A stretch of DNA of 54,930 nt from Myxococcales bacterium FL481 (GTDB lineage: Bacteria; Myxococcota_A; Polyangia; Nannocystales; Nannocystaceae): NCBI GenBank assembly GCA_006508105.1, contig QKPP01000016.1:20341-75270 (forward strand), read 5' to 3'. The first letter of the stretch is position 1. Each line of letters starts with the position of its first letter. Positions 1 through 54,930 of this stretch are shown here, one piece after another. Under the pieces are notes generated by a model. That model was given only the letters and a program-made list of their open reading frames with translations, had not been told where the DNA came from and did no database searches. A program made the position numbers and the translations under genes.

Positions 1-1
1 C

Positions 2-1147
2 CAGGTTGGCGTAGTCACCCGACGCCTCGCTGATGACGAAGTCGGCCACCCGGTCTCCGAGCCCGTCGCGTTGCAGCCGGGCATAGATTCGCTCGGCGAG
101 CGGCACACGCCGCAGGATCTCCCGCGCCTGGGCCAGGACGCGCGGGTCATCGACGCCTTGGTTCGGCGTGCCGCCCGTCTGGTCCCCCGCGAGACGTTCC
201 GGGGCGCGGTGCTCAACGCGTTTCAGGGGCCGCTGCGATGGGCGTTGGCCGTGGCCGGCGCGTGGATCGGCTTCGCCGTGGTGATGCGGCAGCCCGGACA
301 CCCCACCGAGGCTGAACTGCAGAACAACATCTTGCTCGCCACAGAGCTGCCCTTCACGCTGTGGTTTGCCTTGCGCTTGGTCGACAATCTGGCGGAGGTG
401 TGGGCCAAACGAGCCTCAGAGACGGACTCGACATTCGACGACCAGCTCGTGCCGATTGTCCGAGCGGCGCTGAAGGTGTTTCTGGTCGCCGTGTGCGTCG
501 TGATGGTCATTCAAAACCTCGGCGGCGAGGTCAGTTCGCTCCTCGCGGGCTTCGGCATCGGTGGCGCCGCCGTGGCGCTGGCCTCGAAAGACACGATTGC
601 CAACCTATTCGGATCGATCGTGATCTTTGTCGATCGGCCGTTTCAGATCGGCGATTGGGTCGAGATCGGCTCTCACGAGGGCACGGTGGAGGAGGTGGGT
701 CTACGCGTGACTCGTATTCGGACGTTCGCAAACAGCTTGATTACGGTACCCAACTCGGCGTTGACCACCAGCGCGATCAACAACTGGTCTCGCATGAACA
801 AGCGTCGGATCAAGCTGACCATCGGATTGACGTACGACACCTCGCCGCAGCGGATGCGCGACGCACTCGAGGCTCTCCGTGACTGTTTACGTCGCGATGC
901 GCGGATCGATCAGGGCTTTTGGCTGGTGAACTTCACCGATCTCGGCCCGTCGAGTCTCGACGTATTTGTGTATTGCTTCACGGTCACCACGAGTTGGGAG
1001 GAGTACATGCAGACGCGAGAGGAGTTGCTGCTGGCGTTTATGGACGCGGTCTCGCAACTGGGCCTTAGCTTTGCTTTCCCCACCCAGACGGTGCACGTGG
1101 ACAGCTTTCCGACCGAGAGGGTCGATTCGCTGCGGCCGAATCCATGA
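2..1147 (+). CDS. MscS-family mechanosensitive ion channel (5' end outside window)
   Basis: This is a small-conductance mechanosensitive channel protein of the inner membrane, expected to open under hypo-osmotic stress. The frame is open from base 2 with no convincing start codon (a TTG at 71 is the first candidate), so the gene probably begins upstream of the window. The visible protein has several hydrophobic segments. The diagnostic pore helix and beta domain follow, with GFGIGGAAVALA, then ANLFGSI, DRPFQIGDWVEI, GTVEEVGLRVTRIRT and VPNSAL in the usual MscS order. The cytosolic alpha/beta C-terminal domain follows. It stands alone on the plus strand, 39 bases before the SDR gene. Family membership is clear; the exact subfamily and the N-terminus are not. 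Confidence 0.93.
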   Translation, partial: QVGVVTRRLADDEVGHPVSEPVALQPGIDSLGERHTPQDLPRLGQDARVIDALVRRAARLVPRETFRGAVLNAFQGPLRWALAVAGAWIGFAVVMRQPGHPTEAELQNNILLATELPFTLWFALRLVDNLAEVWAKRASETDSTFDDQLVPIVRAALKVFLVAVCVVMVIQNLGGEVSSLLAGFGIGGAAVALASKDTIANLFGSIVIFVDRPFQIGDWVEIGSHEGTVEEVGLRVTRIRTFANSLITVPNSALTTSAINNWSRMNKRRIKLTIGLTYDTSPQRMRDALEALRDCLRRDARIDQGFWLVNFTDLGPSSLDVFVYCFTVTTSWEEYMQTREELLLAFMDAVSQLGLSFAFPTQTVHVDSFPTERVDSLRPNP

Positions 1148-1186
1148 CGCCGAAGTGCGGCGCTTGGCCCGACAGAGGAGCACGAG

Positions 1187-1924
1187 ATGAACGTTGTCAT
1201 ATTTGGAGCGACCCGAGGAATGGGGCGCGCCCTGGCTCGCCTGCTAGCCGATCGGAAAGACGCGATCTTCCTGCTCGGCCGTTCCGCGGATGAGCTGGCC
1301 CACTCGGCGGCTGACTTGGAAGCACGCGGGGCGAAGCGACCCGTGGGCCACGCCGTGTGCGATCTCGGCGAGCCAGACTCGTTCGACGCGGGACTTGGGC
1401 GGGCGGTGGCGGAGCTCGGGCGTCTCGATGCCGTGGTTCTCACGGCGGGCGCGTTCGCGAGCCAGGAGGCGCTGGAAGACAGTGCCGAACTGACCCAACG
1501 CGTACTGACATTCAACTTCACCAACGCCGTGTTGTTCTGCGAGGCGGCTCGCCGGCTCTTGCTCAAGCAGGGTGGGGGAGTCTTGTGTGCGTTTTCTTCG
1601 GTGGCGGGAGACCGGGGTCGCAAGCCGGTCGTGCTCTATGGAGCGAGCAAGGCGGGACTGTCAGCGTATCTCGAAGGACTCGATCATCGCTACCACGCGG
1701 CCGGGTTGCGGGTGGTGAATGTCAAACCGGGCTTTGTGAAGACGGACATGACCGCGGGGCTCACTCCGCCGCCGTTTGCCGGGACCGCGGAAGGGGTCGC
1801 GAAGACGGTCGCGGCGGCATTGGACCGTCCGCGACCAATCGTCTATGCGCCGCCGATCTGGCGGTGGATTTTGCTGGTGATTCGCCAACTGCCGCGCTTT
1901 GTTATGCGGCGAATCGGGTTCTAG
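1187..1924 (+). CDS. Short-chain dehydrogenase/reductase (SDR)
   Basis: An NAD(P)-dependent oxidoreductase of 245 residues with a classical SDR Rossmann fold. The cofactor motif GATRGMG sits at residues 7-13, the catalytic Ser lies in AFSSVAG, and the Tyr-Lys pair lies in YGASK. The C-terminus is unusual for a soluble SDR: it is hydrophobic and basic (PPIWRWILLVI, then FVMRRIGF), which suggests membrane association. That kind of tail is seen in DprE2-like and some lipid-modifying SDRs, so a lipid or polyprenyl-linked substrate is possible, but this is inference. The ATG is preceded by AGAGGAG about 8 bases upstream. It ends 90 bases before the convergent carB stop, with no obvious terminator between them. 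Confidence 0.9.
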   Translation: MNVVIFGATRGMGRALARLLADRKDAIFLLGRSADELAHSAADLEARGAKRPVGHAVCDLGEPDSFDAGLGRAVAELGRLDAVVLTAGAFASQEALEDSAELTQRVLTFNFTNAVLFCEAARRLLLKQGGGVLCAFSSVAGDRGRKPVVLYGASKAGLSAYLEGLDHRYHAAGLRVVNVKPGFVKTDMTAGLTPPPFAGTAEGVAKTVAAALDRPRPIVYAPPIWRWILLVIRQLPRFVMRRIGF

Positions 1925-2014
1925 TTCTAGGCGAAGCATGGCACCCTGACACTTGTGACCTCGGGGACGGACCACGCGGGTGCCTGCCTCTTGGGCCACG
2001 ATTGACGATCTGGA

Positions 2015-5000
2015 TCAGACCGACGTTCCCGGCTCTAGATCCTGCAGCGCGACCGGTTCGAGTGGGGCCTCGCGCAGCGAACGGATCGCACGGGCGCACA
2101 CCCGTGCCGCGGCGGCCGTGGTGTAGTAGGGAATCCCGCGTTCGAGAGCGGATCGGCGCATGTGAGCGGAGCCCTCGGCAGCCTTGGCATCGCCGAGTGC
2201 CGTCGACGTGAGCACGAGGTCGATCTGACCGTCGCGGAGGAGATCAAGCGTGGTGGTTTCGCGTTCGAAGTGCTTGGCCACGCTGCGTACGTTGAGACCA
2301 TGCTGGCGTAGGAACTCAGCCGTCCCCGGCGTGGCGACGAGCGCAAAGCCCGACTCCGCCAGCGACTGCGCCGCTTCCAGGATCGCGGGCTTGTCTTGCG
2401 GACGAAACGACAACAGCACGGTGCCGGACAGAGGCAGATTCATGCCGGCGCCGCGCTGAGCTTTGGCGTAGGCCCGGGCGAAATCGCGATCGATACCCAT
2501 GACCTCGCCCGTGCTCTTCATCTCGGGCCCCAAGAGCGTGTCGACCCCGGGGAACTTCACGAAGGGAAACACCGCCTCTTTGACCGAGACGTGCTCGGGC
2601 TCGATTTCGGAGGAGCAGCCCAGCGCGGGCAGCGATTGGCCCGCCATCACCCGGGCCGCGAGCTGGGCCAACGGGCGGCCGATTGCCTTGGACACGAACG
2701 GCACCGTGCGCGACGCCCGAGGGTTCACCTCGATCACGTAGATCTGGCCGCCCGCAACCGCGAATTGCACGTTCATCAGGCCCCGAACTCCGAGCTCGAG
2801 TGCGAGCTTTCTGGTGGCCTGTTTGATCTGTTCGAGTACGTCGGCGCTGAGACTGTACGCGGGCAGGGAGCAGGCCGAATCGCCCGAGTGGATGCCGGCT
2901 TCTTCGATGTGCTCCATCACCCCGCCCACGATCGCCAGCTCTCCGTCGCACAACGCGTCGACGTCGACCTCGATGGCGTCGGCCAAGAAGCGATCGATGA
3001 GCACGGGGTGTTCATCGCTGACTTGAACCGCTTCGCGGACGTAGGTTCGGAGTTGATCTCGGTCGTGCACGATCTGCATCGCACGTCCGCCAAGTACGTA
3101 GGACGGACGTAGGAGCACGGGATAGCCTAGCTGCTCGGCACAGGCGATCGCTTCGGATTCGCTGCGCGCCACGCCGTTGGGGGGCTGGGCGAGCCCGAGC
3201 GAGTCCAGCAGTTCAGCGAAGCGCTCTCGGTCTTCCGCGCGGTCGATGGCGTCGGGCGAGGTGCCCAGGATGTTGACGCCGGCCCGCTCGAGCGCGACGG
3301 CCAGGCGAAGGGGTGTTTGTCCGCCGAACTGGACAATCACGCCGTAGGGCCGCTCACGGTGCACGATCTCAAGCACGTCTTCGAGCGTGAGTGGCTCGAA
3401 ATACAACCGATCCGAGGTGTCGTAGTCCGTCGATACGGTTTCGGGGTTGCAGTTGACCATGATGGTCTCGAACCCGTCTTTCGCCAGTCCCATCACCCCG
3501 TGAACACAGCAGTAGTCGAACTCGATCCCTTGGCCGATTCGGTTCGGCCCGCCGCCCAAGATGATAACTTTGCGCCGATTGGTCGGTTCGGCTTCGCATT
3601 CCTCCTCGTACGCCGAGTAGAGGTACGGGGTGCTCGCTTCAAACTCGGCCGCGCAAGTATCAATGCGGCGATAGACGGGGTGAATCCCGGCGTCGTGTCG
3701 ACGCTGGCGAACCTCGGCCTCGGTCGATCCGGTCAAAGCGGCGATCCGGCGGTCAGAAAAGCCCTGCTGCTTGGCCCACGCCAGATCCGCGCCGGCGGTG
3801 ACGGCTGCCTCCGCGGCGACGATTTCGGAGATCTGGCCGACGAACCATGGGTCCACCGCACTCAACTCGGCGATCTTCGCCAGCGGCCAGCCGCGCCGTG
3901 CGGCCTCGGCCACGGCCCAAAGTCGTCCCGGCCGAGGCACTTCGAGTCGGGTGGCGAGGGCAGCATCGTCTTGCGTAAGCGGGTCGAATCCGTATTGGTC
4001 GTTCTCAAGGGATCTGACGGCTTTTTGCAGCGACTCACGAAACGTGCGCCCCACGGCCATCGTCTCGCCGACGGATTTCATCTGCACCCCCAAACGAGAG
4101 TCGGTCGCGGGGAACTTCTCGAAGGCGAAGCGAGGAATCTTGGTGATGACGTAGTCGATGGTGGGCTCAAAAGACGCCGGCGTCTTCTTCGTGATGTCGT
4201 TCGGGACCTCGTCGAGTCGGTACCCAAGTGCCAACTTGGCGGCGATCTTGGCGATGGGGAAGCCCGTGGCTTTGCTCGCCAACGCCGAGCTCCTTGAGAC
4301 GCGCGGGTTCATTTCGATGACGACGATCTCTCCGTCGCGCGGATTGACGGCAAACTGAATGTTTGACCCGCCGGTGTCGACGCCGATTTTGCGAATGATC
4401 CGGATCGATGCATCTCGCAGTCGCTGGTACTCCTTGTCCGTCAGCGTCTGGGCGGGGGCAATGGTCACCGAGTCTCCGGTGTGCACACCCATGGCGTCGA
4501 CGTTCTCGATCGTGCAGATGATCACGACGTTGTCCGCGGTGTCGCGCATCACCTCGAGTTCGTACTCTTTCCAGCCCAGGACGGACTCTTCGATGAGCAC
4601 CTCGCTGGTCGGGGACTGGGTCAGGCCCCACTGGACCTTCTCTTCGTACTCGGCCTCGTTTTGGGCGATCGCCCCCCCGCTGCCACCGAGCGTGAAGCTG
4701 GGGCGAATGATCGCGGGTACTCCGACTTCGCGCAGGGCGGCGCGCGCTTCGTCTAGGTTGTGCACGCAGACCGACCGGGGCACCCGAACGCCAATCTCGG
4801 CCATGGCCTGACGAAACTGCCCGCGGTCCTCGGCCATGAGTATCGCGTCGAGATTGGCTCCGATGAGCTCGATGCCGAGGCGCTTGAGCACGCCCCGCTC
4901 GGCAACCGCCATGGCGAGATTCAACGCGGTTTGCCCCCCCACGGTAGGGAGCACCGCATCCGGTCGTTCCACCTCGAGCACGCGCTCCAGCGTTTCAGGC

Positions 5001-5215
5001 GTGAGCGGCTCGACGTAGGTCCGTGCGGCGAACTCCGGGTCCGTCATGATCGTCGCCGGGTTTGAGTTGACGAGAACAACGTCAATGCCTTCCTCGGCGA
5101 TCGCTTTGCACGCTTGCGTGCCGGAGTAGTCGAACTCGCAGGCTTGTCCAATGACGATCGGACCGGAGCCGATGAGAAGGATCTTCTTGAGGTCGGTTCG
5201 CTTGGGCAAGGTCAA
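2015..5215 (-). CDS. carB: Carbamoyl-phosphate synthase large subunit
   Basis: Makes carbamoyl phosphate from bicarbonate, ATP and ammonia delivered by CarA, for pyrimidine and arginine synthesis. At 1066 residues it has the normal full length. The two homologous ATP-grasp halves are recognisable from the repeated openings [15 protein letters not shown] near the N-terminus and [15 protein letters not shown] about residue 550. Each half carries [13 protein letters not shown]- or [10 protein letters not shown]-type ATP-grasp motifs. The C-terminal 140 residues form the MGS-like allosteric domain. The start is a TTG, 30 bases downstream of the carA stop, so the two genes are surely co-transcribed. 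The N-terminal sequence [11 protein letters not shown] agrees with family starts, which supports the TTG. Confidence 0.99.
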
Positions 5216-5245
5216 ACTCGCTGGCTAAAACGGCGGTGATTCGGT

Positions 5246-6409
5246 TTAGACGGCTGCCTGGCGGTGTTGGGAGACGACGCGCCGGAACTCGAGGAACAAG
5301 TCGCGGGCGTCATGAGGCCCCGGCGATGCCTCGGGATGAAACTGAACCGAGAACGCCGGGCGCTGGCGGTGCCGGATCCCATCAATGCATCCATCGTTGA
5401 GATTGATGTGAGTGATGTCGACATCGGGGTGCTCTTCGGTTGCCTTGCTGTCGAGGGCGAAACCGTGGTTGACTGAGGCGATCAGCACGCGGCCCGTGCC
5501 GACGACGCTGGTCGGGTGGTTGGCCCCGTGGTGGCCGAATCGCAGCTTGCTGGTCGGGATACCGAGCGCCCGTCCCAGCAGTTGGTGGCCCAAGCAGATC
5601 CCAAAGATCGGCTTGTGGTCGAGGAGCTCACGGATGATATCCGGGGCGTACGGCACCGCGGAGGGATCGCCCGGACCGTTGGACAAGAACACGCCATCGG
5701 GCGCGAGCGCGAGCGCCTCGCGAGCCGGCGTCGTCGCCGGGACCACGGTGACGTCGAATCCCGCGTCGACCAGCATGCGCAAGATGTTGTGTTTGACCCC
5801 GTAGTCGTAGGCCACGACGCGGTAGGTGGGGGTCGGCGTGTCCTGCTCTCGCCACAGCGACCCCTCGGTCCAGCCGTAAGGCTCGTGGCAAGTGACGGTG
5901 TCGACCAAGTTGCTGCCCGCCATCGAGGGGAGGGCGGCGGCCCGTTGACGGAGCTCGTCTAGATCAAACTCGCCCGTGGCCAAGACGCCGTTGGTGGCGC
6001 CCAGCGTGCGAATGTGCCGAACGAGGCGTCGGGTGTCGACGCCGAAGATGCCGGGGATTCCGTGCTCAACGAGATACTCTCCCAGGCTTCGTTCGGCCCG
6101 CCACGAGGAGGGCGTGTCCACGTAGTGGCGCACGATGAAGCCGCTGAGAAACGCCCCGCGAGACTCTTGATCCTGGCGATTGACCCCCACGTTGCCGATC
6201 TCGGGGCAGGTCATGCACACGATCTGGCCGGCGTAGGACGGGTCGCTGAGAACCTCTTGATAGCCGGAAAGGCCGGTATGGAAGACGACCTCCCCGGTGC
6301 CTTCGAGCTGCGCCCCAAAGGCGCTGCCCATGAATGTGGTGCCGTCGGCGAGGACGAGACAAGCGTTGTGCACGGGTGGATACATAGCGGCGAGGAACGG
6401 CCGGAGCAT
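5246..6409 (-). CDS. carA: Carbamoyl-phosphate synthase small (glutaminase) subunit
   Basis: The amidotransferase subunit that hydrolyses glutamine and channels ammonia to CarB. It is 387 residues long, which is normal. The N-terminal CPSase domain begins with ACLVLADGTTF and FHTGLSGYQEVL. The class I glutaminase domain shows the nucleophile region PIFGICLGHQLLGRA (Cys in GICLGH) and the His/Glu pair in VQFHPEASPGP. Two ATG codons are possible, at 6409 and at 6385; the family usually starts near the second, and neither has a strong ribosome site, so the N-terminus is uncertain by eight residues. It lies 66 bases downstream of the PilZ gene and 30 bases upstream of carB. Confidence 0.98.
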   Translation of the reverse strand: MLRPFLAAMYPPVHNACLVLADGTTFMGSAFGAQLEGTGEVVFHTGLSGYQEVLSDPSYAGQIVCMTCPEIGNVGVNRQDQESRGAFLSGFIVRHYVDTPSSWRAERSLGEYLVEHGIPGIFGVDTRRLVRHIRTLGATNGVLATGEFDLDELRQRAAALPSMAGSNLVDTVTCHEPYGWTEGSLWREQDTPTPTYRVVAYDYGVKHNILRMLVDAGFDVTVVPATTPAREALALAPDGVFLSNGPGDPSAVPYAPDIIRELLDHKPIFGICLGHQLLGRALGIPTSKLRFGHHGANHPTSVVGTGRVLIASVNHGFALDSKATEEHPDVDITHINLNDGCIDGIRHRQRPAFSVQFHPEASPGPHDARDLFLEFRRVVSQHRQAAV

Positions 6410-6475
6410 ACGGGTTTCCGTCTCGCTGGGGGCGCCCGTGTTGGGCGTCCCAGCGGTTCCCGCGGACGTCCCGCT

Positions 6476-7087
6476 CTACTGTTCGACCAGGCGGCGGATC
6501 ACTTCGCGAATGCGATGGATGCCGCCGATATCACGCGCCATGAACTCCAAGCCGACGCCAGCCGGGTTGGAGTCGTTTCGCACCACCGCTGAGATCTCAA
6601 GGGGTCGCGCGCTGCCGGGAGGCGTCAGTTCGATAATGATCTCTTCGCCCGGAGATGGCCGAGACTCGGTCATGAGCAACGCCCCGCCTTCGGATACCTC
6701 GGAAAGTGCAGCTTGCCGTAGCTCTCGGTCGCGAGGAAAACGCCACCGCGCTTCGACCAGCAAGGGCAGGCGGAGGTGCTTGCGTCGTGGCAGCAGCTCC
6801 GTGTTGCCGTGCGCGACCGCAGCGAGGAATTGCAGCTTTTGTTGCTCTGAACCGGTGCAGAGCACCACCCCGCCCGCGCGGATCCGCAGTCGCGGGCGAG
6901 CCCCGTGCCACTCTCGTCCGATGGCTCGGACCATCAGCTTGCCGGACAGTCCTTGATAGGAAAGCTCCAATAGTAGTTCTTCACCCGGCTCGAAAGGTTC
7001 GGTGGTGTACACCCGTAACGCGTTGTCGTCGAGGCGAGCCTCGAGGAACGCGATTCCGGACGGGTAGTGGCAGCGTATTTTTCGCAA
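6476..7087 (-). CDS. PilZ-domain protein, probable c-di-GMP receptor
   Basis: A protein of about 203 residues with a C-terminal PilZ domain. The binding arginines lie in RRKHLR (residues 101-106, an RxxxR). The second motif, normally D/NxSxxG, reads ExSxxG (EVSEGG, residues 130-135), so c-di-GMP affinity may be altered. Residues 25-75 look like a second beta-barrel of the PilZ type (FEPGEELLLELSYQGL) without the ligand motifs, as in YcgR-like two-domain proteins. The frame stays open far upstream across the divergent aminotransferase, so the start is a judgement: TTG at 7087 has a GAGGA sequence about 11 bases upstream and no ATG is available. It sits just ahead of carA on the same strand; the pairing may be only operonic. 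Confidence 0.82.
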   Translation of the reverse strand: MRKIRCHYPSGIAFLEARLDDNALRVYTTEPFEPGEELLLELSYQGLSGKLMVRAIGREWHGARPRLRIRAGGVVLCTGSEQQKLQFLAAVAHGNTELLPRRKHLRLPLLVEARWRFPRDRELRQAALSEVSEGGALLMTESRPSPGEEIIIELTPPGSARPLEISAVVRNDSNPAGVGLEFMARDIGGIHRIREVIRRLVEQ

Positions 7088-7312
7088 GATGCCGTACGTC
7101 CTCGTTCTTAGACAATTACCACAGGTCAGTGGGCCGACGTCATGCGCCGCGAGGGTTGTGATCGCGTCTACGGCGCGACCGTAGAGCCGGGATCGGCGGC
7201 CCGATTTGACTCGTAGGGGCGCCTCGCACAGTCTTGCGGCGCGAATCCGTGGCCCAGGCTTGCGGGCCGGGTCCGCTTGCTGCGCTGCTCTACCGACGAA
7301 ACAGGAGATCCC

Positions 7313-8188
7313 GTGGCCACGAAGGTTTACCTCTCGACGCGCGGCGGCGTCGTCGACCCCGCGGACGCCACCGTCAGCGCGTTCGATCGCGGATTCCTTT
7401 ACGGAGACAGCGTGTACGAGACGTTGCGCACCTCGGGTCCGCGACGCGTGGTGGCGCTGCGTCGGCATTTGGAGCGACTGCATCGCAGTGCCGCTGGGAT
7501 CGGGTTTTCCATCCCATTTTCGGACGAGATGCTTATCGCGGCCATCGACGACACGCTCACGGCCGCCGAAAACGCCGCAAGCCGCATCCGCGTGGTGATC
7601 ACCCGCGGGACGGGGCCGATCGCTTTGGACACGCGGACGTCGTCGCAGCCGATGCTGGTGGTGTACGTCGAGGCGCTCCAGCTGCCTGACGAGGCGTCGT
7701 ACACTCGCGGGCTTTCCGCCGCGTTGGTGGATCCGCGTACAGTGGCCAACCCGGGGCTGAAGACGGGGAATTACCTGCCGAACATCTTGGCGCTGCGGCA
7801 GGCGATCGAGCGCGCGGGCGACGACGCGATCATGTGCAACCGCGACGGTTTCGTTACCGAGGGCGCCACCAGCAACGTGTTTGTGGTCGCCTCGGGAGAG
7901 ATCTGCACGCCTTCGCTGGAAACGGGGCTGCTCGCGGGCATCACTCGAAGCATCGTATTCGAGCTGTGCGATCGCCTCGGCGCCTCGATGAGCGAGCGGG
8001 CCATTTCGCCGCACGAACTGGCCGCCGCGGACGAGTTGTTCCTCACGAGCTCCGTGCGCGGGATCATGCCCGTCACCCGCCTGGACGGAGAGACGGTCGG
8101 TGCGGGTTGTATGGGCCCGCTGACGCGCAAGTTGTGGGAGGCGTACGAGGACTACGTGCGCGCGGTGGGGCGCGGCGAGTGCGAGTAA
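7313..8188 (+). CDS. Class IV PLP-dependent aminotransferase (BCAT / D-amino acid / aminodeoxychorismate lyase family)
   Basis: A fold-type IV PLP enzyme of 291 residues. Family marks are FDRGFLYGDSVYETLR near residue 30, the Schiff-base lysine in GLKTGNYLPN, the phosphate-binding TEGATSNVF, and the late SSVRGIMPV. The family covers branched-chain aminotransferase, D-amino acid transaminase and PabC. The sequence does not settle the substrate; the short length and RGFLYGD region lean towards a D-amino acid transaminase or PabC-type enzyme. The GTG at 7313 is chosen because AGGAG lies five bases upstream and the protein then begins in register with the family; an upstream TTG would add 12 unsupported residues. 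It is divergent from the PilZ gene and heads a four-gene run. Confidence 0.93.
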   Translation: MATKVYLSTRGGVVDPADATVSAFDRGFLYGDSVYETLRTSGPRRVVALRRHLERLHRSAAGIGFSIPFSDEMLIAAIDDTLTAAENAASRIRVVITRGTGPIALDTRTSSQPMLVVYVEALQLPDEASYTRGLSAALVDPRTVANPGLKTGNYLPNILALRQAIERAGDDAIMCNRDGFVTEGATSNVFVVASGEICTPSLETGLLAGITRSIVFELCDRLGASMSERAISPHELAAADELFLTSSVRGIMPVTRLDGETVGAGCMGPLTRKLWEAYEDYVRAVGRGECE

Positions 8189-8258
8189 CTGCCGCCACTT
8201 GCACGCGTGACGGCGCCCGACTAGGTTGGCGCGCACGCCTTTCAGCCAGAGCCGTCAC

Positions 8259-8825
8259 GTGAAGCCGATCGAGATCTGTACTGTGTTGGGCCCCGAGCGG
8301 GTCGATGCCTACTACAACGAGCTATCCGGCAAGGAGATCCGCGCCGTGCTCAAGGCCGGCGGGTCGCATTCCAACACTCCGTCGACTGCGTTTACCCAAG
8401 CCGCTCGACGGAAGATCTGGCGGGCGCGGTTCAATGCCGAATTTTCCGGTGGCAATGATCAGCTTGCTCTCGCGCTGCTCATCGAGTGGCTGATGCGTCA
8501 TCACCGAAACATGCTGGTCGACTACCTCGACTTTCTCGAGGTCAAGCACCAGCAGGGGGAGACCGAGGAGGACTTCTGCGAGACTCGCACGCCGGAGCAG
8601 CTTCGTGAGGGGGCGACCGTCCTTCTCGGGAAGTACCCCCCCCATGAAGTCGCAACGTACCTGTTGTTGATCGGTCATCTCCAAGAAACCTCCGTATTCG
8701 ACGAGACGCCTGGAGTGCTCGAGGCGTTGGGCATGTCGAGTGCGGACGCCGCGGCCCACGCCGAGTCCGCCCAGTCTCGACGCGCGCAGCGACAAGACGC
8801 AGGACCGGCACCAGCCGGTACCTAG
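8259..8825 (+). CDS. Uncharacterised protein, about 188 residues
   Basis: I do not recognise this protein. It is soluble and charged, with no signal peptide or transmembrane segment. It opens with VKPIEICTVLGPERVDAYY, has a helical middle (LALALLIEWLMRHHRNMLVDYLDFL) and ends in an Ala/Arg/Gln-rich tail. Its composition and codon use match its neighbours, so it is a real gene. A GTG at 8259 gives a compact start; a TTG at 8226 would add 11 residues, and neither has a strong ribosome site. It follows the aminotransferase by about 70 bases and is 16 bases ahead of the TPR gene, which implies one operon with the aminotransferase and the DHH-like gene. Confidence 0.75.
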   Translation: MKPIEICTVLGPERVDAYYNELSGKEIRAVLKAGGSHSNTPSTAFTQAARRKIWRARFNAEFSGGNDQLALALLIEWLMRHHRNMLVDYLDFLEVKHQQGETEEDFCETRTPEQLREGATVLLGKYPPHEVATYLLLIGHLQETSVFDETPGVLEALGMSSADAAAHAESAQSRRAQRQDAGPAPAGT

Positions 8826-8841
8826 CGGCAGGGGGGGCGTC

Positions 8842-9150
8842 GTGGATCGTCTGCAAATGCTTCGCAATATGGTCGCCGCTCGGGCCACCGACCCGTTCCC
8901 GCGCTACGGACTTGCGATGGAGCTGCGGAAACGCGGAGAATACGAAGAGGCCCATCAGGTGTTCGCGGCCTTGCTCGAGGACCATGCGTCGTATCTGCCG
9001 ACGTACCTGATGGCCGGAAACTTGATGGCCGAGCGGGGCGATCCTTCGGGTGCTCGCGAGGTCTACGATCGCGGCATCGTGGTCGCCCGCGACGCGGGTG
9101 ATGGGCACACCCAATCCGAGCTTGAGGCTGCGCGCGCGGAGCTCGATTGA
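8842..9150 (+). CDS. Small tetratricopeptide-repeat (TPR) protein
   Basis: A 102-residue helical protein with about two TPR-like units: RYGLAMELRKRGEYEEAHQV (canonical Gly/Tyr/Ala spacing), then LPTYLMAGNLMAERGDPSGA. TPRs mediate protein-protein contact, so it is probably an adaptor for a neighbouring product. The GTG at 8842 follows a G-rich stretch (AGGGGGGGC) that serves as ribosome site; longer in-frame starts would overlap the previous gene and add a low-complexity Pro/Arg leader. Its TGA overlaps the TTG of the DHH-like gene by four bases, indicating translational coupling with that gene. Confidence 0.85.
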   Translation: MDRLQMLRNMVAARATDPFPRYGLAMELRKRGEYEEAHQVFAALLEDHASYLPTYLMAGNLMAERGDPSGAREVYDRGIVVARDAGDGHTQSELEAARAELD

Positions 9151-10088
9151 CCGTCGAGTCGATTCCCGACCTCGTGTTCGCCAGTCCGCGCAAGCTACCG
9201 CGCGCGGGGAGCCTGCGCGGCCGCGTGGTCGTGGTCGACATCGCCTTCGCGGCGGACGGCTTGGGGCGAGGTTTTGCGCGTACGACGGGGAAGTTCATCG
9301 AGCAGCTGGGCTCGCGGTTGGCGCGTTGGGTCGATCACCACGACCATGAACGCCACAGTGAGTTCGCCGCGGATCCTCGGTTCGTGCTGTGCACCAAGGC
9401 CGAGCACGGCGCGTGTCCCGAGATGATCACGCCGCAGATGGTGCAAGAAACCGGGCCGATCGACACCATTGTCGCCCACTTCGATCTGGACGGGTTGTAC
9501 GCCGCGGCAAAGTGGATTTTGGGCGGGCATGAGCCGTACGCGGGCGCGGACGAGGACGCTCGGGCCGTTGACACGCGCGTCGGGGCCGTGAGCCCGAAAG
9601 CGGATCTGATCGACCGAGCACTGCGGGCCCATTACAACGACGTGGTCCTCAAGACCCGCATCGTCCACTACTTGATCGAGGGGCTCCGGCCCGGCGGCGA
9701 GCTCGAGGCCATCGAAGCCGCCGCGGCCGATCAGGATCGCATGGTGGAGGAGGCGCAGCGCCTCGCAGCCGGCTACCACGTCGACGGGGACATCGCCATG
9801 GTCACGATTCCGGCGAAGCACCGACCGTTCGACAAGACGGAGTTGCTGCTCATCGGTCAGCGGCGCGCAACCGTGGCGATCGTGACCGAGGAGGGGAACA
9901 CGACCATCGCGGCACCGTTTCACAGCGGACTCAATTTCGTCGAGCTGTTGGACCTTGGCGGCGGCATGCCGACCCGCGTCAATGTGCCGGAGAGCCGGCT
10001 GCCGCTCGCGTTGGCGCGAATCTCCGCGACACTGGCCGCGCGAGCGTCCGACTCTGCCGCTCGGGATCGGTCGGACCGCGACGACTGA
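9147..10088 (+). CDS. DHH-family phosphoesterase-like protein with permuted motif order
   Basis: A 313-residue protein related to DHH/DHHA1 phosphoesterases (RecJ, NrnA, GdpP families), which use Mn2+ to cleave phosphodiesters of short nucleotides or cyclic dinucleotides. The hydrophobic strand ending in Asp (VVVVD, residues 27-31) and the DHH triad (WVDHHDHE, residues 61-68) come first. The DxD motif that normally opens the family is seen only later as HFDLDGLYAA (residues 111-120). Near the C-terminus ELLDLGGGMPTRVNVP resembles the GGGH substrate loop with His replaced by Met. It starts with a TTG that overlaps the TPR gene stop. Its biochemical role is not predictable beyond a likely phosphoesterase. 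Confidence 0.75.
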   Translation: MTVESIPDLVFASPRKLPRAGSLRGRVVVVDIAFAADGLGRGFARTTGKFIEQLGSRLARWVDHHDHERHSEFAADPRFVLCTKAEHGACPEMITPQMVQETGPIDTIVAHFDLDGLYAAAKWILGGHEPYAGADEDARAVDTRVGAVSPKADLIDRALRAHYNDVVLKTRIVHYLIEGLRPGGELEAIEAAAADQDRMVEEAQRLAAGYHVDGDIAMVTIPAKHRPFDKTELLLIGQRRATVAIVTEEGNTTIAAPFHSGLNFVELLDLGGGMPTRVNVPESRLPLALARISATLAARASDSAARDRSDRDD

Positions 10089-10324
10089 CTCGAGTTCGCA
10101 GCATCCGTGTTTGCAGCCAGCGAAGCGATTGACGTCCGACTCCACCGCTTGGGATCCGACAAAACGCGACGACGGCCTCGACCTCATGGCGTTGGCGTCG
10201 GTCGTCGTTGAAGCGTGCGGGATTGACGTCGAGCGCAGCGAAACCGGCCGAGACCGATCGGTGTGCCGACGGCAGGCGACAAGTCGGCCGACCGTGGGGC
10301 ACAAGCCCCCATCGAATCGTGGGT

Positions 10325-11302
10325 TTACCTCGAAGGACGGCTCGCAAACCCGACTCGACCATACTCCGGGCGGGCTTGGAGACGAGCGATCAGCCCGGCC
10401 TGGCCCTCTGCATGGTACGAGCTTCGGACGAGGGGACCGCTCTCGACGTGGTCCACACCGGCTTCGAGCGCGTACCTTCGCAGGTTCTCGAACTCTTGAG
10501 GCGTGACGTACCGCGCGACTTGAAGGTGTCGACGGCTGGGTGCGAGGTACTGGCCGAGCGTCAGGATACTCAAACCGAGCGCGCCAAGCTCGTCGATCAC
10601 GTCATGCACCTCGTCGATGGTCTCGCCGAGGCCGAGCATGATGCCAGTTTTGGTCAGTGCCCCGCGGGCGCGCGCGTGTCGAAGGACAGCAAAGCTGCGG
10701 TCGTAACGGGCTTGCACCCGGACCTCTCGGCTCAAGCGCGGCACCGTTTCGAGATTGTGAGCGAAGACGTCGGGGTCGGCGTCGAGAACCGTGTCGACCT
10801 GCTCGAGTTGACCTTTGAAGTCCGGGACGAGCACTTCGAGGGTCATGGCGGGCGCCTGCTCATGACAGGCTCGCAACGTCTCCGCCCAGATCCGGGCCCC
10901 GCCATCTCGCAAGTCGTCGCGGTCCACCGACGTGATGACCGTGTGATTGAGCTCTAACTCTGCGAGCATCTCGGCGACCCGGCGCGGCTCGCCTTCGTCC
11001 ACCGGCTGCGGGCGACCCGTCTTCACGTCGCAAAACCGGCAGGACCGGGTACAGATATCGCCCAGGATCATGATGGTCAACGCGCGGTTGTTCCAACACT
11101 CCCCGATGTTCGGACAACTCGCGCTTTGACAGACGGTGTGAAGGGCCAACTCGCGGACGCGTCGTTGAACCTGGCGGTAGTTCTCGCCATCGGGGAAACG
11201 GACTCGCAGCCAGTCGGGGTGCTTGCGCGGTCGAACGGTGGCCGGAGGCGCAGTGCTGGGGAGCACGGGCAGATGGGTCCTCACGGATCGGGCATAGCAC
11301 AT
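10325..11302 (-). CDS. lipA: Lipoyl synthase
   Basis: A radical SAM enzyme that inserts two sulfurs into protein-bound octanoyl groups to make lipoyl cofactor. Both Fe-S clusters are visible: the auxiliary cluster cysteines C58, C63 and C69 (CQSASCPNIGEC) and the radical SAM motif C84-x3-C88-x2-C91 (CTRSCRFC). The C-terminal serine ligand lies in RSSYHAEGQ. The ATG at 11302 yields 325 residues, normal for LipA; an upstream start at 11443 would add an Arg-rich leader without family support. It lies downstream of dnaJ on the same strand with a 330-base gap. No lipB or lipoyl-protein gene is in the window. Confidence 0.97.
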   Translation of the reverse strand: MCYARSVRTHLPVLPSTAPPATVRPRKHPDWLRVRFPDGENYRQVQRRVRELALHTVCQSASCPNIGECWNNRALTIMILGDICTRSCRFCDVKTGRPQPVDEGEPRRVAEMLAELELNHTVITSVDRDDLRDGGARIWAETLRACHEQAPAMTLEVLVPDFKGQLEQVDTVLDADPDVFAHNLETVPRLSREVRVQARYDRSFAVLRHARARGALTKTGIMLGLGETIDEVHDVIDELGALGLSILTLGQYLAPSRRHLQVARYVTPQEFENLRRYALEAGVDHVESGPLVRSSYHAEGQAGLIARLQARPEYGRVGFASRPSR

Positions 11303-11632
11303 CGTTGCTGTCGACCGCAGCGCCAGACGGGGCCCTCGACGAGGCCGTCCAGCCTGACGGAACCCCGAGCGCGGCTGACGTCGACGGCGTGCGCCACCGG
11401 CGGTCTCGATCGTCGGTCGTCGCGTTACCGAGAAGTGCCGCACCGCGTCTCGCCCGAGTCGTCACGACACGGATCGGAACCCGGGAGGGGTCGCAGCCGG
11501 GGGGCCACACTGCGGCTGAGCCCGCCATTGCCTCCCGGTGCAGATCAGGTCGCCCACGGCGGGGCGGGCCCGACGGTCGACACATCCCGTTGCCCGCTCG
11601 GCCTCGTTGACGGCCCAGCTTCGCGAAAGCTG
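11303..11632. other. Intergenic stretch between dnaJ-like gene and lipA
   Basis: About 330 bases with no supported gene. Frames that cross it on either strand are Arg/Gly-rich and look like chance open frames in high-GC DNA. I see no hairpin with a T-tract, tRNA or strong repeat. It presumably carries the lipA promoter near 11303-11400 (minus strand), but no clear -35/-10 pair is recognisable. Confidence 0.5.
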
Positions 11633-12607
11633 CTAGACGTTCATCGCTTCGCGGACATTGAGACCGCCTTGAAGGCGCTCGAGAGCCTGCGTCAGATCGT
11701 CGTCGCCGGGGGGCGGCATGCGGACCTCGAGCGTGACCAGCAAGTCCCCGGCGTCCTTGCCCGTTCGCCGCACGCCCTGGCCGCGCAGGCGAAGGGTCTG
11801 ACCGCTTTGTGAACCCGGCTTGAGCTTGACCGCAAGCGTGCCCCACGGCGATGGCACGTCGATTGCGCCCCCGCGATAGGCTTCCAGGGCGGTGACGGGC
11901 AGCCCGAGCAACCGCAGGTTGTTGCCTTCGCGGCGCCACTTGGGGTGGGGTTTGACCCGCACGGTGAGCAAGATGTCGCCGCGTGGTGACCCGTTGCCGC
12001 CTTGACCCCGCAGCCGCAGCTTGCCCCCGTCCGCGATGCCGGGCGGTACTTTGACATCGAGGGTGCGAGCACCGCCCGCTTGCGATTCGACCCGCAGGGG
12101 GACCGTCACGCCGTCGAGCGCGTCGAGGAAATCCACGTTGATCTCGCCTTCGATATCGGGGCCACGCCGAGGATCGGTCCCGGGGCCGCGTCCGAACGGT
12201 GCGCCGGCGTCCGCGACCTTGCCGCCCCCGAACAATCTCGAGAGCAGGTCGTCGAACGATGTCGCCCGGGCGGACCCGATGTCATCGAAGTGAAACCCGC
12301 CGGGGCTGAAATCAGCGCTGCTCGAAAACCCGCTGGGCCGGGCGTGGGTGTAGGCCCGCGCGCGCTCCGGGTCGAAGCCTTGCGTCAGCGAGGCCTCGCC
12401 GAACTCGTCGAATAGCTTGCGTTTGTCCGCGTCACCGAGGATCTCGTAAGCCTGCGAGACTTCCTTGAACCGATCCTCGGCCGCCTTGTCCCCGGGGTTG
12501 CGATCGGGATGATGCTGCTGCGTCAGCTTGCGAAACGCCCGTTTGATCGTCGATTCGTCGGCCGTCCGGGCCACGCCTAGCGCCTGGTAGGGGTCTTTCA
12601 CCAGCAC
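11633..12607 (-). CDS. DnaJ-class co-chaperone (CbpA-like, no zinc finger)
   Basis: A J-domain co-chaperone of 324 residues that stimulates DnaK ATPase. The N-terminal J domain (residues 5-70) has YQALGVARTADESTIKRAF and the essential HPD at 33-35. A Gly/Phe-containing linker follows, then two C-terminal substrate-binding beta domains (VKVPPGIADGGKLRLRGQG and VKLKPGSQSGQTLRLRGQG). The CxxCxGxG zinc-finger repeats of true DnaJ are absent, which makes it a CbpA/DjlA-type protein. The start is a GTG; a second GTG lies two codons downstream. No dnaK or grpE is nearby. Confidence 0.95.
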   Translation of the reverse strand: MLVKDPYQALGVARTADESTIKRAFRKLTQQHHPDRNPGDKAAEDRFKEVSQAYEILGDADKRKLFDEFGEASLTQGFDPERARAYTHARPSGFSSSADFSPGGFHFDDIGSARATSFDDLLSRLFGGGKVADAGAPFGRGPGTDPRRGPDIEGEINVDFLDALDGVTVPLRVESQAGGARTLDVKVPPGIADGGKLRLRGQGGNGSPRGDILLTVRVKPHPKWRREGNNLRLLGLPVTALEAYRGGAIDVPSPWGTLAVKLKPGSQSGQTLRLRGQGVRRTGKDAGDLLVTLEVRMPPPGDDDLTQALERLQGGLNVREAMNV

Positions 12608-12683
12608 CGAGCATAAGTCTCAGCGTTTCACGCGCAAGGCCGAAGTCACGCGGCGCCGCGGCGGTGGCGAGAGATCGTCGCCT

Positions 12684-15600
12684 GTGGCAAGAGACGAGGC
12701 TATGGTCGCTTCCCGCTTCGATGACCGCTCGGCCCCCCCTTGCAGCGCGTCCAACGCTGGCGCGGCGACGCAGCTGGTGCGGCATCCGTACGCGGAGTTC
12801 CTCGGCGAGGTGGAGAAGCCCGGACGCTATCTTGGCGGCGAGGAGCTTTGCATCGTCAAGCCCGCAGACGCCGAGTTGACTTGTCGTTTCGTGCTCGCGT
12901 TCCCTGACCTCTACGAAGTGGGGATGAGCCACCTGGGCACCCGCATCTTGTACGATCTGATCAATCGCTGCGACGATTTGGTGTGCGAGCGCGCATTCAG
13001 TCCTTGGCCCGACATGGAGGCGCAGTTGCGAGCGCGAGCGGTTCCGCTGGTCTCACTGGAGACGTACACCCCGCTGTCCGCGTTTGATGTCGTCGGGGTG
13101 AGCCTGCAGTACGAGCTGTCGTACACCAACGTGCTGCTCAACCTCGATTTGGGCGGCGTGCCGCTGCGGAGTGCCGATCGAGGCGATCGCGATCCGGTGG
13201 TGATCGCGGGCGGACCCACGGCCACGCATCCCGAGCCGCTGGCCGCGTTCATCGATGTGTTCGTGGTGGGCGAAGCGGAAGAGGTGGTCCCGGAGCTGCT
13301 GCGGCGGATCGGACGAGGTCGTCGTTCGGGACGAGCCCGCAGTGAGGTGTTGGCCTCGCTCGTCGATCTTCCCGGGGTTTACATCCCCGCCTACTACGAC
13401 GTCCATGTCGAGACGGATACCCGGTTGCAGGTCGTGACCGGTCGCAATGCAGCCGGGGAGGCGGCGCAGGCTCCCGCTGCGATCGAGCGCGCTTGGGTGC
13501 GAGACCTTGAAGCGTTCCCGTTTCCCACTCGCTTCCCGATTCCCTACGCCGAGGCGATCTTCGACCGCGCCGCCGTCGAAATCACCCGCGGATGCACCGA
13601 AGGGTGCCGGTTTTGCCAAGCGGGCATGATCTACCGCCCCGTGCGTGAGCGGAAACCCCAAAGCATCATCTCCGCGGTCCTCGACGGGACCGATGCGGCC
13701 GGGTTCTCCGAGACCAGTCTCACCGCCCTCAGCACCGCTGACGTGTCGTGCATCGAGCCTTTGATCCGCGAGCTCGTCCCTGAACTGGCGGCGCGGAAAG
13801 TCAAGCTCGGGGTCGCAAGCTTGCGGGCGTACGGCCTGAGCGAGCAGCTCGTCGACGATATCCGTAAAGTCGGCATCGACGGTCTGACATTCGCCCCCGA
13901 GGCCGGCACGCAGCGGATGCGCGACGTCATCAACAAAAACGTCAGCGACGAGGACATTCTCACCTCCGCCCGACGCATCTTCGAGCGCGGCTACTCGCGG
14001 ATGAAGCTTTACTTCATCATGGGTCTGCCGACGGAGACCGACGAGGACGTCGAGGGGATCATCGAGACGGCCGAACGGGTGGTACGGGTCGCCCGCGAAC
14101 TCGATCTGAAGCGAGCGCCGCAGATCACCGTGAGCGTGAGTCAGCACGTCCCCAAGCCCCACACGCCGTTCCAGTGGGCCGCGATGGAAACCGTCGACAA
14201 CTTGCGCGACAAAGCCGGGTACCTTCGCCGACGATCGAAAGCCGCCAAGGTCGCCCTCAAGACGCACGACATCGAAACGAGCTGGCTCGAGTGCTTGTTC
14301 GCGCGCGGGGATCGACGCATGGGTGAGGTGCTCGAGCGGGCGTATCGGGCCGGTGCCCGTTTCGATGGCTGGAAAGAGCATCTGCGGGTGGACCGATGGG
14401 TCGAGGCTCTTGAGGCCGAGTCGGTCGATCCGGCGTGGTACACGGGAACCATTCCCGTCGAGGCGCGGTTGCCCTGGGATCACATCGACATCGGGTTCGA
14501 GCCGGACTTCCTCGTGGGCGAGTATCGCAAGGCGTTGCGCGACCGCTTGTCGCCGCCGTGCGGGAAGCCATTCGGGGCCAAGATTCACCCGACGAACCGG
14601 GCCGAGGCGGAGGCCGAGACGCGCCGGCTAGTCTGCTACGACTGCGGTGTTGCGTGCGATCTAACGATGATGCGCGACGATCGGATCGACGCGTTGCGCG
14701 ACCTCGAGACCGACGCCCCGTCGCCCGACGTCGATGCCTCGGCGGCGGTTCGCTCACCGGCGCCGCCGGTCATCGATGTGCCGGTCGATCGCCTCCGCGG
14801 GCGACTGCCCAAGAGCGTGCTCGGCGACGATCATGCGTTCAAACACAACGCGGAGGCTCCCTACAGCCGGGTTCGGGTGTTCTTTCGCAAAACCGACACC
14901 GCGCAATTTCTGGGACATCTCGACTTGGTGCGGCTGATCCCCCGCATGATGCGGCGTGCCGGGCTGGAGATGGGGTTCTCGCGAGGCTACAAGCCGCAGC
15001 CTCGGATGAGCATGGGCCCGGCGCTTGCGCTGGGGATGGCCGGGCACGAGGAGTACGTCGAGGTGGACTTGCTGCTGACGGAATCGGCCGACGATATGGC
15101 CGATCGCCTCAGCGTCGCGGATCGGGAGCGAATGGCTCACGATCTGGTGTCGCGCCTCACCGGGGTCGCGCCGGCCGGCATCGACGTGTTCGCGGCGCGG
15201 GTGCTGGCCCCCGGGGAACACAAGGCTAGCGAACTCACGGTCGGAGCGGACTACGAGGTCGTGCTCGGCCGCGAGCTGGCCGAGGCTACGCGACAACGTC
15301 TGGCGGGCGTGGCACTCACGGGACCGTGGCTGGTCACGCGAGCACCGAAACTCAAGCGTCGGCGAAAAGGGGCGCGAGCGGCGACTGGCGAGGTCCGAGA
15401 ACTCGACATTCGGCCGATCGTGAGCCACGTGGAGATCGCTGAAGACACACTACGCTTTCGCTTGCGGACGGATGTGGCCGGGGTGACGGCGCGGCCCCGA
15501 GAAGTCGTGGCGCTGCTCGTCGGGAGCACCGTGTCTGAGTATCGGTTCATCCGCCGGGGGTTCATTGCGCTAGACGCCGAGGAACGGGCCGTCGGGCTGC

Positions 15601-15704
15601 GCCAGCTCGGAGGCCGATGGCGCGCGTCCCGTCCCCGGATCGCTCGACCGGCCGCCGACACGCCGGCGTCCACCGCCACACCGTCCGCGGCGTCGCCGAT
15701 CTAG
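12684..15704 (+). CDS. TIGR03960-type radical SAM protein fused to DUF2344 (TIGR03936)
   Basis: A 1006-residue two-part protein. Residues 40-260 form the B12-binding-like N-terminal domain of TIGR03960 proteins (LYEVGMSHLGTRILYDLIN, VVIAGGPTATHPEP, VVGEAEEVVPELL). The radical SAM core has the cluster motif C304-x3-C308-x2-C311 (CTEGCRFC) and TFAPEAGTQRMRDVINK. From about residue 725 comes the DUF2344 domain (VRVFFRKTDTAQFLGHLDL, FSRGYKPQPRMSMGPALALG), in many bacteria a separate neighbouring gene. The pair is often found near RNase G or ribosomal genes and may act in RNA or translation maintenance, but its substrate is not established. GTG at 12684 is used; ATG at 12702 is an alternative. The last 40 residues are a Pro/Ala/Thr-rich tail. 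Confidence 0.95.
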   Translation: MARDEAMVASRFDDRSAPPCSASNAGAATQLVRHPYAEFLGEVEKPGRYLGGEELCIVKPADAELTCRFVLAFPDLYEVGMSHLGTRILYDLINRCDDLVCERAFSPWPDMEAQLRARAVPLVSLETYTPLSAFDVVGVSLQYELSYTNVLLNLDLGGVPLRSADRGDRDPVVIAGGPTATHPEPLAAFIDVFVVGEAEEVVPELLRRIGRGRRSGRARSEVLASLVDLPGVYIPAYYDVHVETDTRLQVVTGRNAAGEAAQAPAAIERAWVRDLEAFPFPTRFPIPYAEAIFDRAAVEITRGCTEGCRFCQAGMIYRPVRERKPQSIISAVLDGTDAAGFSETSLTALSTADVSCIEPLIRELVPELAARKVKLGVASLRAYGLSEQLVDDIRKVGIDGLTFAPEAGTQRMRDVINKNVSDEDILTSARRIFERGYSRMKLYFIMGLPTETDEDVEGIIETAERVVRVARELDLKRAPQITVSVSQHVPKPHTPFQWAAMETVDNLRDKAGYLRRRSKAAKVALKTHDIETSWLECLFARGDRRMGEVLERAYRAGARFDGWKEHLRVDRWVEALEAESVDPAWYTGTIPVEARLPWDHIDIGFEPDFLVGEYRKALRDRLSPPCGKPFGAKIHPTNRAEAEAETRRLVCYDCGVACDLTMMRDDRIDALRDLETDAPSPDVDASAAVRSPAPPVIDVPVDRLRGRLPKSVLGDDHAFKHNAEAPYSRVRVFFRKTDTAQFLGHLDLVRLIPRMMRRAGLEMGFSRGYKPQPRMSMGPALALGMAGHEEYVEVDLLLTESADDMADRLSVADRERMAHDLVSRLTGVAPAGIDVFAARVLAPGEHKASELTVGADYEVVLGRELAEATRQRLAGVALTGPWLVTRAPKLKRRRKGARAATGEVRELDIRPIVSHVEIAEDTLRFRLRTDVAGVTARPREVVALLVGSTVSEYRFIRRGFIALDAEERAVGLRQLGGRWRASRPRIARPAADTPASTATPSAASPI

Positions 15705-15705
15705 T

Positions 15706-15736
15706 CGAGGCGGCGGGTTCCTTGGGGCCCGCCTCG
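15706..15736. terminator. Hairpin between convergent genes, possible bidirectional terminator
   Basis: CGAGGCGG at 15706-15713 pairs with CCGCCTCG at 15729-15736 directly after the radical SAM stop and before the convergent dehydrogenase/hydratase stop. No T-tract follows on the plus strand, so it is not a classic intrinsic terminator; it may slow polymerase or protect mRNA ends. Confidence 0.35.
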
Positions 15737-15780
15737 TCCCCCGCGGCGCGATACGGGGGTGGCCTCGGCGCGTCGACGGT

Positions 15781-17874
15781 TCACTGCCCGCCGCCATCAG
15801 CGGTCGATGCCGCGTCGATCGGGTGTTCGAACTGCGGGGATTTGCCGCGAATGAGCGCGCGTACGCCAATGCGACTCGAGCTCATCGTCAGACTCGTCGC
15901 GGCGCGTTGCTCCTCGAGACTCGATGCTTCGTCGACCGAGAGGCCATTGGTCGCCTCGATCGTGTCGGCGAGCAGTTGGCGTAGCTTCGCGTCATGGACC
16001 GCTCCGGATTCGTTGCGGTGGTTCACGCCGCGGTCCACGGTGACCTGGGCCGGGCCGCGCCGAAACGGTGGGATCGGTGCCTGGCCGCGTGCGAGGCTCG
16101 CCGCCAGGGCCAGGCTCGCTTGGCGGAGATCCGCCACGGGAACGGCTCGCTGCACCAGTCCGAGAGCGACGGCTTCGGTTGCGGTGAATCGATCCCCCGT
16201 CAGCAGCAGCTCGTTGATGCGGGTTGTGGCCTCCTCCGCACACAGTCGATGAATCTGATGGCAGCCGCCCAGTCCGGGAATGACTCCGACGGTCGGCTCG
16301 GGCTGGGCGAGCCAGGTCCCTTCCGCCGCGATGCGTGCATGACAATGGCAGGCCAGTTCGAGGCCGCCGCCGAGCACCCGACCCACGAGTGCGGCCACGG
16401 TCGGCTTGCCGCCGCGTAGCTTGGCGAGCGTGGCCTTCCACCGCTGGATCAACGCCAACGCCGGCTCGTAGTCGCCGAGGATGGGGAGGAATGCGTGCGG
16501 GTCTGCGCCGTGCCCGAATTCCCGAGAGAGTTCCCCGTCCGGCGCGATGACGATGGCCTGGATCGCATCGTCGCCGGCCAAGCGGGTGTACGCCTGGTCG
16601 AGCTCACGAACGAAGACGTCGTTGATGGTGGCTCGCTTGAGCGAGATCAGACCGACTTCGTCATGCACCGATGTGTGCACGTAAAGCTGTCCCCAGCCCG
16701 GTCGCGCCTCTGCGAGCGCGCCGGTTGGCGCGACCGTGGCACCGGCCGAGACGCTTGTTTGCTCTAGGTATCGGTCGACCACCGCGGCCGCGGCGTCGTG
16801 ACCCATCGCTTCCACCAGCGCGGGGGGACCCATGCGAAACCCCAGCGCGTTCTCACACAGGTAGTTGAGGCGATCTGGCGCGACGATATCGTGTTCGAGC
16901 ATGTACACCGTCAGTGCCAAGAGCATGCCGAACATGCGCCCGCGGACGACTTCGAGCTGATCCGCGGGGCAGCGCTCGCCTCGTGTGTACGGCCATTGTC
17001 GCGTCGGATCGTCGATGTAGGGACGCCAGCGATCCGGAATGGCGTAGAGCGTCGAGTCGTTCTCGTCGCGTAGCAGTTGCATGCAATGAGCGGACAGGTA
17101 GTTGGACCCTGGGATCAGATTGTGGACAAAAAACGGCGAGGTTCCGAGTATCTGCTTGCAGGCGTCGTCGACTTGGGCGGGGGTCAGCCCGAGCTCGGCA
17201 TGGATCCGCACGGCTTCAAGCATCATCCCGCAGAAGATCCGGTCGGCCGCAAAGGCCGGGGCATCGGCGACGGTGATGCGAGTCATCCCGAGCCGGGCGA
17301 ACAATCGCCGCATGCGCTGGTGGGTGTGGGGGCTCGTCACGCCGCCGCGTTCTGGCACCTCCCACAGTTTGTTGGTCAGGTGGGGAAAGAACGGGTGGAG
17401 CACGCCGCAGCGATCAGCTTGCGGCAGGCCGTGGAACAACGCCTGCGTGGTCAGGCCGCTCGTAGCGGAGAAGATGTAAGCATCGGGATCTCGCTCGCGT
17501 ACGGCCGCGTAGAAGCGACGCTTGAGCTCGAGACGCTCGGGGATGGCCTCGAACACCATGCCGATCTCGACAGTCGCCGGCAGATCGCTCGGACCGCCCT
17601 GCACCGACTGGATCCCACTCAACACGCGGTCGACCACGTCCGGTGCGAACCGGTCACCGAACGCCTCGCGGAGCCGGTCTTTGACCTCGTGGACGGCCGC
17701 GGCGACGTCGAGCGCAACGACGGGGATCCCCTGGGGAGCCAGCAGGCGCGCGAACTGTCCCAGCTTGCCGAATCCAACATTGCCGCACGCTCCGGCGACG
17801 ACGAACGCTTTCGTCGACCCGGGAGGCTCGAAGAAGAAGGGGGCAAAAGCGGTGCGATCGGTCCCGACGCTCAT
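15781..17874 (-). CDS. 3-hydroxyacyl-CoA dehydrogenase / enoyl-CoA hydratase fusion (dehydrogenase first)
   Basis: A bifunctional beta-oxidation-type enzyme of 697 residues. The N-terminal half is 3-hydroxyacyl-CoA dehydrogenase: an altered NAD-binding loop (AGACGNVGFGKLG, residues 27-39) and the catalytic-His region GVLHPFFPHLTNKLWEV (His160 by alignment). After the dehydrogenase C-terminal helices comes a crotonase domain with the oxyanion-hole region GRVLGGGLELACHCHA and the second Glu in QPEPTVGVIPGLGG. FadB-type proteins have the opposite order. The protein also lacks FadB length, so a short-chain or crotonyl-CoA role is possible. The ATG at 17874 follows AAGCGAG; upstream in-frame sequence is Arg/Ser-rich and not family-like. 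Confidence 0.9.
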   Translation of the reverse strand: MSVGTDRTAFAPFFFEPPGSTKAFVVAGACGNVGFGKLGQFARLLAPQGIPVVALDVAAAVHEVKDRLREAFGDRFAPDVVDRVLSGIQSVQGGPSDLPATVEIGMVFEAIPERLELKRRFYAAVRERDPDAYIFSATSGLTTQALFHGLPQADRCGVLHPFFPHLTNKLWEVPERGGVTSPHTHQRMRRLFARLGMTRITVADAPAFAADRIFCGMMLEAVRIHAELGLTPAQVDDACKQILGTSPFFVHNLIPGSNYLSAHCMQLLRDENDSTLYAIPDRWRPYIDDPTRQWPYTRGERCPADQLEVVRGRMFGMLLALTVYMLEHDIVAPDRLNYLCENALGFRMGPPALVEAMGHDAAAAVVDRYLEQTSVSAGATVAPTGALAEARPGWGQLYVHTSVHDEVGLISLKRATINDVFVRELDQAYTRLAGDDAIQAIVIAPDGELSREFGHGADPHAFLPILGDYEPALALIQRWKATLAKLRGGKPTVAALVGRVLGGGLELACHCHARIAAEGTWLAQPEPTVGVIPGLGGCHQIHRLCAEEATTRINELLLTGDRFTATEAVALGLVQRAVPVADLRQASLALAASLARGQAPIPPFRRGPAQVTVDRGVNHRNESGAVHDAKLRQLLADTIEATNGLSVDEASSLEEQRAATSLTMSSSRIGVRALIRGKSPQFEHPIDAASTADGGGQ

Positions 17875-18051
17875 CTCGCTTGAGCATAGGCGTTGGAGCG
17901 TCATCAGGCCGGCGGGCCGAGATGAGCTTTCCCACGATCCGCCTCCGCGCTGGCGAATCGCGCAACGCTGCGAAGCGGACCCGGACGGCGGATCATCATC
18001 TCGACCGCGGTCCAACGACGCGAGGTCACCACTTGGGGGAGGAACGAGCTT

Positions 18052-18786
18052 GTGACACCATCGGACCCCATGATCGCTCGCGTTCGCACGTTCGCCGCTG
18101 CTTCACGAGCCCCGCTGGGGCGCGGCACGGATCGGGGCCTCGACTCCGTGGTCACCACACCTTGCGATCGGCGCGAGAAGGTGACGACTTGGATCCCCGG
18201 CATCCAGCCCCAGCTTCGCACCTCGCCGGGGCGCCGGGTCTTCAACCCGCTTCTCGGCGCGCTGTTGCTGGTGTCGTCTTTCGCTTGCGGTGGTCCCCAG
18301 GACTCGGCGGCATCCACATCGGTGAAGTCTGATGTGGGCTCGGTTGCCCGATCCACGGCCGACTCGGCGGGCCGCGACCGCCGGGCGGGGCGAGATCTCA
18401 CGGCCCGGTCTGGGTCTCCGGTTGCGTTGAAGCCCGCGCCAGCCGGGGCAGCGGCGACCGGCCCCGAGAATCGGCCCGCGAAGCGCTCCGACCCGGCGAC
18501 TCCATCGCCCGCCCGATCGACCCTCGACGTGGAGCGGGTGCTCGCCGATCCGAGCGTCGGAGTCCAACGATGTGACGCGTACATCGATCGGTACCTCAAG
18601 TGCATCGAGGAGCACGTGCCGGACGGCGAGCAAGCAACCCGGCGGCGGGCACTGGCGGAGCAAGTCGCCGCCTGGAAACAGATGAAATCTGGCGCCAAGT
18701 CCGCCGACGCCGCCCTCGAGATCGGCTGCCGTACCGCGGCCGAGGGGGCCAAAGCGACCACCCGCGAGTGGAACTGTCGCTGGTAG
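18052..18786 (+). CDS. Secreted protein or lipoprotein with paired cysteines
   Basis: A 244-residue protein of unknown function. A hydrophobic stretch ending in Cys (PLLGALLLVSSFACGG, about residues 67-81) resembles a lipoprotein signal, but about 65 residues precede it, which is long. The GTG at 18052 nevertheless has an excellent ribosome site (GGAGGAA, seven bases upstream). Downstream GTG codons, such as the one at 18181, would give a more usual signal peptide. A Pro/Ala/Arg-rich linker leads to a C-terminal module with CDAYIDRYLKC (C-x9-C) and two later cysteines. Such Cys patterns recur in Myxococcota lipoproteins. It may be exported and disulfide-bonded. Confidence 0.75.
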   Translation: MTPSDPMIARVRTFAAASRAPLGRGTDRGLDSVVTTPCDRREKVTTWIPGIQPQLRTSPGRRVFNPLLGALLLVSSFACGGPQDSAASTSVKSDVGSVARSTADSAGRDRRAGRDLTARSGSPVALKPAPAGAAATGPENRPAKRSDPATPSPARSTLDVERVLADPSVGVQRCDAYIDRYLKCIEEHVPDGEQATRRRALAEQVAAWKQMKSGAKSADAALEIGCRTAAEGAKATTREWNCRW

Positions 18787-19019
18787 CGCAGTTCGCGTAG
18801 TTCGGTGCGCAGCATCGGTATTCACTGTGAATGGCCGCGCGCGCTACGATTCGCGTCGGTTCGGACGATCTCCCCGCAAAAACCGGGCAAAGATGGCGTT
18901 TGCACCCAGTCGCCATCTGCGCATCTCCCGGCGGCGGGCGTTGCTGCGAACGACAAAGCGTGCCTAAATACGCCGTCCGACGACTCGACCTGTCGGTTCA
19001 CCACAAAAGGACCAACACG

Positions 19020-19343
19020 ATGAAGAGCACCCAAGGTTTTTTCCTCGCCGCTATGATTTCCGCTGCTCTCGCCGCGCCCGCATGTGGCGGCGGCGAAGCA
19101 AAGAAGGACGACAAGGCGGCCAAGGACGCGAAGAAAAAGGACGGCAAGAAAGCCGACGCCAAGGACGCGAAAAAGAAAGACGAGAAGAAGAAGGAAGCTC
19201 CCAAACCCGCGGCAGCTCCCGCGAAACCGGCTGGCGGAGCCGCCGCTCCTGCACCGGGCGGCGCCGCGAAACCGGCCGACGGAGCCGCGAAGCCGGGCGG
19301 CGACAAGCCCGCCGCTCCTGCTCCCGGCGGCGCGGCTCACTAG
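19020..19343 (+). CDS. Small Lys/Ala/Pro-rich putative lipoprotein
   Basis: A 107-residue protein with a signal sequence (MKSTQGFFLAAMISAALAA) ending in APACGGG, a plausible lipobox with Cys22. The mature part is low-complexity: a strongly basic, helical Lys/Asp/Ala block (repeats of AKDAKKKD), then Pro/Ala/Gly repeats (APAPGGAAKPADG). It has no catalytic domain and may act as an envelope spacer or wall-interacting tether; that is inference. AAAGGA lies ten bases ahead of the ATG. A strong intrinsic terminator follows 31 bases after the stop, so it is probably monocistronic. Confidence 0.85.
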   Translation: MKSTQGFFLAAMISAALAAPACGGGEAKKDDKAAKDAKKKDGKKADAKDAKKKDEKKKEAPKPAAAPAKPAGGAAAPAPGGAAKPADGAAKPGGDKPAAPAPGGAAH

Positions 19344-19374
19344 CGTCGGGCCGAGAATCGGCAGACCGAGAAGG

Positions 19375-19404
19375 GAGCGGGGTTTCGACAAACCCCGCTC
19401 TTTT
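19375..19404 (+). terminator. Rho-independent terminator after the Lys-rich lipoprotein
   Basis: A perfect 11-bp stem, GAGCGGGGTTT (19375-19385) pairing with AAACCCCGCTC (19390-19400), with a four-base CGAC loop and a TTTT run at 19401-19404. It separates the lipoprotein gene from rph. Confidence 0.92.
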
Positions 19405-19450
19405 CGCGAAGCGGTGCCCAATCGTGCGGACAAGCAGGTAAGTTCCGGGC

Positions 19451-20200
19451 ATGCGACCGGACGGCCGTCGGCCAGGGGAGGTTCGAACCATTCGGATCAC
19501 CCCTGACTTTGTCCCGAGTGCGTTGTCGTCGGTGCTCATCGAGACCGGCCGAACCCGCGTGATCTGTACAATTTCACGTGAACCGAAGGTCCCGTCGTGG
19601 CTGGTGAGCGGCGGCTGGTTGACCGCTGAGTACGCGATGTTGCCGGGGGCCACCACGCCGCGCGGGCGACGAGATCCCGGTGGTCGGGGACGAGAGATCC
19701 AACGCCTGATCGGCCGTTCGCTGCGAGCAAGTCTGGATCTGTCGCGACTCGTGGGTCCGACCGGTGCGCTGGCGCTGATCTGCGACTGTGACGTGATTGA
19801 GGCAGATGGTGGAACCCGTACCGCGGCGATCACCGGCGCGAGCGTGGCATTAGATCTGGCCCTGGCTCGGTTGCGCCGCCAAGGCGAGTTGGAGCACGAC
19901 CCGCGACGCGGGAGTGTGGCCGCCGTCTCGGTTGGACTGATGGCAGTGCAGGAGCCGGACGATCCCCGACCGGTGGTGGATCTTTGTTACGCCGAAGACC
20001 ATTGCGCGTCCGTCGATCTCAACGTCGTGATGCTGCGCGCCGACGCGAACTCAAGCTTGGTCGAACTTCAGGGCGCGGCGGAACGCGACACGTTCACGCG
20101 TCACCAACTCAACGCCATGCTCGATCTCGCGGAACCGGCGATCGACGAGCTCCTGGCCCGACAGCGCGAGGCGGTCGCTCAAGGGAGCACCCGTGATTGA
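19451..20200 (+). CDS. rph: Ribonuclease PH
   Basis: A phosphorolytic 3'-5' exoribonuclease that trims tRNA 3' ends. It is 249 residues long with family marks MRPDGRRPGE, TAEYAMLPGAT, EIQRLIGRSLRA, CDVIEADGGTRTA and AVSVGLM. The loop before TAEY is slightly shorter than in E. coli (SGGWLTAEY). This is relevant beside tRNA genes that lack an encoded CCA, but the proximity may be chance. It overlaps rdgB by eight bases, the common rph-rdgB pairing. Confidence 0.98.
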   Translation: MRPDGRRPGEVRTIRITPDFVPSALSSVLIETGRTRVICTISREPKVPSWLVSGGWLTAEYAMLPGATTPRGRRDPGGRGREIQRLIGRSLRASLDLSRLVGPTGALALICDCDVIEADGGTRTAAITGASVALDLALARLRRQGELEHDPRRGSVAAVSVGLMAVQEPDDPRPVVDLCYAEDHCASVDLNVVMLRADANSSLVELQGAAERDTFTRHQLNAMLDLAEPAIDELLARQREAVAQGSTRD

Positions 20201-20843
20201 TCCGCTGATCTTGGCCTCGACCAATCGTCACAAGGTTGTTGAACTCGAACGGATGGTCGCCGGGTCGATGCCCGTGCGCACGATGGCCGAGTTCGGCGAA
20301 CCACCAACGATTCACGAGACGGGCTCGAGCTTTATTGACAACGCCGTGCTCAAAGCGGAGGGCATCGCCGCGTGGCTGCGCCAGCGCGGTGAGCGTGGCT
20401 TCGTGTTGGCGGACGATTCCGGCATCTGCATTGACGCGTTGGATGGCCGTCCGGGGGTGTATTCGGCTCGATTCGCGGGCCTTCACGCCGATGATGCCGG
20501 CAACAACGCTCACATGGTCGCGCAGTTGCGTGCGATCGGGTGTGAGCAATCCCTCGCGCACTATGTTTGCGTGCTTGCGTTGACCCACACGATCAACCCC
20601 GTCGTCGTCACGGCCACCGACGCAGACGAGGTACAGGTCCGAGGCACTACATTGTGCGTGACCGGACGTTGTGACGGCGAGGTCCGGACGACGGCGCGGG
20701 GCGACGGGGGCTTTGGGTACGATCCGCACTTTTGGATCGACGCACGAACCCGCACATTCGCCGAGCTCGCACCCGCGGCGAAAGCCGCACGCTCGCATCG
20801 CGGCGAGGCGTTGCGGCGACTCTTCGCGGTCTGGCGACGCTAG
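20193..20843 (+). CDS. rdgB: Non-canonical purine NTP pyrophosphatase (Ham1/RdgB)
   Basis: Hydrolyses dITP, ITP and XTP to monophosphates, keeping deaminated purines out of nucleic acids. The 216-residue protein shows LILASTNRHKVVEL at the N-terminus, the metal-binding DDSGICIDALDGRPGVYSAR, GDGGFGYDP, and SHRGEALRRL near the C-terminus. The GTG start lies inside the end of rph, so translation is probably coupled. A Cys-rich insertion around residues 110-130 differs from E. coli but leaves the active-site motifs intact. Confidence 0.98.
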   Translation: MIDPLILASTNRHKVVELERMVAGSMPVRTMAEFGEPPTIHETGSSFIDNAVLKAEGIAAWLRQRGERGFVLADDSGICIDALDGRPGVYSARFAGLHADDAGNNAHMVAQLRAIGCEQSLAHYVCVLALTHTINPVVVTATDADEVQVRGTTLCVTGRCDGEVRTTARGDGGFGYDPHFWIDARTRTFAELAPAAKAARSHRGEALRRLFAVWRR

Positions 20844-20883
20844 TCGTCCTCGCCCGCCACGCGCCGGCGGTAGGCCCCCCCCT

Positions 20884-20949
20884 CGCACCTCGGCGTCGTA
20901 CCTGGGTGTCGCACCTGACCGTCCTGAGCGACGCACCTGGGCGTCGCGC
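20884..20949. repeat. Degenerate GCACCTGGGCGTCG-like repeats
   Basis: Between rdgB and the tRNA pair, a motif close to CACCTGGGCGTCG recurs about four times with differences (CACCTCGGCGTCG, ACCTGGGTGTCG, CACCTGACCGTC, CACCTGGGCGTCG). It is too degenerate to assign a function. The surrounding 236 bases (20844-21079) hold no gene. Confidence 0.4.
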
Positions 20950-21079
20950 CACACGACGAGGGGCGGTGGCCGGGCGGCTGGCAGCCATGTCGCCGCCATG
21001 TCACCGCATCGGCCCGGCGGCGATCGACCGTCCCGTCACGCGCGACTCATTCTCGTTCGGGTTCTCGTTCGAAAACGGG

Positions 21080-21153
21080 CGCGCCCGCCAGGGGTCGAAC
21101 CTGGGACCGCCGGCTTAGAAGGCCGATGCTCTATCCTGCTGAGCTACGAGCGC
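21080..21153 (-). tRNA. tRNA-Arg(TCT)
   Basis: Read on the minus strand it folds as a full cloverleaf. The acceptor is GCGCTCG with CGGGCGC (one G-T pair), the D arm contains AGCTCAGCAGGATAGAGC, the anticodon loop is CTTCTAA (anticodon TCT), and the T arm is CCAGG-TTCGACC-CCTGG. The CCA end is not encoded. It lies one base downstream of tRNA-Pro on the same strand, so the two are one transcript. Confidence 0.95.
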
Positions 21154-21154
21154 A

Positions 21155-21231
21155 TGGTCGGGGCGAAAGGATTCGAACCTTCGACATCCTGCTCCCAAAG
21201 CAGGCGCGCTACCAGACTGCGCTACGCCCCG
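21155..21231 (-). tRNA. tRNA-Pro(TGG)
   Basis: A full cloverleaf on the minus strand: acceptor CGGGGCG with CGCCCCG, anticodon stem CCTGC/GCAGG enclosing TTTGGGA (anticodon TGG), T loop TTCGAAT, discriminator A and an encoded CCA (21155-21157). It is first in a two-tRNA transcript, followed by tRNA-Arg. Confidence 0.96.
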
Positions 21232-21516
21232 AAGGAGCCGGAAGATAGCCGAGAGCCGTCGGGGGGTAAAGGCAGATCATCGGGCAAACCGGATCTAGCG
21301 GACATGTCGCCGAGCGAGCCGACGTTCGTGGGCTCGCTCGGCGTCGGAGCCGGTGGGGACGGTCCGATGCCGGTCGTGAGACACCACGCCCGGGCCCGCG
21401 CCGGGCGGGTGAGGCGAGCCGGCCTGGTCCATCGGCCAGTCGCGTTGCGCGGCGGGACCAGGGGGTCCGAACCGCCGTGGTAGCCCACCGAGCGGGCCGA
21501 GTCATACTGTCAGGGA

Positions 21517-22977
21517 GTGCGAGCTCGAGTTCGCCGTGGTCTGGCGCCGGTGTGCGCCGCGCTGTTGCTTGGGCTGAGTCAAGCCGCCGGTTGCTGGCAC
21601 AATCCGGCGAGCGGGCGGGCTGAACTGGCCCTTCTCAGTGAAGACGACGAGCGGCGTTTGGGCGCCGAGATCGACGATCAGATCCGCGACGCGGTGGGTC
21701 TGTACAAGGACGGCGGCTGGGATCGTCGGGTCGCCGCGATGGGAGCTCGCCTCGCCGCGGTGTCGGAGCGCAGCTATCTCAAATGGCGCTTTCGAGTGTT
21801 GGACGACCCCACGCCGAACGCGTTTGCGCTGCCCGGAGGCTACGTGTACGTGACCCGCGGGCTCTTGGCAGTACTCGGATCGGACGACGAACTCGCCAGC
21901 GTGATCGCCCACGAGATCGGCCATGTCACCGCACGCCATTCGGTCAATCAGCTGAGCAAAACTCACCTGGCGCGGCGGGGATTGGGGGTGTTTCGCATCA
22001 TCGATCCACGGGGTCGCCATGTGGGCGGCTTCGCGGCGGGGGCAGTGCAGCTGCGTCTGCTGCATCACAGTCGGGCCGACGAGCTCGAGGCGGATGATCT
22101 GGGCGCGAGATACGTCGCCAAAGCCGGCGGACGTCCGCAAGCGATGATCGATGTGCTGGAGACGCTGCGGCGGATCGGCGCTCGGGAGCCGACCGGCCAA
22201 ATACCGCCGCATCTGTCGACCCATCCCGATCCCGAGCTTCGTATCGTGCGGCAGATCGAACGGCTGCGGGCCGACCAGGAGCGAGGCCAATGGTCGGGCC
22301 CACCGGACGCAGACTACGTGCAGCGGCTCGACGGGATGCCCTACGGAGCCGACCCGCAGGAAGGGTACTTGCTGGCGGGTCAGTTCGTGTGCCCGCGGAC
22401 CCAGCTCGCGCTGCAATTCCCGGCCGACTGGGAAGTCGAGGTCATGGGTGGCTTTGCCTCCGGTTCGAGCCCCGATGAAGCCGCGCTGCTGTTGGTCGGG
22501 ACCGGCGACCATGACAGCGCCAAAGAGGCCGAGGCGTCATTTTTCGCAGTGGACAGTTTCGTACGGGAGGGCACATGGGTCGAGCAGATTGGCGGACGGC
22601 CGGTCCGTGCCTCGCGTTTTTCGATGCGAGACCGCTCCGCGGCGTTTCCCGGGTGGGCCGTCTTCGCGCAGTGGGGAGGCGGGGTGCATCTGGCGGTGGG
22701 TCTCGCCGAGGACCCTGAACACCCGGCGGTCGCCGACCTTCGAGCGGCCCTGCTGACGCTCGGCGAACCGTCGCCTCAGCAGATCCAGGTCGAGCCGAGC
22801 AAACTGCGGGTCGTCACGTTGTCGCAGTCGATGACGCTGCGTGCATTTGCCGAGCACCATCGTGCCAGCGTGAGCTTGGTGGACCTCATGCTGCTCAATC
22901 GCCGAGGGGCAGATGTCTCGATGCCCACGGGGACCGTGCTGCGGACCGTGGTCGGTTTCAATCCGGCGAGGCAATGA
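21517..22977 (+). CDS. M48-family metalloprotease lipoprotein with LysM-like C-terminus
   Basis: A periplasmic, membrane-anchored zinc protease of 486 residues, similar in its catalytic part to BepA/LoiP-type proteases that clear misfolded outer-membrane proteins. A lipoprotein signal ends at Cys26 (LLLGLSQAAGC). The zinc site is H132-E133-x2-H136 (IAHEIGHVTARH), with the third ligand in SRADELEAD (Glu189). Residues 290-420 are a beta-rich region without a recognised domain. The last 60 residues (VVTLSQSMTLRAFAEHH, LNRRGADVSMPTGTVLRTV) resemble a LysM-type wall-binding unit, seen in other M48 proteins of this kind. The BepA TPRs are missing. The start is a GTG. Confidence 0.93.
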   Translation: MRARVRRGLAPVCAALLLGLSQAAGCWHNPASGRAELALLSEDDERRLGAEIDDQIRDAVGLYKDGGWDRRVAAMGARLAAVSERSYLKWRFRVLDDPTPNAFALPGGYVYVTRGLLAVLGSDDELASVIAHEIGHVTARHSVNQLSKTHLARRGLGVFRIIDPRGRHVGGFAAGAVQLRLLHHSRADELEADDLGARYVAKAGGRPQAMIDVLETLRRIGAREPTGQIPPHLSTHPDPELRIVRQIERLRADQERGQWSGPPDADYVQRLDGMPYGADPQEGYLLAGQFVCPRTQLALQFPADWEVEVMGGFASGSSPDEAALLLVGTGDHDSAKEAEASFFAVDSFVREGTWVEQIGGRPVRASRFSMRDRSAAFPGWAVFAQWGGGVHLAVGLAEDPEHPAVADLRAALLTLGEPSPQQIQVEPSKLRVVTLSQSMTLRAFAEHHRASVSLVDLMLLNRRGADVSMPTGTVLRTVVGFNPARQ

Positions 22978-23584
22978 GGCCGCTCCCAACGGGCGCATTG
23001 GCAGGAAGAACTCGGTCTCCTCGTCAGGATCGAACCGACGGTCTGCTCCACAGATGAGCGTGAGCCCTGGTGGGCGCAACCAATGATTCTAGGACCGGTG
23101 TTCGACGGACGCGGACCGCGGCGAGAGACAACTGTGCAGTTGTGGACCCCCCACCAGACGTCGGCAACGAGCTAAACGTCTGCGTCCCCACGGAATGCAC
23201 AATCACGCCCGACTGAGAATCCGGCTACTGCTTCGCGAATCGATACCGCTGTGCGCCCCGCCAACGGTTTGGCGTCGCTGAATATCACGGCGCCACCGCC
23301 CGGGATGAATGTCGAGGTGACGACACCTGCCCCCGGGTCGGACAACAATGTCTGCATGTTCGACTATGGCGATTGGAGCTGAGGTCATCCCGCGGCAGTC
23401 CCTCATGCGGATGATTCGAGCGGGCCGTTCGAGTATGCGGAGTTTACGGCGTCGTGACCCCGAGATTTTAAGCCACCATTTCTCGATAGGGTGCCGAGAC
23501 GATGCCTTGGATCGAGCGTCCGGTGCATGGGTGCCAACCGCTTGCTGGACCGGATCGGTCCCCGCCACTCCACCGGCACCGAAC
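22978..23584. other. Gene-poor, lower-GC stretch upstream of tRNA-Thr
   Basis: About 600 bases with no intact gene. GC is visibly lower than in the flanks, above all between 23160 and 23470. The only coding-like signal is the broken frame on the plus strand described at 23070-23457. A T-arm-like string (GGTTCGATCC on the minus strand, near 23030) has no matching D arm or anticodon arm and is not called as a tRNA. Confidence 0.6.
23070..23457 (+). pseudogene. Possible decayed gene for a secreted Pro/Thr/Cys-containing protein
   Basis: Three plus-strand segments read as Arg-poor, Pro/Thr/Asn/Val-rich protein, unlike the Arg-rich chance frames elsewhere. The first, from about 23127 to the TGA at 23214, contains DPPPDVGNELNVCVPTEC. 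The second, in the +1 frame from about 23212, contains SLNITAPPPGMNVEVTTPAP and ends in MFDYGDWS before a TGA at 23380. The same frame then continues (GHPAAVPHADDSSG) to a TGA at 23455. A frameshift plus an internal stop in one former gene would explain this. GC is lower than in neighbouring genes. The family is not recognised, and short matching frames can arise by chance. Confidence 0.3.
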
Positions 23585-23608
23585 AAAAAGCCCCCGAATC
23601 TCGGGGGC
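23585..23608 (-). terminator. Rho-independent terminator of tRNA-Thr
   Basis: On the minus strand an 8-bp stem GCCCCCGA/TCGGGGGC (23590-23597 with 23601-23608) with a three-base loop is followed by TTTTT. It starts seven bases past the tRNA-Thr 3' end. Confidence 0.92.
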
Positions 23609-23614
23609 CTAGAG

Positions 23615-23687
23615 AGCCGCTCATCGGACTTGAACCGACGACCTGCTGGTTACGAATCAGCTGCTCTACCAACTGAGCTAAAGCGGC
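23615..23687 (-). tRNA. tRNA-Thr(CGT)
   Basis: A minus-strand cloverleaf: acceptor GCCGCTT with GAGCGGC, D arm AGCTCAGTTGGTAGAGC, anticodon loop TTCGTAA (anticodon CGT), T arm GTCGG-TTCAAGT-CCGAT, no encoded CCA. The anticodon stem GCTGA/CCAGC has an A-C mismatch at the loop-closing pair, which lowers stem stability but does not change identity. Confidence 0.93.
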
Positions 23688-23786
23688 GTGGGCGAGCTTT
23701 GTAAGCGCAGCCCAAGTGACGGTCAAGCGCCAGTGCGAAGCGCCGGCGACAAGCCCGCGGGGTCGCTCGACCGTTGGATGCCCAAC

Positions 23787-24734
23787 CTAGGGCAGCCACT
23801 CCAAGCCTCGATGGGCGGCCTCGTGGCCTCGCTCCAGCCGTGCGTAGATCTCGCCGGAGATGGCGCCGGCGGAGATCCAGCCCAGCGCACGACTGTCACA
23901 GCACGCGCCATCGGGCCGGTTGTCCGCGAGCAGAAGGTAGGCCTCCGCTGTGACCTGGACCGGGGTTCCGTCGGCGGGCAAATCCATCCCAACCCACGTG
24001 GTGCCTCGCGAGTCCGGGCGCACCGGGTAGCGCAGATCGTCGAGCCACTCGTAGGCAGGAGCCGTCGGGGTCGCGGCCGATGGCCCGCCCGTCGGAGTCG
24101 CGGGCGCGGCGTCGGTGCCTCCGCGGGCGACGGCGGTCAGCGGCAAGCGAGCCGGCATCGCGTCTTTTTGGCGCAGCGGCTGGCCGTTGATGGCGAGTCC
24201 CAGCGCGGCTCCAGGCACGCGAAAGGCGACCACATCGCCCGGGACCGCCAACACGCGAGCCACTCGGAGCGGGGGACGGGCGCCCGCGGGGGCCGACGCC
24301 GCCGACTGCAGCTCTTGCCAGTTGCGCTCTAGCTTCGCCCGATCGACCACGGCCGTGTTCGGCAAGGGCGGGCCCGAAGCCGACGCGGCCGTGGCTGACT
24401 CCGTCGAGGCGGCCGCTTCACCCGGGAGCGGCACGCGAGGCGGGCGGGCCTCTTCACCGCCGGCCAGCATCACCGTCGGCAAAGGTTCGTACACCACCAC
24501 GTCGCCGCGTGCGATTTGACCGGTGTGGCGGACGAGCAAGACCAAGTCGCCGTCGCGGATGGTCGGCTCCATCCCGGCTCCCTCCACGGTGACGACGGTC
24601 ACGATCGTCGCCCGTAGCAACACCAGGACGCCCACGAGACCGATCACGAGCCACGCCAGTCGGTTGGCCAAGGATCGCTCGTCGCTCGCGCGCGGGGCAT
24701 CCTCTTCTTCATAGCCGCGGTATCGACTTGGCAT
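23787..24734 (-). CDS. Signal peptidase I-like protein lacking the catalytic Ser and Lys
   Basis: A 315-residue relative of type I signal peptidase (S26). One membrane segment (residues 26-50) leads into the usual box B, but VEGAGMEPTIRDGD has Gly54 where the nucleophile Ser should be. Box D, usually KRVxGxPGD, reads VARVLAVPGD with Ala159 in the place of the general-base Lys. Box E (DNRPDGACCDSRALGWI) is intact, so the fold is kept. A Pro/Ala/Ser-rich insertion (residues 95-155) and another (200-228) enlarge the periplasmic domain. The ATG at 24734 lies inside the end of thiE, so the two are coupled. It is probably not an active peptidase; it may bind signal peptides or regulate a true LepB encoded elsewhere. 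Confidence 0.85.
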   Translation of the reverse strand: MPSRYRGYEEEDAPRASDERSLANRLAWLVIGLVGVLVLLRATIVTVVTVEGAGMEPTIRDGDLVLLVRHTGQIARGDVVVYEPLPTVMLAGGEEARPPRVPLPGEAAASTESATAASASGPPLPNTAVVDRAKLERNWQELQSAASAPAGARPPLRVARVLAVPGDVVAFRVPGAALGLAINGQPLRQKDAMPARLPLTAVARGGTDAAPATPTGGPSAATPTAPAYEWLDDLRYPVRPDSRGTTWVGMDLPADGTPVQVTAEAYLLLADNRPDGACCDSRALGWISAGAISGEIYARLERGHEAAHRGLEWLP

Positions 24735-25503
24735 CGGCGTGTCGCGGCGCCGCGGCGAGAGCTTGGTGCAGCGCGGCCACATCTTCACGCACCTGGCCCA
24801 CGTCGCCAAAGAACGCGCGGATTCCCGCTAGGCCATACGCGCCGGCGTTCAGACAAGCGCTGGCGTTGGTGGCATCCACCCCGCCCAGGGCGAACACCTG
24901 ACCCGCATGCCGCAGCGCGGTCCATCGGCGCAGCGTGGACAAGCCAATCGCGGCCTTGGTGCGACCCGCTTGGTCCGTGCGCGGGGGGAAGACCGGCGCG
25001 AGGCACGTGTAATCGGCCCCGTGGGGTGAGTCGAACGGCGGCGCGCCGTGGACGGAGCGGCCGATGAGTGCGCCGTCGTCACCGCCGAGCGCCTCTCGAG
25101 CTCGGTGGATCTCCGCGGGACTGGGATCACCACGCAGCTGGACGCCGCACGCGGGGGAGCGAGCGAGGGGCTCGGCGGCGAGCGTCACCTCCCTCGCACT
25201 GGCGCTGGCGAGAAGCCACACCCCGGCTTCGGTGCACGCCCCCACAAACCGCCGCCAGGTCGCGTCTTGGTCGATTCGCGACAACGCGGCGGCGAGCGAC
25301 TCGTCCGGTCGCCGCAGCAGCGCGGCCATCTGCGACGCCGGCACTCCCGTGCGAAGCCAGGCGTCGACGTGTCTCGCGGTCGGGTCCTGCGCGGGCGGGG
25401 TGATGGCAAGCAGACGAAAGCGAACTCGGTCGCCGCGGACCGAGGCGGTCCCAGGCTCGGCCGGTCCGCGGTGGGTCGTGCCCTCCTCGCGTTCGGAACT
25501 CAT
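24709..25503 (-). CDS. ThiE/TenI-like thiamine-phosphate synthase family protein (divergent)
   Basis: A 264-residue TIM-barrel protein of the thiamine-phosphate synthase/TenI family. The second half is clear: ACGVQLRGD (for GVHLGQ), LIGRSVHG, ADYTCLAPVFPPRT and the phosphate-binding FALGGVDATNASACLNAGA. The first half is weak: the usual QLREK after strand 2 and the DD metal site are not recognisable. It may therefore be a TenI-type aromatising thiazole tautomerase rather than a full synthase, or a divergent synthase. Position in the thi cluster supports a thiamin role. It lies 116 bases after thiG and overlaps the signal-peptidase-like gene by 26 bases. Confidence 0.85.
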   Translation of the reverse strand: MSSEREEGTTHRGPAEPGTASVRGDRVRFRLLAITPPAQDPTARHVDAWLRTGVPASQMAALLRRPDESLAAALSRIDQDATWRRFVGACTEAGVWLLASASAREVTLAAEPLARSPACGVQLRGDPSPAEIHRAREALGGDDGALIGRSVHGAPPFDSPHGADYTCLAPVFPPRTDQAGRTKAAIGLSTLRRWTALRHAGQVFALGGVDATNASACLNAGAYGLAGIRAFFGDVGQVREDVAALHQALAAAPRHADAKSIPRL

Positions 25504-25619
25504 CCGACTCTCCTCATCGTCCGTCGATTCGGCCGACTCGAGCTGGCGCGAGGGCGCGGTCGAGACGGGGGAGGGCGACGTTGCGCCGGGCCGGTGGCTT
25601 CCGCGCTCGGCCGGACCGG

Positions 25620-26396
25620 CTACCCGATCATCCCCGAGCTCGGGCTGGAAGGTTGAGCGAGTTCACGTTTGGGAATGCGCCCCGCCAGCAACGCCTTGCG
25701 TCCCGCGATCACGCCATCACGCATCGCTGCCGCCATCAGCACGGGGTTTTCTGCGCGAGCGATTGCGGTGTTCATCAACACAGCGGTACAGCCGAGTTCC
25801 ATCGCCACCGCCGCGTCGCTGGCTGTGCCCACGCCCGCATCGACGATCACGGGGACGTCGGCCTGTTCGATGATGATCTGCAGGTTGTGCGGGTTTCGGA
25901 TGCCGAGACCACTGCCGATCGGTGCGGCCAAGGGCATCACCGCCGCGCATCCCATCTCTTCGAGTTTGCGACACACGATCGGGTCGTCCGTGCAGTACGG
26001 CAACACCTGAAAGCCTTCGTCCAACAGGACGCGAGCCGCTTTGAGGGTTTCCTCGTTGTCCGGCAACAAGGTCCGTGCGTCGCCGATCACCTCGAGTTTG
26101 ACCAGATCCGCGATACCGAGCTCCCGCGCCAGCCGAAGCGTACGGACGGCCTCGTCGGCGGTGTAACAGCCCGCGGTGTTGGGCAACAAGATGTAGCGCT
26201 CGCGGTCGATTTGGCTCAATAGGTTGTCCGCGGCCTTGAGATCGACGCGTCGCAGCGCCACCGTGACGATCTCCGCGCCAGAGGCCTCCATGCATGCGAC
26301 GGTCTCGGCCGCGTCTTTGTACTTCCCGGAGCCAATGATCAATCGCGAAGCGAATGAGAGGCCCGCGAGGGTCCAGGTGTCTTGTTCTTCGCTCAT
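25620..26396 (-). CDS. thiG: Thiazole synthase
   Basis: Builds the thiazole phosphate moiety of thiamin from deoxyxylulose phosphate, dehydroglycine and ThiS thiocarboxylate. At 258 residues it is a normal ThiG. Marks are [10 protein letters not shown] at the start, [22 protein letters not shown], the Schiff-base lysine in [10 protein letters not shown], and [21 protein letters not shown]. The ATG at 26396 overlaps the thiS stop by one base (TGATG), a classic coupled pair; longer in-frame starts would run over thiS. Confidence 0.98.
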
Positions 26397-26599
26397 CAAC
26401 CACCTCCGACGAAGGTCACAATCTCGAGGATGTCGCCGTCGGCGAGCCGCGTGGCGCCGTAGTCCTTGCGCGGCAGGATCTCGCGATTGTACTCGACGGC
26501 GATCTGTCGGGCGTCTAGCCCCAATTTGGCGACAAGAGTGGCGACCGTCGCCTCGGCGTCGGCTTCGTGGCTCTCGCCGTTGACCATCAAGGTCGGCAC
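26396..26599 (-). CDS. thiS: Sulfur carrier protein ThiS
   Basis: A 67-residue ubiquitin-like protein whose C-terminal Gly-Gly (TFVGGG) is adenylated and thiocarboxylated to donate sulfur to ThiG. VNGE near the N-terminus and [12 protein letters not shown] in the middle are typical. The first codon is GTG; an ATG four codons later would also give a normal ThiS. It heads thiS-thiG-thiE. No ThiF, ThiH/ThiO or ThiC is in the window, so activation and glycine or tyrosine oxidation must come from genes elsewhere. No TPP riboswitch is recognisable upstream. Confidence 0.97.
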
Positions 26600-26809
26600 C
26601 GGACGGAGGGTAACGCAATCCCTCTGCGCGCGTAGCCGCGCGACGCCGGCCCCGCGGCGTTGGCATTTCCCCGCAGTGTGTCTGTTTTGCCACAGTCACC
26701 AACCGTCGGCGCCGACCGCAGTCTCAGGGATACAACTGAAAAATCAGCGGCTTACGCTCACGTATCCGCGACTGGGCCGCGTGGCACATCCTGTGCTGCT
26801 CCTCACCCC

Positions 26810-27535
26810 ATGCTTGCCCATACCAACCGACGACCTGCGATCCCCCTTGACCGCCTGGACCCCGTGCCGATGCTCGGTTGCGTCGAGCCGTTCGTCGTGA
26901 GCCCGTCGGCGGCCTTGGAACGACTCGCCGCCTCCGCGACGCGGGTCAGCGGGCTCGCGGGAGAGGTGCTACTTCGGGCGGGCGATCGACCGGAGGCGGC
27001 CTTCGTGGTGCTCCGAGGGCGGGTGAACTTGCTTCGCGGCGGCCACCGGGGGCGCGAACTGATCTTGGCCTGCTTGGGCGCCGGCGACCTATTCGGCGAA
27101 GCCGGCGTGATGCCCGAAGGCGTGGCTTCCACCACCGCCGTTGCCGCGGGAACGGTGGAGTTGTGCCGCTTACCGATCGCCGATCTCCGACGTCACCTCG
27201 AGGAGATTCCCGCGACGAGCGTACGGATGCTCGGTCTGCTTCAGCGACGGTTGGCGGACATCGAGGGCGTGGCCAGCGGCCTGGCCTTGTGCGACGTCGA
27301 ACAACGTCTGCGTCGCACACTCTCGGTCTTGGCCCGCCGGCAGGGTCGACGGCTGCAAGAGGGCGCCAACTGGGTGTTGGCCCCGGTACCCACTCAAACC
27401 GAACTCGCACGCATGGTCGGGTCCTGCCGCGAGACGGTCTCGCGAACACTGACCGCTATGGCACGCGACGGGTTGGTCAGCACGGTCGGTCGTAAGATGT
27501 TTCTCGCGCAGGCGCTCGTCGAATCGCACGCCTAA
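26810..27535 (+). CDS. Crp/Fnr-family transcriptional regulator
   Basis: A DNA-binding regulator of about 241 residues with an N-terminal cyclic-nucleotide-binding-type beta roll (AFVVLRGRVNLLRGG, CLGAGDLFGEAG) and a C-terminal winged helix-turn-helix (PTQTELARMVGSCRETVSRTL). The Fnr cysteine cluster is absent, so it is not an oxygen-sensing Fnr; the arginine of the cAMP pocket is not evident either. Several starts are possible: ATG at 26810 is used, and ATG at 26870 would remove 20 residues. It diverges from thiS and stands alone, so its targets cannot be read from context. Confidence 0.93.
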   Translation: MLAHTNRRPAIPLDRLDPVPMLGCVEPFVVSPSAALERLAASATRVSGLAGEVLLRAGDRPEAAFVVLRGRVNLLRGGHRGRELILACLGAGDLFGEAGVMPEGVASTTAVAAGTVELCRLPIADLRRHLEEIPATSVRMLGLLQRRLADIEGVASGLALCDVEQRLRRTLSVLARRQGRRLQEGANWVLAPVPTQTELARMVGSCRETVSRTLTAMARDGLVSTVGRKMFLAQALVESHA

Positions 27536-27714
27536 ACCCCCACGACACCGCGATACCGCCGTAGCCCGCGTCGCCGCGCCAGCGCGGGCGAGACCGGATT
27601 CGTGCGTCCCGGCGCGGAGCAGAGCTCGCGAAACGGTTGGCGGCGAGGCGTCGTGCGCCAGTGCAACGCGACGCAGCGCGGGGACCAAGACCGCCGTGAA
27701 CTCTCGGGCGTTCG

Positions 27715-29268
27715 CTACTCTGGCCGGGATGTCGTGCCGGGCTCCAGCCGCGTGGTCCGGCGTTGGAAGGTCCCGGTGCGGCGCCACGATCGCGGTGGCG
27801 ACTGCGGCGACGGCAGCGGGCGAGTGGCGTCGACGGGCCCCGGGGCGCGTCGTATGCCGCTGAGCACCTCGTCCAGCGACGGCGGGTTGTCGAGCGTTGG
27901 CAGGGCGGCTTCGGCCCGCCGGGCCTCCGCTTCCTCGAGCTTGATCGCCTCCTCTTCGCGATCGGGGGGACCGATGGGGCGTTGTTGAGAGAAAGCGCGG
28001 TCGCCAGACTCGTGCGAGTCGTGCACATGCACCGTGATGCTGCGCTCGAGGCCCGGCAAAAACCCGGTCCATCCCTCGAGCAGAATCGGCAGCGTCCAGT
28101 TGAACACCCAGCGAGCGTCTTTCGGACTCAAGTTGACGCAGCCGTGGCTTTTGCGGGTGCCGAAGCTGTCGTGCCAGTACGCGCCGTGTAGCGCGTTGTG
28201 GCCCTGAAACAAGAGCACCCAGGGGACGCCTTCCACTAAGTAGGCTTTGTCCTCGTAGGCTTGATTGCCCATCTTCATGTCGGTCACTTTGGCCCAGATG
28301 GGATAGTTGCCCAGCGGCGTAGGGTGGGCGCGGCCGCTGGAGATCATCGTCGCGAACACCGGCGATCGACCGCGGTAGGCCACGAGCACTTGCTCGCCAA
28401 CATCGACGTCGATCCACTGCCGGTTGGGGTCGTCCGCTGAGATCAGTCCCTCGGGGGGTTCACGCACAACGACCTCGTTGAGCGCCGTGGCCGCGACCCA
28501 GCCGGTGTCGTCGATCCGCCACATCGCGGATCGCCCCGCTGCGCCGTTGTGGGCGAGCAACGGTACGCGAGAGCGCCGTGGGAGCTTGCGCAGCACCTTC
28601 GACCGACTCGACGGTGCCGCGTAGACGGAAGTCTTGGTCGGTCGCGTCCACGCAAAGCTCGGGCCGACGTGCTGCCCACGCAAGCGCACGCCCTGCCAGG
28701 TCGAGCCCTCGCCGAGCCAGCCAACGTCCTCACGGCTGACCCAGCGGCCCGAAGTCGTCACGAGATACGTACGGCCCTCGACCGTGCGCGAGTCGTCGAT
28801 GGCCAGGCTCATCCCTTTGGCCAATAGACCCGCCGGCAGTCCGTCCCGAATCGCGTCGGCGGAGGGGTACACGGGCACCGCGTCCGAGCGCACGCGGGCG
28901 TAGCGATAGGGTAGGGTGCGCCCGCTTGGTACCACCGGCGCGAGGTCCGTGCTCGGTTCGGTTTGCGTTGGCCGCACGCCGTGCGAGCACACGAACCCGA
29001 GGGGCTGGACGGCGTACCACGGCTTGCCGTGGCAACCTTTCTCGTCGCGGCTCGCCACTTGACCGCGCACCGCCAATCGGGTGCCGGACCGCACCGTGCC
29101 CAAGCGCGGGTGGGGCACCCATGGGCGCCCGCGGATCACCGTTTCCGCCTCGCGGGTTTCGATAAACGCGATCGTCGTTGGTTCGACCGCGAGGTCGAAC
29201 GCGACGGGATCGATGGCGCGAACCCCTGTGCTCGTCGCGGCGAGCAGACCGAGTGCCAACAGGCTCAC
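27715..29268 (-). CDS. Exported L,D-transpeptidase (YkuD domain)
   Basis: A cell-wall cross-linking or lipoprotein-attaching enzyme of 517 residues. A signal peptide (LLALGLLAATSTGVRA) is followed by two SH3-like stretches (around residues 120-260, PVYPSADAIRDG and SVYAAPSSRSKVLRKLP). The YkuD domain is marked by FQGHNALHGAYWHD and the catalytic-Cys motif KSHGCVNLSPKDARW. The last 110 residues are a Glu/Ala- then Pro/Arg/Ser-rich tail. It transfers peptide stems to meso-diaminopimelate in known relatives. The GTG start leads directly into the hydrophobic stretch. It is monocistronic. Confidence 0.95.
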   Translation of the reverse strand: MSLLALGLLAATSTGVRAIDPVAFDLAVEPTTIAFIETREAETVIRGRPWVPHPRLGTVRSGTRLAVRGQVASRDEKGCHGKPWYAVQPLGFVCSHGVRPTQTEPSTDLAPVVPSGRTLPYRYARVRSDAVPVYPSADAIRDGLPAGLLAKGMSLAIDDSRTVEGRTYLVTTSGRWVSREDVGWLGEGSTWQGVRLRGQHVGPSFAWTRPTKTSVYAAPSSRSKVLRKLPRRSRVPLLAHNGAAGRSAMWRIDDTGWVAATALNEVVVREPPEGLISADDPNRQWIDVDVGEQVLVAYRGRSPVFATMISSGRAHPTPLGNYPIWAKVTDMKMGNQAYEDKAYLVEGVPWVLLFQGHNALHGAYWHDSFGTRKSHGCVNLSPKDARWVFNWTLPILLEGWTGFLPGLERSITVHVHDSHESGDRAFSQQRPIGPPDREEEAIKLEEAEARRAEAALPTLDNPPSLDEVLSGIRRAPGPVDATRPLPSPQSPPRSWRRTGTFQRRTTRLEPGTTSRPE

Positions 29269-29452
29269 GCGTTCACGGTAGCAGGCCGGGTCACTCCCGA
29301 CGACCCGTCGACTGGCGCCTCGCCGTGGATCGTCCGCCGCCGGTGCGATCGGCTGGCGGCGTGGCCCCAGCTAGGTCGGCTCCCCCGCCCGGCCCCGCTC
29401 GGCGATCGACCGCGTGCTAGTATCGCCCGCTAACGCCGGGCTCGCGCTGCCC

Positions 29453-30958
29453 ATGCTCCAGTTTTGCTCTGCCATTGTTCCAGTCGTGCTCATGGCTTGC
29501 CTTGGGTCGCTGGGGATCGGCAGGGACCGAGTGCCCGTAACCCCCGTCGGGCCCGCACCGCAGTCCGGCCCGCTCGCCGAGGCGGACCCGCCAGCCCGGG
29601 AGTATCCCCGGCCGAGCGAGCATCCGTCGGCCGCGGCCACCGCCCCCGCATCGGAGCCGCGCGGCGCCGAGGTAGCCCCGCCGATCGACGTGCATCGACG
29701 ACGCCCACCGCCGCTGGTTGTGGCCCCTGCTCCGGCGACGGAGGGGGGACCGGACGGGTCCCGCCGCCCGGCGAACGAACCGACCACCGAACACGCGTCC
29801 GTCCGTACCACTCACGCGGCGGCTGATTCACCGGGGACCGCGGCGCCGTCGGAGGGGGGGCCGAGCCGCTCGAGCCCACGTCCGTCGGCGCACGTGGCCG
29901 ACGACAACTCCCGCGCGGCGACGATGGAAACCGCGGCCGCGCGTGTGCATGGGGACGACGGACGAACGGGTCGCGACCGTCGCATCGTCGGGTGGGACGG
30001 ACGAGTCATGACGGCGTGGGAGCTTGACCACCGCCGCCCGACCGAGGCGCAAACGGGCCGTGACGGGGTGCGTCATCGCTTCGAGTTGCACCAGGCCCGG
30101 CTCAACGCCCGATTCCGGTTCACGGATCGTTTACGGGCCAAAATCAGCGCGGATCTTGCCGACGCCTTGGGCAGCACCGAGCAGCTGAGCTATCTGCGCG
30201 ACGCGTGGGCCAACCTACGGGTGGTCCGGGCCTTTCAACTCCGTGCCGGGCGTCTCCGGCGACCGTTCTCCCGCTTGGAAAACCGAGGGGTGTCGAAACT
30301 ACCGTTTCGTGGGCGGGGGTTATTCAACCAGCTCGCGATCGAGGAGTTGTCCTGGGGAGATCGGGCCGTGGGCGCGATGGCCTGGGGAAAACTCTCGTGG
30401 GTCGATCTGAAATGGAAACTGATGGCGAGCAATCCGGCCCCGGGCAACCCCGGTGTCGACCTCTCGGCCCGGGTGCAGGTCGAACCGCTCGACTGGCTGG
30501 CCATGGGCGCCAACGGAGGCATCAAACGCACGGAAAACGCGGCGGGCGACCCGGTCGACGGCGGGGCCGCGGGCGGCGACCTGCGGTTCCGGGCGGGACG
30601 CGTGTACGCGACTTTGGAGTTCGGCGCCGCCCAAGACTGGAGCTACGACGTCAAGGGCGACGACAATCTCGACGCACTTCCGTGGATGCTTGGGGCCGTC
30701 GGCTACGTCAACGTCGACATTCCGGTGGGGCGCGAGTGGGTGTTGCAGCCGGTGGTGTTCGCCGAGTGGGCTGATTCCCATCATGTCTACAGCCAGAGCG
30801 AGGCGCTGCGCGTGATCGGCGGATTCAACGTCTTGTGGACCGAGTATCTCCGGGTGCTGCCCCAAGTCGAGCTCGTGCGCCCGGTGGGCCATGCGAGCCG
30901 CTATAATCGCTGGGCCGCCCGCGAGACCTACTATCTCCTGGTGTCTCTCCAGATGTGA
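29453..30958 (+). CDS. Outer-membrane porin, phosphate-selective O/P type
   Basis: An outer-membrane beta-barrel protein of about 501 residues. A signal peptide (MLQFCSAIVPVVLMACLGS) is followed by 150 residues rich in Pro/Ala/Ser/Thr, probably a periplasmic linker. The barrel region contains alternating strands such as RFELHQARLNARFRF, LRAGRLRRPFSRLENRG and a C-terminal YYLLVSLQM. The pattern resembles the OprP/OprO family, where arginine and lysine ladders bind phosphate. That is consistent with the Na-Pi-type transporter two genes downstream. The GTG at 29414 would add 13 residues before a better signal-peptide start at 29453. Confidence 0.75.
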   Translation: MLQFCSAIVPVVLMACLGSLGIGRDRVPVTPVGPAPQSGPLAEADPPAREYPRPSEHPSAAATAPASEPRGAEVAPPIDVHRRRPPPLVVAPAPATEGGPDGSRRPANEPTTEHASVRTTHAAADSPGTAAPSEGGPSRSSPRPSAHVADDNSRAATMETAAARVHGDDGRTGRDRRIVGWDGRVMTAWELDHRRPTEAQTGRDGVRHRFELHQARLNARFRFTDRLRAKISADLADALGSTEQLSYLRDAWANLRVVRAFQLRAGRLRRPFSRLENRGVSKLPFRGRGLFNQLAIEELSWGDRAVGAMAWGKLSWVDLKWKLMASNPAPGNPGVDLSARVQVEPLDWLAMGANGGIKRTENAAGDPVDGGAAGGDLRFRAGRVYATLEFGAAQDWSYDVKGDDNLDALPWMLGAVGYVNVDIPVGREWVLQPVVFAEWADSHHVYSQSEALRVIGGFNVLWTEYLRVLPQVELVRPVGHASRYNRWAARETYYLLVSLQM

Positions 30959-31713
30959 TGACCCGCCGTCGATCCTTGCCCGTTCGGAACGCGTGGCCGT
31001 CACCGCGATGGGTCGCCGTGTCGTGGACGGCGGCGACCTGCGTATTCCCCGGAGCCTGCTCGCAGGAAGAGCCGCCATCACGCGCCGAGGACTCCTTCCA
31101 CGAAGGCCCCAGCATCGACGAGCGCGTGAGTCACTTCCCGCTCGTAGACGGGGCGAGCTGGCAATATGTCGGACGCACCGCGAGTGGGCAGTGGTCTGCG
31201 CCACGTACGAGCTCTCTGCGGGACGCCGGTGAGGGACGGTTTGTGCGGGTCGACGGGCAAAACGATCGCGTCGAGACGACGTATGCGCGGCACGGTCAGC
31301 AGGTGCGGACCCTGTCGCAGCGTCGGTTCGCGGGAGAAACCGAGCTGTCCACGACCGTCTACGGAGAGGTCGGTCGTGTGGTGCTCGACGAAGCGTGGCT
31401 CGAGAACGCGAACCGCGACGACCACGTCGAGTACCTCCACGAGGAGTACGCCGGGACCGGAGAGCTGACTCGCCGCGAGTGGCGAGTGTATCGCTACGAG
31501 GTGCGCTCGAGCTTCGAGCCCGTCACGGTGCCTGCGGGGAGCTTCGGCTGCGTGCGGATCCGTCGGACGCGGATCGTGGGGACCTCGAGCGGCCCCGTGC
31601 AAGAGACATGGTTCGCGCGGGGGGTGGGCTTGGTGCAGTGGTTGGATCCGGACGCGGGCCAACTCGAGGTGTTGGCTGCCGTCGACGTGCCCGGCGGAGT
31701 CGAGGCGCCATGA
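30958..31713 (+). CDS. Putative exported protein between porin and Na/Pi transporter
   Basis: A 251-residue protein of unknown family. The N-terminus (VAVSWTAATCVFPGACSQEE) suggests a signal peptide and possibly a lipoprotein, although the lipobox is imperfect. The mature part is beta-rich with HFPLVDGASWQYVG, then TVPAGSFGCVRIR and ETWFARGVGLVQWLD. That end resembles exported proteins of Myxococcota and Planctomycetes that carry a similar 'GxxxCxRIR...ARGVG' end. Start and stop overlap its neighbours (TGATG before, ATGA after), so it is translated with both and likely works with them, perhaps as a periplasmic partner of the phosphate system. Confidence 0.8.
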   Translation: MTRRRSLPVRNAWPSPRWVAVSWTAATCVFPGACSQEEPPSRAEDSFHEGPSIDERVSHFPLVDGASWQYVGRTASGQWSAPRTSSLRDAGEGRFVRVDGQNDRVETTYARHGQQVRTLSQRRFAGETELSTTVYGEVGRVVLDEAWLENANRDDHVEYLHEEYAGTGELTRREWRVYRYEVRSSFEPVTVPAGSFGCVRIRRTRIVGTSSGPVQETWFARGVGLVQWLDPDAGQLEVLAAVDVPGGVEAP

Positions 31714-33731
31714 AGACGCCATCCAGGCGGCCCCGGGCATCGTTTCGGGCCGGGTTGCGCTGGGCCCTGGCCCTGTTGGTGTTGGCCTACGTCGTGACGG
31801 ATCTCGGTCGCAGTTACATCGCGACTGGACCCGGGGAGACGGCTCCCAGCGCCGTGGCGTGGAGGCCGGCGAGCGCGGCTATCGTCGCCGAGGTGGAGAC
31901 GACCCGCGTGAGCCCGGGCGGCGCGCTGGTGGTCCAGATCGCGTTTCCTGACCGCGCCGCGAGCCACGGGCCGCCCGAAGCCGTGCTCGAGGGACGACCG
32001 CTCGAGTTGCTCTATCGCCGGGACGATCAATACGTGTTTCGCATTCCTCGTGACGTGCGGCCCGGTTCGGCTGCACTGACGCTGAGACGCGGAGACTCGC
32101 GCTCGGGTCACTACAAAGTTGACATCGGGCCGGCCAAACGGCGCAAGTTCGTACGCAATCTCGTCGGTGGTGTGGCGCTCATCCTGTTGGGGTTGCGCAC
32201 GTTGTCGCGAGGCTTGCGCCGCTACATCGGGATGGGGTTGAGGCGACAGCTTGCACGCGTCACTTCGAGCCGGCTGGGGGGGCTCGGCCTGGGCATCGTA
32301 GCGGGAGGCGTGTTGCAGGCTACGACGTCTGCGGCGGGCATGCTCATGGGACTGTTGCACGCGAACGCGCTGAGTCTGTTCGCCGCGTTTGCCGTCCTGA
32401 TGGGAGCTCAGCTGGGGGCGGGCGTGACGGGGGCCTTGCTGCCGCTCGCCGGCGGACGTGAGGGCCTGCTCATCGTCGCGTTGGGCGTCGGCTGGTTGAT
32501 GCTCGTCAACGATCGACGCCAGCGCGGCTTAGCCGAGCTGGTGCTGGGTCTGGGCTTGCTGTTTCACGGGCTGCAGCTCGTGCGAGTCGGCGCCAGCACG
32601 CTCGTGGACGATCCGGAGATCTTGGCGTATCTGCGCTACCTCAACGTCGATACCGTCGCGGGCCTTGTCGCTTGCGTCCTCGCGGGCACGCTGTTGACCG
32701 CGCTACTGCAAGGCCCCGGCCCGAGTTTTGTGCTGGTGTTGGGATTGGCGGAGTCGAGCGGTCTGCTGACCGTGGATCAATGCCTGGCGATCCTCGGCGG
32801 CGTACCGCTTGGAGCGGCTCTGGGTACGGTCGCGGTGGCATCTGCGTTCGGTCGTCGCGGCGCTCGACTGGCGCGTCTGCACGTCGGTTTCGGCGTGGCT
32901 GCGACCGTGCTGCTCGCGGCAACCGTGCCCGTGTGGGCAGGGGGGGCCGAATGGATACTTGCCACCGACCCCCATGAGATCGCGTGGGGCAAAAAGCTCT
33001 TGTACCCCAACGTCGGCGCCCACCTCACTTTGGCTTTCGTATCATCACAGAGCATCGTGACGCTGCTCGCGTTGCCGCTGATCCCTTTGTTTGCTCGTCG
33101 CTTCGAGGCGCGAGCGGTCGAGGCCGCACCGCCGAGACGCGAGGACGCCAGCCAACGGCTGCGCGCCGCCCTCGGCGTGCAGCGCCGCGCTCTGGCGAGT
33201 TGTCTGGCGCTGAGCCTCACTGGGGAACGCCACGACGGGAGCGTCGCCGAACGCGACCTTCGACAAGCTCGAGACGCGATCGAGGCGCTGCTCCGGGATG
33301 CCTCGCCGACCGTCGATTCGCCGTTGACTCGCGTCTCCACCCCCGCCTTGGCCTTGGCGTTGTTGCAGCTCCAAGGCACCATCGAGGCCCTGCTCGTGGT
33401 CGCCGATCGTGGGGTCGAGCGGGCCATCACCATGTCGGATCGAGATCGGGAGCAGACCGAGCGAGTCCACGGTCTGGTCCTCGAAGCGATCGACGCGCTC
33501 GACTCGGGGATCGATACCGGCGAGGTGGATCAGGCCGAAGCGCGCCGCCGGGAGATCCGCATCAATGGCATCGAAAGCGAAGTCCGGCGCCAGTTGGCGG
33601 ACGGCGCGTCGCAGGGGCAAGCCTGGCAACGCGCGCTGTTGGTCTCGGAACTGGTTGGCGCGTACGAAAGCGTGGGCAACCATCTGTTTCGCGTGATGGA
33701 ATCGCTTCACGACGACCCCGACGATTTCTAG
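31710..33731 (+). CDS. Na+/phosphate cotransporter-like protein with C-terminal PhoU-like domain
   Basis: A 673-residue membrane protein of the NptA / Na-Pi-cotransporter II family. After one N-terminal membrane segment, residues 40-145 form an extracytoplasmic beta domain that such proteins usually lack. Two inverted Na-Pi repeats follow: GGVLQATTSAAGMLMGLL with GAQLGAGVTGAL, and LTALLQGPGPSFVLVLGLA with GVPLGAALG. The conserved QSSSA loops are changed to QATTS (residue 203) and QGPGPS (residue 334). Residues 480-670 are helical and acidic, like PhoU. It may move phosphate or another anion, or act as a sensor; substrate is uncertain. The start is fixed by a four-base ATGA overlap. Confidence 0.88.
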   Translation: MKTPSRRPRASFRAGLRWALALLVLAYVVTDLGRSYIATGPGETAPSAVAWRPASAAIVAEVETTRVSPGGALVVQIAFPDRAASHGPPEAVLEGRPLELLYRRDDQYVFRIPRDVRPGSAALTLRRGDSRSGHYKVDIGPAKRRKFVRNLVGGVALILLGLRTLSRGLRRYIGMGLRRQLARVTSSRLGGLGLGIVAGGVLQATTSAAGMLMGLLHANALSLFAAFAVLMGAQLGAGVTGALLPLAGGREGLLIVALGVGWLMLVNDRRQRGLAELVLGLGLLFHGLQLVRVGASTLVDDPEILAYLRYLNVDTVAGLVACVLAGTLLTALLQGPGPSFVLVLGLAESSGLLTVDQCLAILGGVPLGAALGTVAVASAFGRRGARLARLHVGFGVAATVLLAATVPVWAGGAEWILATDPHEIAWGKKLLYPNVGAHLTLAFVSSQSIVTLLALPLIPLFARRFEARAVEAAPPRREDASQRLRAALGVQRRALASCLALSLTGERHDGSVAERDLRQARDAIEALLRDASPTVDSPLTRVSTPALALALLQLQGTIEALLVVADRGVERAITMSDRDREQTERVHGLVLEAIDALDSGIDTGEVDQAEARRREIRINGIESEVRRQLADGASQGQAWQRALLVSELVGAYESVGNHLFRVMESLHDDPDDF

Positions 33732-33779
33732 AGCCAAGGGCCACGTCGCAAGCGGCTGCCGTCGGCCGCGCCAGGACCT

Positions 33780-35366
33780 TCAGCCGTCGCGCAGAACGAC
33801 CAAACGTGAGGGCGAACCGCCGTCGCGCCGGGCCAGACCGCGGCGCCTGGCCAGCGCTTGCTCGTTGCCGTAGCAGGCGGCGCGTTCGTTCGGTTCGAGC
33901 TCACTGAAGCTTCGCCGCCAATCGGAGAAGCGACCCCCCGCGAGCACGGCCTGTTCCGCCGCGAGCCCCCCTTCGATGCCGCGCTGGGCCAGTTCGTACT
34001 CCACATAGGCCCACCGCGGGGGCTGGGGGCGGATCTCCACGCGGCGGCGTAGCGCGGATTGGATCTTCGCGAGTCGTTGAGTGGCCGTGGGCACGCCGAC
34101 GAATGGCTCCCGATCGAGTGGGGTGTTTCGTTTCGCCACGAACGTTGAAAACGTCAGGGTGATTCGTGCGATCCGAGACAGTTCGCCGACGAATCGGATC
34201 AGTTCGTCGACATCTTCGTCTCGCTCATCGGGTGCTCCGAGCATCTGATAGATCTTGAGGCGATGGAAGCGATGCTCCGCAACCAACTCAGCCGCCCGCA
34301 GTAGGTCCCGTTCGTGAATGCGGCGATCAAGCCGCTGACGCATGCGCTCGCTGATCCCGTCCGATGCGACGGTGATCGTGCGATACCCGCCCCGTGCGAG
34401 GTTCTTGAGCAGGGTGGGGGTGAGCCGATCGGCGCGAAGACTCGAGATCCCGATCCCCCGATCTTGTTCCACGATCCGTGACACGAGCTCTTCGAGACGG
34501 GGATGATCGGTCACCGCAGCGCCGACTAGGCCCACCTTTTTGGCCGCGTCCGGGATGAGATCCAACGGCGTGTCGATGTCGAGCAAGCGCATGCCGCCGG
34601 TGGTTTCGCCACGCATGACACAAAACGTGCAGCGCCGTGAGCAGCCGCGTTCGGGCTCGACCAAGAACATGTCCGCGAGCTCGGTGTCCGGGGAAATGAG
34701 CCCGGCGTGCGCCGGGAGGCGCCGCGGACCGGCAGAGGCGAGCGCGGGCAGCGGCGGCAGGGAGTGGCCGTCACCGGCGAGATCTCCCGCCATCACGTGA
34801 TCCAAGGCGGCGGCGGCTTCGATCGCGGCGCGACGGGACGGCGCGCTGCGAATGCACTCGATCACGCGAGGCAGCACGTCCTCGGCTTCCCCGCACACGA
34901 GCACGTCAACGAACGGGAGTAGGCAGCTCGGGTTGGAGTTGCTCAGCGGTCCGCCGGCGACGATGACCGGCTCGCGGGGGCGCCGCTGCGCGGCCCGGAG
35001 GGTGATGCCCGCGCCGGCGAGCAGGCGGATGACGCCCACGATCTCAAGTTCGTAGGCAACCGACAGCCCGATGATGGGGTAGCTCGAGATCGGCCTGAGC
35101 GCTTCCGCACTAAGGATCGGCCGCGACGGAGCCGGCCAAGGCATGGCGAGCGGCTCCCAGGCGTCAGGAAGGAACGCCCGATGGGCGCCCGGACCCTCGG
35201 CATTGAGCTGACGATGCAGCGTGAGAAAGCCTAGGCTGGACATGCCCGCGCGGTACGGGCTGGGGTACGCCAACACGATGGGGGCGTCCGGCCGCGCAGG
35301 GACGATGACGTGTTCCCGCTCGACCCGGGCGCGAATCGTCGCCCCCTCCGTCGCACGGGACGGCAT
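33780..35366 (-). CDS. B12-binding-type radical SAM protein, related to TIGR03960
   Basis: A 528-residue radical SAM protein. Its N-terminus (IVLAYPSPYRAGMSSLGFLT, IVAGGPLSNSNPSC, VCGEAEDVLPRVI) mirrors the N-terminal domain of the large protein at 12684-15704, and the cluster is C242-x3-C246-x2-C249 (CSRRCTFC). The B12 axial motif DxHxxG is not visible, so cobalamin may not be bound. It has no DUF2344 domain. The two proteins are paralogous in layout but diverged. The substrate is unknown; relatives are often methylthiotransferase-like or of unknown function. It lies immediately upstream (3 bases) of the TPR membrane protein gene on the same strand. Confidence 0.93.
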   Translation of the reverse strand: MPSRATEGATIRARVEREHVIVPARPDAPIVLAYPSPYRAGMSSLGFLTLHRQLNAEGPGAHRAFLPDAWEPLAMPWPAPSRPILSAEALRPISSYPIIGLSVAYELEIVGVIRLLAGAGITLRAAQRRPREPVIVAGGPLSNSNPSCLLPFVDVLVCGEAEDVLPRVIECIRSAPSRRAAIEAAAALDHVMAGDLAGDGHSLPPLPALASAGPRRLPAHAGLISPDTELADMFLVEPERGCSRRCTFCVMRGETTGGMRLLDIDTPLDLIPDAAKKVGLVGAAVTDHPRLEELVSRIVEQDRGIGISSLRADRLTPTLLKNLARGGYRTITVASDGISERMRQRLDRRIHERDLLRAAELVAEHRFHRLKIYQMLGAPDERDEDVDELIRFVGELSRIARITLTFSTFVAKRNTPLDREPFVGVPTATQRLAKIQSALRRRVEIRPQPPRWAYVEYELAQRGIEGGLAAEQAVLAGGRFSDWRRSFSELEPNERAACYGNEQALARRRGLARRDGGSPSRLVVLRDG

Positions 35367-35369
35367 ACG

Positions 35370-36356
35370 CTAGAAACGGAGCGTGGCCGCGGCACCTGCC
35401 CCGCCGCGAACAAACATCGGTCCCACGGCTTGGAGCGCCACGTCAGACTCCTCCTTCTTGCCGCCGCCTTTGCGACGCCGGCGTTCCAAAATGAGGAGCG
35501 TTGCGCCGCCGGCCAACGCCGCCCCACCGGCCCCCAGGGCGATGGGCGTGATGTAGTTGAGCGTCGAGAGCCGATTGCCGAGCAGATACGGACATTGATT
35601 CACGTCTGAACTGCACTCCGCGTCCTCGTCGCCGAGCGAGTAGTCGCCCGTGGGGAACCCGGTGTAGTCGCTCGGCGCCGAGAGGTCAGCCATCGTGGTG
35701 GCGGTGTTGTTGGCCATCACGAGGGTCGTGACCCCGGCCGCAACGCCGAGCACACCGACTCCGGTGAGCACGAAACCCGCCAGGAACAACGGCCCGCGGT
35801 TCTCCCGCTCGGCTTGGTCACGGGCCGCCGCCGCCGCCTCTGCGCGGGTCGCACGGCGGCTCGTCAGCTCGGGCTGATCGTCAATCGGGGCCGGGTCGGC
35901 GGCGTCTTGGGTTCCTGCTGCGGTTCCCGTGCCGCTCGGCTTGGACTTGCTCTTCTTGTCAGCGCAGCCGGTGGCCGAGATCTCCCCCAGCGTGAGCTTC
36001 GCTTCGGACATCTTGTCAGGATGCTTGTCGCCGTCTCCGTACTCCAAGAAGTGCTTGAGGTACTCCTCCGCGCGCTGGCAGTCGCCCGCCTTGTACGCTG
36101 CGATGCCGACCTTGTGGGCGAACCCGTGCTTTGCCGGAACGAGGAAGTAGGCCTGTTCGAACTTGTCGGCGGCCAGCCCGTACTGTTCGTCGGCGTAGGC
36201 GTCTTGCGCCTCTCCGAACAGCCCTCGGGCCTTTTCGAGTTTCTCGTCCTCGGAGAGTTCTTCGGCTGGGGCGGCAGCGAACGCGGTGGCGGCTTGGCTC
36301 TGAAGCGCGAGGCAGACAATGAGCGAGCTGATAACGGGCAGTCGAGTGCGGCGCAT
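35370..36356 (-). CDS. Exported TPR-type protein with two C-terminal membrane segments
   Basis: A 328-residue envelope protein. A signal peptide (ISSLIVCLALQSQAATAFA) leads to one TPR-like helical unit (LFGEAQDAYADEQYGLAADKF, GDCQRAEEYLKHFL) with cysteines in CQRAEE and TGCAD. A charged linker follows. Two membrane spans flank a loop with paired Cys (LFLAGFVLTGVGVLGVAAG, then CSSDVNQC, then PIALGAGGAALAGGATLLI). A basic end (ERRRRKGGG) follows. Proteins of this layout are common and uncharacterised in Myxococcota. The ATG at 36356 is chosen; longer frames run into the next gene. It lies 25 bases after the Lys/Ser-rich gene, which points to co-transcription. Confidence 0.85.
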   Translation of the reverse strand: MRRTRLPVISSLIVCLALQSQAATAFAAAPAEELSEDEKLEKARGLFGEAQDAYADEQYGLAADKFEQAYFLVPAKHGFAHKVGIAAYKAGDCQRAEEYLKHFLEYGDGDKHPDKMSEAKLTLGEISATGCADKKSKSKPSGTGTAAGTQDAADPAPIDDQPELTSRRATRAEAAAAARDQAERENRGPLFLAGFVLTGVGVLGVAAGVTTLVMANNTATTMADLSAPSDYTGFPTGDYSLGDEDAECSSDVNQCPYLLGNRLSTLNYITPIALGAGGAALAGGATLLILERRRRKGGGKKEESDVALQAVGPMFVRGGAGAAATLRF

Positions 36357-36381
36357 GGTGAGGGCGGGTCGTAGCGGCGAG

Positions 36382-37104
36382 CTACATGTCGTCGAAGGAG
36401 TCCTTCTTCTTCTTCGGTGTCTTCTTTTTGCTGCTCGAAGATGAGCTCTTCTTTTTGCTCGAGGAAGAGGCTTTCTTCTTCCGTTTCGGCGACTTGCGAC
36501 GAGGTTTGCTAGTTTTGGATTTGGCTGCGGTTGCCGCCGCGCCCGGAACGATGCCGGGGACCACGCCGGCGCCCGCGCTACCCGGCACCATGCCGGGCTG
36601 GGTGCCGCCGACGACCGGTACCCCGGGTTGGCCCGAGACAGTCCCGGGTGCCAATCCCGGAACGGCGGCGCCGGGGACCGTGCCGGCTGGCTGGGCCATG
36701 GTCGGCGAACCGACGGCGGCTGGTGGCACGGCGCCGGGGGCCGCGGGGAGGGCCGGGGCGGGCGGGCGAGCGACCACTGCCTTCTCTGCCGGAGCGGGGG
36801 CGGGGTCGTCGCCTTTGAAGATGAGCATCGCGGCGATCGCCACGACAACAAATGCACCGACCACGATGGCAACGAGCCGAAACGTGTTGTTCGCGGGCGG
36901 ACTCGGGTAGTCCGCCGGCATTGCACTCGACGGGTCCATCCCCGGCTCGGCGACCGGGGGCTCAGGAGGGGGGGGCAGAGCCGCGGCCGGCACGGCGTCA
37001 GGGGTCGGCTCGGCGTCGACGGTCGGCGTCATCGCCAGCTCGTCAACTAGCTGACCCAGCAGGTCGTCGAACGCGTCTGCGTCGTCTCGAGTTTTTTGGG
37101 TCAC
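36382..37104 (-). CDS. Single-pass membrane protein with Pro/Gly-rich repeats and Lys/Ser-rich tail
   Basis: A 240-residue protein with an acidic N-terminus (residues 1-70), one membrane helix (LVAIVVGAFVVVAIAAMLIF, about 77-96), Gly/Pro/Val repeats (VPGAAVPGLAPGT) and a C-terminal block of Lys and Ser (about residues 195-236). A basic Lys/Ser tail outside the membrane could bind polyanions such as cell wall polymers or nucleic acid, but this is inference. GTG at 37104 follows AAAGGA at good spacing. It is first in a pair with the TPR membrane protein. Confidence 0.83.
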   Translation of the reverse strand: MTQKTRDDADAFDDLLGQLVDELAMTPTVDAEPTPDAVPAAALPPPPEPPVAEPGMDPSSAMPADYPSPPANNTFRLVAIVVGAFVVVAIAAMLIFKGDDPAPAPAEKAVVARPPAPALPAAPGAVPPAAVGSPTMAQPAGTVPGAAVPGLAPGTVSGQPGVPVVGGTQPGMVPGSAGAGVVPGIVPGAAATAAKSKTSKPRRKSPKRKKKASSSSKKKSSSSSSKKKTPKKKKDSFDDM

Positions 37105-37254
37105 AGTGGCGTGTCCTTTCTCGTCCCGTGCGGCAGAGCGGAGGGCGCGATGCTAGCGGTTGGACGTGGGCCTGTACAGTGGTGTCGGCCCCCTGCGAGC
37201 GCCCCGCGGAAGCTGTCGCGCGGTTGCTCTCCAACCGAGACTCGGGGCCCGACG

Positions 37255-38205
37255 CTACACTTCCGGCGCGTCGCAAAACACGCGAACGAGCGCGGCGAGG
37301 CGGTCTTCAAGTCGCAACCGGCTGCGTTGCTGCGACGCTCGAGCTTTGCTAGCGCGCGCTCGGTGAGGATCGGAGGGCGCGGAGGCGTACATGCGCAGAC
37401 CAAGTTCGTCCATGTAGAGTGCACGGCTGACTTCAACCTGCAACGCATGGATGTCGGATCCCGGTCTACCGAATTCGGCGACAAGCGCACCTCCTGGGTA
37501 CGGTGCATCCACGCTGACGTCCAGCGCGGGTGCGGCGAGCGCGTCCAAGGCCCGCTGCTGCCACTTCGGGTCACAAGATCTACCCGATCCGGTGCCGAGC
37601 ACGATGTCGACGCCGACCGATCCCGGCATGCTGTGGGCGTCGACGAGAACCGCGTAGCCGAAGTGATCGCGGCGTCGCTCTAAAAGCCGTCGAATCGCGG
37701 TCCAATAGGGACGGTGGTACGACGCGATCCGGTGCTCGAACTCGGCCCGCGTCAGGGGGCGCGGCAAGATGCGGATGTCCCCCACCGCGGTGTCCCAAAC
37801 GACGCCGCGATGGACGGCTTTGGCGTCGAGCTGCCGTGATGACAAGACCGGCTCGGCGGCGCCCGGGCGGGCGCGGGGCCGAGGACAAGGGTGTCCCTCG
37901 ACGACGCGAGGAGACACATCATCTTCCGCACGATTGAGATCTACGACCAAGCGGCTGTAGCGGGCGACGACCATGGTGGCGCCGAGCCGCGGCGCCTGGG
38001 CCCACAGCTCGTCGACGCCGAAGTCGGCGTTGCGGGCGAGGTTGACGTGGGGGCGCCCCGCAAGCCGTTCGGGCCACTCCAGGCCGGCGTGGGGAACACT
38101 GACGACGAGCGGAGTAAAGCGCTCGCCGGGGAGAAGGCGAAACGGCGAGGTGTTCTCGGCGGACGCGATCGTGTCTGCAGTGACAACGTCTGGGTGCTTT
38201 GTCAC
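37255..38205 (-). CDS. N-formylglutamate amidohydrolase family protein
   Basis: A 316-residue zinc amidohydrolase related to HutG-type N-formylglutamate deformylase, the last step of one histidine-degradation route. Marks are LVVSVPHAGLEWPERL, RLVVDLNRAEDD, the metal site LVDAHSMPG, and the late LQVEVSRALYMDE. No hut genes are present here, so the physiological substrate may be another acyl-amino acid. GTG at 38205 has GGAG eight bases upstream; upstream codons to 38235 give an alternative. It lies upstream of tRNA-Glu in the opposite sense of gene order but on the same strand. Confidence 0.92.
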   Translation of the reverse strand: MTKHPDVVTADTIASAENTSPFRLLPGERFTPLVVSVPHAGLEWPERLAGRPHVNLARNADFGVDELWAQAPRLGATMVVARYSRLVVDLNRAEDDVSPRVVEGHPCPRPRARPGAAEPVLSSRQLDAKAVHRGVVWDTAVGDIRILPRPLTRAEFEHRIASYHRPYWTAIRRLLERRRDHFGYAVLVDAHSMPGSVGVDIVLGTGSGRSCDPKWQQRALDALAAPALDVSVDAPYPGGALVAEFGRPGSDIHALQVEVSRALYMDELGLRMYASAPSDPHRARASKARASQQRSRLRLEDRLAALVRVFCDAPEV

Positions 38206-38287
38206 TCCGTTCGCTCCGCAGGCATTCATACGCACGCGTATCGACCGAGGGGACGATACACGCGAGGACAGATGCGGTCTCGTTGAG

Positions 38288-38359
38288 TGACCCCGCCGGG
38301 AATCGAACCCGGGCTTGCGGCGTGAGAGGCCGCCGTCCTAACCGCTAGACGACGGGGCC
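38288..38359 (-). tRNA. tRNA-Glu(CTC)
   Basis: A minus-strand cloverleaf: acceptor GGCCCCG with CGGGGTC, D arm region TCGTCTAGCGG, anticodon stem GCGGC/GCCGC around CTCTCAC (anticodon CTC), T arm CCGGG-TTCGATT-CCCGG. CCA is not encoded. Confidence 0.95.
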
Positions 38360-38468
38360 AAGGCCGCGGACCATGCCCCAGCGTCCGTGCGTCGTCAAGA
38401 GGCGCGGTGCCGACCGGTCAGGTGACCGGGAGGGGCGCGGCCGTGGAGGCCTGTCGCGCTGACGCGTC

Positions 38469-38550
38469 GCGTGACCGGTTGCGTGATTGGCTGCGTGATT
38501 GGCTGCGTGACTGGTTGCGTGATTGGCTGCGTGATTGGCTGCGTGATTGG
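38469..38550. repeat. 12-bp tandem repeat (GCGTGATTGGCT), nearly seven copies
   Basis: Units of GCGTGATTGGCT and close variants (GCGTGACCGGTT, GCGTGACTGGTT) run without a break from 38469 to 38550. In one frame they would read Arg-Asp-Trp-Leu repeatedly. The array ends 66 bases before the chosen ggt ATG, so it is probably in the leader or promoter and could vary in copy number. Confidence 0.93.
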
Positions 38551-38616
38551 GGGAAGCGCAACTTCGGAACCGTGGGTCGCCGTCTGGGCCCCGTGCGCGA
38601 GGTAAGGTCGCCTCGC

Positions 38617-40539
38617 ATGTCGACGTTGCTTTCGATCCCGTGTCCTCTCCCGCGCCGGCCACTCGCGAAGCGCACCGATCCGTCTGGAGGCGTGCGGCTC
38701 GCTGCTCTCGGCGCGGCGCGGAGGGGGCGAGACTTGCGACGACCATGGCTCGCGCTGTGGCTGTCGCTCGGCCTGGCGGCGGGCGGCTGTGGCTCAGCTC
38801 AACCTGCGCCGGCGCCCGTTGTTCCCGCGCCCACTGCTGACGCGCCGTCGGTTGCCGCAGCCACCGAGCCGGCCCAACCCCCGCCCCGCGCCCTGCCGTC
38901 GGGACCGGCCCGCCCCGGCGTCGCGGTGGGGGTGTCCGGAGCGGTCGCGAGCGCGGAGGCGGCGGCCACTGACGTCGGCTTGGCCGTGCTTCGAGACGGA
39001 GGCAACGCCGTCGATGCTGCCGTTGCGGTCGGGTTCGCGTTGTCGGTGACGCATCCGTCCGCCGGCAACATCGGCGGGGGTGGGTTCATGGTGTTGCGCA
39101 CTGGCGACGGCCGAGCCACGGCCATCGACTACCGTGAAACCGCGCCGGGGGCGGCCCATCGCGACATGTATCTCGACGGGCAGGGCAACGTGACGGATCG
39201 CAGCCGCGTTGGGGCCCTGGCTGCCGGCATTCCCGGCAATGTGGCCGGCTTCGCCTTGGCGCACGAAAAGTACGGCTCGTTGCCATGGAGCCGGTTGGTG
39301 GAACCGGCCGTGGCCTTGGCTCGCGACGGCCACATCCTGGACGAGTTTCACGCCGAAGACTTGCGATGGGGAAGCGAGCGCATGGACAAGGTGGGGCACC
39401 GCCAAGCCGCGGCCGCGTTTCGGCGAGCCGACGGGTCGTCGTTGGAACCCGGTGACCGGTGGTTTCAACCGGAGCTAGCCGCGTCGTTGCAGCTGATCGC
39501 TCAACACGGCCCCGATGGCTTCTACCGAGGAGCACTCGCGCAGCGGATGGTCGACGGCGTGCGTGGCCTCGGCGGGATTTGGTCCATCCAAGATCTGGAG
39601 CAATACCGCGCTGTTGAACGTGAACCGCTGCGATTTGCCTACCGCGATCATGAGGTGATCGCGATGCCCCCGCCCTCGGCTGGCGGGGTTGTGCTGCGTC
39701 AGATTCTCGCCGCGAGCGAGACGTTGGGCCTGCACCGCTACGAGTGGCAAGCACCGCAGCAAGTTCACCTGTATGTGGAGACCCTGCGCCGCACCTACGC
39801 GGACCGAAACCTGCTGATCGGGGACCCCGACTTCATCTCGATCCCGATGGCCGAGCTACTCGATGTGTCGTACATCACCGAGCGACTGTCCGACATCGAC
39901 CCGGCCCGAGCCACGCCGTCGAGCACGATCGGGGCCGGAGCGGGGTCGCGTGAATCAGAACAGACCACTCACTTTTCGGTGGTCGATGCCAACGGGATGG
40001 CCGTGGCCAACACCTACACGCTGAACGGGGGATTCGGCGCGAAACAGGTGATCCCCGGCACCGGGGTCATCTTGAACAACGAGATGGACGACTTCACGGC
40101 CAAGCCCGGGGAACCGAACATGTTCGGTTTGGTGCAGGGCCCGCAAAATGCGATCGCTCCCCACAAGCGCATGCTCAGCAGCATGACACCGACGATCTTG
40201 GTCAAAAACGGCGAACTCCGGGCCATCGTCGGGTCACCTGGCGGGCCCACGATCACGACCACGGTCGCGCAGATCGTCCTGCAACTCGTCGATCATGGCC
40301 ACGATCTCCCGACGGCCGTGGCCTCGCCGCGGATCCATCATCAGTGGCTGCCCGACGCCGTTTACCACGAGGCCGCGCTGCGTCCCGATCTGGCAGCACA
40401 GCTGCGCGCCCGCGGACACGAGCTGCGCGAGCGCTCCCGCATTGGACATGTGAACGCGATTGAGGTCGATCCTCAGTCGCGGGGCTTTCGAGCGGTGGCG
40501 GATGTCGAGCGTGACGGGGGCAAGGCGGCGGCCTACTGA
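38617..40539 (+). CDS. ggt: Gamma-glutamyltranspeptidase, lipoprotein
   Basis: An Ntn-hydrolase that hydrolyses or transfers the gamma-glutamyl group of glutathione in the periplasm. It is 640 residues from the ATG at 38617. A lipoprotein signal (LALWLSLGLAAGGCGS) anchors it. The large-subunit opening GVSGAVASAEAAATDVGLA and NAVDAAVAVGFALSVTHP are typical. Autocleavage would occur before Thr451 in QTTHFSVVDANG, with YTLNGGFG and SSMTPTILV downstream. The final SPGGPTITTTVAQI matches family ends. A longer frame from 38407 runs through the 12-bp repeats and encodes Arg-Asp-Trp-Leu units; the signal peptide favours 38617. Confidence 0.96.
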   Translation: MSTLLSIPCPLPRRPLAKRTDPSGGVRLAALGAARRGRDLRRPWLALWLSLGLAAGGCGSAQPAPAPVVPAPTADAPSVAAATEPAQPPPRALPSGPARPGVAVGVSGAVASAEAAATDVGLAVLRDGGNAVDAAVAVGFALSVTHPSAGNIGGGGFMVLRTGDGRATAIDYRETAPGAAHRDMYLDGQGNVTDRSRVGALAAGIPGNVAGFALAHEKYGSLPWSRLVEPAVALARDGHILDEFHAEDLRWGSERMDKVGHRQAAAAFRRADGSSLEPGDRWFQPELAASLQLIAQHGPDGFYRGALAQRMVDGVRGLGGIWSIQDLEQYRAVEREPLRFAYRDHEVIAMPPPSAGGVVLRQILAASETLGLHRYEWQAPQQVHLYVETLRRTYADRNLLIGDPDFISIPMAELLDVSYITERLSDIDPARATPSSTIGAGAGSRESEQTTHFSVVDANGMAVANTYTLNGGFGAKQVIPGTGVILNNEMDDFTAKPGEPNMFGLVQGPQNAIAPHKRMLSSMTPTILVKNGELRAIVGSPGGPTITTTVAQIVLQLVDHGHDLPTAVASPRIHHQWLPDAVYHEAALRPDLAAQLRARGHELRERSRIGHVNAIEVDPQSRGFRAVADVERDGGKAAAY

Positions 40540-40552
40540 TCCGCTTCGCTCG

Positions 40553-40918
40553 CTAGCTCGCGCGCGCAAGTTCGCGGCCAAGCGATTCGCGCGTCACGGC
40601 GAACGCCTCCTCCGCGCGGGCCAGCATCTCGCGGAGCTCGGCCGGCGCCGCGCTCGGCGCCGTCTTCTCTAGATCCAAACACCGCGCGGCCATCTGGATG
40701 GCTCCGATGTTCTGGCTGGCACCCTTGAGGGTATGCGCGAGGCGGCGGGTTTGGTCCCGGTCGACCCCGTCTGCTGCGAGCGCTTCGCCGAGTTTGGCCA
40801 AGGAGCTGGCCGAGTCTTGCAGGTACGTGTCAATCAGGTCCGTGAGGAACCCGGGGTCGTCCTCGTCGGCAAGCTCACGCAGCGCAGCAAGGGTGTTTTC
40901 ATCCAGCGCAGGGCCCAT
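40553..40918 (-). CDS. Hpt-domain histidine phosphotransfer protein
   Basis: A 121-residue four-helix phosphotransfer protein with phospho-acceptor His62 in LAHTLKGASQNIGA. Such proteins relay phosphate between hybrid kinases and response regulators. It is a stand-alone Hpt with no kinase nearby; the single-domain response regulator at 43830 is a candidate partner by proximity only. It is convergent with ggt (13 bases between stops). Confidence 0.95.
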   Translation of the reverse strand: MGPALDENTLAALRELADEDDPGFLTDLIDTYLQDSASSLAKLGEALAADGVDRDQTRRLAHTLKGASQNIGAIQMAARCLDLEKTAPSAAPAELREMLARAEEAFAVTRESLGRELARAS

Positions 40919-41042
40919 GGCCTCCTCATCGTTCCTAGCTCACGCGATTGTAGTCCCACGATGGGGCGCCAGCCAAGCACGGTGGGATCCTCGGCCGCGA
41001 GCGGCATGTCAGCGCGTCGGGGGGAGCGAGCCGGCCAAACCG

Positions 41043-41357
41043 CTACTGACCCGTCCCACCTCGGCACGGCGGCGCACTGGGCAGCGCGCCGCCTCGCGCC
41101 GCGTACTGCTGTGGCGTAAGGGCCGTGATGCCGAGCGCATGAACCGATCCGGCGAGCTCTTGCGCGAGCGCGTCGTTGACGGCGCGATGACGGGCAACGA
41201 GCGACTGCCCCTCGAACCGGTCGCTGACGACCAACACCCGAAAGTGGGACTGAGCGCCAGACGGGACGTTGTGCCGATGCGAGTCGTCGACCACTTCCAT
41301 GTGGACCGGCTCGAAGGCGACGTGCAGCTTGTCCTCGATGGCTTGCTGGGTACGCAT
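41043..41357 (-). CDS. BolA-family protein
   Basis: A 104-residue BolA-like protein. The family partners with monothiol glutaredoxins to bind [2Fe-2S] clusters and affects cell shape and stress responses. Typical features are the helix-strand opening (IEDKLHVAFEPVHMEVVDDS), the SHFRVLVVSDRFEGQ strand pair and the R-x-V-N-D-A-L segment (RHRAVNDALAQEL), with HALGITALTPQQY. No monothiol glutaredoxin is in the window. It lies between the Hpt and Fe-S oxidoreductase genes on the same strand. Confidence 0.95.
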   Translation of the reverse strand: MRTQQAIEDKLHVAFEPVHMEVVDDSHRHNVPSGAQSHFRVLVVSDRFEGQSLVARHRAVNDALAQELAGSVHALGITALTPQQYAARGGALPSAPPCRGGTGQ

Positions 41358-41434
41358 GTCGTCAGAATAGGGGGTGAGTGCACGTCACGTCGAGTCACGG
41401 CCACGCGACGGGTCGGCGGCGAGCCGGCCGGGCG

Positions 41435-43573
41435 CTACGGACGTTCGCTCGTCGCGGGCGGCAAGCTGTCGGCCACGATCTGCGCGAGGTCGGCGACCGC
41501 GATGCGATCGTCCTGACCCAGGTGTTTGATCCCGTCCGCGATCATCGTCTTGCAGAACGGACAACCCACGGCAACCCGTTCGACGCCACTTTCGACGATC
41601 TCCTGGGCCCGATCGATGTTGACCCGCTTCTCCGGCTCTTCCTCGAGCCACATTCGGCCTCCGCCCGCGCCGCAGCAAAAACCGTGCTCACGGTTACGAC
41701 CGAACTCGGTCACGTTGCTGGGTTTCGCGCTCACTCGGCTGAGCACCTCGCGTGGTGCGTCGTAGACCCCGTTCCAACGTCCGAGGTAGCAGCTGTCGTG
41801 ATACCCGACGCGGGCGGCCAACGGCTGGTCGACCTGGAGCTTCCCCTGCGCGAGCAGATGCGAGACGAGCTGAGCGTGGTGCACCACCTCGAAGCTGCCG
41901 CCGAACTGGGGGTATTCGTTCTTGATGGTGTGCAGGCAGTGCGGGCAGCTGGTGATGATCTTGCGAACCTTGTGTTCCTTGAGCAGATCGACCTGTGCTT
42001 GGGCCATGAGCTGGAAGTTCATTTCGTCGCCCAGACGGCGCACGGTATCGCCTGTGCACCGCTCGTCGTCACCGAGCACGGCGAAGTCCACCCCTGCGGC
42101 CTGCAGAACCCGTACGAGGGCGCGGGCCGTTTTCTTGGCTTCGTCATCGTACGCCCCCGCGCAGCCGACGAAGAACAAGTACTCCGCGTCGGGATGGTCG
42201 GCGAGCCGTGGCACATCGAGCCCCTCGGCCCAGCGCATGCGGTCGCTTGCGGGCAGATTCCACGGGTTTCCCTGGCCTTCGGTGATGTTCCCAATCACGC
42301 GCACCGCATCACCCGGCGTGCGTCCCGTCTCGTCGTTGAGCACGATGTGCGAGCGCATCTGCAAGATCTTGAGCGGATGCTCGATGAACACGGGGCAAAC
42401 TTCTTGGCAAGCACCACAGGTCGTGCAGGCCCACAGCGTCTCGTCTTTGATCCGGCCGCCGACCATCGGCGGCATCGCATCGAGATGATGACGCAATCGC
42501 GCGACGTCGGCTGGCTCTTCGCTCGTATCTTCCGGGTCACGTTCGAGCGGTGCGCCGGCGTCTTTGAGCGCGAGCAGAGCGGGTCCACGGGCCTTCATCT
42601 CGTCTTTGAGGTCGTGGATCAGGTGCATCGGGCTCAGCGGTTTGCGGGTGGCGAACGCCGGGCAGTAGGTCGTGCAGCGGGCGCACTCGGTGCACGCGTA
42701 GTTGTCGATGAGACTTTTCCAATCGAACTGATCGATGCGACCGACCCCCCAGTTGTCGAAGAGCGGTTCGGCCGATTCATCGCTGGGGTCGCCGTCGAAC
42801 AGCGCGAGCTTGGGCATCGCCCCCCGTTGACCCTGGTGGCGCAGCAAGATGTTGGGCCCGGCGCCCATGACGTGGAGATGCTTGGAGTACGGCAGGTAGT
42901 TGAGGAAACCCAGCAGCAACAGCATATGGGTCCACCAGTGCGCCTCCGCGGCGAAGTGGGCTTGGACCGGGTCAACGTGTACGTCCAGCTCGGGGCCGGA
43001 TGTCGGCGACCATAGACCGAGCGCCTCGCCGAGGAACGCGGAGATCATCGCCCCCGGCTCGACCTCCGCGACCGCGGCCATGTGCCAGGTGTGGTAGCCG
43101 TAGTGGGTCAAGCTGAGCAACGTGATGGCCGACAAGATCAGGATGGCGTCGAGGCTCGCTGGGACGAACGCGGGCTTGATCACGAGACGGCGAAACAGCG
43201 CCCACACGACCGCCGCGAGCACGGGGATGTACGCGAGCTCGATCGCCGCGTAGATGTAGCCGTAGATCGGTTGGCCGAATACAATCCGCAGATCGTTTTG
43301 GTCGCCGAACAAGCCACTCAAGATCATGTCCACAGAGGCGATGGAAACGATGAGAAACCCCCAGTAGATGGCCAAGTGGTGCCAACTACGGCGTTCTTCC
43401 ATCACCTTGCGCTGACCGAAGAAGAACTTGAGCAGGCTCCAAAGGCGCGCGGTCCATGTCTCATTTAGGTCCGCCGGCCGGCCGAGAGCGGCGATCCGAA
43501 CCAGGCGAGCGGTGCTGGCCGTCCAGACGGCGCCGGCGATGACGACCACGGCCGCGAAGATCATCTGTTTCAT
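41435..43573 (-). CDS. Membrane-bound Fe-S oxidoreductase (HdrDE/EtfD-like)
   Basis: A 712-residue integral-membrane electron carrier. The N-terminal 220 residues contain about six membrane helices with histidines that could bind heme b (WHHLAIYWGFLIV, HYGYHTWHM). Two [4Fe-4S] ferredoxin motifs follow (CTECARCTTYC and CTTCGACQEVCP). Two CCG domains then appear (FFVGCAGAYDDE to SCPHCLHT, and YHDSCYLGRWNGVYD with HGFCCGAGGGR). The same domain set is found in EtfD, which passes electrons from electron-transfer flavoprotein to quinone, and in heterodisulfide reductase DE. With the acyl-CoA enzymes in this window an ETF:quinone role is reasonable but unproven; no etfAB is present here. Confidence 0.92.
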   Translation of the reverse strand: MKQMIFAAVVVIAGAVWTASTARLVRIAALGRPADLNETWTARLWSLLKFFFGQRKVMEERRSWHHLAIYWGFLIVSIASVDMILSGLFGDQNDLRIVFGQPIYGYIYAAIELAYIPVLAAVVWALFRRLVIKPAFVPASLDAILILSAITLLSLTHYGYHTWHMAAVAEVEPGAMISAFLGEALGLWSPTSGPELDVHVDPVQAHFAAEAHWWTHMLLLLGFLNYLPYSKHLHVMGAGPNILLRHQGQRGAMPKLALFDGDPSDESAEPLFDNWGVGRIDQFDWKSLIDNYACTECARCTTYCPAFATRKPLSPMHLIHDLKDEMKARGPALLALKDAGAPLERDPEDTSEEPADVARLRHHLDAMPPMVGGRIKDETLWACTTCGACQEVCPVFIEHPLKILQMRSHIVLNDETGRTPGDAVRVIGNITEGQGNPWNLPASDRMRWAEGLDVPRLADHPDAEYLFFVGCAGAYDDEAKKTARALVRVLQAAGVDFAVLGDDERCTGDTVRRLGDEMNFQLMAQAQVDLLKEHKVRKIITSCPHCLHTIKNEYPQFGGSFEVVHHAQLVSHLLAQGKLQVDQPLAARVGYHDSCYLGRWNGVYDAPREVLSRVSAKPSNVTEFGRNREHGFCCGAGGGRMWLEEEPEKRVNIDRAQEIVESGVERVAVGCPFCKTMIADGIKHLGQDDRIAVADLAQIVADSLPPATSERP

Positions 43574-43829
43574 CGAAAGCCCTTCACGCCTGTAAACGTG
43601 GGCGAGACTACCACACTAAGGGATCTTGGGCCGGCGTAGCGACTATTGCGCTCACGAGGCGGCCCGGGACGCCCACGACGCGCAGCCGGATCACGCGCGA
43701 GCGAGGCGGTCGCCGTCGATCGCAAGTGGCCTTCGGCGCCGGCACGACCCGATTTGAGATCGATGCCAACGCGGGTCGCCTACCGACCGTATGCGGGAAG
43801 TGCTACTCCGTATTCGGAGGCTTACGAGC

Positions 43830-44198
43830 GTGGCCAAAGCCCATATCCTCGTCGTCGAAGATGATGCGTCTGTGCGCCTGCTGGTCGAAAAGTCGCTGAC
43901 TTCCCACGGGTACGAGGTGTCGTTGGTCGGAGATGGTCTCGAGGGGCTCACCGCGCTCGAACAACGCAAACCCGACCTGGTCATCGTCGATATCATGATG
44001 CCGCGTCTCGACGGGATGACGTTCGTCAAGGCGATGAAGCGCAACGCGGATACCAAGCCGATTCCGGTCATTTTCCTCACCGCCAAAAGCGATCCGAAGA
44101 GCATGATCGAGGGCATCCGCGTCGGGGCCAAGTTCTACGTGCCCAAGCCCTTTCAGATCGACGAGTTGATCAGCAAAGTCGAAAAGGCGCTGGGCTAG
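43830..44198 (+). CDS. Single-domain response regulator (CheY-like)
   Basis: A stand-alone receiver domain of about 122 residues. Acid pocket Asp11-Asp12, phospho-acceptor Asp54 (VIVDIMMP), switch Thr84 (FLTAKS) and Lys106 (VPKPF) are all intact. GTG at 43830 has GGAGG ten bases upstream; an ATG at 43791 would add 13 residues with no domain. It has no output domain, so it likely acts on a partner protein. Nearby is a lone Hpt protein at 40553-40918. Confidence 0.94.
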   Translation: MAKAHILVVEDDASVRLLVEKSLTSHGYEVSLVGDGLEGLTALEQRKPDLVIVDIMMPRLDGMTFVKAMKRNADTKPIPVIFLTAKSDPKSMIEGIRVGAKFYVPKPFQIDELISKVEKALG

Positions 44199-44239
44199 TC
44201 GACATGGCGGTTGGCTCCGCCCTGGCGATCCGACTCGAG

Positions 44240-45766
44240 CTAGCGCCCGCGACCCAGAAACAGGGTCCGGCCGAACGTGGGCCGCTTTGGCGGCGCCACG
44301 ACGCTCGCGACCCCGAGCCCGGCGACGAACTCACCTTCGACGCCAAGGCCAGGCAGGGTGAGTCGGGACGCGAGATGCAAGTTTCGGGCTCCGGACACCG
44401 CAGGGAGCAGTCCCACGCCCAAGGCCCCGCTGGTGTCGCCGCGAAACAGCGCGGACATGGGGAGCCGCATGGCGGTATTGGCCCCGACCCCTGGCGCGAC
44501 GCGGCCGTGGCCGTCCCGGGCCGGGAGACCGTCATGGGGCGAGTGCATCACGCGGATGTGGCGACGCAACCACGGCAGCACCCCTTGGTCTTCCAGCTCC
44601 TCGAGCAGCCGCTCGGCTTGGTCATCCAAGGATGCCCCAGGCGCCACGAGGGTCGACACGCTGAGCTGGTACGCGCCATCGTCGAGGGGGTCGCTGCGAC
44701 GGATCATCGTCGCGCCAAGCGGAGGGCGCTTGCCGGGGGCGACGACTCGCGGTGCCCACACGGCCAGTCCGTCGAGGCCAGGACCCAGCCCACGTGGTTC
44801 CACGGTCAAGTTCATGACGAAGCGGCAGGCCGTCACGTCGATGCCGGCGAGAGATCGCGCGAGGGGGCGGGGTAGGTGTTCGGCGAGCCAGGCTCCCCCA
44901 ACCAGTGACCGCGGGTCCTCGGCGAGGACGAGGTGGTCACAACCATAGCGGTCGGTCTTGCCCAGCAACTGAATGCCGACGACGCGGCCGCGCTTGAGCA
45001 AGACATCGGCGACCCGCAGACCCGACTTCACTTCGCCCGACTTGAGCCGAATGCGAGTGATCAACAACTCACGCAACCCGGCCAGTCCACCCATGCGATC
45101 GAACGGCCCGCGGTGCCACTGGCTCAGCAAGCGGATCTTCGCACCGGCACCCAGAGACTCGGGCGACAAGTCGGAGATGGCGCTCGTCACCGCGTCCGAG
45201 ACGGACGCCAACGGATGGCCGCGGGTGACGGGGGCCCACAGGTCAAAGTCGGCGCGCGGCAATCGGCTCGCGGTGCGATCGAGAAATCGCCGCGTCCAGA
45301 ACCGCTCCGCGGTGGGGACTTGCTCGCCGCTGCCCAGCAGGTCTTCGAACACGGGGTTGACGGTCTGCACCTGCTCGATGAAGCGGTGCCATGCCGCCAT
45401 CACGTCGACGTCGGGCCACTCACGTGCCGCTTCGCGGGCAAGGTTTTTGGCGCCGAGCTCGATATCTAGCCGGTGTCCGTCGGTGACCCAATGCGTGCGA
45501 GCGGCGGCGGGCTGCAGCGCGCGGCGAATCTGCGGCCACAAGCCGAGTTCTTCGCAAGACCGACGCACCGCCGGGCTGTCGAGCTGGACGAGCGGCACGG
45601 GGTCGATGGGCATGGCTCGCCCGCCGAGTGAGTAGGTGCCGGTGATGGGCCGCGTGGGGATGACCAGGACTCGCAGCCCCCGGTTGGCCGCGAGCGCGGC
45701 GGCGACCAGGCCCGCGAGATCGCCCCCGAGAACGATCAAGTTGTAGTGGTTGGTCGCAACGGACAA
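44240..45766 (-). CDS. FAD-dependent phytoene-desaturase/NAD(P)-binding-type oxidoreductase
   Basis: A 508-residue FAD-binding protein. The dinucleotide fold opens with NLIVLGGDLAGLVAAALAAN and continues with LRVLVIPTRPITGTYS. The end (GVGLLPAVSGARNLHLASRL) is the typical FAD-closing segment of phytoene-desaturase-like proteins, with GVEGEFVAGLGVA. Substrate is unknown; the usual carotenoid genes are absent. TTG at 45766 is used, with GAGG upstream and only one base after the purM stop. Long in-frame extensions upstream run back into purM and are not real. Confidence 0.85.
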   Translation of the reverse strand: MSVATNHYNLIVLGGDLAGLVAAALAANRGLRVLVIPTRPITGTYSLGGRAMPIDPVPLVQLDSPAVRRSCEELGLWPQIRRALQPAAARTHWVTDGHRLDIELGAKNLAREAAREWPDVDVMAAWHRFIEQVQTVNPVFEDLLGSGEQVPTAERFWTRRFLDRTASRLPRADFDLWAPVTRGHPLASVSDAVTSAISDLSPESLGAGAKIRLLSQWHRGPFDRMGGLAGLRELLITRIRLKSGEVKSGLRVADVLLKRGRVVGIQLLGKTDRYGCDHLVLAEDPRSLVGGAWLAEHLPRPLARSLAGIDVTACRFVMNLTVEPRGLGPGLDGLAVWAPRVVAPGKRPPLGATMIRRSDPLDDGAYQLSVSTLVAPGASLDDQAERLLEELEDQGVLPWLRRHIRVMHSPHDGLPARDGHGRVAPGVGANTAMRLPMSALFRGDTSGALGVGLLPAVSGARNLHLASRLTLPGLGVEGEFVAGLGVASVVAPPKRPTFGRTLFLGRGR

Positions 45767-45767
45767 C

Positions 45768-46853
45768 TCACGCCTCGAACCGAACGGGGTCACCACCGAG
45801 GCGCTCGACCACTTCTCCCACGAGCGATGCGTCGCAGCCGGTCTCGCGAACCGCGGCGAGGGTTGGCTCCGCTTGCTCGCGGTCGACGTACAACAGCATC
45901 CCGACCCCTCCGTTGAACGTTCGGCGCATCTCTTCGAGTGAGACCCCCTGCGCGGCGATGGCCTGCATGACGGGCGGGATCGGGACGGCGCGGAGATCGA
46001 GCCTGACGCCTTGGTTCTCGGCAAGGCCACGCTGCGGGTTTTCGAGCAGGCCCCCGCCGGTGATGTTCGCTGCGGCGTGGACCGGGCAGGGGTCGAGGGC
46101 GCGAAGTGGGGCGAGCGCGCGCTCGTAGATTCGCGTGGGGGTGAGCAGCGCTTCCCCCACAGACACCTCCGGCGCGGTGGGGAGGGGATCGTCTAGGCCT
46201 AGTCCAGCAAAGTCCGGTTCGAGCAAGGCTCGCCGGGCCAGGCTATAACCGTTGCTGTGCAGGCCCGAGGCGTGCAAGGCGATCACCCGATCACCGACTC
46301 GGACTCGTTGTGGCCCCCACGCGCGCTGCTTTTCCACGACGCCGACACCGAACGCGGCGAGATCGTAGTGGCCGGACGCGTACATCCCCGGTAGCTCCGC
46401 CATTTCTCCTCCGATGAGGGCGCAGCGAGCTTGGCGGCAACCGTTCGCGACGCCAGCGACCAAGGCTTCGGCCTTCTGAGGGGCGAGTACGCCAGTGCCG
46501 ATGTAGTCCAGCAGAAACAAGCTCTTGGCGCCGGTCACCAGCATGTCGTTGACGACCATGGCCACCAGATCGACGCCGACCGTGTCATGACGATCCATGG
46601 CGATCGCCACCAGCAGTTTGGTGCCCACTCCGTCCGTCGAAGACACCAAGAGGGGCTCTTGCAGCCCGCTCGGCATCGCGAACGCGCCGGCAAAGCCGCC
46701 AATGCCTCCCACCACCCCATCGATGTGCGTGCTTTCGACGATCGCCTGAATGCGGCGCACGGCCTCGTTGCCGGCTCCGATATCGACGCCCGCGTCCTTG
46801 TAAGTCAGCGATCGACCGGGTTTCGCGTCTTCAACGCCGGAGCCGTTGCTCAT
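45768..46853 (-). CDS. purM: Phosphoribosylformylglycinamidine cyclo-ligase
   Basis: Makes aminoimidazole ribonucleotide (AIR), the fifth step of purine synthesis. At 361 residues it is of family length. Marks are LTYKDAGVDIGAGNEAV, the ATP-binding VSSTDGVGTKLLVA, GVDLVAMVVNDMLV, GGEMAELPGMY, ALHASGLHSNGYSLAR, and HAAANITGGGLLENP. The ATG at 46853 gives a proper start; longer frames overlap the divergent accD leader. It precedes the FAD oxidoreductase gene by one base, so they share an mRNA. Confidence 0.98.
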   Translation of the reverse strand: MSNGSGVEDAKPGRSLTYKDAGVDIGAGNEAVRRIQAIVESTHIDGVVGGIGGFAGAFAMPSGLQEPLLVSSTDGVGTKLLVAIAMDRHDTVGVDLVAMVVNDMLVTGAKSLFLLDYIGTGVLAPQKAEALVAGVANGCRQARCALIGGEMAELPGMYASGHYDLAAFGVGVVEKQRAWGPQRVRVGDRVIALHASGLHSNGYSLARRALLEPDFAGLGLDDPLPTAPEVSVGEALLTPTRIYERALAPLRALDPCPVHAAANITGGGLLENPQRGLAENQGVRLDLRAVPIPPVMQAIAAQGVSLEEMRRTFNGGVGMLLYVDREQAEPTLAAVRETGCDASLVGEVVERLGGDPVRFEA

Positions 46854-47012
46854 GGGAAAAGGCCATACCAGCCCGGCTTCGGCCGTGGCAACGTGGTGTC
46901 GGCTGCGCGCTCGCCTCCGGCGGGCGGCGGCGGTGGGTTGCTCGTCCCCGGCAAACGCGTCATTCATGGCGGACGCGCTGCGGACAGCCCCCTGCGCGGT
47001 CTTCACACGATC

Positions 47013-47882
47013 ATGGCTTGGTGGACACGCAAAAAGGAGCCGCTTGACCGCGGCGGCGCAAGCGAGAGCAAAGTCTCCATCCCGAAGGGGCTGTGGAGCA
47101 AGTGCGACGCGTGCGGAGAGATCACGTACACGGCGGACTTGGTCGAAAACCTGCGCGTCTGCCCGGAGTGTGGGCATCACCACCGGATGCCGACCGACGA
47201 GCGCATCGCCGCCACCCTCGACGCCGGATCTTGGCGCGAGCTTGACGATGAACTGGCCTCCGGTGACCCGCTCGGCTTCGTGGATCAGGGGTCGTACCGC
47301 GATCGCTTGAACAAAGCCGTCGGGGTCACCGGGCGTCAGGATGCGTTCGCCGCGGGGGAGGGCACCATCGGGGGCATTCCGGTGAGCGCGGGGTTTTTTG
47401 CGTTCGAGTTCATGGGGGGCTCGATGGGGTCGGTCGTCGGCGAGAAGATCACTCGCGTTTTCGAGCGCGCACTGGAGCGGCGATGTCCCGCGATCGTGGC
47501 CTCGGCCTCCGGCGGCGCGAGGATGCAAGAGGGGATCTTCTCGCTGATGCAAATGGCCAAGACCTCCGCGGCACGGGCCAAACTGCGGGACTTGGGTCTG
47601 CCGTACATCTCGTTGTTGCTGCACCCCACCACCGGTGGGGTCGCGGCGAGCTTCGCCTTTCTCGGAGACATCATCGTCGCTGAGCCGCAGGCGTTGGTGG
47701 GTTTTGCCGGGCCTCGCGTGATCAAAGAAACCGTGGGCGAAGAACTGCCCGCGGGTTTTCAGCGGTCGGAGTTTCTACTCGACCACGGGATGATCGACCG
47801 CATCGTTCCACGCTTGGAGATGCGCCGAGAGCTCGGCCGCATGCTCGGCATGCTCGTGTCGGGCGACGCGACGACGACGTGA
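47013..47882 (+). CDS. accD: Acetyl-CoA carboxylase carboxyltransferase subunit beta
   Basis: Transfers carboxyl from biotin to acetyl-CoA in fatty acid synthesis. The 289-residue protein begins with the zinc ribbon C31-x2-C34 and C50-x2-C53 (CDACGE, CPECGH), followed by the crotonase-like domain with SASGGARMQEGIFSLMQM, HPTTGGVAASFAFLGD, and GFAGPRVIKETVGEELP. ATG at 47013 matches family starts. It overlaps folC by four bases (GTGA), the widespread accD-folC order, and diverges from purM across 160 bases. Confidence 0.98.
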   Translation: MAWWTRKKEPLDRGGASESKVSIPKGLWSKCDACGEITYTADLVENLRVCPECGHHHRMPTDERIAATLDAGSWRELDDELASGDPLGFVDQGSYRDRLNKAVGVTGRQDAFAAGEGTIGGIPVSAGFFAFEFMGGSMGSVVGEKITRVFERALERRCPAIVASASGGARMQEGIFSLMQMAKTSAARAKLRDLGLPYISLLLHPTTGGVAASFAFLGDIIVAEPQALVGFAGPRVIKETVGEELPAGFQRSEFLLDHGMIDRIVPRLEMRRELGRMLGMLVSGDATTT

Positions 47883-49132
47883 CCTGGCGCGACGCGCTGT
47901 TCGGCCGCCGCACGATGGGCGTGCGCCTGGGCCTCGACGCGATCCGGCGAGTCGACCGCGAGCTCGGCTGTCCCGTGGCGAACGCTCGTTTCGTCGCTCA
48001 CATCGTCGGTACCAACGGAAAGGGGTCGACCGCGGCCATGGTCGCCCACGGCCTGGCGCGTGGGGGGCTGCGGCGCGTGGGGTTGTTCACCAGTCCGCAC
48101 TTGGTCGCCGTGGGTGAACGCATGCGCGTGGACGGAGCCGCGGCCCCCGACGCGGCGGTGGAGCAATTGGTCGAACGCGTGATGGCGGCGGAGCGCCGGG
48201 TCGGCGAGCAACTGAGTTTCTTCGAGGTCATCACCCTCGCCGCCTTGCTTTGGTTCGCCGATCACGGAGTGGAGTCTCTCGTGCTAGAAGCCGGGCTCGG
48301 GGGGCGATTGGACAGCACCCGGATCCGACGATCGACCGTGTCGTTGGTCACTCGCATCGGCCTCGATCATCAAGCGTTTCTCGGCGAGCGACTCGAGGAC
48401 ATTGCCGCCGAGAAAGCCGCGGTGCTTCACGCTGGTGCGCCTGCCTATTCCGTCGGTCAACGGGCCGAGGTTGAGCTCGTCCTACACCGCGCCGCGCAAG
48501 TCGCCGGATGCGAGCTTCGGTTCGTCGAGCCAACTCCGGTCGCGCCGCGCGGGCTCGTGGGCGACTTCCAACGCAGCAACGCCGCCCTCGCGTTCGCGGC
48601 GGTCCGTGCCGCGCTCCCGGGCGCTTGTTGGTCATGGCTCGATGGCGTGCGCTGCCCGGGCCGTTGGGATCGGCGCACGATCCGGCGAGCCGACGTGGTG
48701 TTCGATGTGGCCCACAACGACGATGCGATCGAGGGCTTGATCCCGTTGGTGCGCCAGTTCGATCCGTCCTTGATCGTGTTCGGCTGCATGTCCGACAAGC
48801 CGGCCGTTGCCATGGCACAGGCCTTGCGCCGCTTCGCTCGAACGCACTGGCTGGTCGGACTTGGCGAGCGGGGCGTATCGGCGCTGCCCGGCTGGGAGTT
48901 TGTGGGGGAACTCGGCTCGGCGCGGGCGCGCACGCGCTGGCAACAGGCTTGCGCGGACCCGATTCGGGTGCTGGTGTGCGGATCGCATCTCCTCGTCGGC
49001 TCGCTCCTTGCCGGCGAACGAGCGCCCGATCCTGGAGATCCCCGCCACCGCGCCACCGGTCGTGAGCGGAGACCAAGTCGGACTCGCCGGGGGACCGACT
49101 CGTCGCGGGGACGAGCGCGGCGCGGCAGGTAG
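47879..49132 (+). CDS. folC: Folylpolyglutamate synthase / dihydrofolate synthase family
   Basis: A Mur-ligase-type enzyme that adds glutamate to folates and often makes dihydrofolate. The 417-residue protein has the P-loop HIVGTNGKGSTAAM near residue 40, LFTSPHLVAVGERM, ALLEAGLGGRLDSTR-like residues (LEAGLGGRLDSTR) and VFDVAHNDDAIEGL. The last 35 residues are an Arg/Gly-rich tail beyond the normal end. The GTG overlaps the accD stop, so the two are coupled. Confidence 0.95.
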   Translation: MTWRDALFGRRTMGVRLGLDAIRRVDRELGCPVANARFVAHIVGTNGKGSTAAMVAHGLARGGLRRVGLFTSPHLVAVGERMRVDGAAAPDAAVEQLVERVMAAERRVGEQLSFFEVITLAALLWFADHGVESLVLEAGLGGRLDSTRIRRSTVSLVTRIGLDHQAFLGERLEDIAAEKAAVLHAGAPAYSVGQRAEVELVLHRAAQVAGCELRFVEPTPVAPRGLVGDFQRSNAALAFAAVRAALPGACWSWLDGVRCPGRWDRRTIRRADVVFDVAHNDDAIEGLIPLVRQFDPSLIVFGCMSDKPAVAMAQALRRFARTHWLVGLGERGVSALPGWEFVGELGSARARTRWQQACADPIRVLVCGSHLLVGSLLAGERAPDPGDPRHRATGRERRPSRTRRGTDSSRGRARRGR

Positions 49133-49247
49133 GTCGATGTGTTAGCCTGGAGGTGAGCGGGTTCCAAGTCGGGCTCGTCAGTGGACCAGCCCGTCGCCAA
49201 CGCGAGCGCTTGGCACCAGGAAGGCTCGAGCGCTAAGATCCCTCGCG

Positions 49248-50192
49248 ATGATCGTGTCCCTGCTTGCGACCTGGACGAGCGTCGCGTGGCTGCAAGCCAG
49301 CGCGGCAGAGCCTCCGCGTGAGCGAGCGGCCAGTCCCGCGACGGCATCACCCCGAAGTCGCCCGGCCCGGCCATCCGGCCGCGACGCCGCGCCAACCCAG
49401 CGCAACAAGGCGACCCCGGTGAAGCGCCGCTCGGCCCCACCGCCAGCGGGCCCCGCCCGGGCCCCGACGCCCGCGCCGGTCCCCGTCATCGACCAGCGCA
49501 CACCAAGTTCGAACCTCGATCGGGCGTGGTCGTTCAGCCGCACGGAGGCTCCTCGCCCCGCGTATGTGGAGGAGTCGCCGAAGACTTTGCTCCAGATCAA
49601 CCCGATTGGCTACTACCAGGGGGTCGCGCCCGGCAGCGACAACCTGCCTCCGCTTTTGTCGAATGGGGGTGAGTCGGCCGCGACCGTGTTGACGTGGACG
49701 GGTTTTCGTCCGCAGTCCAAGGGGTCGAGCGAAGTCTTCGTTCAGCTCAGCTCCCCCGTGGCGTATCGACTCGACCAGACGGCCCAATCGATCGTGATCA
49801 CGCTCCCGGGGACCACCGTCAACGTCGCCAACAACCAACGTCGACTCGACACGCGTTTCTTCAACACGCCGGTCGACGGGGTCGAGGTCGCGTCCGCGGG
49901 ACCCGACACCGTGATTCGACTGGGTCTGCGTCGTGCGGCCACACCGGTCGTGTCACAACGGGCGGCTCCAGGCGGCTACACGATGCTCATTTTGGCGTTC
50001 GGGCGTGCGGAGACGACGCAGGCTTCGAGTGGCGCGACGCAGCGCCCGACGGCGGCAACGCAGGCTCCGAAGGCACCGCCGCAAAACCCGCCGGCGGCGC
50101 CGCACGCCGCCAGATCAGCGCCCGGCGGTCAGGGCCGGCTGTCGCGCCCGGCTGAGCTGCCAGACGGCTCCCGCGGCGCAGATCAGCGCTAG
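49248..50192 (+). CDS. Exported AMIN-domain protein
   Basis: A 314-residue exported protein. A signal peptide (MIVSLLATWTSVAWLQASAA) is followed by a Pro/Ala/Arg-rich region (to about residue 90). Residues 140-250 fit an AMIN domain (SSEVFVQLSSPVAYRLDQ, SIVITLPGTTVNVANNQRRL, ASAGPDTVIRLGLRR), the peptidoglycan or septum-targeting module found in amidases and secretins. No amidase or secretin domain follows; the tail is Ala/Pro/Gln-rich. It may localise to the wall on its own or be a pilus/secretin accessory. The last 78 bases overlap the convergent gene. Confidence 0.82.
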   Translation: MIVSLLATWTSVAWLQASAAEPPRERAASPATASPRSRPARPSGRDAAPTQRNKATPVKRRSAPPPAGPARAPTPAPVPVIDQRTPSSNLDRAWSFSRTEAPRPAYVEESPKTLLQINPIGYYQGVAPGSDNLPPLLSNGGESAATVLTWTGFRPQSKGSSEVFVQLSSPVAYRLDQTAQSIVITLPGTTVNVANNQRRLDTRFFNTPVDGVEVASAGPDTVIRLGLRRAATPVVSQRAAPGGYTMLILAFGRAETTQASSGATQRPTAATQAPKAPPQNPPAAPHAARSAPGGQGRLSRPAELPDGSRGADQR

Positions 50193-50738
50193 CGCGGCGG
50201 TCGCTCCCCCAAAGGCCGGGGTGAGCGCGGCAAGGCACACCGCGAAACCCAACCAGCGGTACCGCGCCACGCGGCCGAGTTTCGACTGCAATCGCAACTC
50301 CTCGAGCACCTGGCGCAGCTGGGCCTCATCGGCCGGCGACAGGGGGGTGTCCGCGCGGCGGCCGGGCAGCAGATCGCAATTTCGCATGGTCAGGGTCGAC
50401 GCGAGCTGGTGCAGTCGCGACAGTTCGCGGTCCACCCCTCGCACACTCGCCATGACCGCCGGAACCGCGTACGTGTGGATCTTCGGCAGGTAGACCTTGG
50501 CCCGGCTCAGCGCCGTGACGGCCTCGGCCAGCAACGACCTTGCTTTGGCGGCGCGACTGTGCTTTTCGTGCCGCGATTCGTCCGCACCATCGCTGTCAAG
50601 CGTGAGCAAGGCCATGGCGAGCGCTTCGCTCGCGTCACGCAGCAGTCTTCCGATGAGTCCGGGGTCGTCGGACGCAGCCGATGACTGCGAACGATAGCTG
50701 CGGGTCAACTCGAGACTGTGGTGAGAAGGAAGCGGCAT
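50115..50738 (-). CDS. Uncharacterised protein with C-terminal membrane hairpin
   Basis: A 207-residue protein with helical, Arg/Leu/Ala-rich N-terminal 150 residues and two adjacent membrane segments near the end (LGFAVCLAALTPAFGG, TAALALICAAGAVWQL). I do not recognise the family. It overlaps the 3' end of the convergent AMIN gene by 78 bases; codon use is gene-like, so both ends look real. ATG at 50738 lies about 190 bases from the mazG stop. Confidence 0.75.
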   Translation of the reverse strand: MPLPSHHSLELTRSYRSQSSAASDDPGLIGRLLRDASEALAMALLTLDSDGADESRHEKHSRAAKARSLLAEAVTALSRAKVYLPKIHTYAVPAVMASVRGVDRELSRLHQLASTLTMRNCDLLPGRRADTPLSPADEAQLRQVLEELRLQSKLGRVARYRWLGFAVCLAALTPAFGGATAALALICAAGAVWQLSRARQPALTAGR

Positions 50739-50926
50739 ATGTCCAACGAGCTACGTTAACAAGCGTAGGAGACGATGCTCGCTGCGGCCACCTCCGGCCC
50801 ACATGAAGTCCTGCGACGGGTCCCACCAGGGTCCGACTCCGGGGTCGGCGTCGCGGCGGATCGGGCGACGCCGCTCGGGCGTGTCAGTTTTGTGCGACGT
50901 GGGCCAGCCACGTGCTCGGCGTCGCT

Positions 50927-51817
50927 CTACGGCTCGCGCTCGCTTCGCTTCACTTGCTCCCAGTGGGCCTCGAGTGTGTCCAAGTCGGCGTCCCGTACAT
51001 TGGTGCCGGCGCGCTCGCACCGATGGATCATCGCGGTGAATCGGCGCTCGAACTTCTTGTTCGCGTCACGCAGCGCGTCCTCTGGTTCGAGACCGAGTTT
51101 TTGCGCCAGGCGGACCACCACGAACAGCAAGTCGCCGAGTTCCTCGTGCATGTGAGCTCGGTCGTCACTATCGACCGCGGCCCGCAGCTCGGCCCACTCC
51201 TCGTCAACCTTGTTCGCGACGCCTTCGATCTGCGGCCAGTCGAACCCCACAGCCGCGGCCTTCTCCTGCAACCGCCACGCGCGTTGCAAAGCCGGTAGTC
51301 CTCGCGGCACCCCGGCGATCGGGTTCTCGATGCCCGGACCTGCGTCACGCCGCTCCTCGGCTTTGATTCGGCTCCAGTTCCTGGCCACCGCGTCCGCGTC
51401 GACTGGCGGACTGTTGTCGTTTCGAGCGAACACGTGTGGGTGTCGTCGCACCATCTTGTCGCGGATGGCGTCCACGACATCATCGAAGCCAAACGCGCCC
51501 TCTCGCTGGCGCAGCGCGGACTGGAACACGATCTGAAACAGCAAGTCGCCGAGTTCCAATCGGTGTTCGACGGGGTCATCCATCGCTTCGAGGACCTCGT
51601 GCGCTTCCTCGAGCAGGTACGGGCGCAAGGTCGTCAGTGTTTGCTCGCGGTCCCAAGGGCAGCCGTCGGGCGCAAGCAGGCGATCCATGAGCTCGATCAG
51701 CCCCGCCATCCCGGGCGACAACGTCCCCGCGCTCGTTTCGACGCCGACGTCGCCGCCGCGGATCGACGGGGCGGCGGGGTTTGCGTTGGTCTTTTGCGAA
51801 TCACGTGATAGCGTCAT
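50927..51817 (-). CDS. mazG: Nucleoside triphosphate pyrophosphohydrolase MazG
   Basis: Hydrolyses NTPs and (d)NTPs to monophosphates, used against damaged nucleotides and in (p)ppGpp balance. At 296 residues it has two tandem MazG domains: LMDRLLAPDGCPWDREQT, LEEAHEVLEAMD, LELGDLLFQIVFQS, and a second KVDEEWAELRAAV, HEELGDLLFVVVRLAQKLG. Acidic metal ligands in the ExxE and ELGDLL motifs are intact. The N-terminal 35 residues are a Ser/Gly extension. The start is an ATG divergent from phoH. Confidence 0.98.
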   Translation of the reverse strand: MTLSRDSQKTNANPAAPSIRGGDVGVETSAGTLSPGMAGLIELMDRLLAPDGCPWDREQTLTTLRPYLLEEAHEVLEAMDDPVEHRLELGDLLFQIVFQSALRQREGAFGFDDVVDAIRDKMVRRHPHVFARNDNSPPVDADAVARNWSRIKAEERRDAGPGIENPIAGVPRGLPALQRAWRLQEKAAAVGFDWPQIEGVANKVDEEWAELRAAVDSDDRAHMHEELGDLLFVVVRLAQKLGLEPEDALRDANKKFERRFTAMIHRCERAGTNVRDADLDTLEAHWEQVKRSEREP

Positions 51818-51903
51818 GACTAAGGGCGCCCGGGTCTAGCACAGTCTGTTGGCAGCACTCGGCCCGCTCGGTCTTGACGGCCCTCTACCGGCGTATCTGT
51901 CCT

Positions 51904-52992
51904 TTGGCTGACACACGAACGATTGTCCTCAACGATCGGCTCCCTCTTCACGCGATCTTGGGCAGCTCGCCCGAAAACCGCCGAGCTGTCGCCGATATCC
52001 GCCGGGAAACGGGCATTGCCATCCACGTTCGCGGGCACGACATCACGCTCGAAGGGCCCGCAGACCAACAAGCACTCGTCGAGCGTTTGCTGTCCCAAAT
52101 GGCCGACCTAGCGGCATCGGGGCGACCGTTGCAGGCGGCCGACGTCAGCCGTGCGATCGCCGTGCTGCGCACCGATCCCGCCGCCAAGCTGGCCGAAGTG
52201 TTTCGCGACGAGGTTGTAACAAGATCGAGTTCCGGCGGTGCCAACGGCAGCGGGGGCGTAGCCCACGGCATCACGCCGCGGAGCCTGGCGCAAAAGCACT
52301 ACGTCGACGCGATGCGCAAGCACTCGTTGACGTTCGGCGTCGGCCCGGCCGGCACGGGCAAAACATTCCTCGCGGTGGCGATGGCGGTCCGCCGTCTGCT
52401 CGACAAACAGGTGCGACGTGTGGTGCTGGTCCGGCCGGCCATTGAGGCGGGAGAGAGCCTCGGGTTTTTGCCGGGTACGTTTGAAGAGAAGGTCGATCCG
52501 TACATGCGCCCGTTGTACGACGCTTTGCATGACGCGCTGGACGGTTCGAAGGTGCAGCGAATGGTTGAGCAGGGCACGATTGAGATCGCCCCGTTGGCGT
52601 ACATGCGTGGTCGCACGCTCAACAACGCGTTCGTCATTCTCGACGAGGCACAAAACACCACGCGCGAGCAGATGAAGATGTTCTTGACGCGCATCGGCAC
52701 CGGCACGTGGGCGGTCGTGACGGGAGACCCGTCGCAGATCGATCTGCCCCGCGGGAAAAGCTCCGGCCTGAGCCACGCGCTCGACATCCTCGACGGGGTC
52801 GCCGGAATTGGGATTGCTCGCTTCAGCCAAACCGACGTCATGCGCCATCCGCTGGTGCAAGCCATCGTGCGAGCCTATGACCGCGCGGAAAAAGGGGAGC
52901 GACGGGTCCCGGGTGAACGCAACGGCCGCGGCCGGCACGGCGTGACGCGGCCCTCGGAGCCCGCCCCCACCTCATCGCCGGGTCCCGAATAG
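51904..52992 (+). CDS. PhoH-family P-loop ATPase
   Basis: A predicted ATPase of the PhoH/YbeZ type, linked in other bacteria to RNA and ribosome quality control with YbeY. An N-terminal KH-like region (residues 1-70) leads to Walker A GPAGTGKTFLAVAMA, then VLVRPAIEAGESLGFLPG, Walker B VILDEAQNTTREQMKMF and VVTGDPSQIDLP. The end (after VRAYDRAEKGE) is a Pro/Arg/Gly tail. TTG at 51904 begins like other family members (ADTRTIVLNDR); a TTG at 51874 is an alternative. No ybeY follows; the next gene is a TldD-like protease. Confidence 0.95.
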   Translation: MADTRTIVLNDRLPLHAILGSSPENRRAVADIRRETGIAIHVRGHDITLEGPADQQALVERLLSQMADLAASGRPLQAADVSRAIAVLRTDPAAKLAEVFRDEVVTRSSSGGANGSGGVAHGITPRSLAQKHYVDAMRKHSLTFGVGPAGTGKTFLAVAMAVRRLLDKQVRRVVLVRPAIEAGESLGFLPGTFEEKVDPYMRPLYDALHDALDGSKVQRMVEQGTIEIAPLAYMRGRTLNNAFVILDEAQNTTREQMKMFLTRIGTGTWAVVTGDPSQIDLPRGKSSGLSHALDILDGVAGIGIARFSQTDVMRHPLVQAIVRAYDRAEKGERRVPGERNGRGRHGVTRPSEPAPTSSPGPE

Positions 52993-53066
52993 TCCTGCGC
53001 GCGCGCCGGGTTTGGGCTGCAGGCTTGCTGCGGCCGAACGCTCCGGGTAGTTAGCCGAACACGCTG

Positions 53067-54845
53067 ATGCCCGATCGACCCGACCAAGCCCGCCCATTCG
53101 CCGATTCCCAGCCCGCCGCTGAAGGCGGCGCGGCAAGTGAGCCTCAGGACGGACCGTCGGCCTCCACCGTGCTTGCGGCCATGGAGGCCGAGCTCGCTCG
53201 CTCGGTCGAGGGGCTCAAGGTTCCCGCAAATCCGCGCCCGTACTACCTCGCGTACGCGCTTCGGCGCATTCGCGGGGTCGAGCTGGTGGCGGCGCACGGC
53301 TCGTTGCTCCGCAATCGTGCCACCGACAGATCCTCGGTGTTCGTGGACATCCGGGTCGGGAGTCGTCGCTTCGACAACCTCGTCGACGGCGGCCTCGACG
53401 CGGAAGCGACGGAGCGGGAAAGCGCGGACTGGCTCGCCGCGCCCGACGATCTCGATCTGGACGAACTGAGAGTCGCGCTTTGGAAGCAGACCCAGCTCAA
53501 GTTCGACGAGGCCATCGAGGACTACTACGAACACCGCAAGGCCCTGGTGTCAGAATACCTGCGCGACGAGGTGGAGGCGTTTTCTCATGAACGACCGACG
53601 ATCTACATCGAGCCGTTCGACGCCACCGAGTTCCCGCGTGCGCTCTGGGCCGACACGCTACGGGAACTGTCGCGCCGGTTCCTGGAGCATCCACAAGTGC
53701 ACGACCCTCGGCTGAGCATTCGCGCCGATCGTCTGCAGCGGTGGTTGTGCACCAACGAGGGTAGCCGCGTCGTCACCGAGGATCGCTACATCGAGTTTTC
53801 GGTCGAAGGATGGGTGCTCACCGACGATGGTGTGTACGTCGAGGCGGATCGCCGATTCTACCTGCGATCGCTCGACGAGATGCCCGATCGCGAGGCCATG
53901 GATCGGGCCATCGACGACGTGCTTGCCGAGCTGGAGGAACTCGCGCGGGCCGAACCATGCAGCTCTTTCATCGGGCCGGCTCTGTTGGCGGGGCAGGCGG
54001 CCGCGACCGTGTTCCACGAGGCATTTGGACATCGGGTCGAGGGCGAACGATTCGTGTCTCGCGGAGAGACGCGGACCTTCGCTCACAAGGTCGGGCAGCG
54101 GATCTTGCCCCCGGGACTCGACATCTACGACGATCCCACCCGCACCCACGTGGGGGAGGAATCGCTGTGGGGAAGCTACCGAATCGACGATCAGGGGGTG
54201 CCGGCCGAGCGCGCGAACCTGGTCGAAGACGGCGTCTTGCAGGGTTTTCTCACGAGCCGCACCCCCACCCGCAGTAGCCATCGATCCAACGGGCACGGCC
54301 GTCACGACGGGGTCGAGGGGATCATGGCGCGCATGGGGAATCTCATCGCCGAAGGCAGTCCCGAGCGGGCCCGGTCTTGGGACGATCTCGTCACCGACCT
54401 CGTCGATCTCGCTCGCCGGCAGGGCCGAACCCACGCCGCTTTGGTCCGACGCATCAGGGCCGGAGAAACCTCGACCGGCAGCTACGACTTTCAGGTGTTC
54501 AAAGGGGAGCTAGCCGATGTCGTGCTCATCGAGGTCAGCACCGGCAAGCACACCCGGATCCGCGACGTGGAGCTTATCGGCACGCCGTTGTCGGCCCTGC
54601 AACGGGTCATCGCCTACGGCGGGGCCGACGAAGCGGACCACGGGTTTTGCTTCGCAGAAAGCGGAGCGGTGCCCGTCAGCGGCGTCTCCCCGGCGCTGCT
54701 GATCAGTGAAGTCGAACTTCAGCAGAGCAGTACCACTGCGTTCCACGAGCCGCTGCTGCCGCCACCGTTTGCGGACGATGGCAGCCGCGGCCGTCGCGGG
54801 CGACTGCGGGCCCGAGGGCGACGGCGGCCCCGTGGCGAGACCTAG
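53067..54845 (+). CDS. TldD/PmbA-family zinc protease
   Basis: A 592-residue member of the TldD/PmbA family (peptidase U62), which forms heterodimers that degrade unfolded peptides and mature microcins. The zinc-binding helix is ATVFHEAFGHRVEGE (HEAFGH, with Glu before the second His and a further Glu), and the Cys of the C-terminal domain is in DHGFCFAESGAVPVSG. The N-terminal 200 residues are longer than in E. coli TldD and contain YYLAYALRRIRGVELVAAHG, a lineage-specific variant. The last 25 residues are Arg/Gly-rich. The usual partner PmbA/TldE is not seen in the window, although the partial frame after it is not readable. Confidence 0.92.
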   Translation: MPDRPDQARPFADSQPAAEGGAASEPQDGPSASTVLAAMEAELARSVEGLKVPANPRPYYLAYALRRIRGVELVAAHGSLLRNRATDRSSVFVDIRVGSRRFDNLVDGGLDAEATERESADWLAAPDDLDLDELRVALWKQTQLKFDEAIEDYYEHRKALVSEYLRDEVEAFSHERPTIYIEPFDATEFPRALWADTLRELSRRFLEHPQVHDPRLSIRADRLQRWLCTNEGSRVVTEDRYIEFSVEGWVLTDDGVYVEADRRFYLRSLDEMPDREAMDRAIDDVLAELEELARAEPCSSFIGPALLAGQAAATVFHEAFGHRVEGERFVSRGETRTFAHKVGQRILPPGLDIYDDPTRTHVGEESLWGSYRIDDQGVPAERANLVEDGVLQGFLTSRTPTRSSHRSNGHGRHDGVEGIMARMGNLIAEGSPERARSWDDLVTDLVDLARRQGRTHAALVRRIRAGETSTGSYDFQVFKGELADVVLIEVSTGKHTRIRDVELIGTPLSALQRVIAYGGADEADHGFCFAESGAVPVSGVSPALLISEVELQQSSTTAFHEPLLPPPFADDGSRGRRGRLRARGRRRPRGET

Positions 54846-54870
54846 GCCCTCCGCAAAGGCGGCCGCGGCC

Positions 54871-54930
54871 GTGCGCGGTGACTCGAGTCGAAACGCCGTC
54901 GCTCCCCGCTGGGTTGCGCTCGCGCTCCTC
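54871..54930 (+). CDS. Possible start of an exported protein (cut by window end)
   Basis: A GTG at 54871 opens a frame to the window end (20 codons) that begins with basic residues followed by WVALALL, the look of a signal peptide. AAAGGCGG lies about 12 bases upstream. Only a fragment is visible, so this is a tentative call. Confidence 0.3.
   Translation, partial: MRGDSSRNAVAPRWVALALL

Follow-up and report, generated by a model that had tools for sequence, protein, structure and literature searches.

The S26-like gene and the thiamine locus

The window analyzed here, a stretch of 54,930 nucleotides from Myxococcales bacterium FL481 (contig QKPP01000016.1), includes the gene order ykuD, crp (divergent), thiS, thiG, thiE-like, S26-like and tRNA-Thr. 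The S26-like gene (23787..24734, minus strand) was defined by its ORF, by Pfam and NCBIfam matches, by ortholog search and by alignment. It encodes a signal peptidase I-like protein of 315 aa from which the catalytic Ser-Lys dyad is missing. A reading made earlier from the sequence only had described an intact frame overlapping thiE, and this was borne out: the ORF is unbroken, begins with ATG and shares 26 nt, in a different frame, with the adjacent thiE-like gene. The predicted protein matches Pfam PF10502 (Peptidase_S26) with E=2.8e-14 and NCBIfam TIGR02227 (signal peptidase I) with 62.4 bits against a cut-off of 47, and its homology to the S26 family is far beyond chance. The TIGR02227 equivalog accepts these dyad-less proteins above its cut-off, and in public genomes they are therefore probably annotated as active enzymes. 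A LexA/UmuD-like S24 identity was also considered and rejected, as the Pfam S24 score is below that for S26 and matches to the LexA fold are weak, with E above 1.

A single N-terminal transmembrane helix is predicted at residues 19-44 (24603..24680, minus strand), followed by the exported domain, and a hydrophobic stretch is found at this position in all orthologs. The membrane anchor and box E (residues 271-286), both said in the sequence-only reading to be kept, are present. An AlphaFold2 model built from the ortholog alignment (pLDDT 69.7, falling below 50 in the box E loop) consists of one helix, residues 19-44, and then a beta-rich domain. Its best Foldseek matches in the PDB are E. coli signal peptidase I and Streptococcus pyogenes SipA, the latter as third match.

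The gene overlapping the S26-like gene is a divergent ThiE/TenI-like gene (24709..25503, minus strand; Pfam TMP-TENI, 40.5 bits). It is preceded by thiG, encoding thiazole synthase (25620..26399, minus strand; Pfam ThiG, E=7e-110), and by an ORF for a thiS-like sulfur carrier of 67 aa with a GG end (26396..26599, minus strand), homologs of which lie upstream of thiG at other loci. A Crp/Fnr-type regulator identified by Pfam (26660..27535, plus strand) is divergent from the thi genes, and its homologs occupy the same place in family f68 (family numbers are labels internal to this analysis). The canonical ThiE of this genome (157 bits) is encoded on a different contig, C294; together with the weak score of the linked gene, this suggests that the linked gene may be TenI-like and not the main TMP synthase. 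The coupling to thiE proposed earlier therefore holds for the overlap itself, but the partner is a divergent paralog.

Linkage of thiG, the thiE-like gene and the S26-like gene is seen at 23 of the 25 Nannocystales loci. The two exceptions are L015, with no thi genes nearby, and L024, which lies on a short contig in an odd arrangement. The conserved neighbors of the S26-like gene are thiS, thiG, the thiE-like gene, crp and ykuD. The link to the thi genes is real as synteny, and the position within the thi gene run suggests that the S26-like gene may be co-expressed with thiamine synthesis.

The former active site

Residue counts given here refer to an alignment of 24 full-length Nannocystales orthologs. 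When aligned to canonical LepB, Gly54 (codon 24573..24575, minus strand) falls on the column of the nucleophilic Ser and Ala159 (codon 24258..24260, minus strand) on that of the general-base Lys, exactly the two replacements first proposed. Position 54 is Gly in all 24 orthologs, and position 159 is Gly in 17 and Ala in 7. Active S26A enzymes have a Ser nucleophile in box B and a Lys base in box D; neither residue occurs at its position in any of the 24, nor does any of them have His at position 159, as in the S26B (ER/archaeal Ser-His) type. A sequencing error or local variant can be set aside because the 24 orthologs agree. Nor does another Ser-Lys pair lie nearby: there is no invariant Lys, and the only one that comes close to invariance, K190, belongs to the loop following box D. 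S281, the only Ser that is invariant, was rejected as a substitute nucleophile, being the structural Ser of the box E DSR. Neither another dyad nor a dyad-bearing ortholog, either of which would tell against a replaced active site, was found among the orthologs. Loss of Ser-Lys catalysis in this protein is well supported.

Box B comprises residues 46-57 (TVVTVEGAGMEP; 24564..24599, minus strand), of which G52, G54, M55 and P57 are invariant. Residue 53, immediately before the nucleophile position, is Asp in 21 of the 24 orthologs, Ala here and Asn in two others. With Glu51 and Ala53, this genome departs slightly from most orthologs, which have His51 and Asp53. Box D (residues 157-167, RVARVLAVPGD; 24234..24266, minus strand) opens with Arg157, which is invariant in the orthologs. 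Box E (DNRPDGACCDSRALGW; 23877..23924, minus strand) has a loop two residues longer than that of LepB. The glycine that contacts Lys in active enzymes (E. coli Gly272) is replaced by Ala270 here, and the same position is Ala in 22 orthologs and Ser in 2.

Within box E lies a vicinal pair, Cys278-Cys279 (23898..23903, minus strand), which is invariant in the alignment (24/24). These are the sole cysteines of the 315-aa protein and the only cysteines of the exported domain in nearly all orthologs; additional ones occur almost exclusively in or near the membrane helix, with a single exception at residue 101 of L009. The Nannocystales pair, which lies by the old active site, probably forms a disulfide or a redox-sensitive clasp. 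The alignment has 32 invariant columns in total, and boxes B, D and E, with only about 39 of the 315 residues, contain 19 of these. That these boxes are the most conserved part of the protein despite loss of the dyad points to a site that is still in use, not to an idle scaffold.

Orthologs and selection in the Nannocystales

Orthologs were identified in 25 of the 29 genomes of the order, the present one included, with named records from Nannocystis, Plesiocystis pacifica, Enhygromyxa salina and Paraliomyxa miuraensis. The four genomes lacking an ortholog also had no match to the linked thiE-like gene; in G026 the contig stops 263 bases past thiG, so that absence there is likely an assembly gap. 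In a profile search of 379 genomes of the phylum, matches with E<=1e-12 were confined to the same family. Orthologs with an intact dyad were sought elsewhere in the phylum, and the weak matches examined in the class proved to be ordinary LepB or other dyad-less paralogs. The Nannocystales S26-like proteins form one clade, with support of 0.999 and 0.996 in two trees.

Close ortholog pairs gave dN/dS values of 0.12-0.41, indicating purifying selection on the S26-like gene; pairs with higher values were too diverged for the simple method applied. The substitutions are conserved order-wide and, in other dyad-less forms, through much of the class, and the earlier judgment that this is not simple decay stands.

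Dyad-less S26 genes in other families

Six or more further families of the class (f3, f5, f7, f9, f14 and f68) also have dyad-less S26 genes linked to thi genes. Several single-helix copies are placed either directly downstream of thiS-thiG-thiE-like or after thiG and a gap of one gene length. The residues at the Ser and Lys positions of the thi-linked copies differ between families: Gly/Gly or Gly/Ala in f3, with one copy Ser/Gly; Ala/Gly in f9; Gly/Gly in f14; Glu/Arg in f68; and Asp/Arg in f7 and f5. The Lys is absent from all 39 thi-linked copies, 23 from Nannocystales and 16 from elsewhere, and Ser is present in a single one of them (G213). The Cys pair is absent from the thi-linked relatives in other families. 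Across 80 thiG loci sampled phylum-wide, f3 and f5 of this class were the only families with an S26 neighbor, and there was none in f2 or in other classes, a count from which a weak partial match upstream of thiG (L268) was excluded. Deep nodes joining the thi-linked groups have support of 0.76-0.79. A single ancestral loss of the dyad is favored by the synteny, but a tree with nodes of this strength does not prove it.

Most of the low-scoring S26 genes sampled in other Myxococcota lack one or both dyad residues, but relatives outside the Nannocystales were found with a dyad-less query or through a low S26 score, so that dyad-less proteins are over-represented in such counts; frequencies can be read only from the Nannocystales set and, less rigorously, from the thi-linked set. 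Three further groups were observed. A second S26 family lacking the full dyad (L147-L149, L153-L158, L163, L173, L176 and L180), from other Myxococcota, has an N-terminal multi-helix segment ahead of the S26-like domain, in most members with a PGLG-like motif; no thi genes were present in the flanks checked. Some S26 paralogs have lost a single dyad residue: Ser is replaced by Glu and Lys kept in L090 (G397), and Ser is kept with Lys replaced by Gly in L091 (G180), L160, L161, L305 and L306 (f2). A dyad-less group in f36 (L150, L151, L162 and L172) has Arg for Lys, Thr or another residue at the Ser position and CDNRR instead of GDNR in box E, again with no thi genes in the flanks checked.

LepB and other S26 genes

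The genome encodes four S26 genes: the thi-linked gene, LepB and two others. A true lepB, whose presence elsewhere in the genome had been posed as a question, lies beside lepA, and its motifs (SGSM, KRV and GDNRNESMDS) show an intact dyad. A high-scoring LepB was found in each Nannocystales relative examined with completeness of at least 87%, and the other LepB-type proteins of the order whose motifs were read keep the dyad. With the dyad missing from all orthologs of a conserved gene and an active LepB in the same genome, the proposal of a non-catalytic protein that is not a product of decay has held up.

The housekeeping LepB genes of Nannocystales (L001 76-2568; L077-L087) are very long frames, which at the loci read span about 560-1170 aa and include a big C-terminal extension, and the Arg of the box E DSR is mostly replaced (DSL, DSV or DST). 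Another Nannocystales locus (L088 43-723, G011) encodes an S26-like domain behind a lipobox (LTLAGC), with Gly for Ser and Ser for Lys, apparently a lipid-anchored pseudo-signal-peptidase.

Possible functions of the S26-like protein

Given the established S26 mechanism, a protein with neither the Ser nor the Lys cannot act as a signal peptidase, and SipA provides a direct case (PMC4049620). Loss of the dyad combined with the SipA precedent leads us to favor a role in binding or as an adaptor, on the periplasmic side of the inner membrane. We consider it reasonably probable that the gene encodes an ancient, thi-locus-linked pseudo-signal-peptidase, a protein anchored in the inner membrane whose role is to bind and not to cut. 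The protein would be seated in the inner membrane with its domain towards the periplasm, and would not cleave by the S26 mechanism. Its remodeled cleft, in which small residues replace Ser and Lys alongside the invariant Arg157, M55-x-P57 and DNR...CCDSR, may hold a peptide tail or another ligand, and its role could be that of an adaptor, chaperone or regulator, as for SipA in pilus assembly. The signal-peptide-binding or regulatory role put forward in the sequence-only reading would also be plausible. Both the ligand and the thiamine connection are matters that we infer. A broader proposal, which we think fairly unlikely, is that a class-wide Gram-negative family of pseudo-signal-peptidases was inherited with the thi locus, its site rebuilt as a redox-gated (Cys-Cys) site for a peptide or a thiamine-related ligand, and that its members serve as periplasmic receptors or adaptors.

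The genomic neighborhood raises the possibility that the cleft is no longer a peptide site and instead binds a thiamine-linked small molecule, or that the protein anchors a complex of thiamine enzymes at the membrane. Seven or more families of the class have the gene immediately downstream of thiS-thiG-thiE-like, usually one gene after thiG, and small residues at both catalytic positions would be expected to open a pocket. Thiamine synthesis is cytoplasmic, however, while the domain is predicted to lie outside; the thi genes of other classes and of f2 lack this neighbor, and bacterial synteny can last through co-transcription alone. We regard this proposal as unlikely. A regulatory subunit of the active LepB, either a substrate-sorting partner or a decoy that holds signal peptides uncut, would share its fold and compartment with the enzyme, and the general presence of LepB in the sufficiently complete relatives, with the dyad kept where motifs were read, is consistent with such a partnership. 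It is unlikely nonetheless, as the gene shows no genetic linkage to lepB, which adjoins lepA in this genome, and the Arg157 that is invariant in the cleft strand is not characteristic of LepB.

Alternatively, the protein might still be a hydrolase whose active site is new and combines, for instance, Cys278 or Cys279 with Asp53 or another group. In the alignment the invariant Cys pair occupies the place in box E that is in contact with the catalytic Lys in active enzymes (Ser278 in E. coli LepB), and Asp53 is present in most orthologs. Yet Asp53 is replaced in this genome and in two others, there is no invariant His or Lys to act as a general base, adjacent cysteines with no others in the exported part should oxidize in the periplasm, and the thi-linked relatives of other families do without the pair. 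SipA further shows that a dyad-less S26 protein can be truly inactive (PMC4049620), and we judge a new hydrolase to be very unlikely. That the gene is a decaying, functionless lepB duplicate carried in the operon is hardly credible, for although neither catalytic residue is left and the phylum has many dyad-less S26 paralogs, the gene is intact in all genomes with the locus, shows no frameshifts, has dN/dS well below 1 between close pairs, and retains invariant residues at the old active site in a monophyletic clade (support 0.996-0.999).

On the reading preferred here, that of a binding protein, the retention of an S26-like gene beside vitamin B1 genes across a group of soil and marine bacteria probably reflects a non-cutting job. 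What is new is that nearly all Nannocystales, and other families of the class as well, carry such a gene immediately after thiS-thiG-thiE-like. These genes constitute a natural Gram-negative series that retains the fold and the gene neighborhood but carries several different replacements of the dyad, and the series makes the question of what the S26 fold is for when it does not cut testable by comparison.

Comparison with known systems

A few Gram-positives are known to have signal peptidases without catalytic activity, one of which is essential for pilus assembly. The literature library consulted held nothing relevant on Myxococcota pseudo-signal-peptidases or on links between thi genes and signal peptidases, which is not proof of absence. 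Dyad-less signal peptidase I homologs are already known in Gram-positives, and no report of a thi-linked one in Gram-negatives was found in that library. The earlier statement that known signal peptidases use Ser-Lys or Ser-His and that neither is seen here is correct for the 315-aa protein, but the situation is not unprecedented, SipA and SpsA being dyad-less already.

The S26-like protein shares with LepB (S26A) boxes B, D and E, the membrane anchor, and matches to PF10502 and TIGR02227 above cut-off. The LepB comparison set keeps the Ser, the Lys and the box E glycine, whereas the S26-like protein lacks all three.

The closest precedents are the Gram-positive SipA and SpsA. SpsA of Staphylococcus aureus is an inactive and dispensable S26 paralog, reviewed as a partner of spsB in Staphylococcus, and resembles the present protein in occurring beside an active enzyme; it differs in that the part of the source drawn on here describes neither thi linkage nor a Cys pair (PMC12445088). 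SipA of S. pyogenes (PDB 4n31) likewise has the S26 fold, a single membrane anchor and replacements at both catalytic residues, with no detectable peptidase activity; it keeps its cleft and is essential for pilus polymerization (PMC4049620). The substitutions are not the same, since the Ser and Lys of the dyad are replaced by Asp and Gly, respectively, in SipA but by Gly and by Gly or Ala in the proteins described here. The Nannocystales proteins further differ in the Asp that precedes the nucleophile position in most orthologs and in the Cys-Cys pair of box E. No sortase or pilin genes of the SipA kind are among the conserved neighbors here: SipA belongs to a Gram-positive pilus gene cluster, and the S26-like protein to a thiamine cluster of Gram-negatives.
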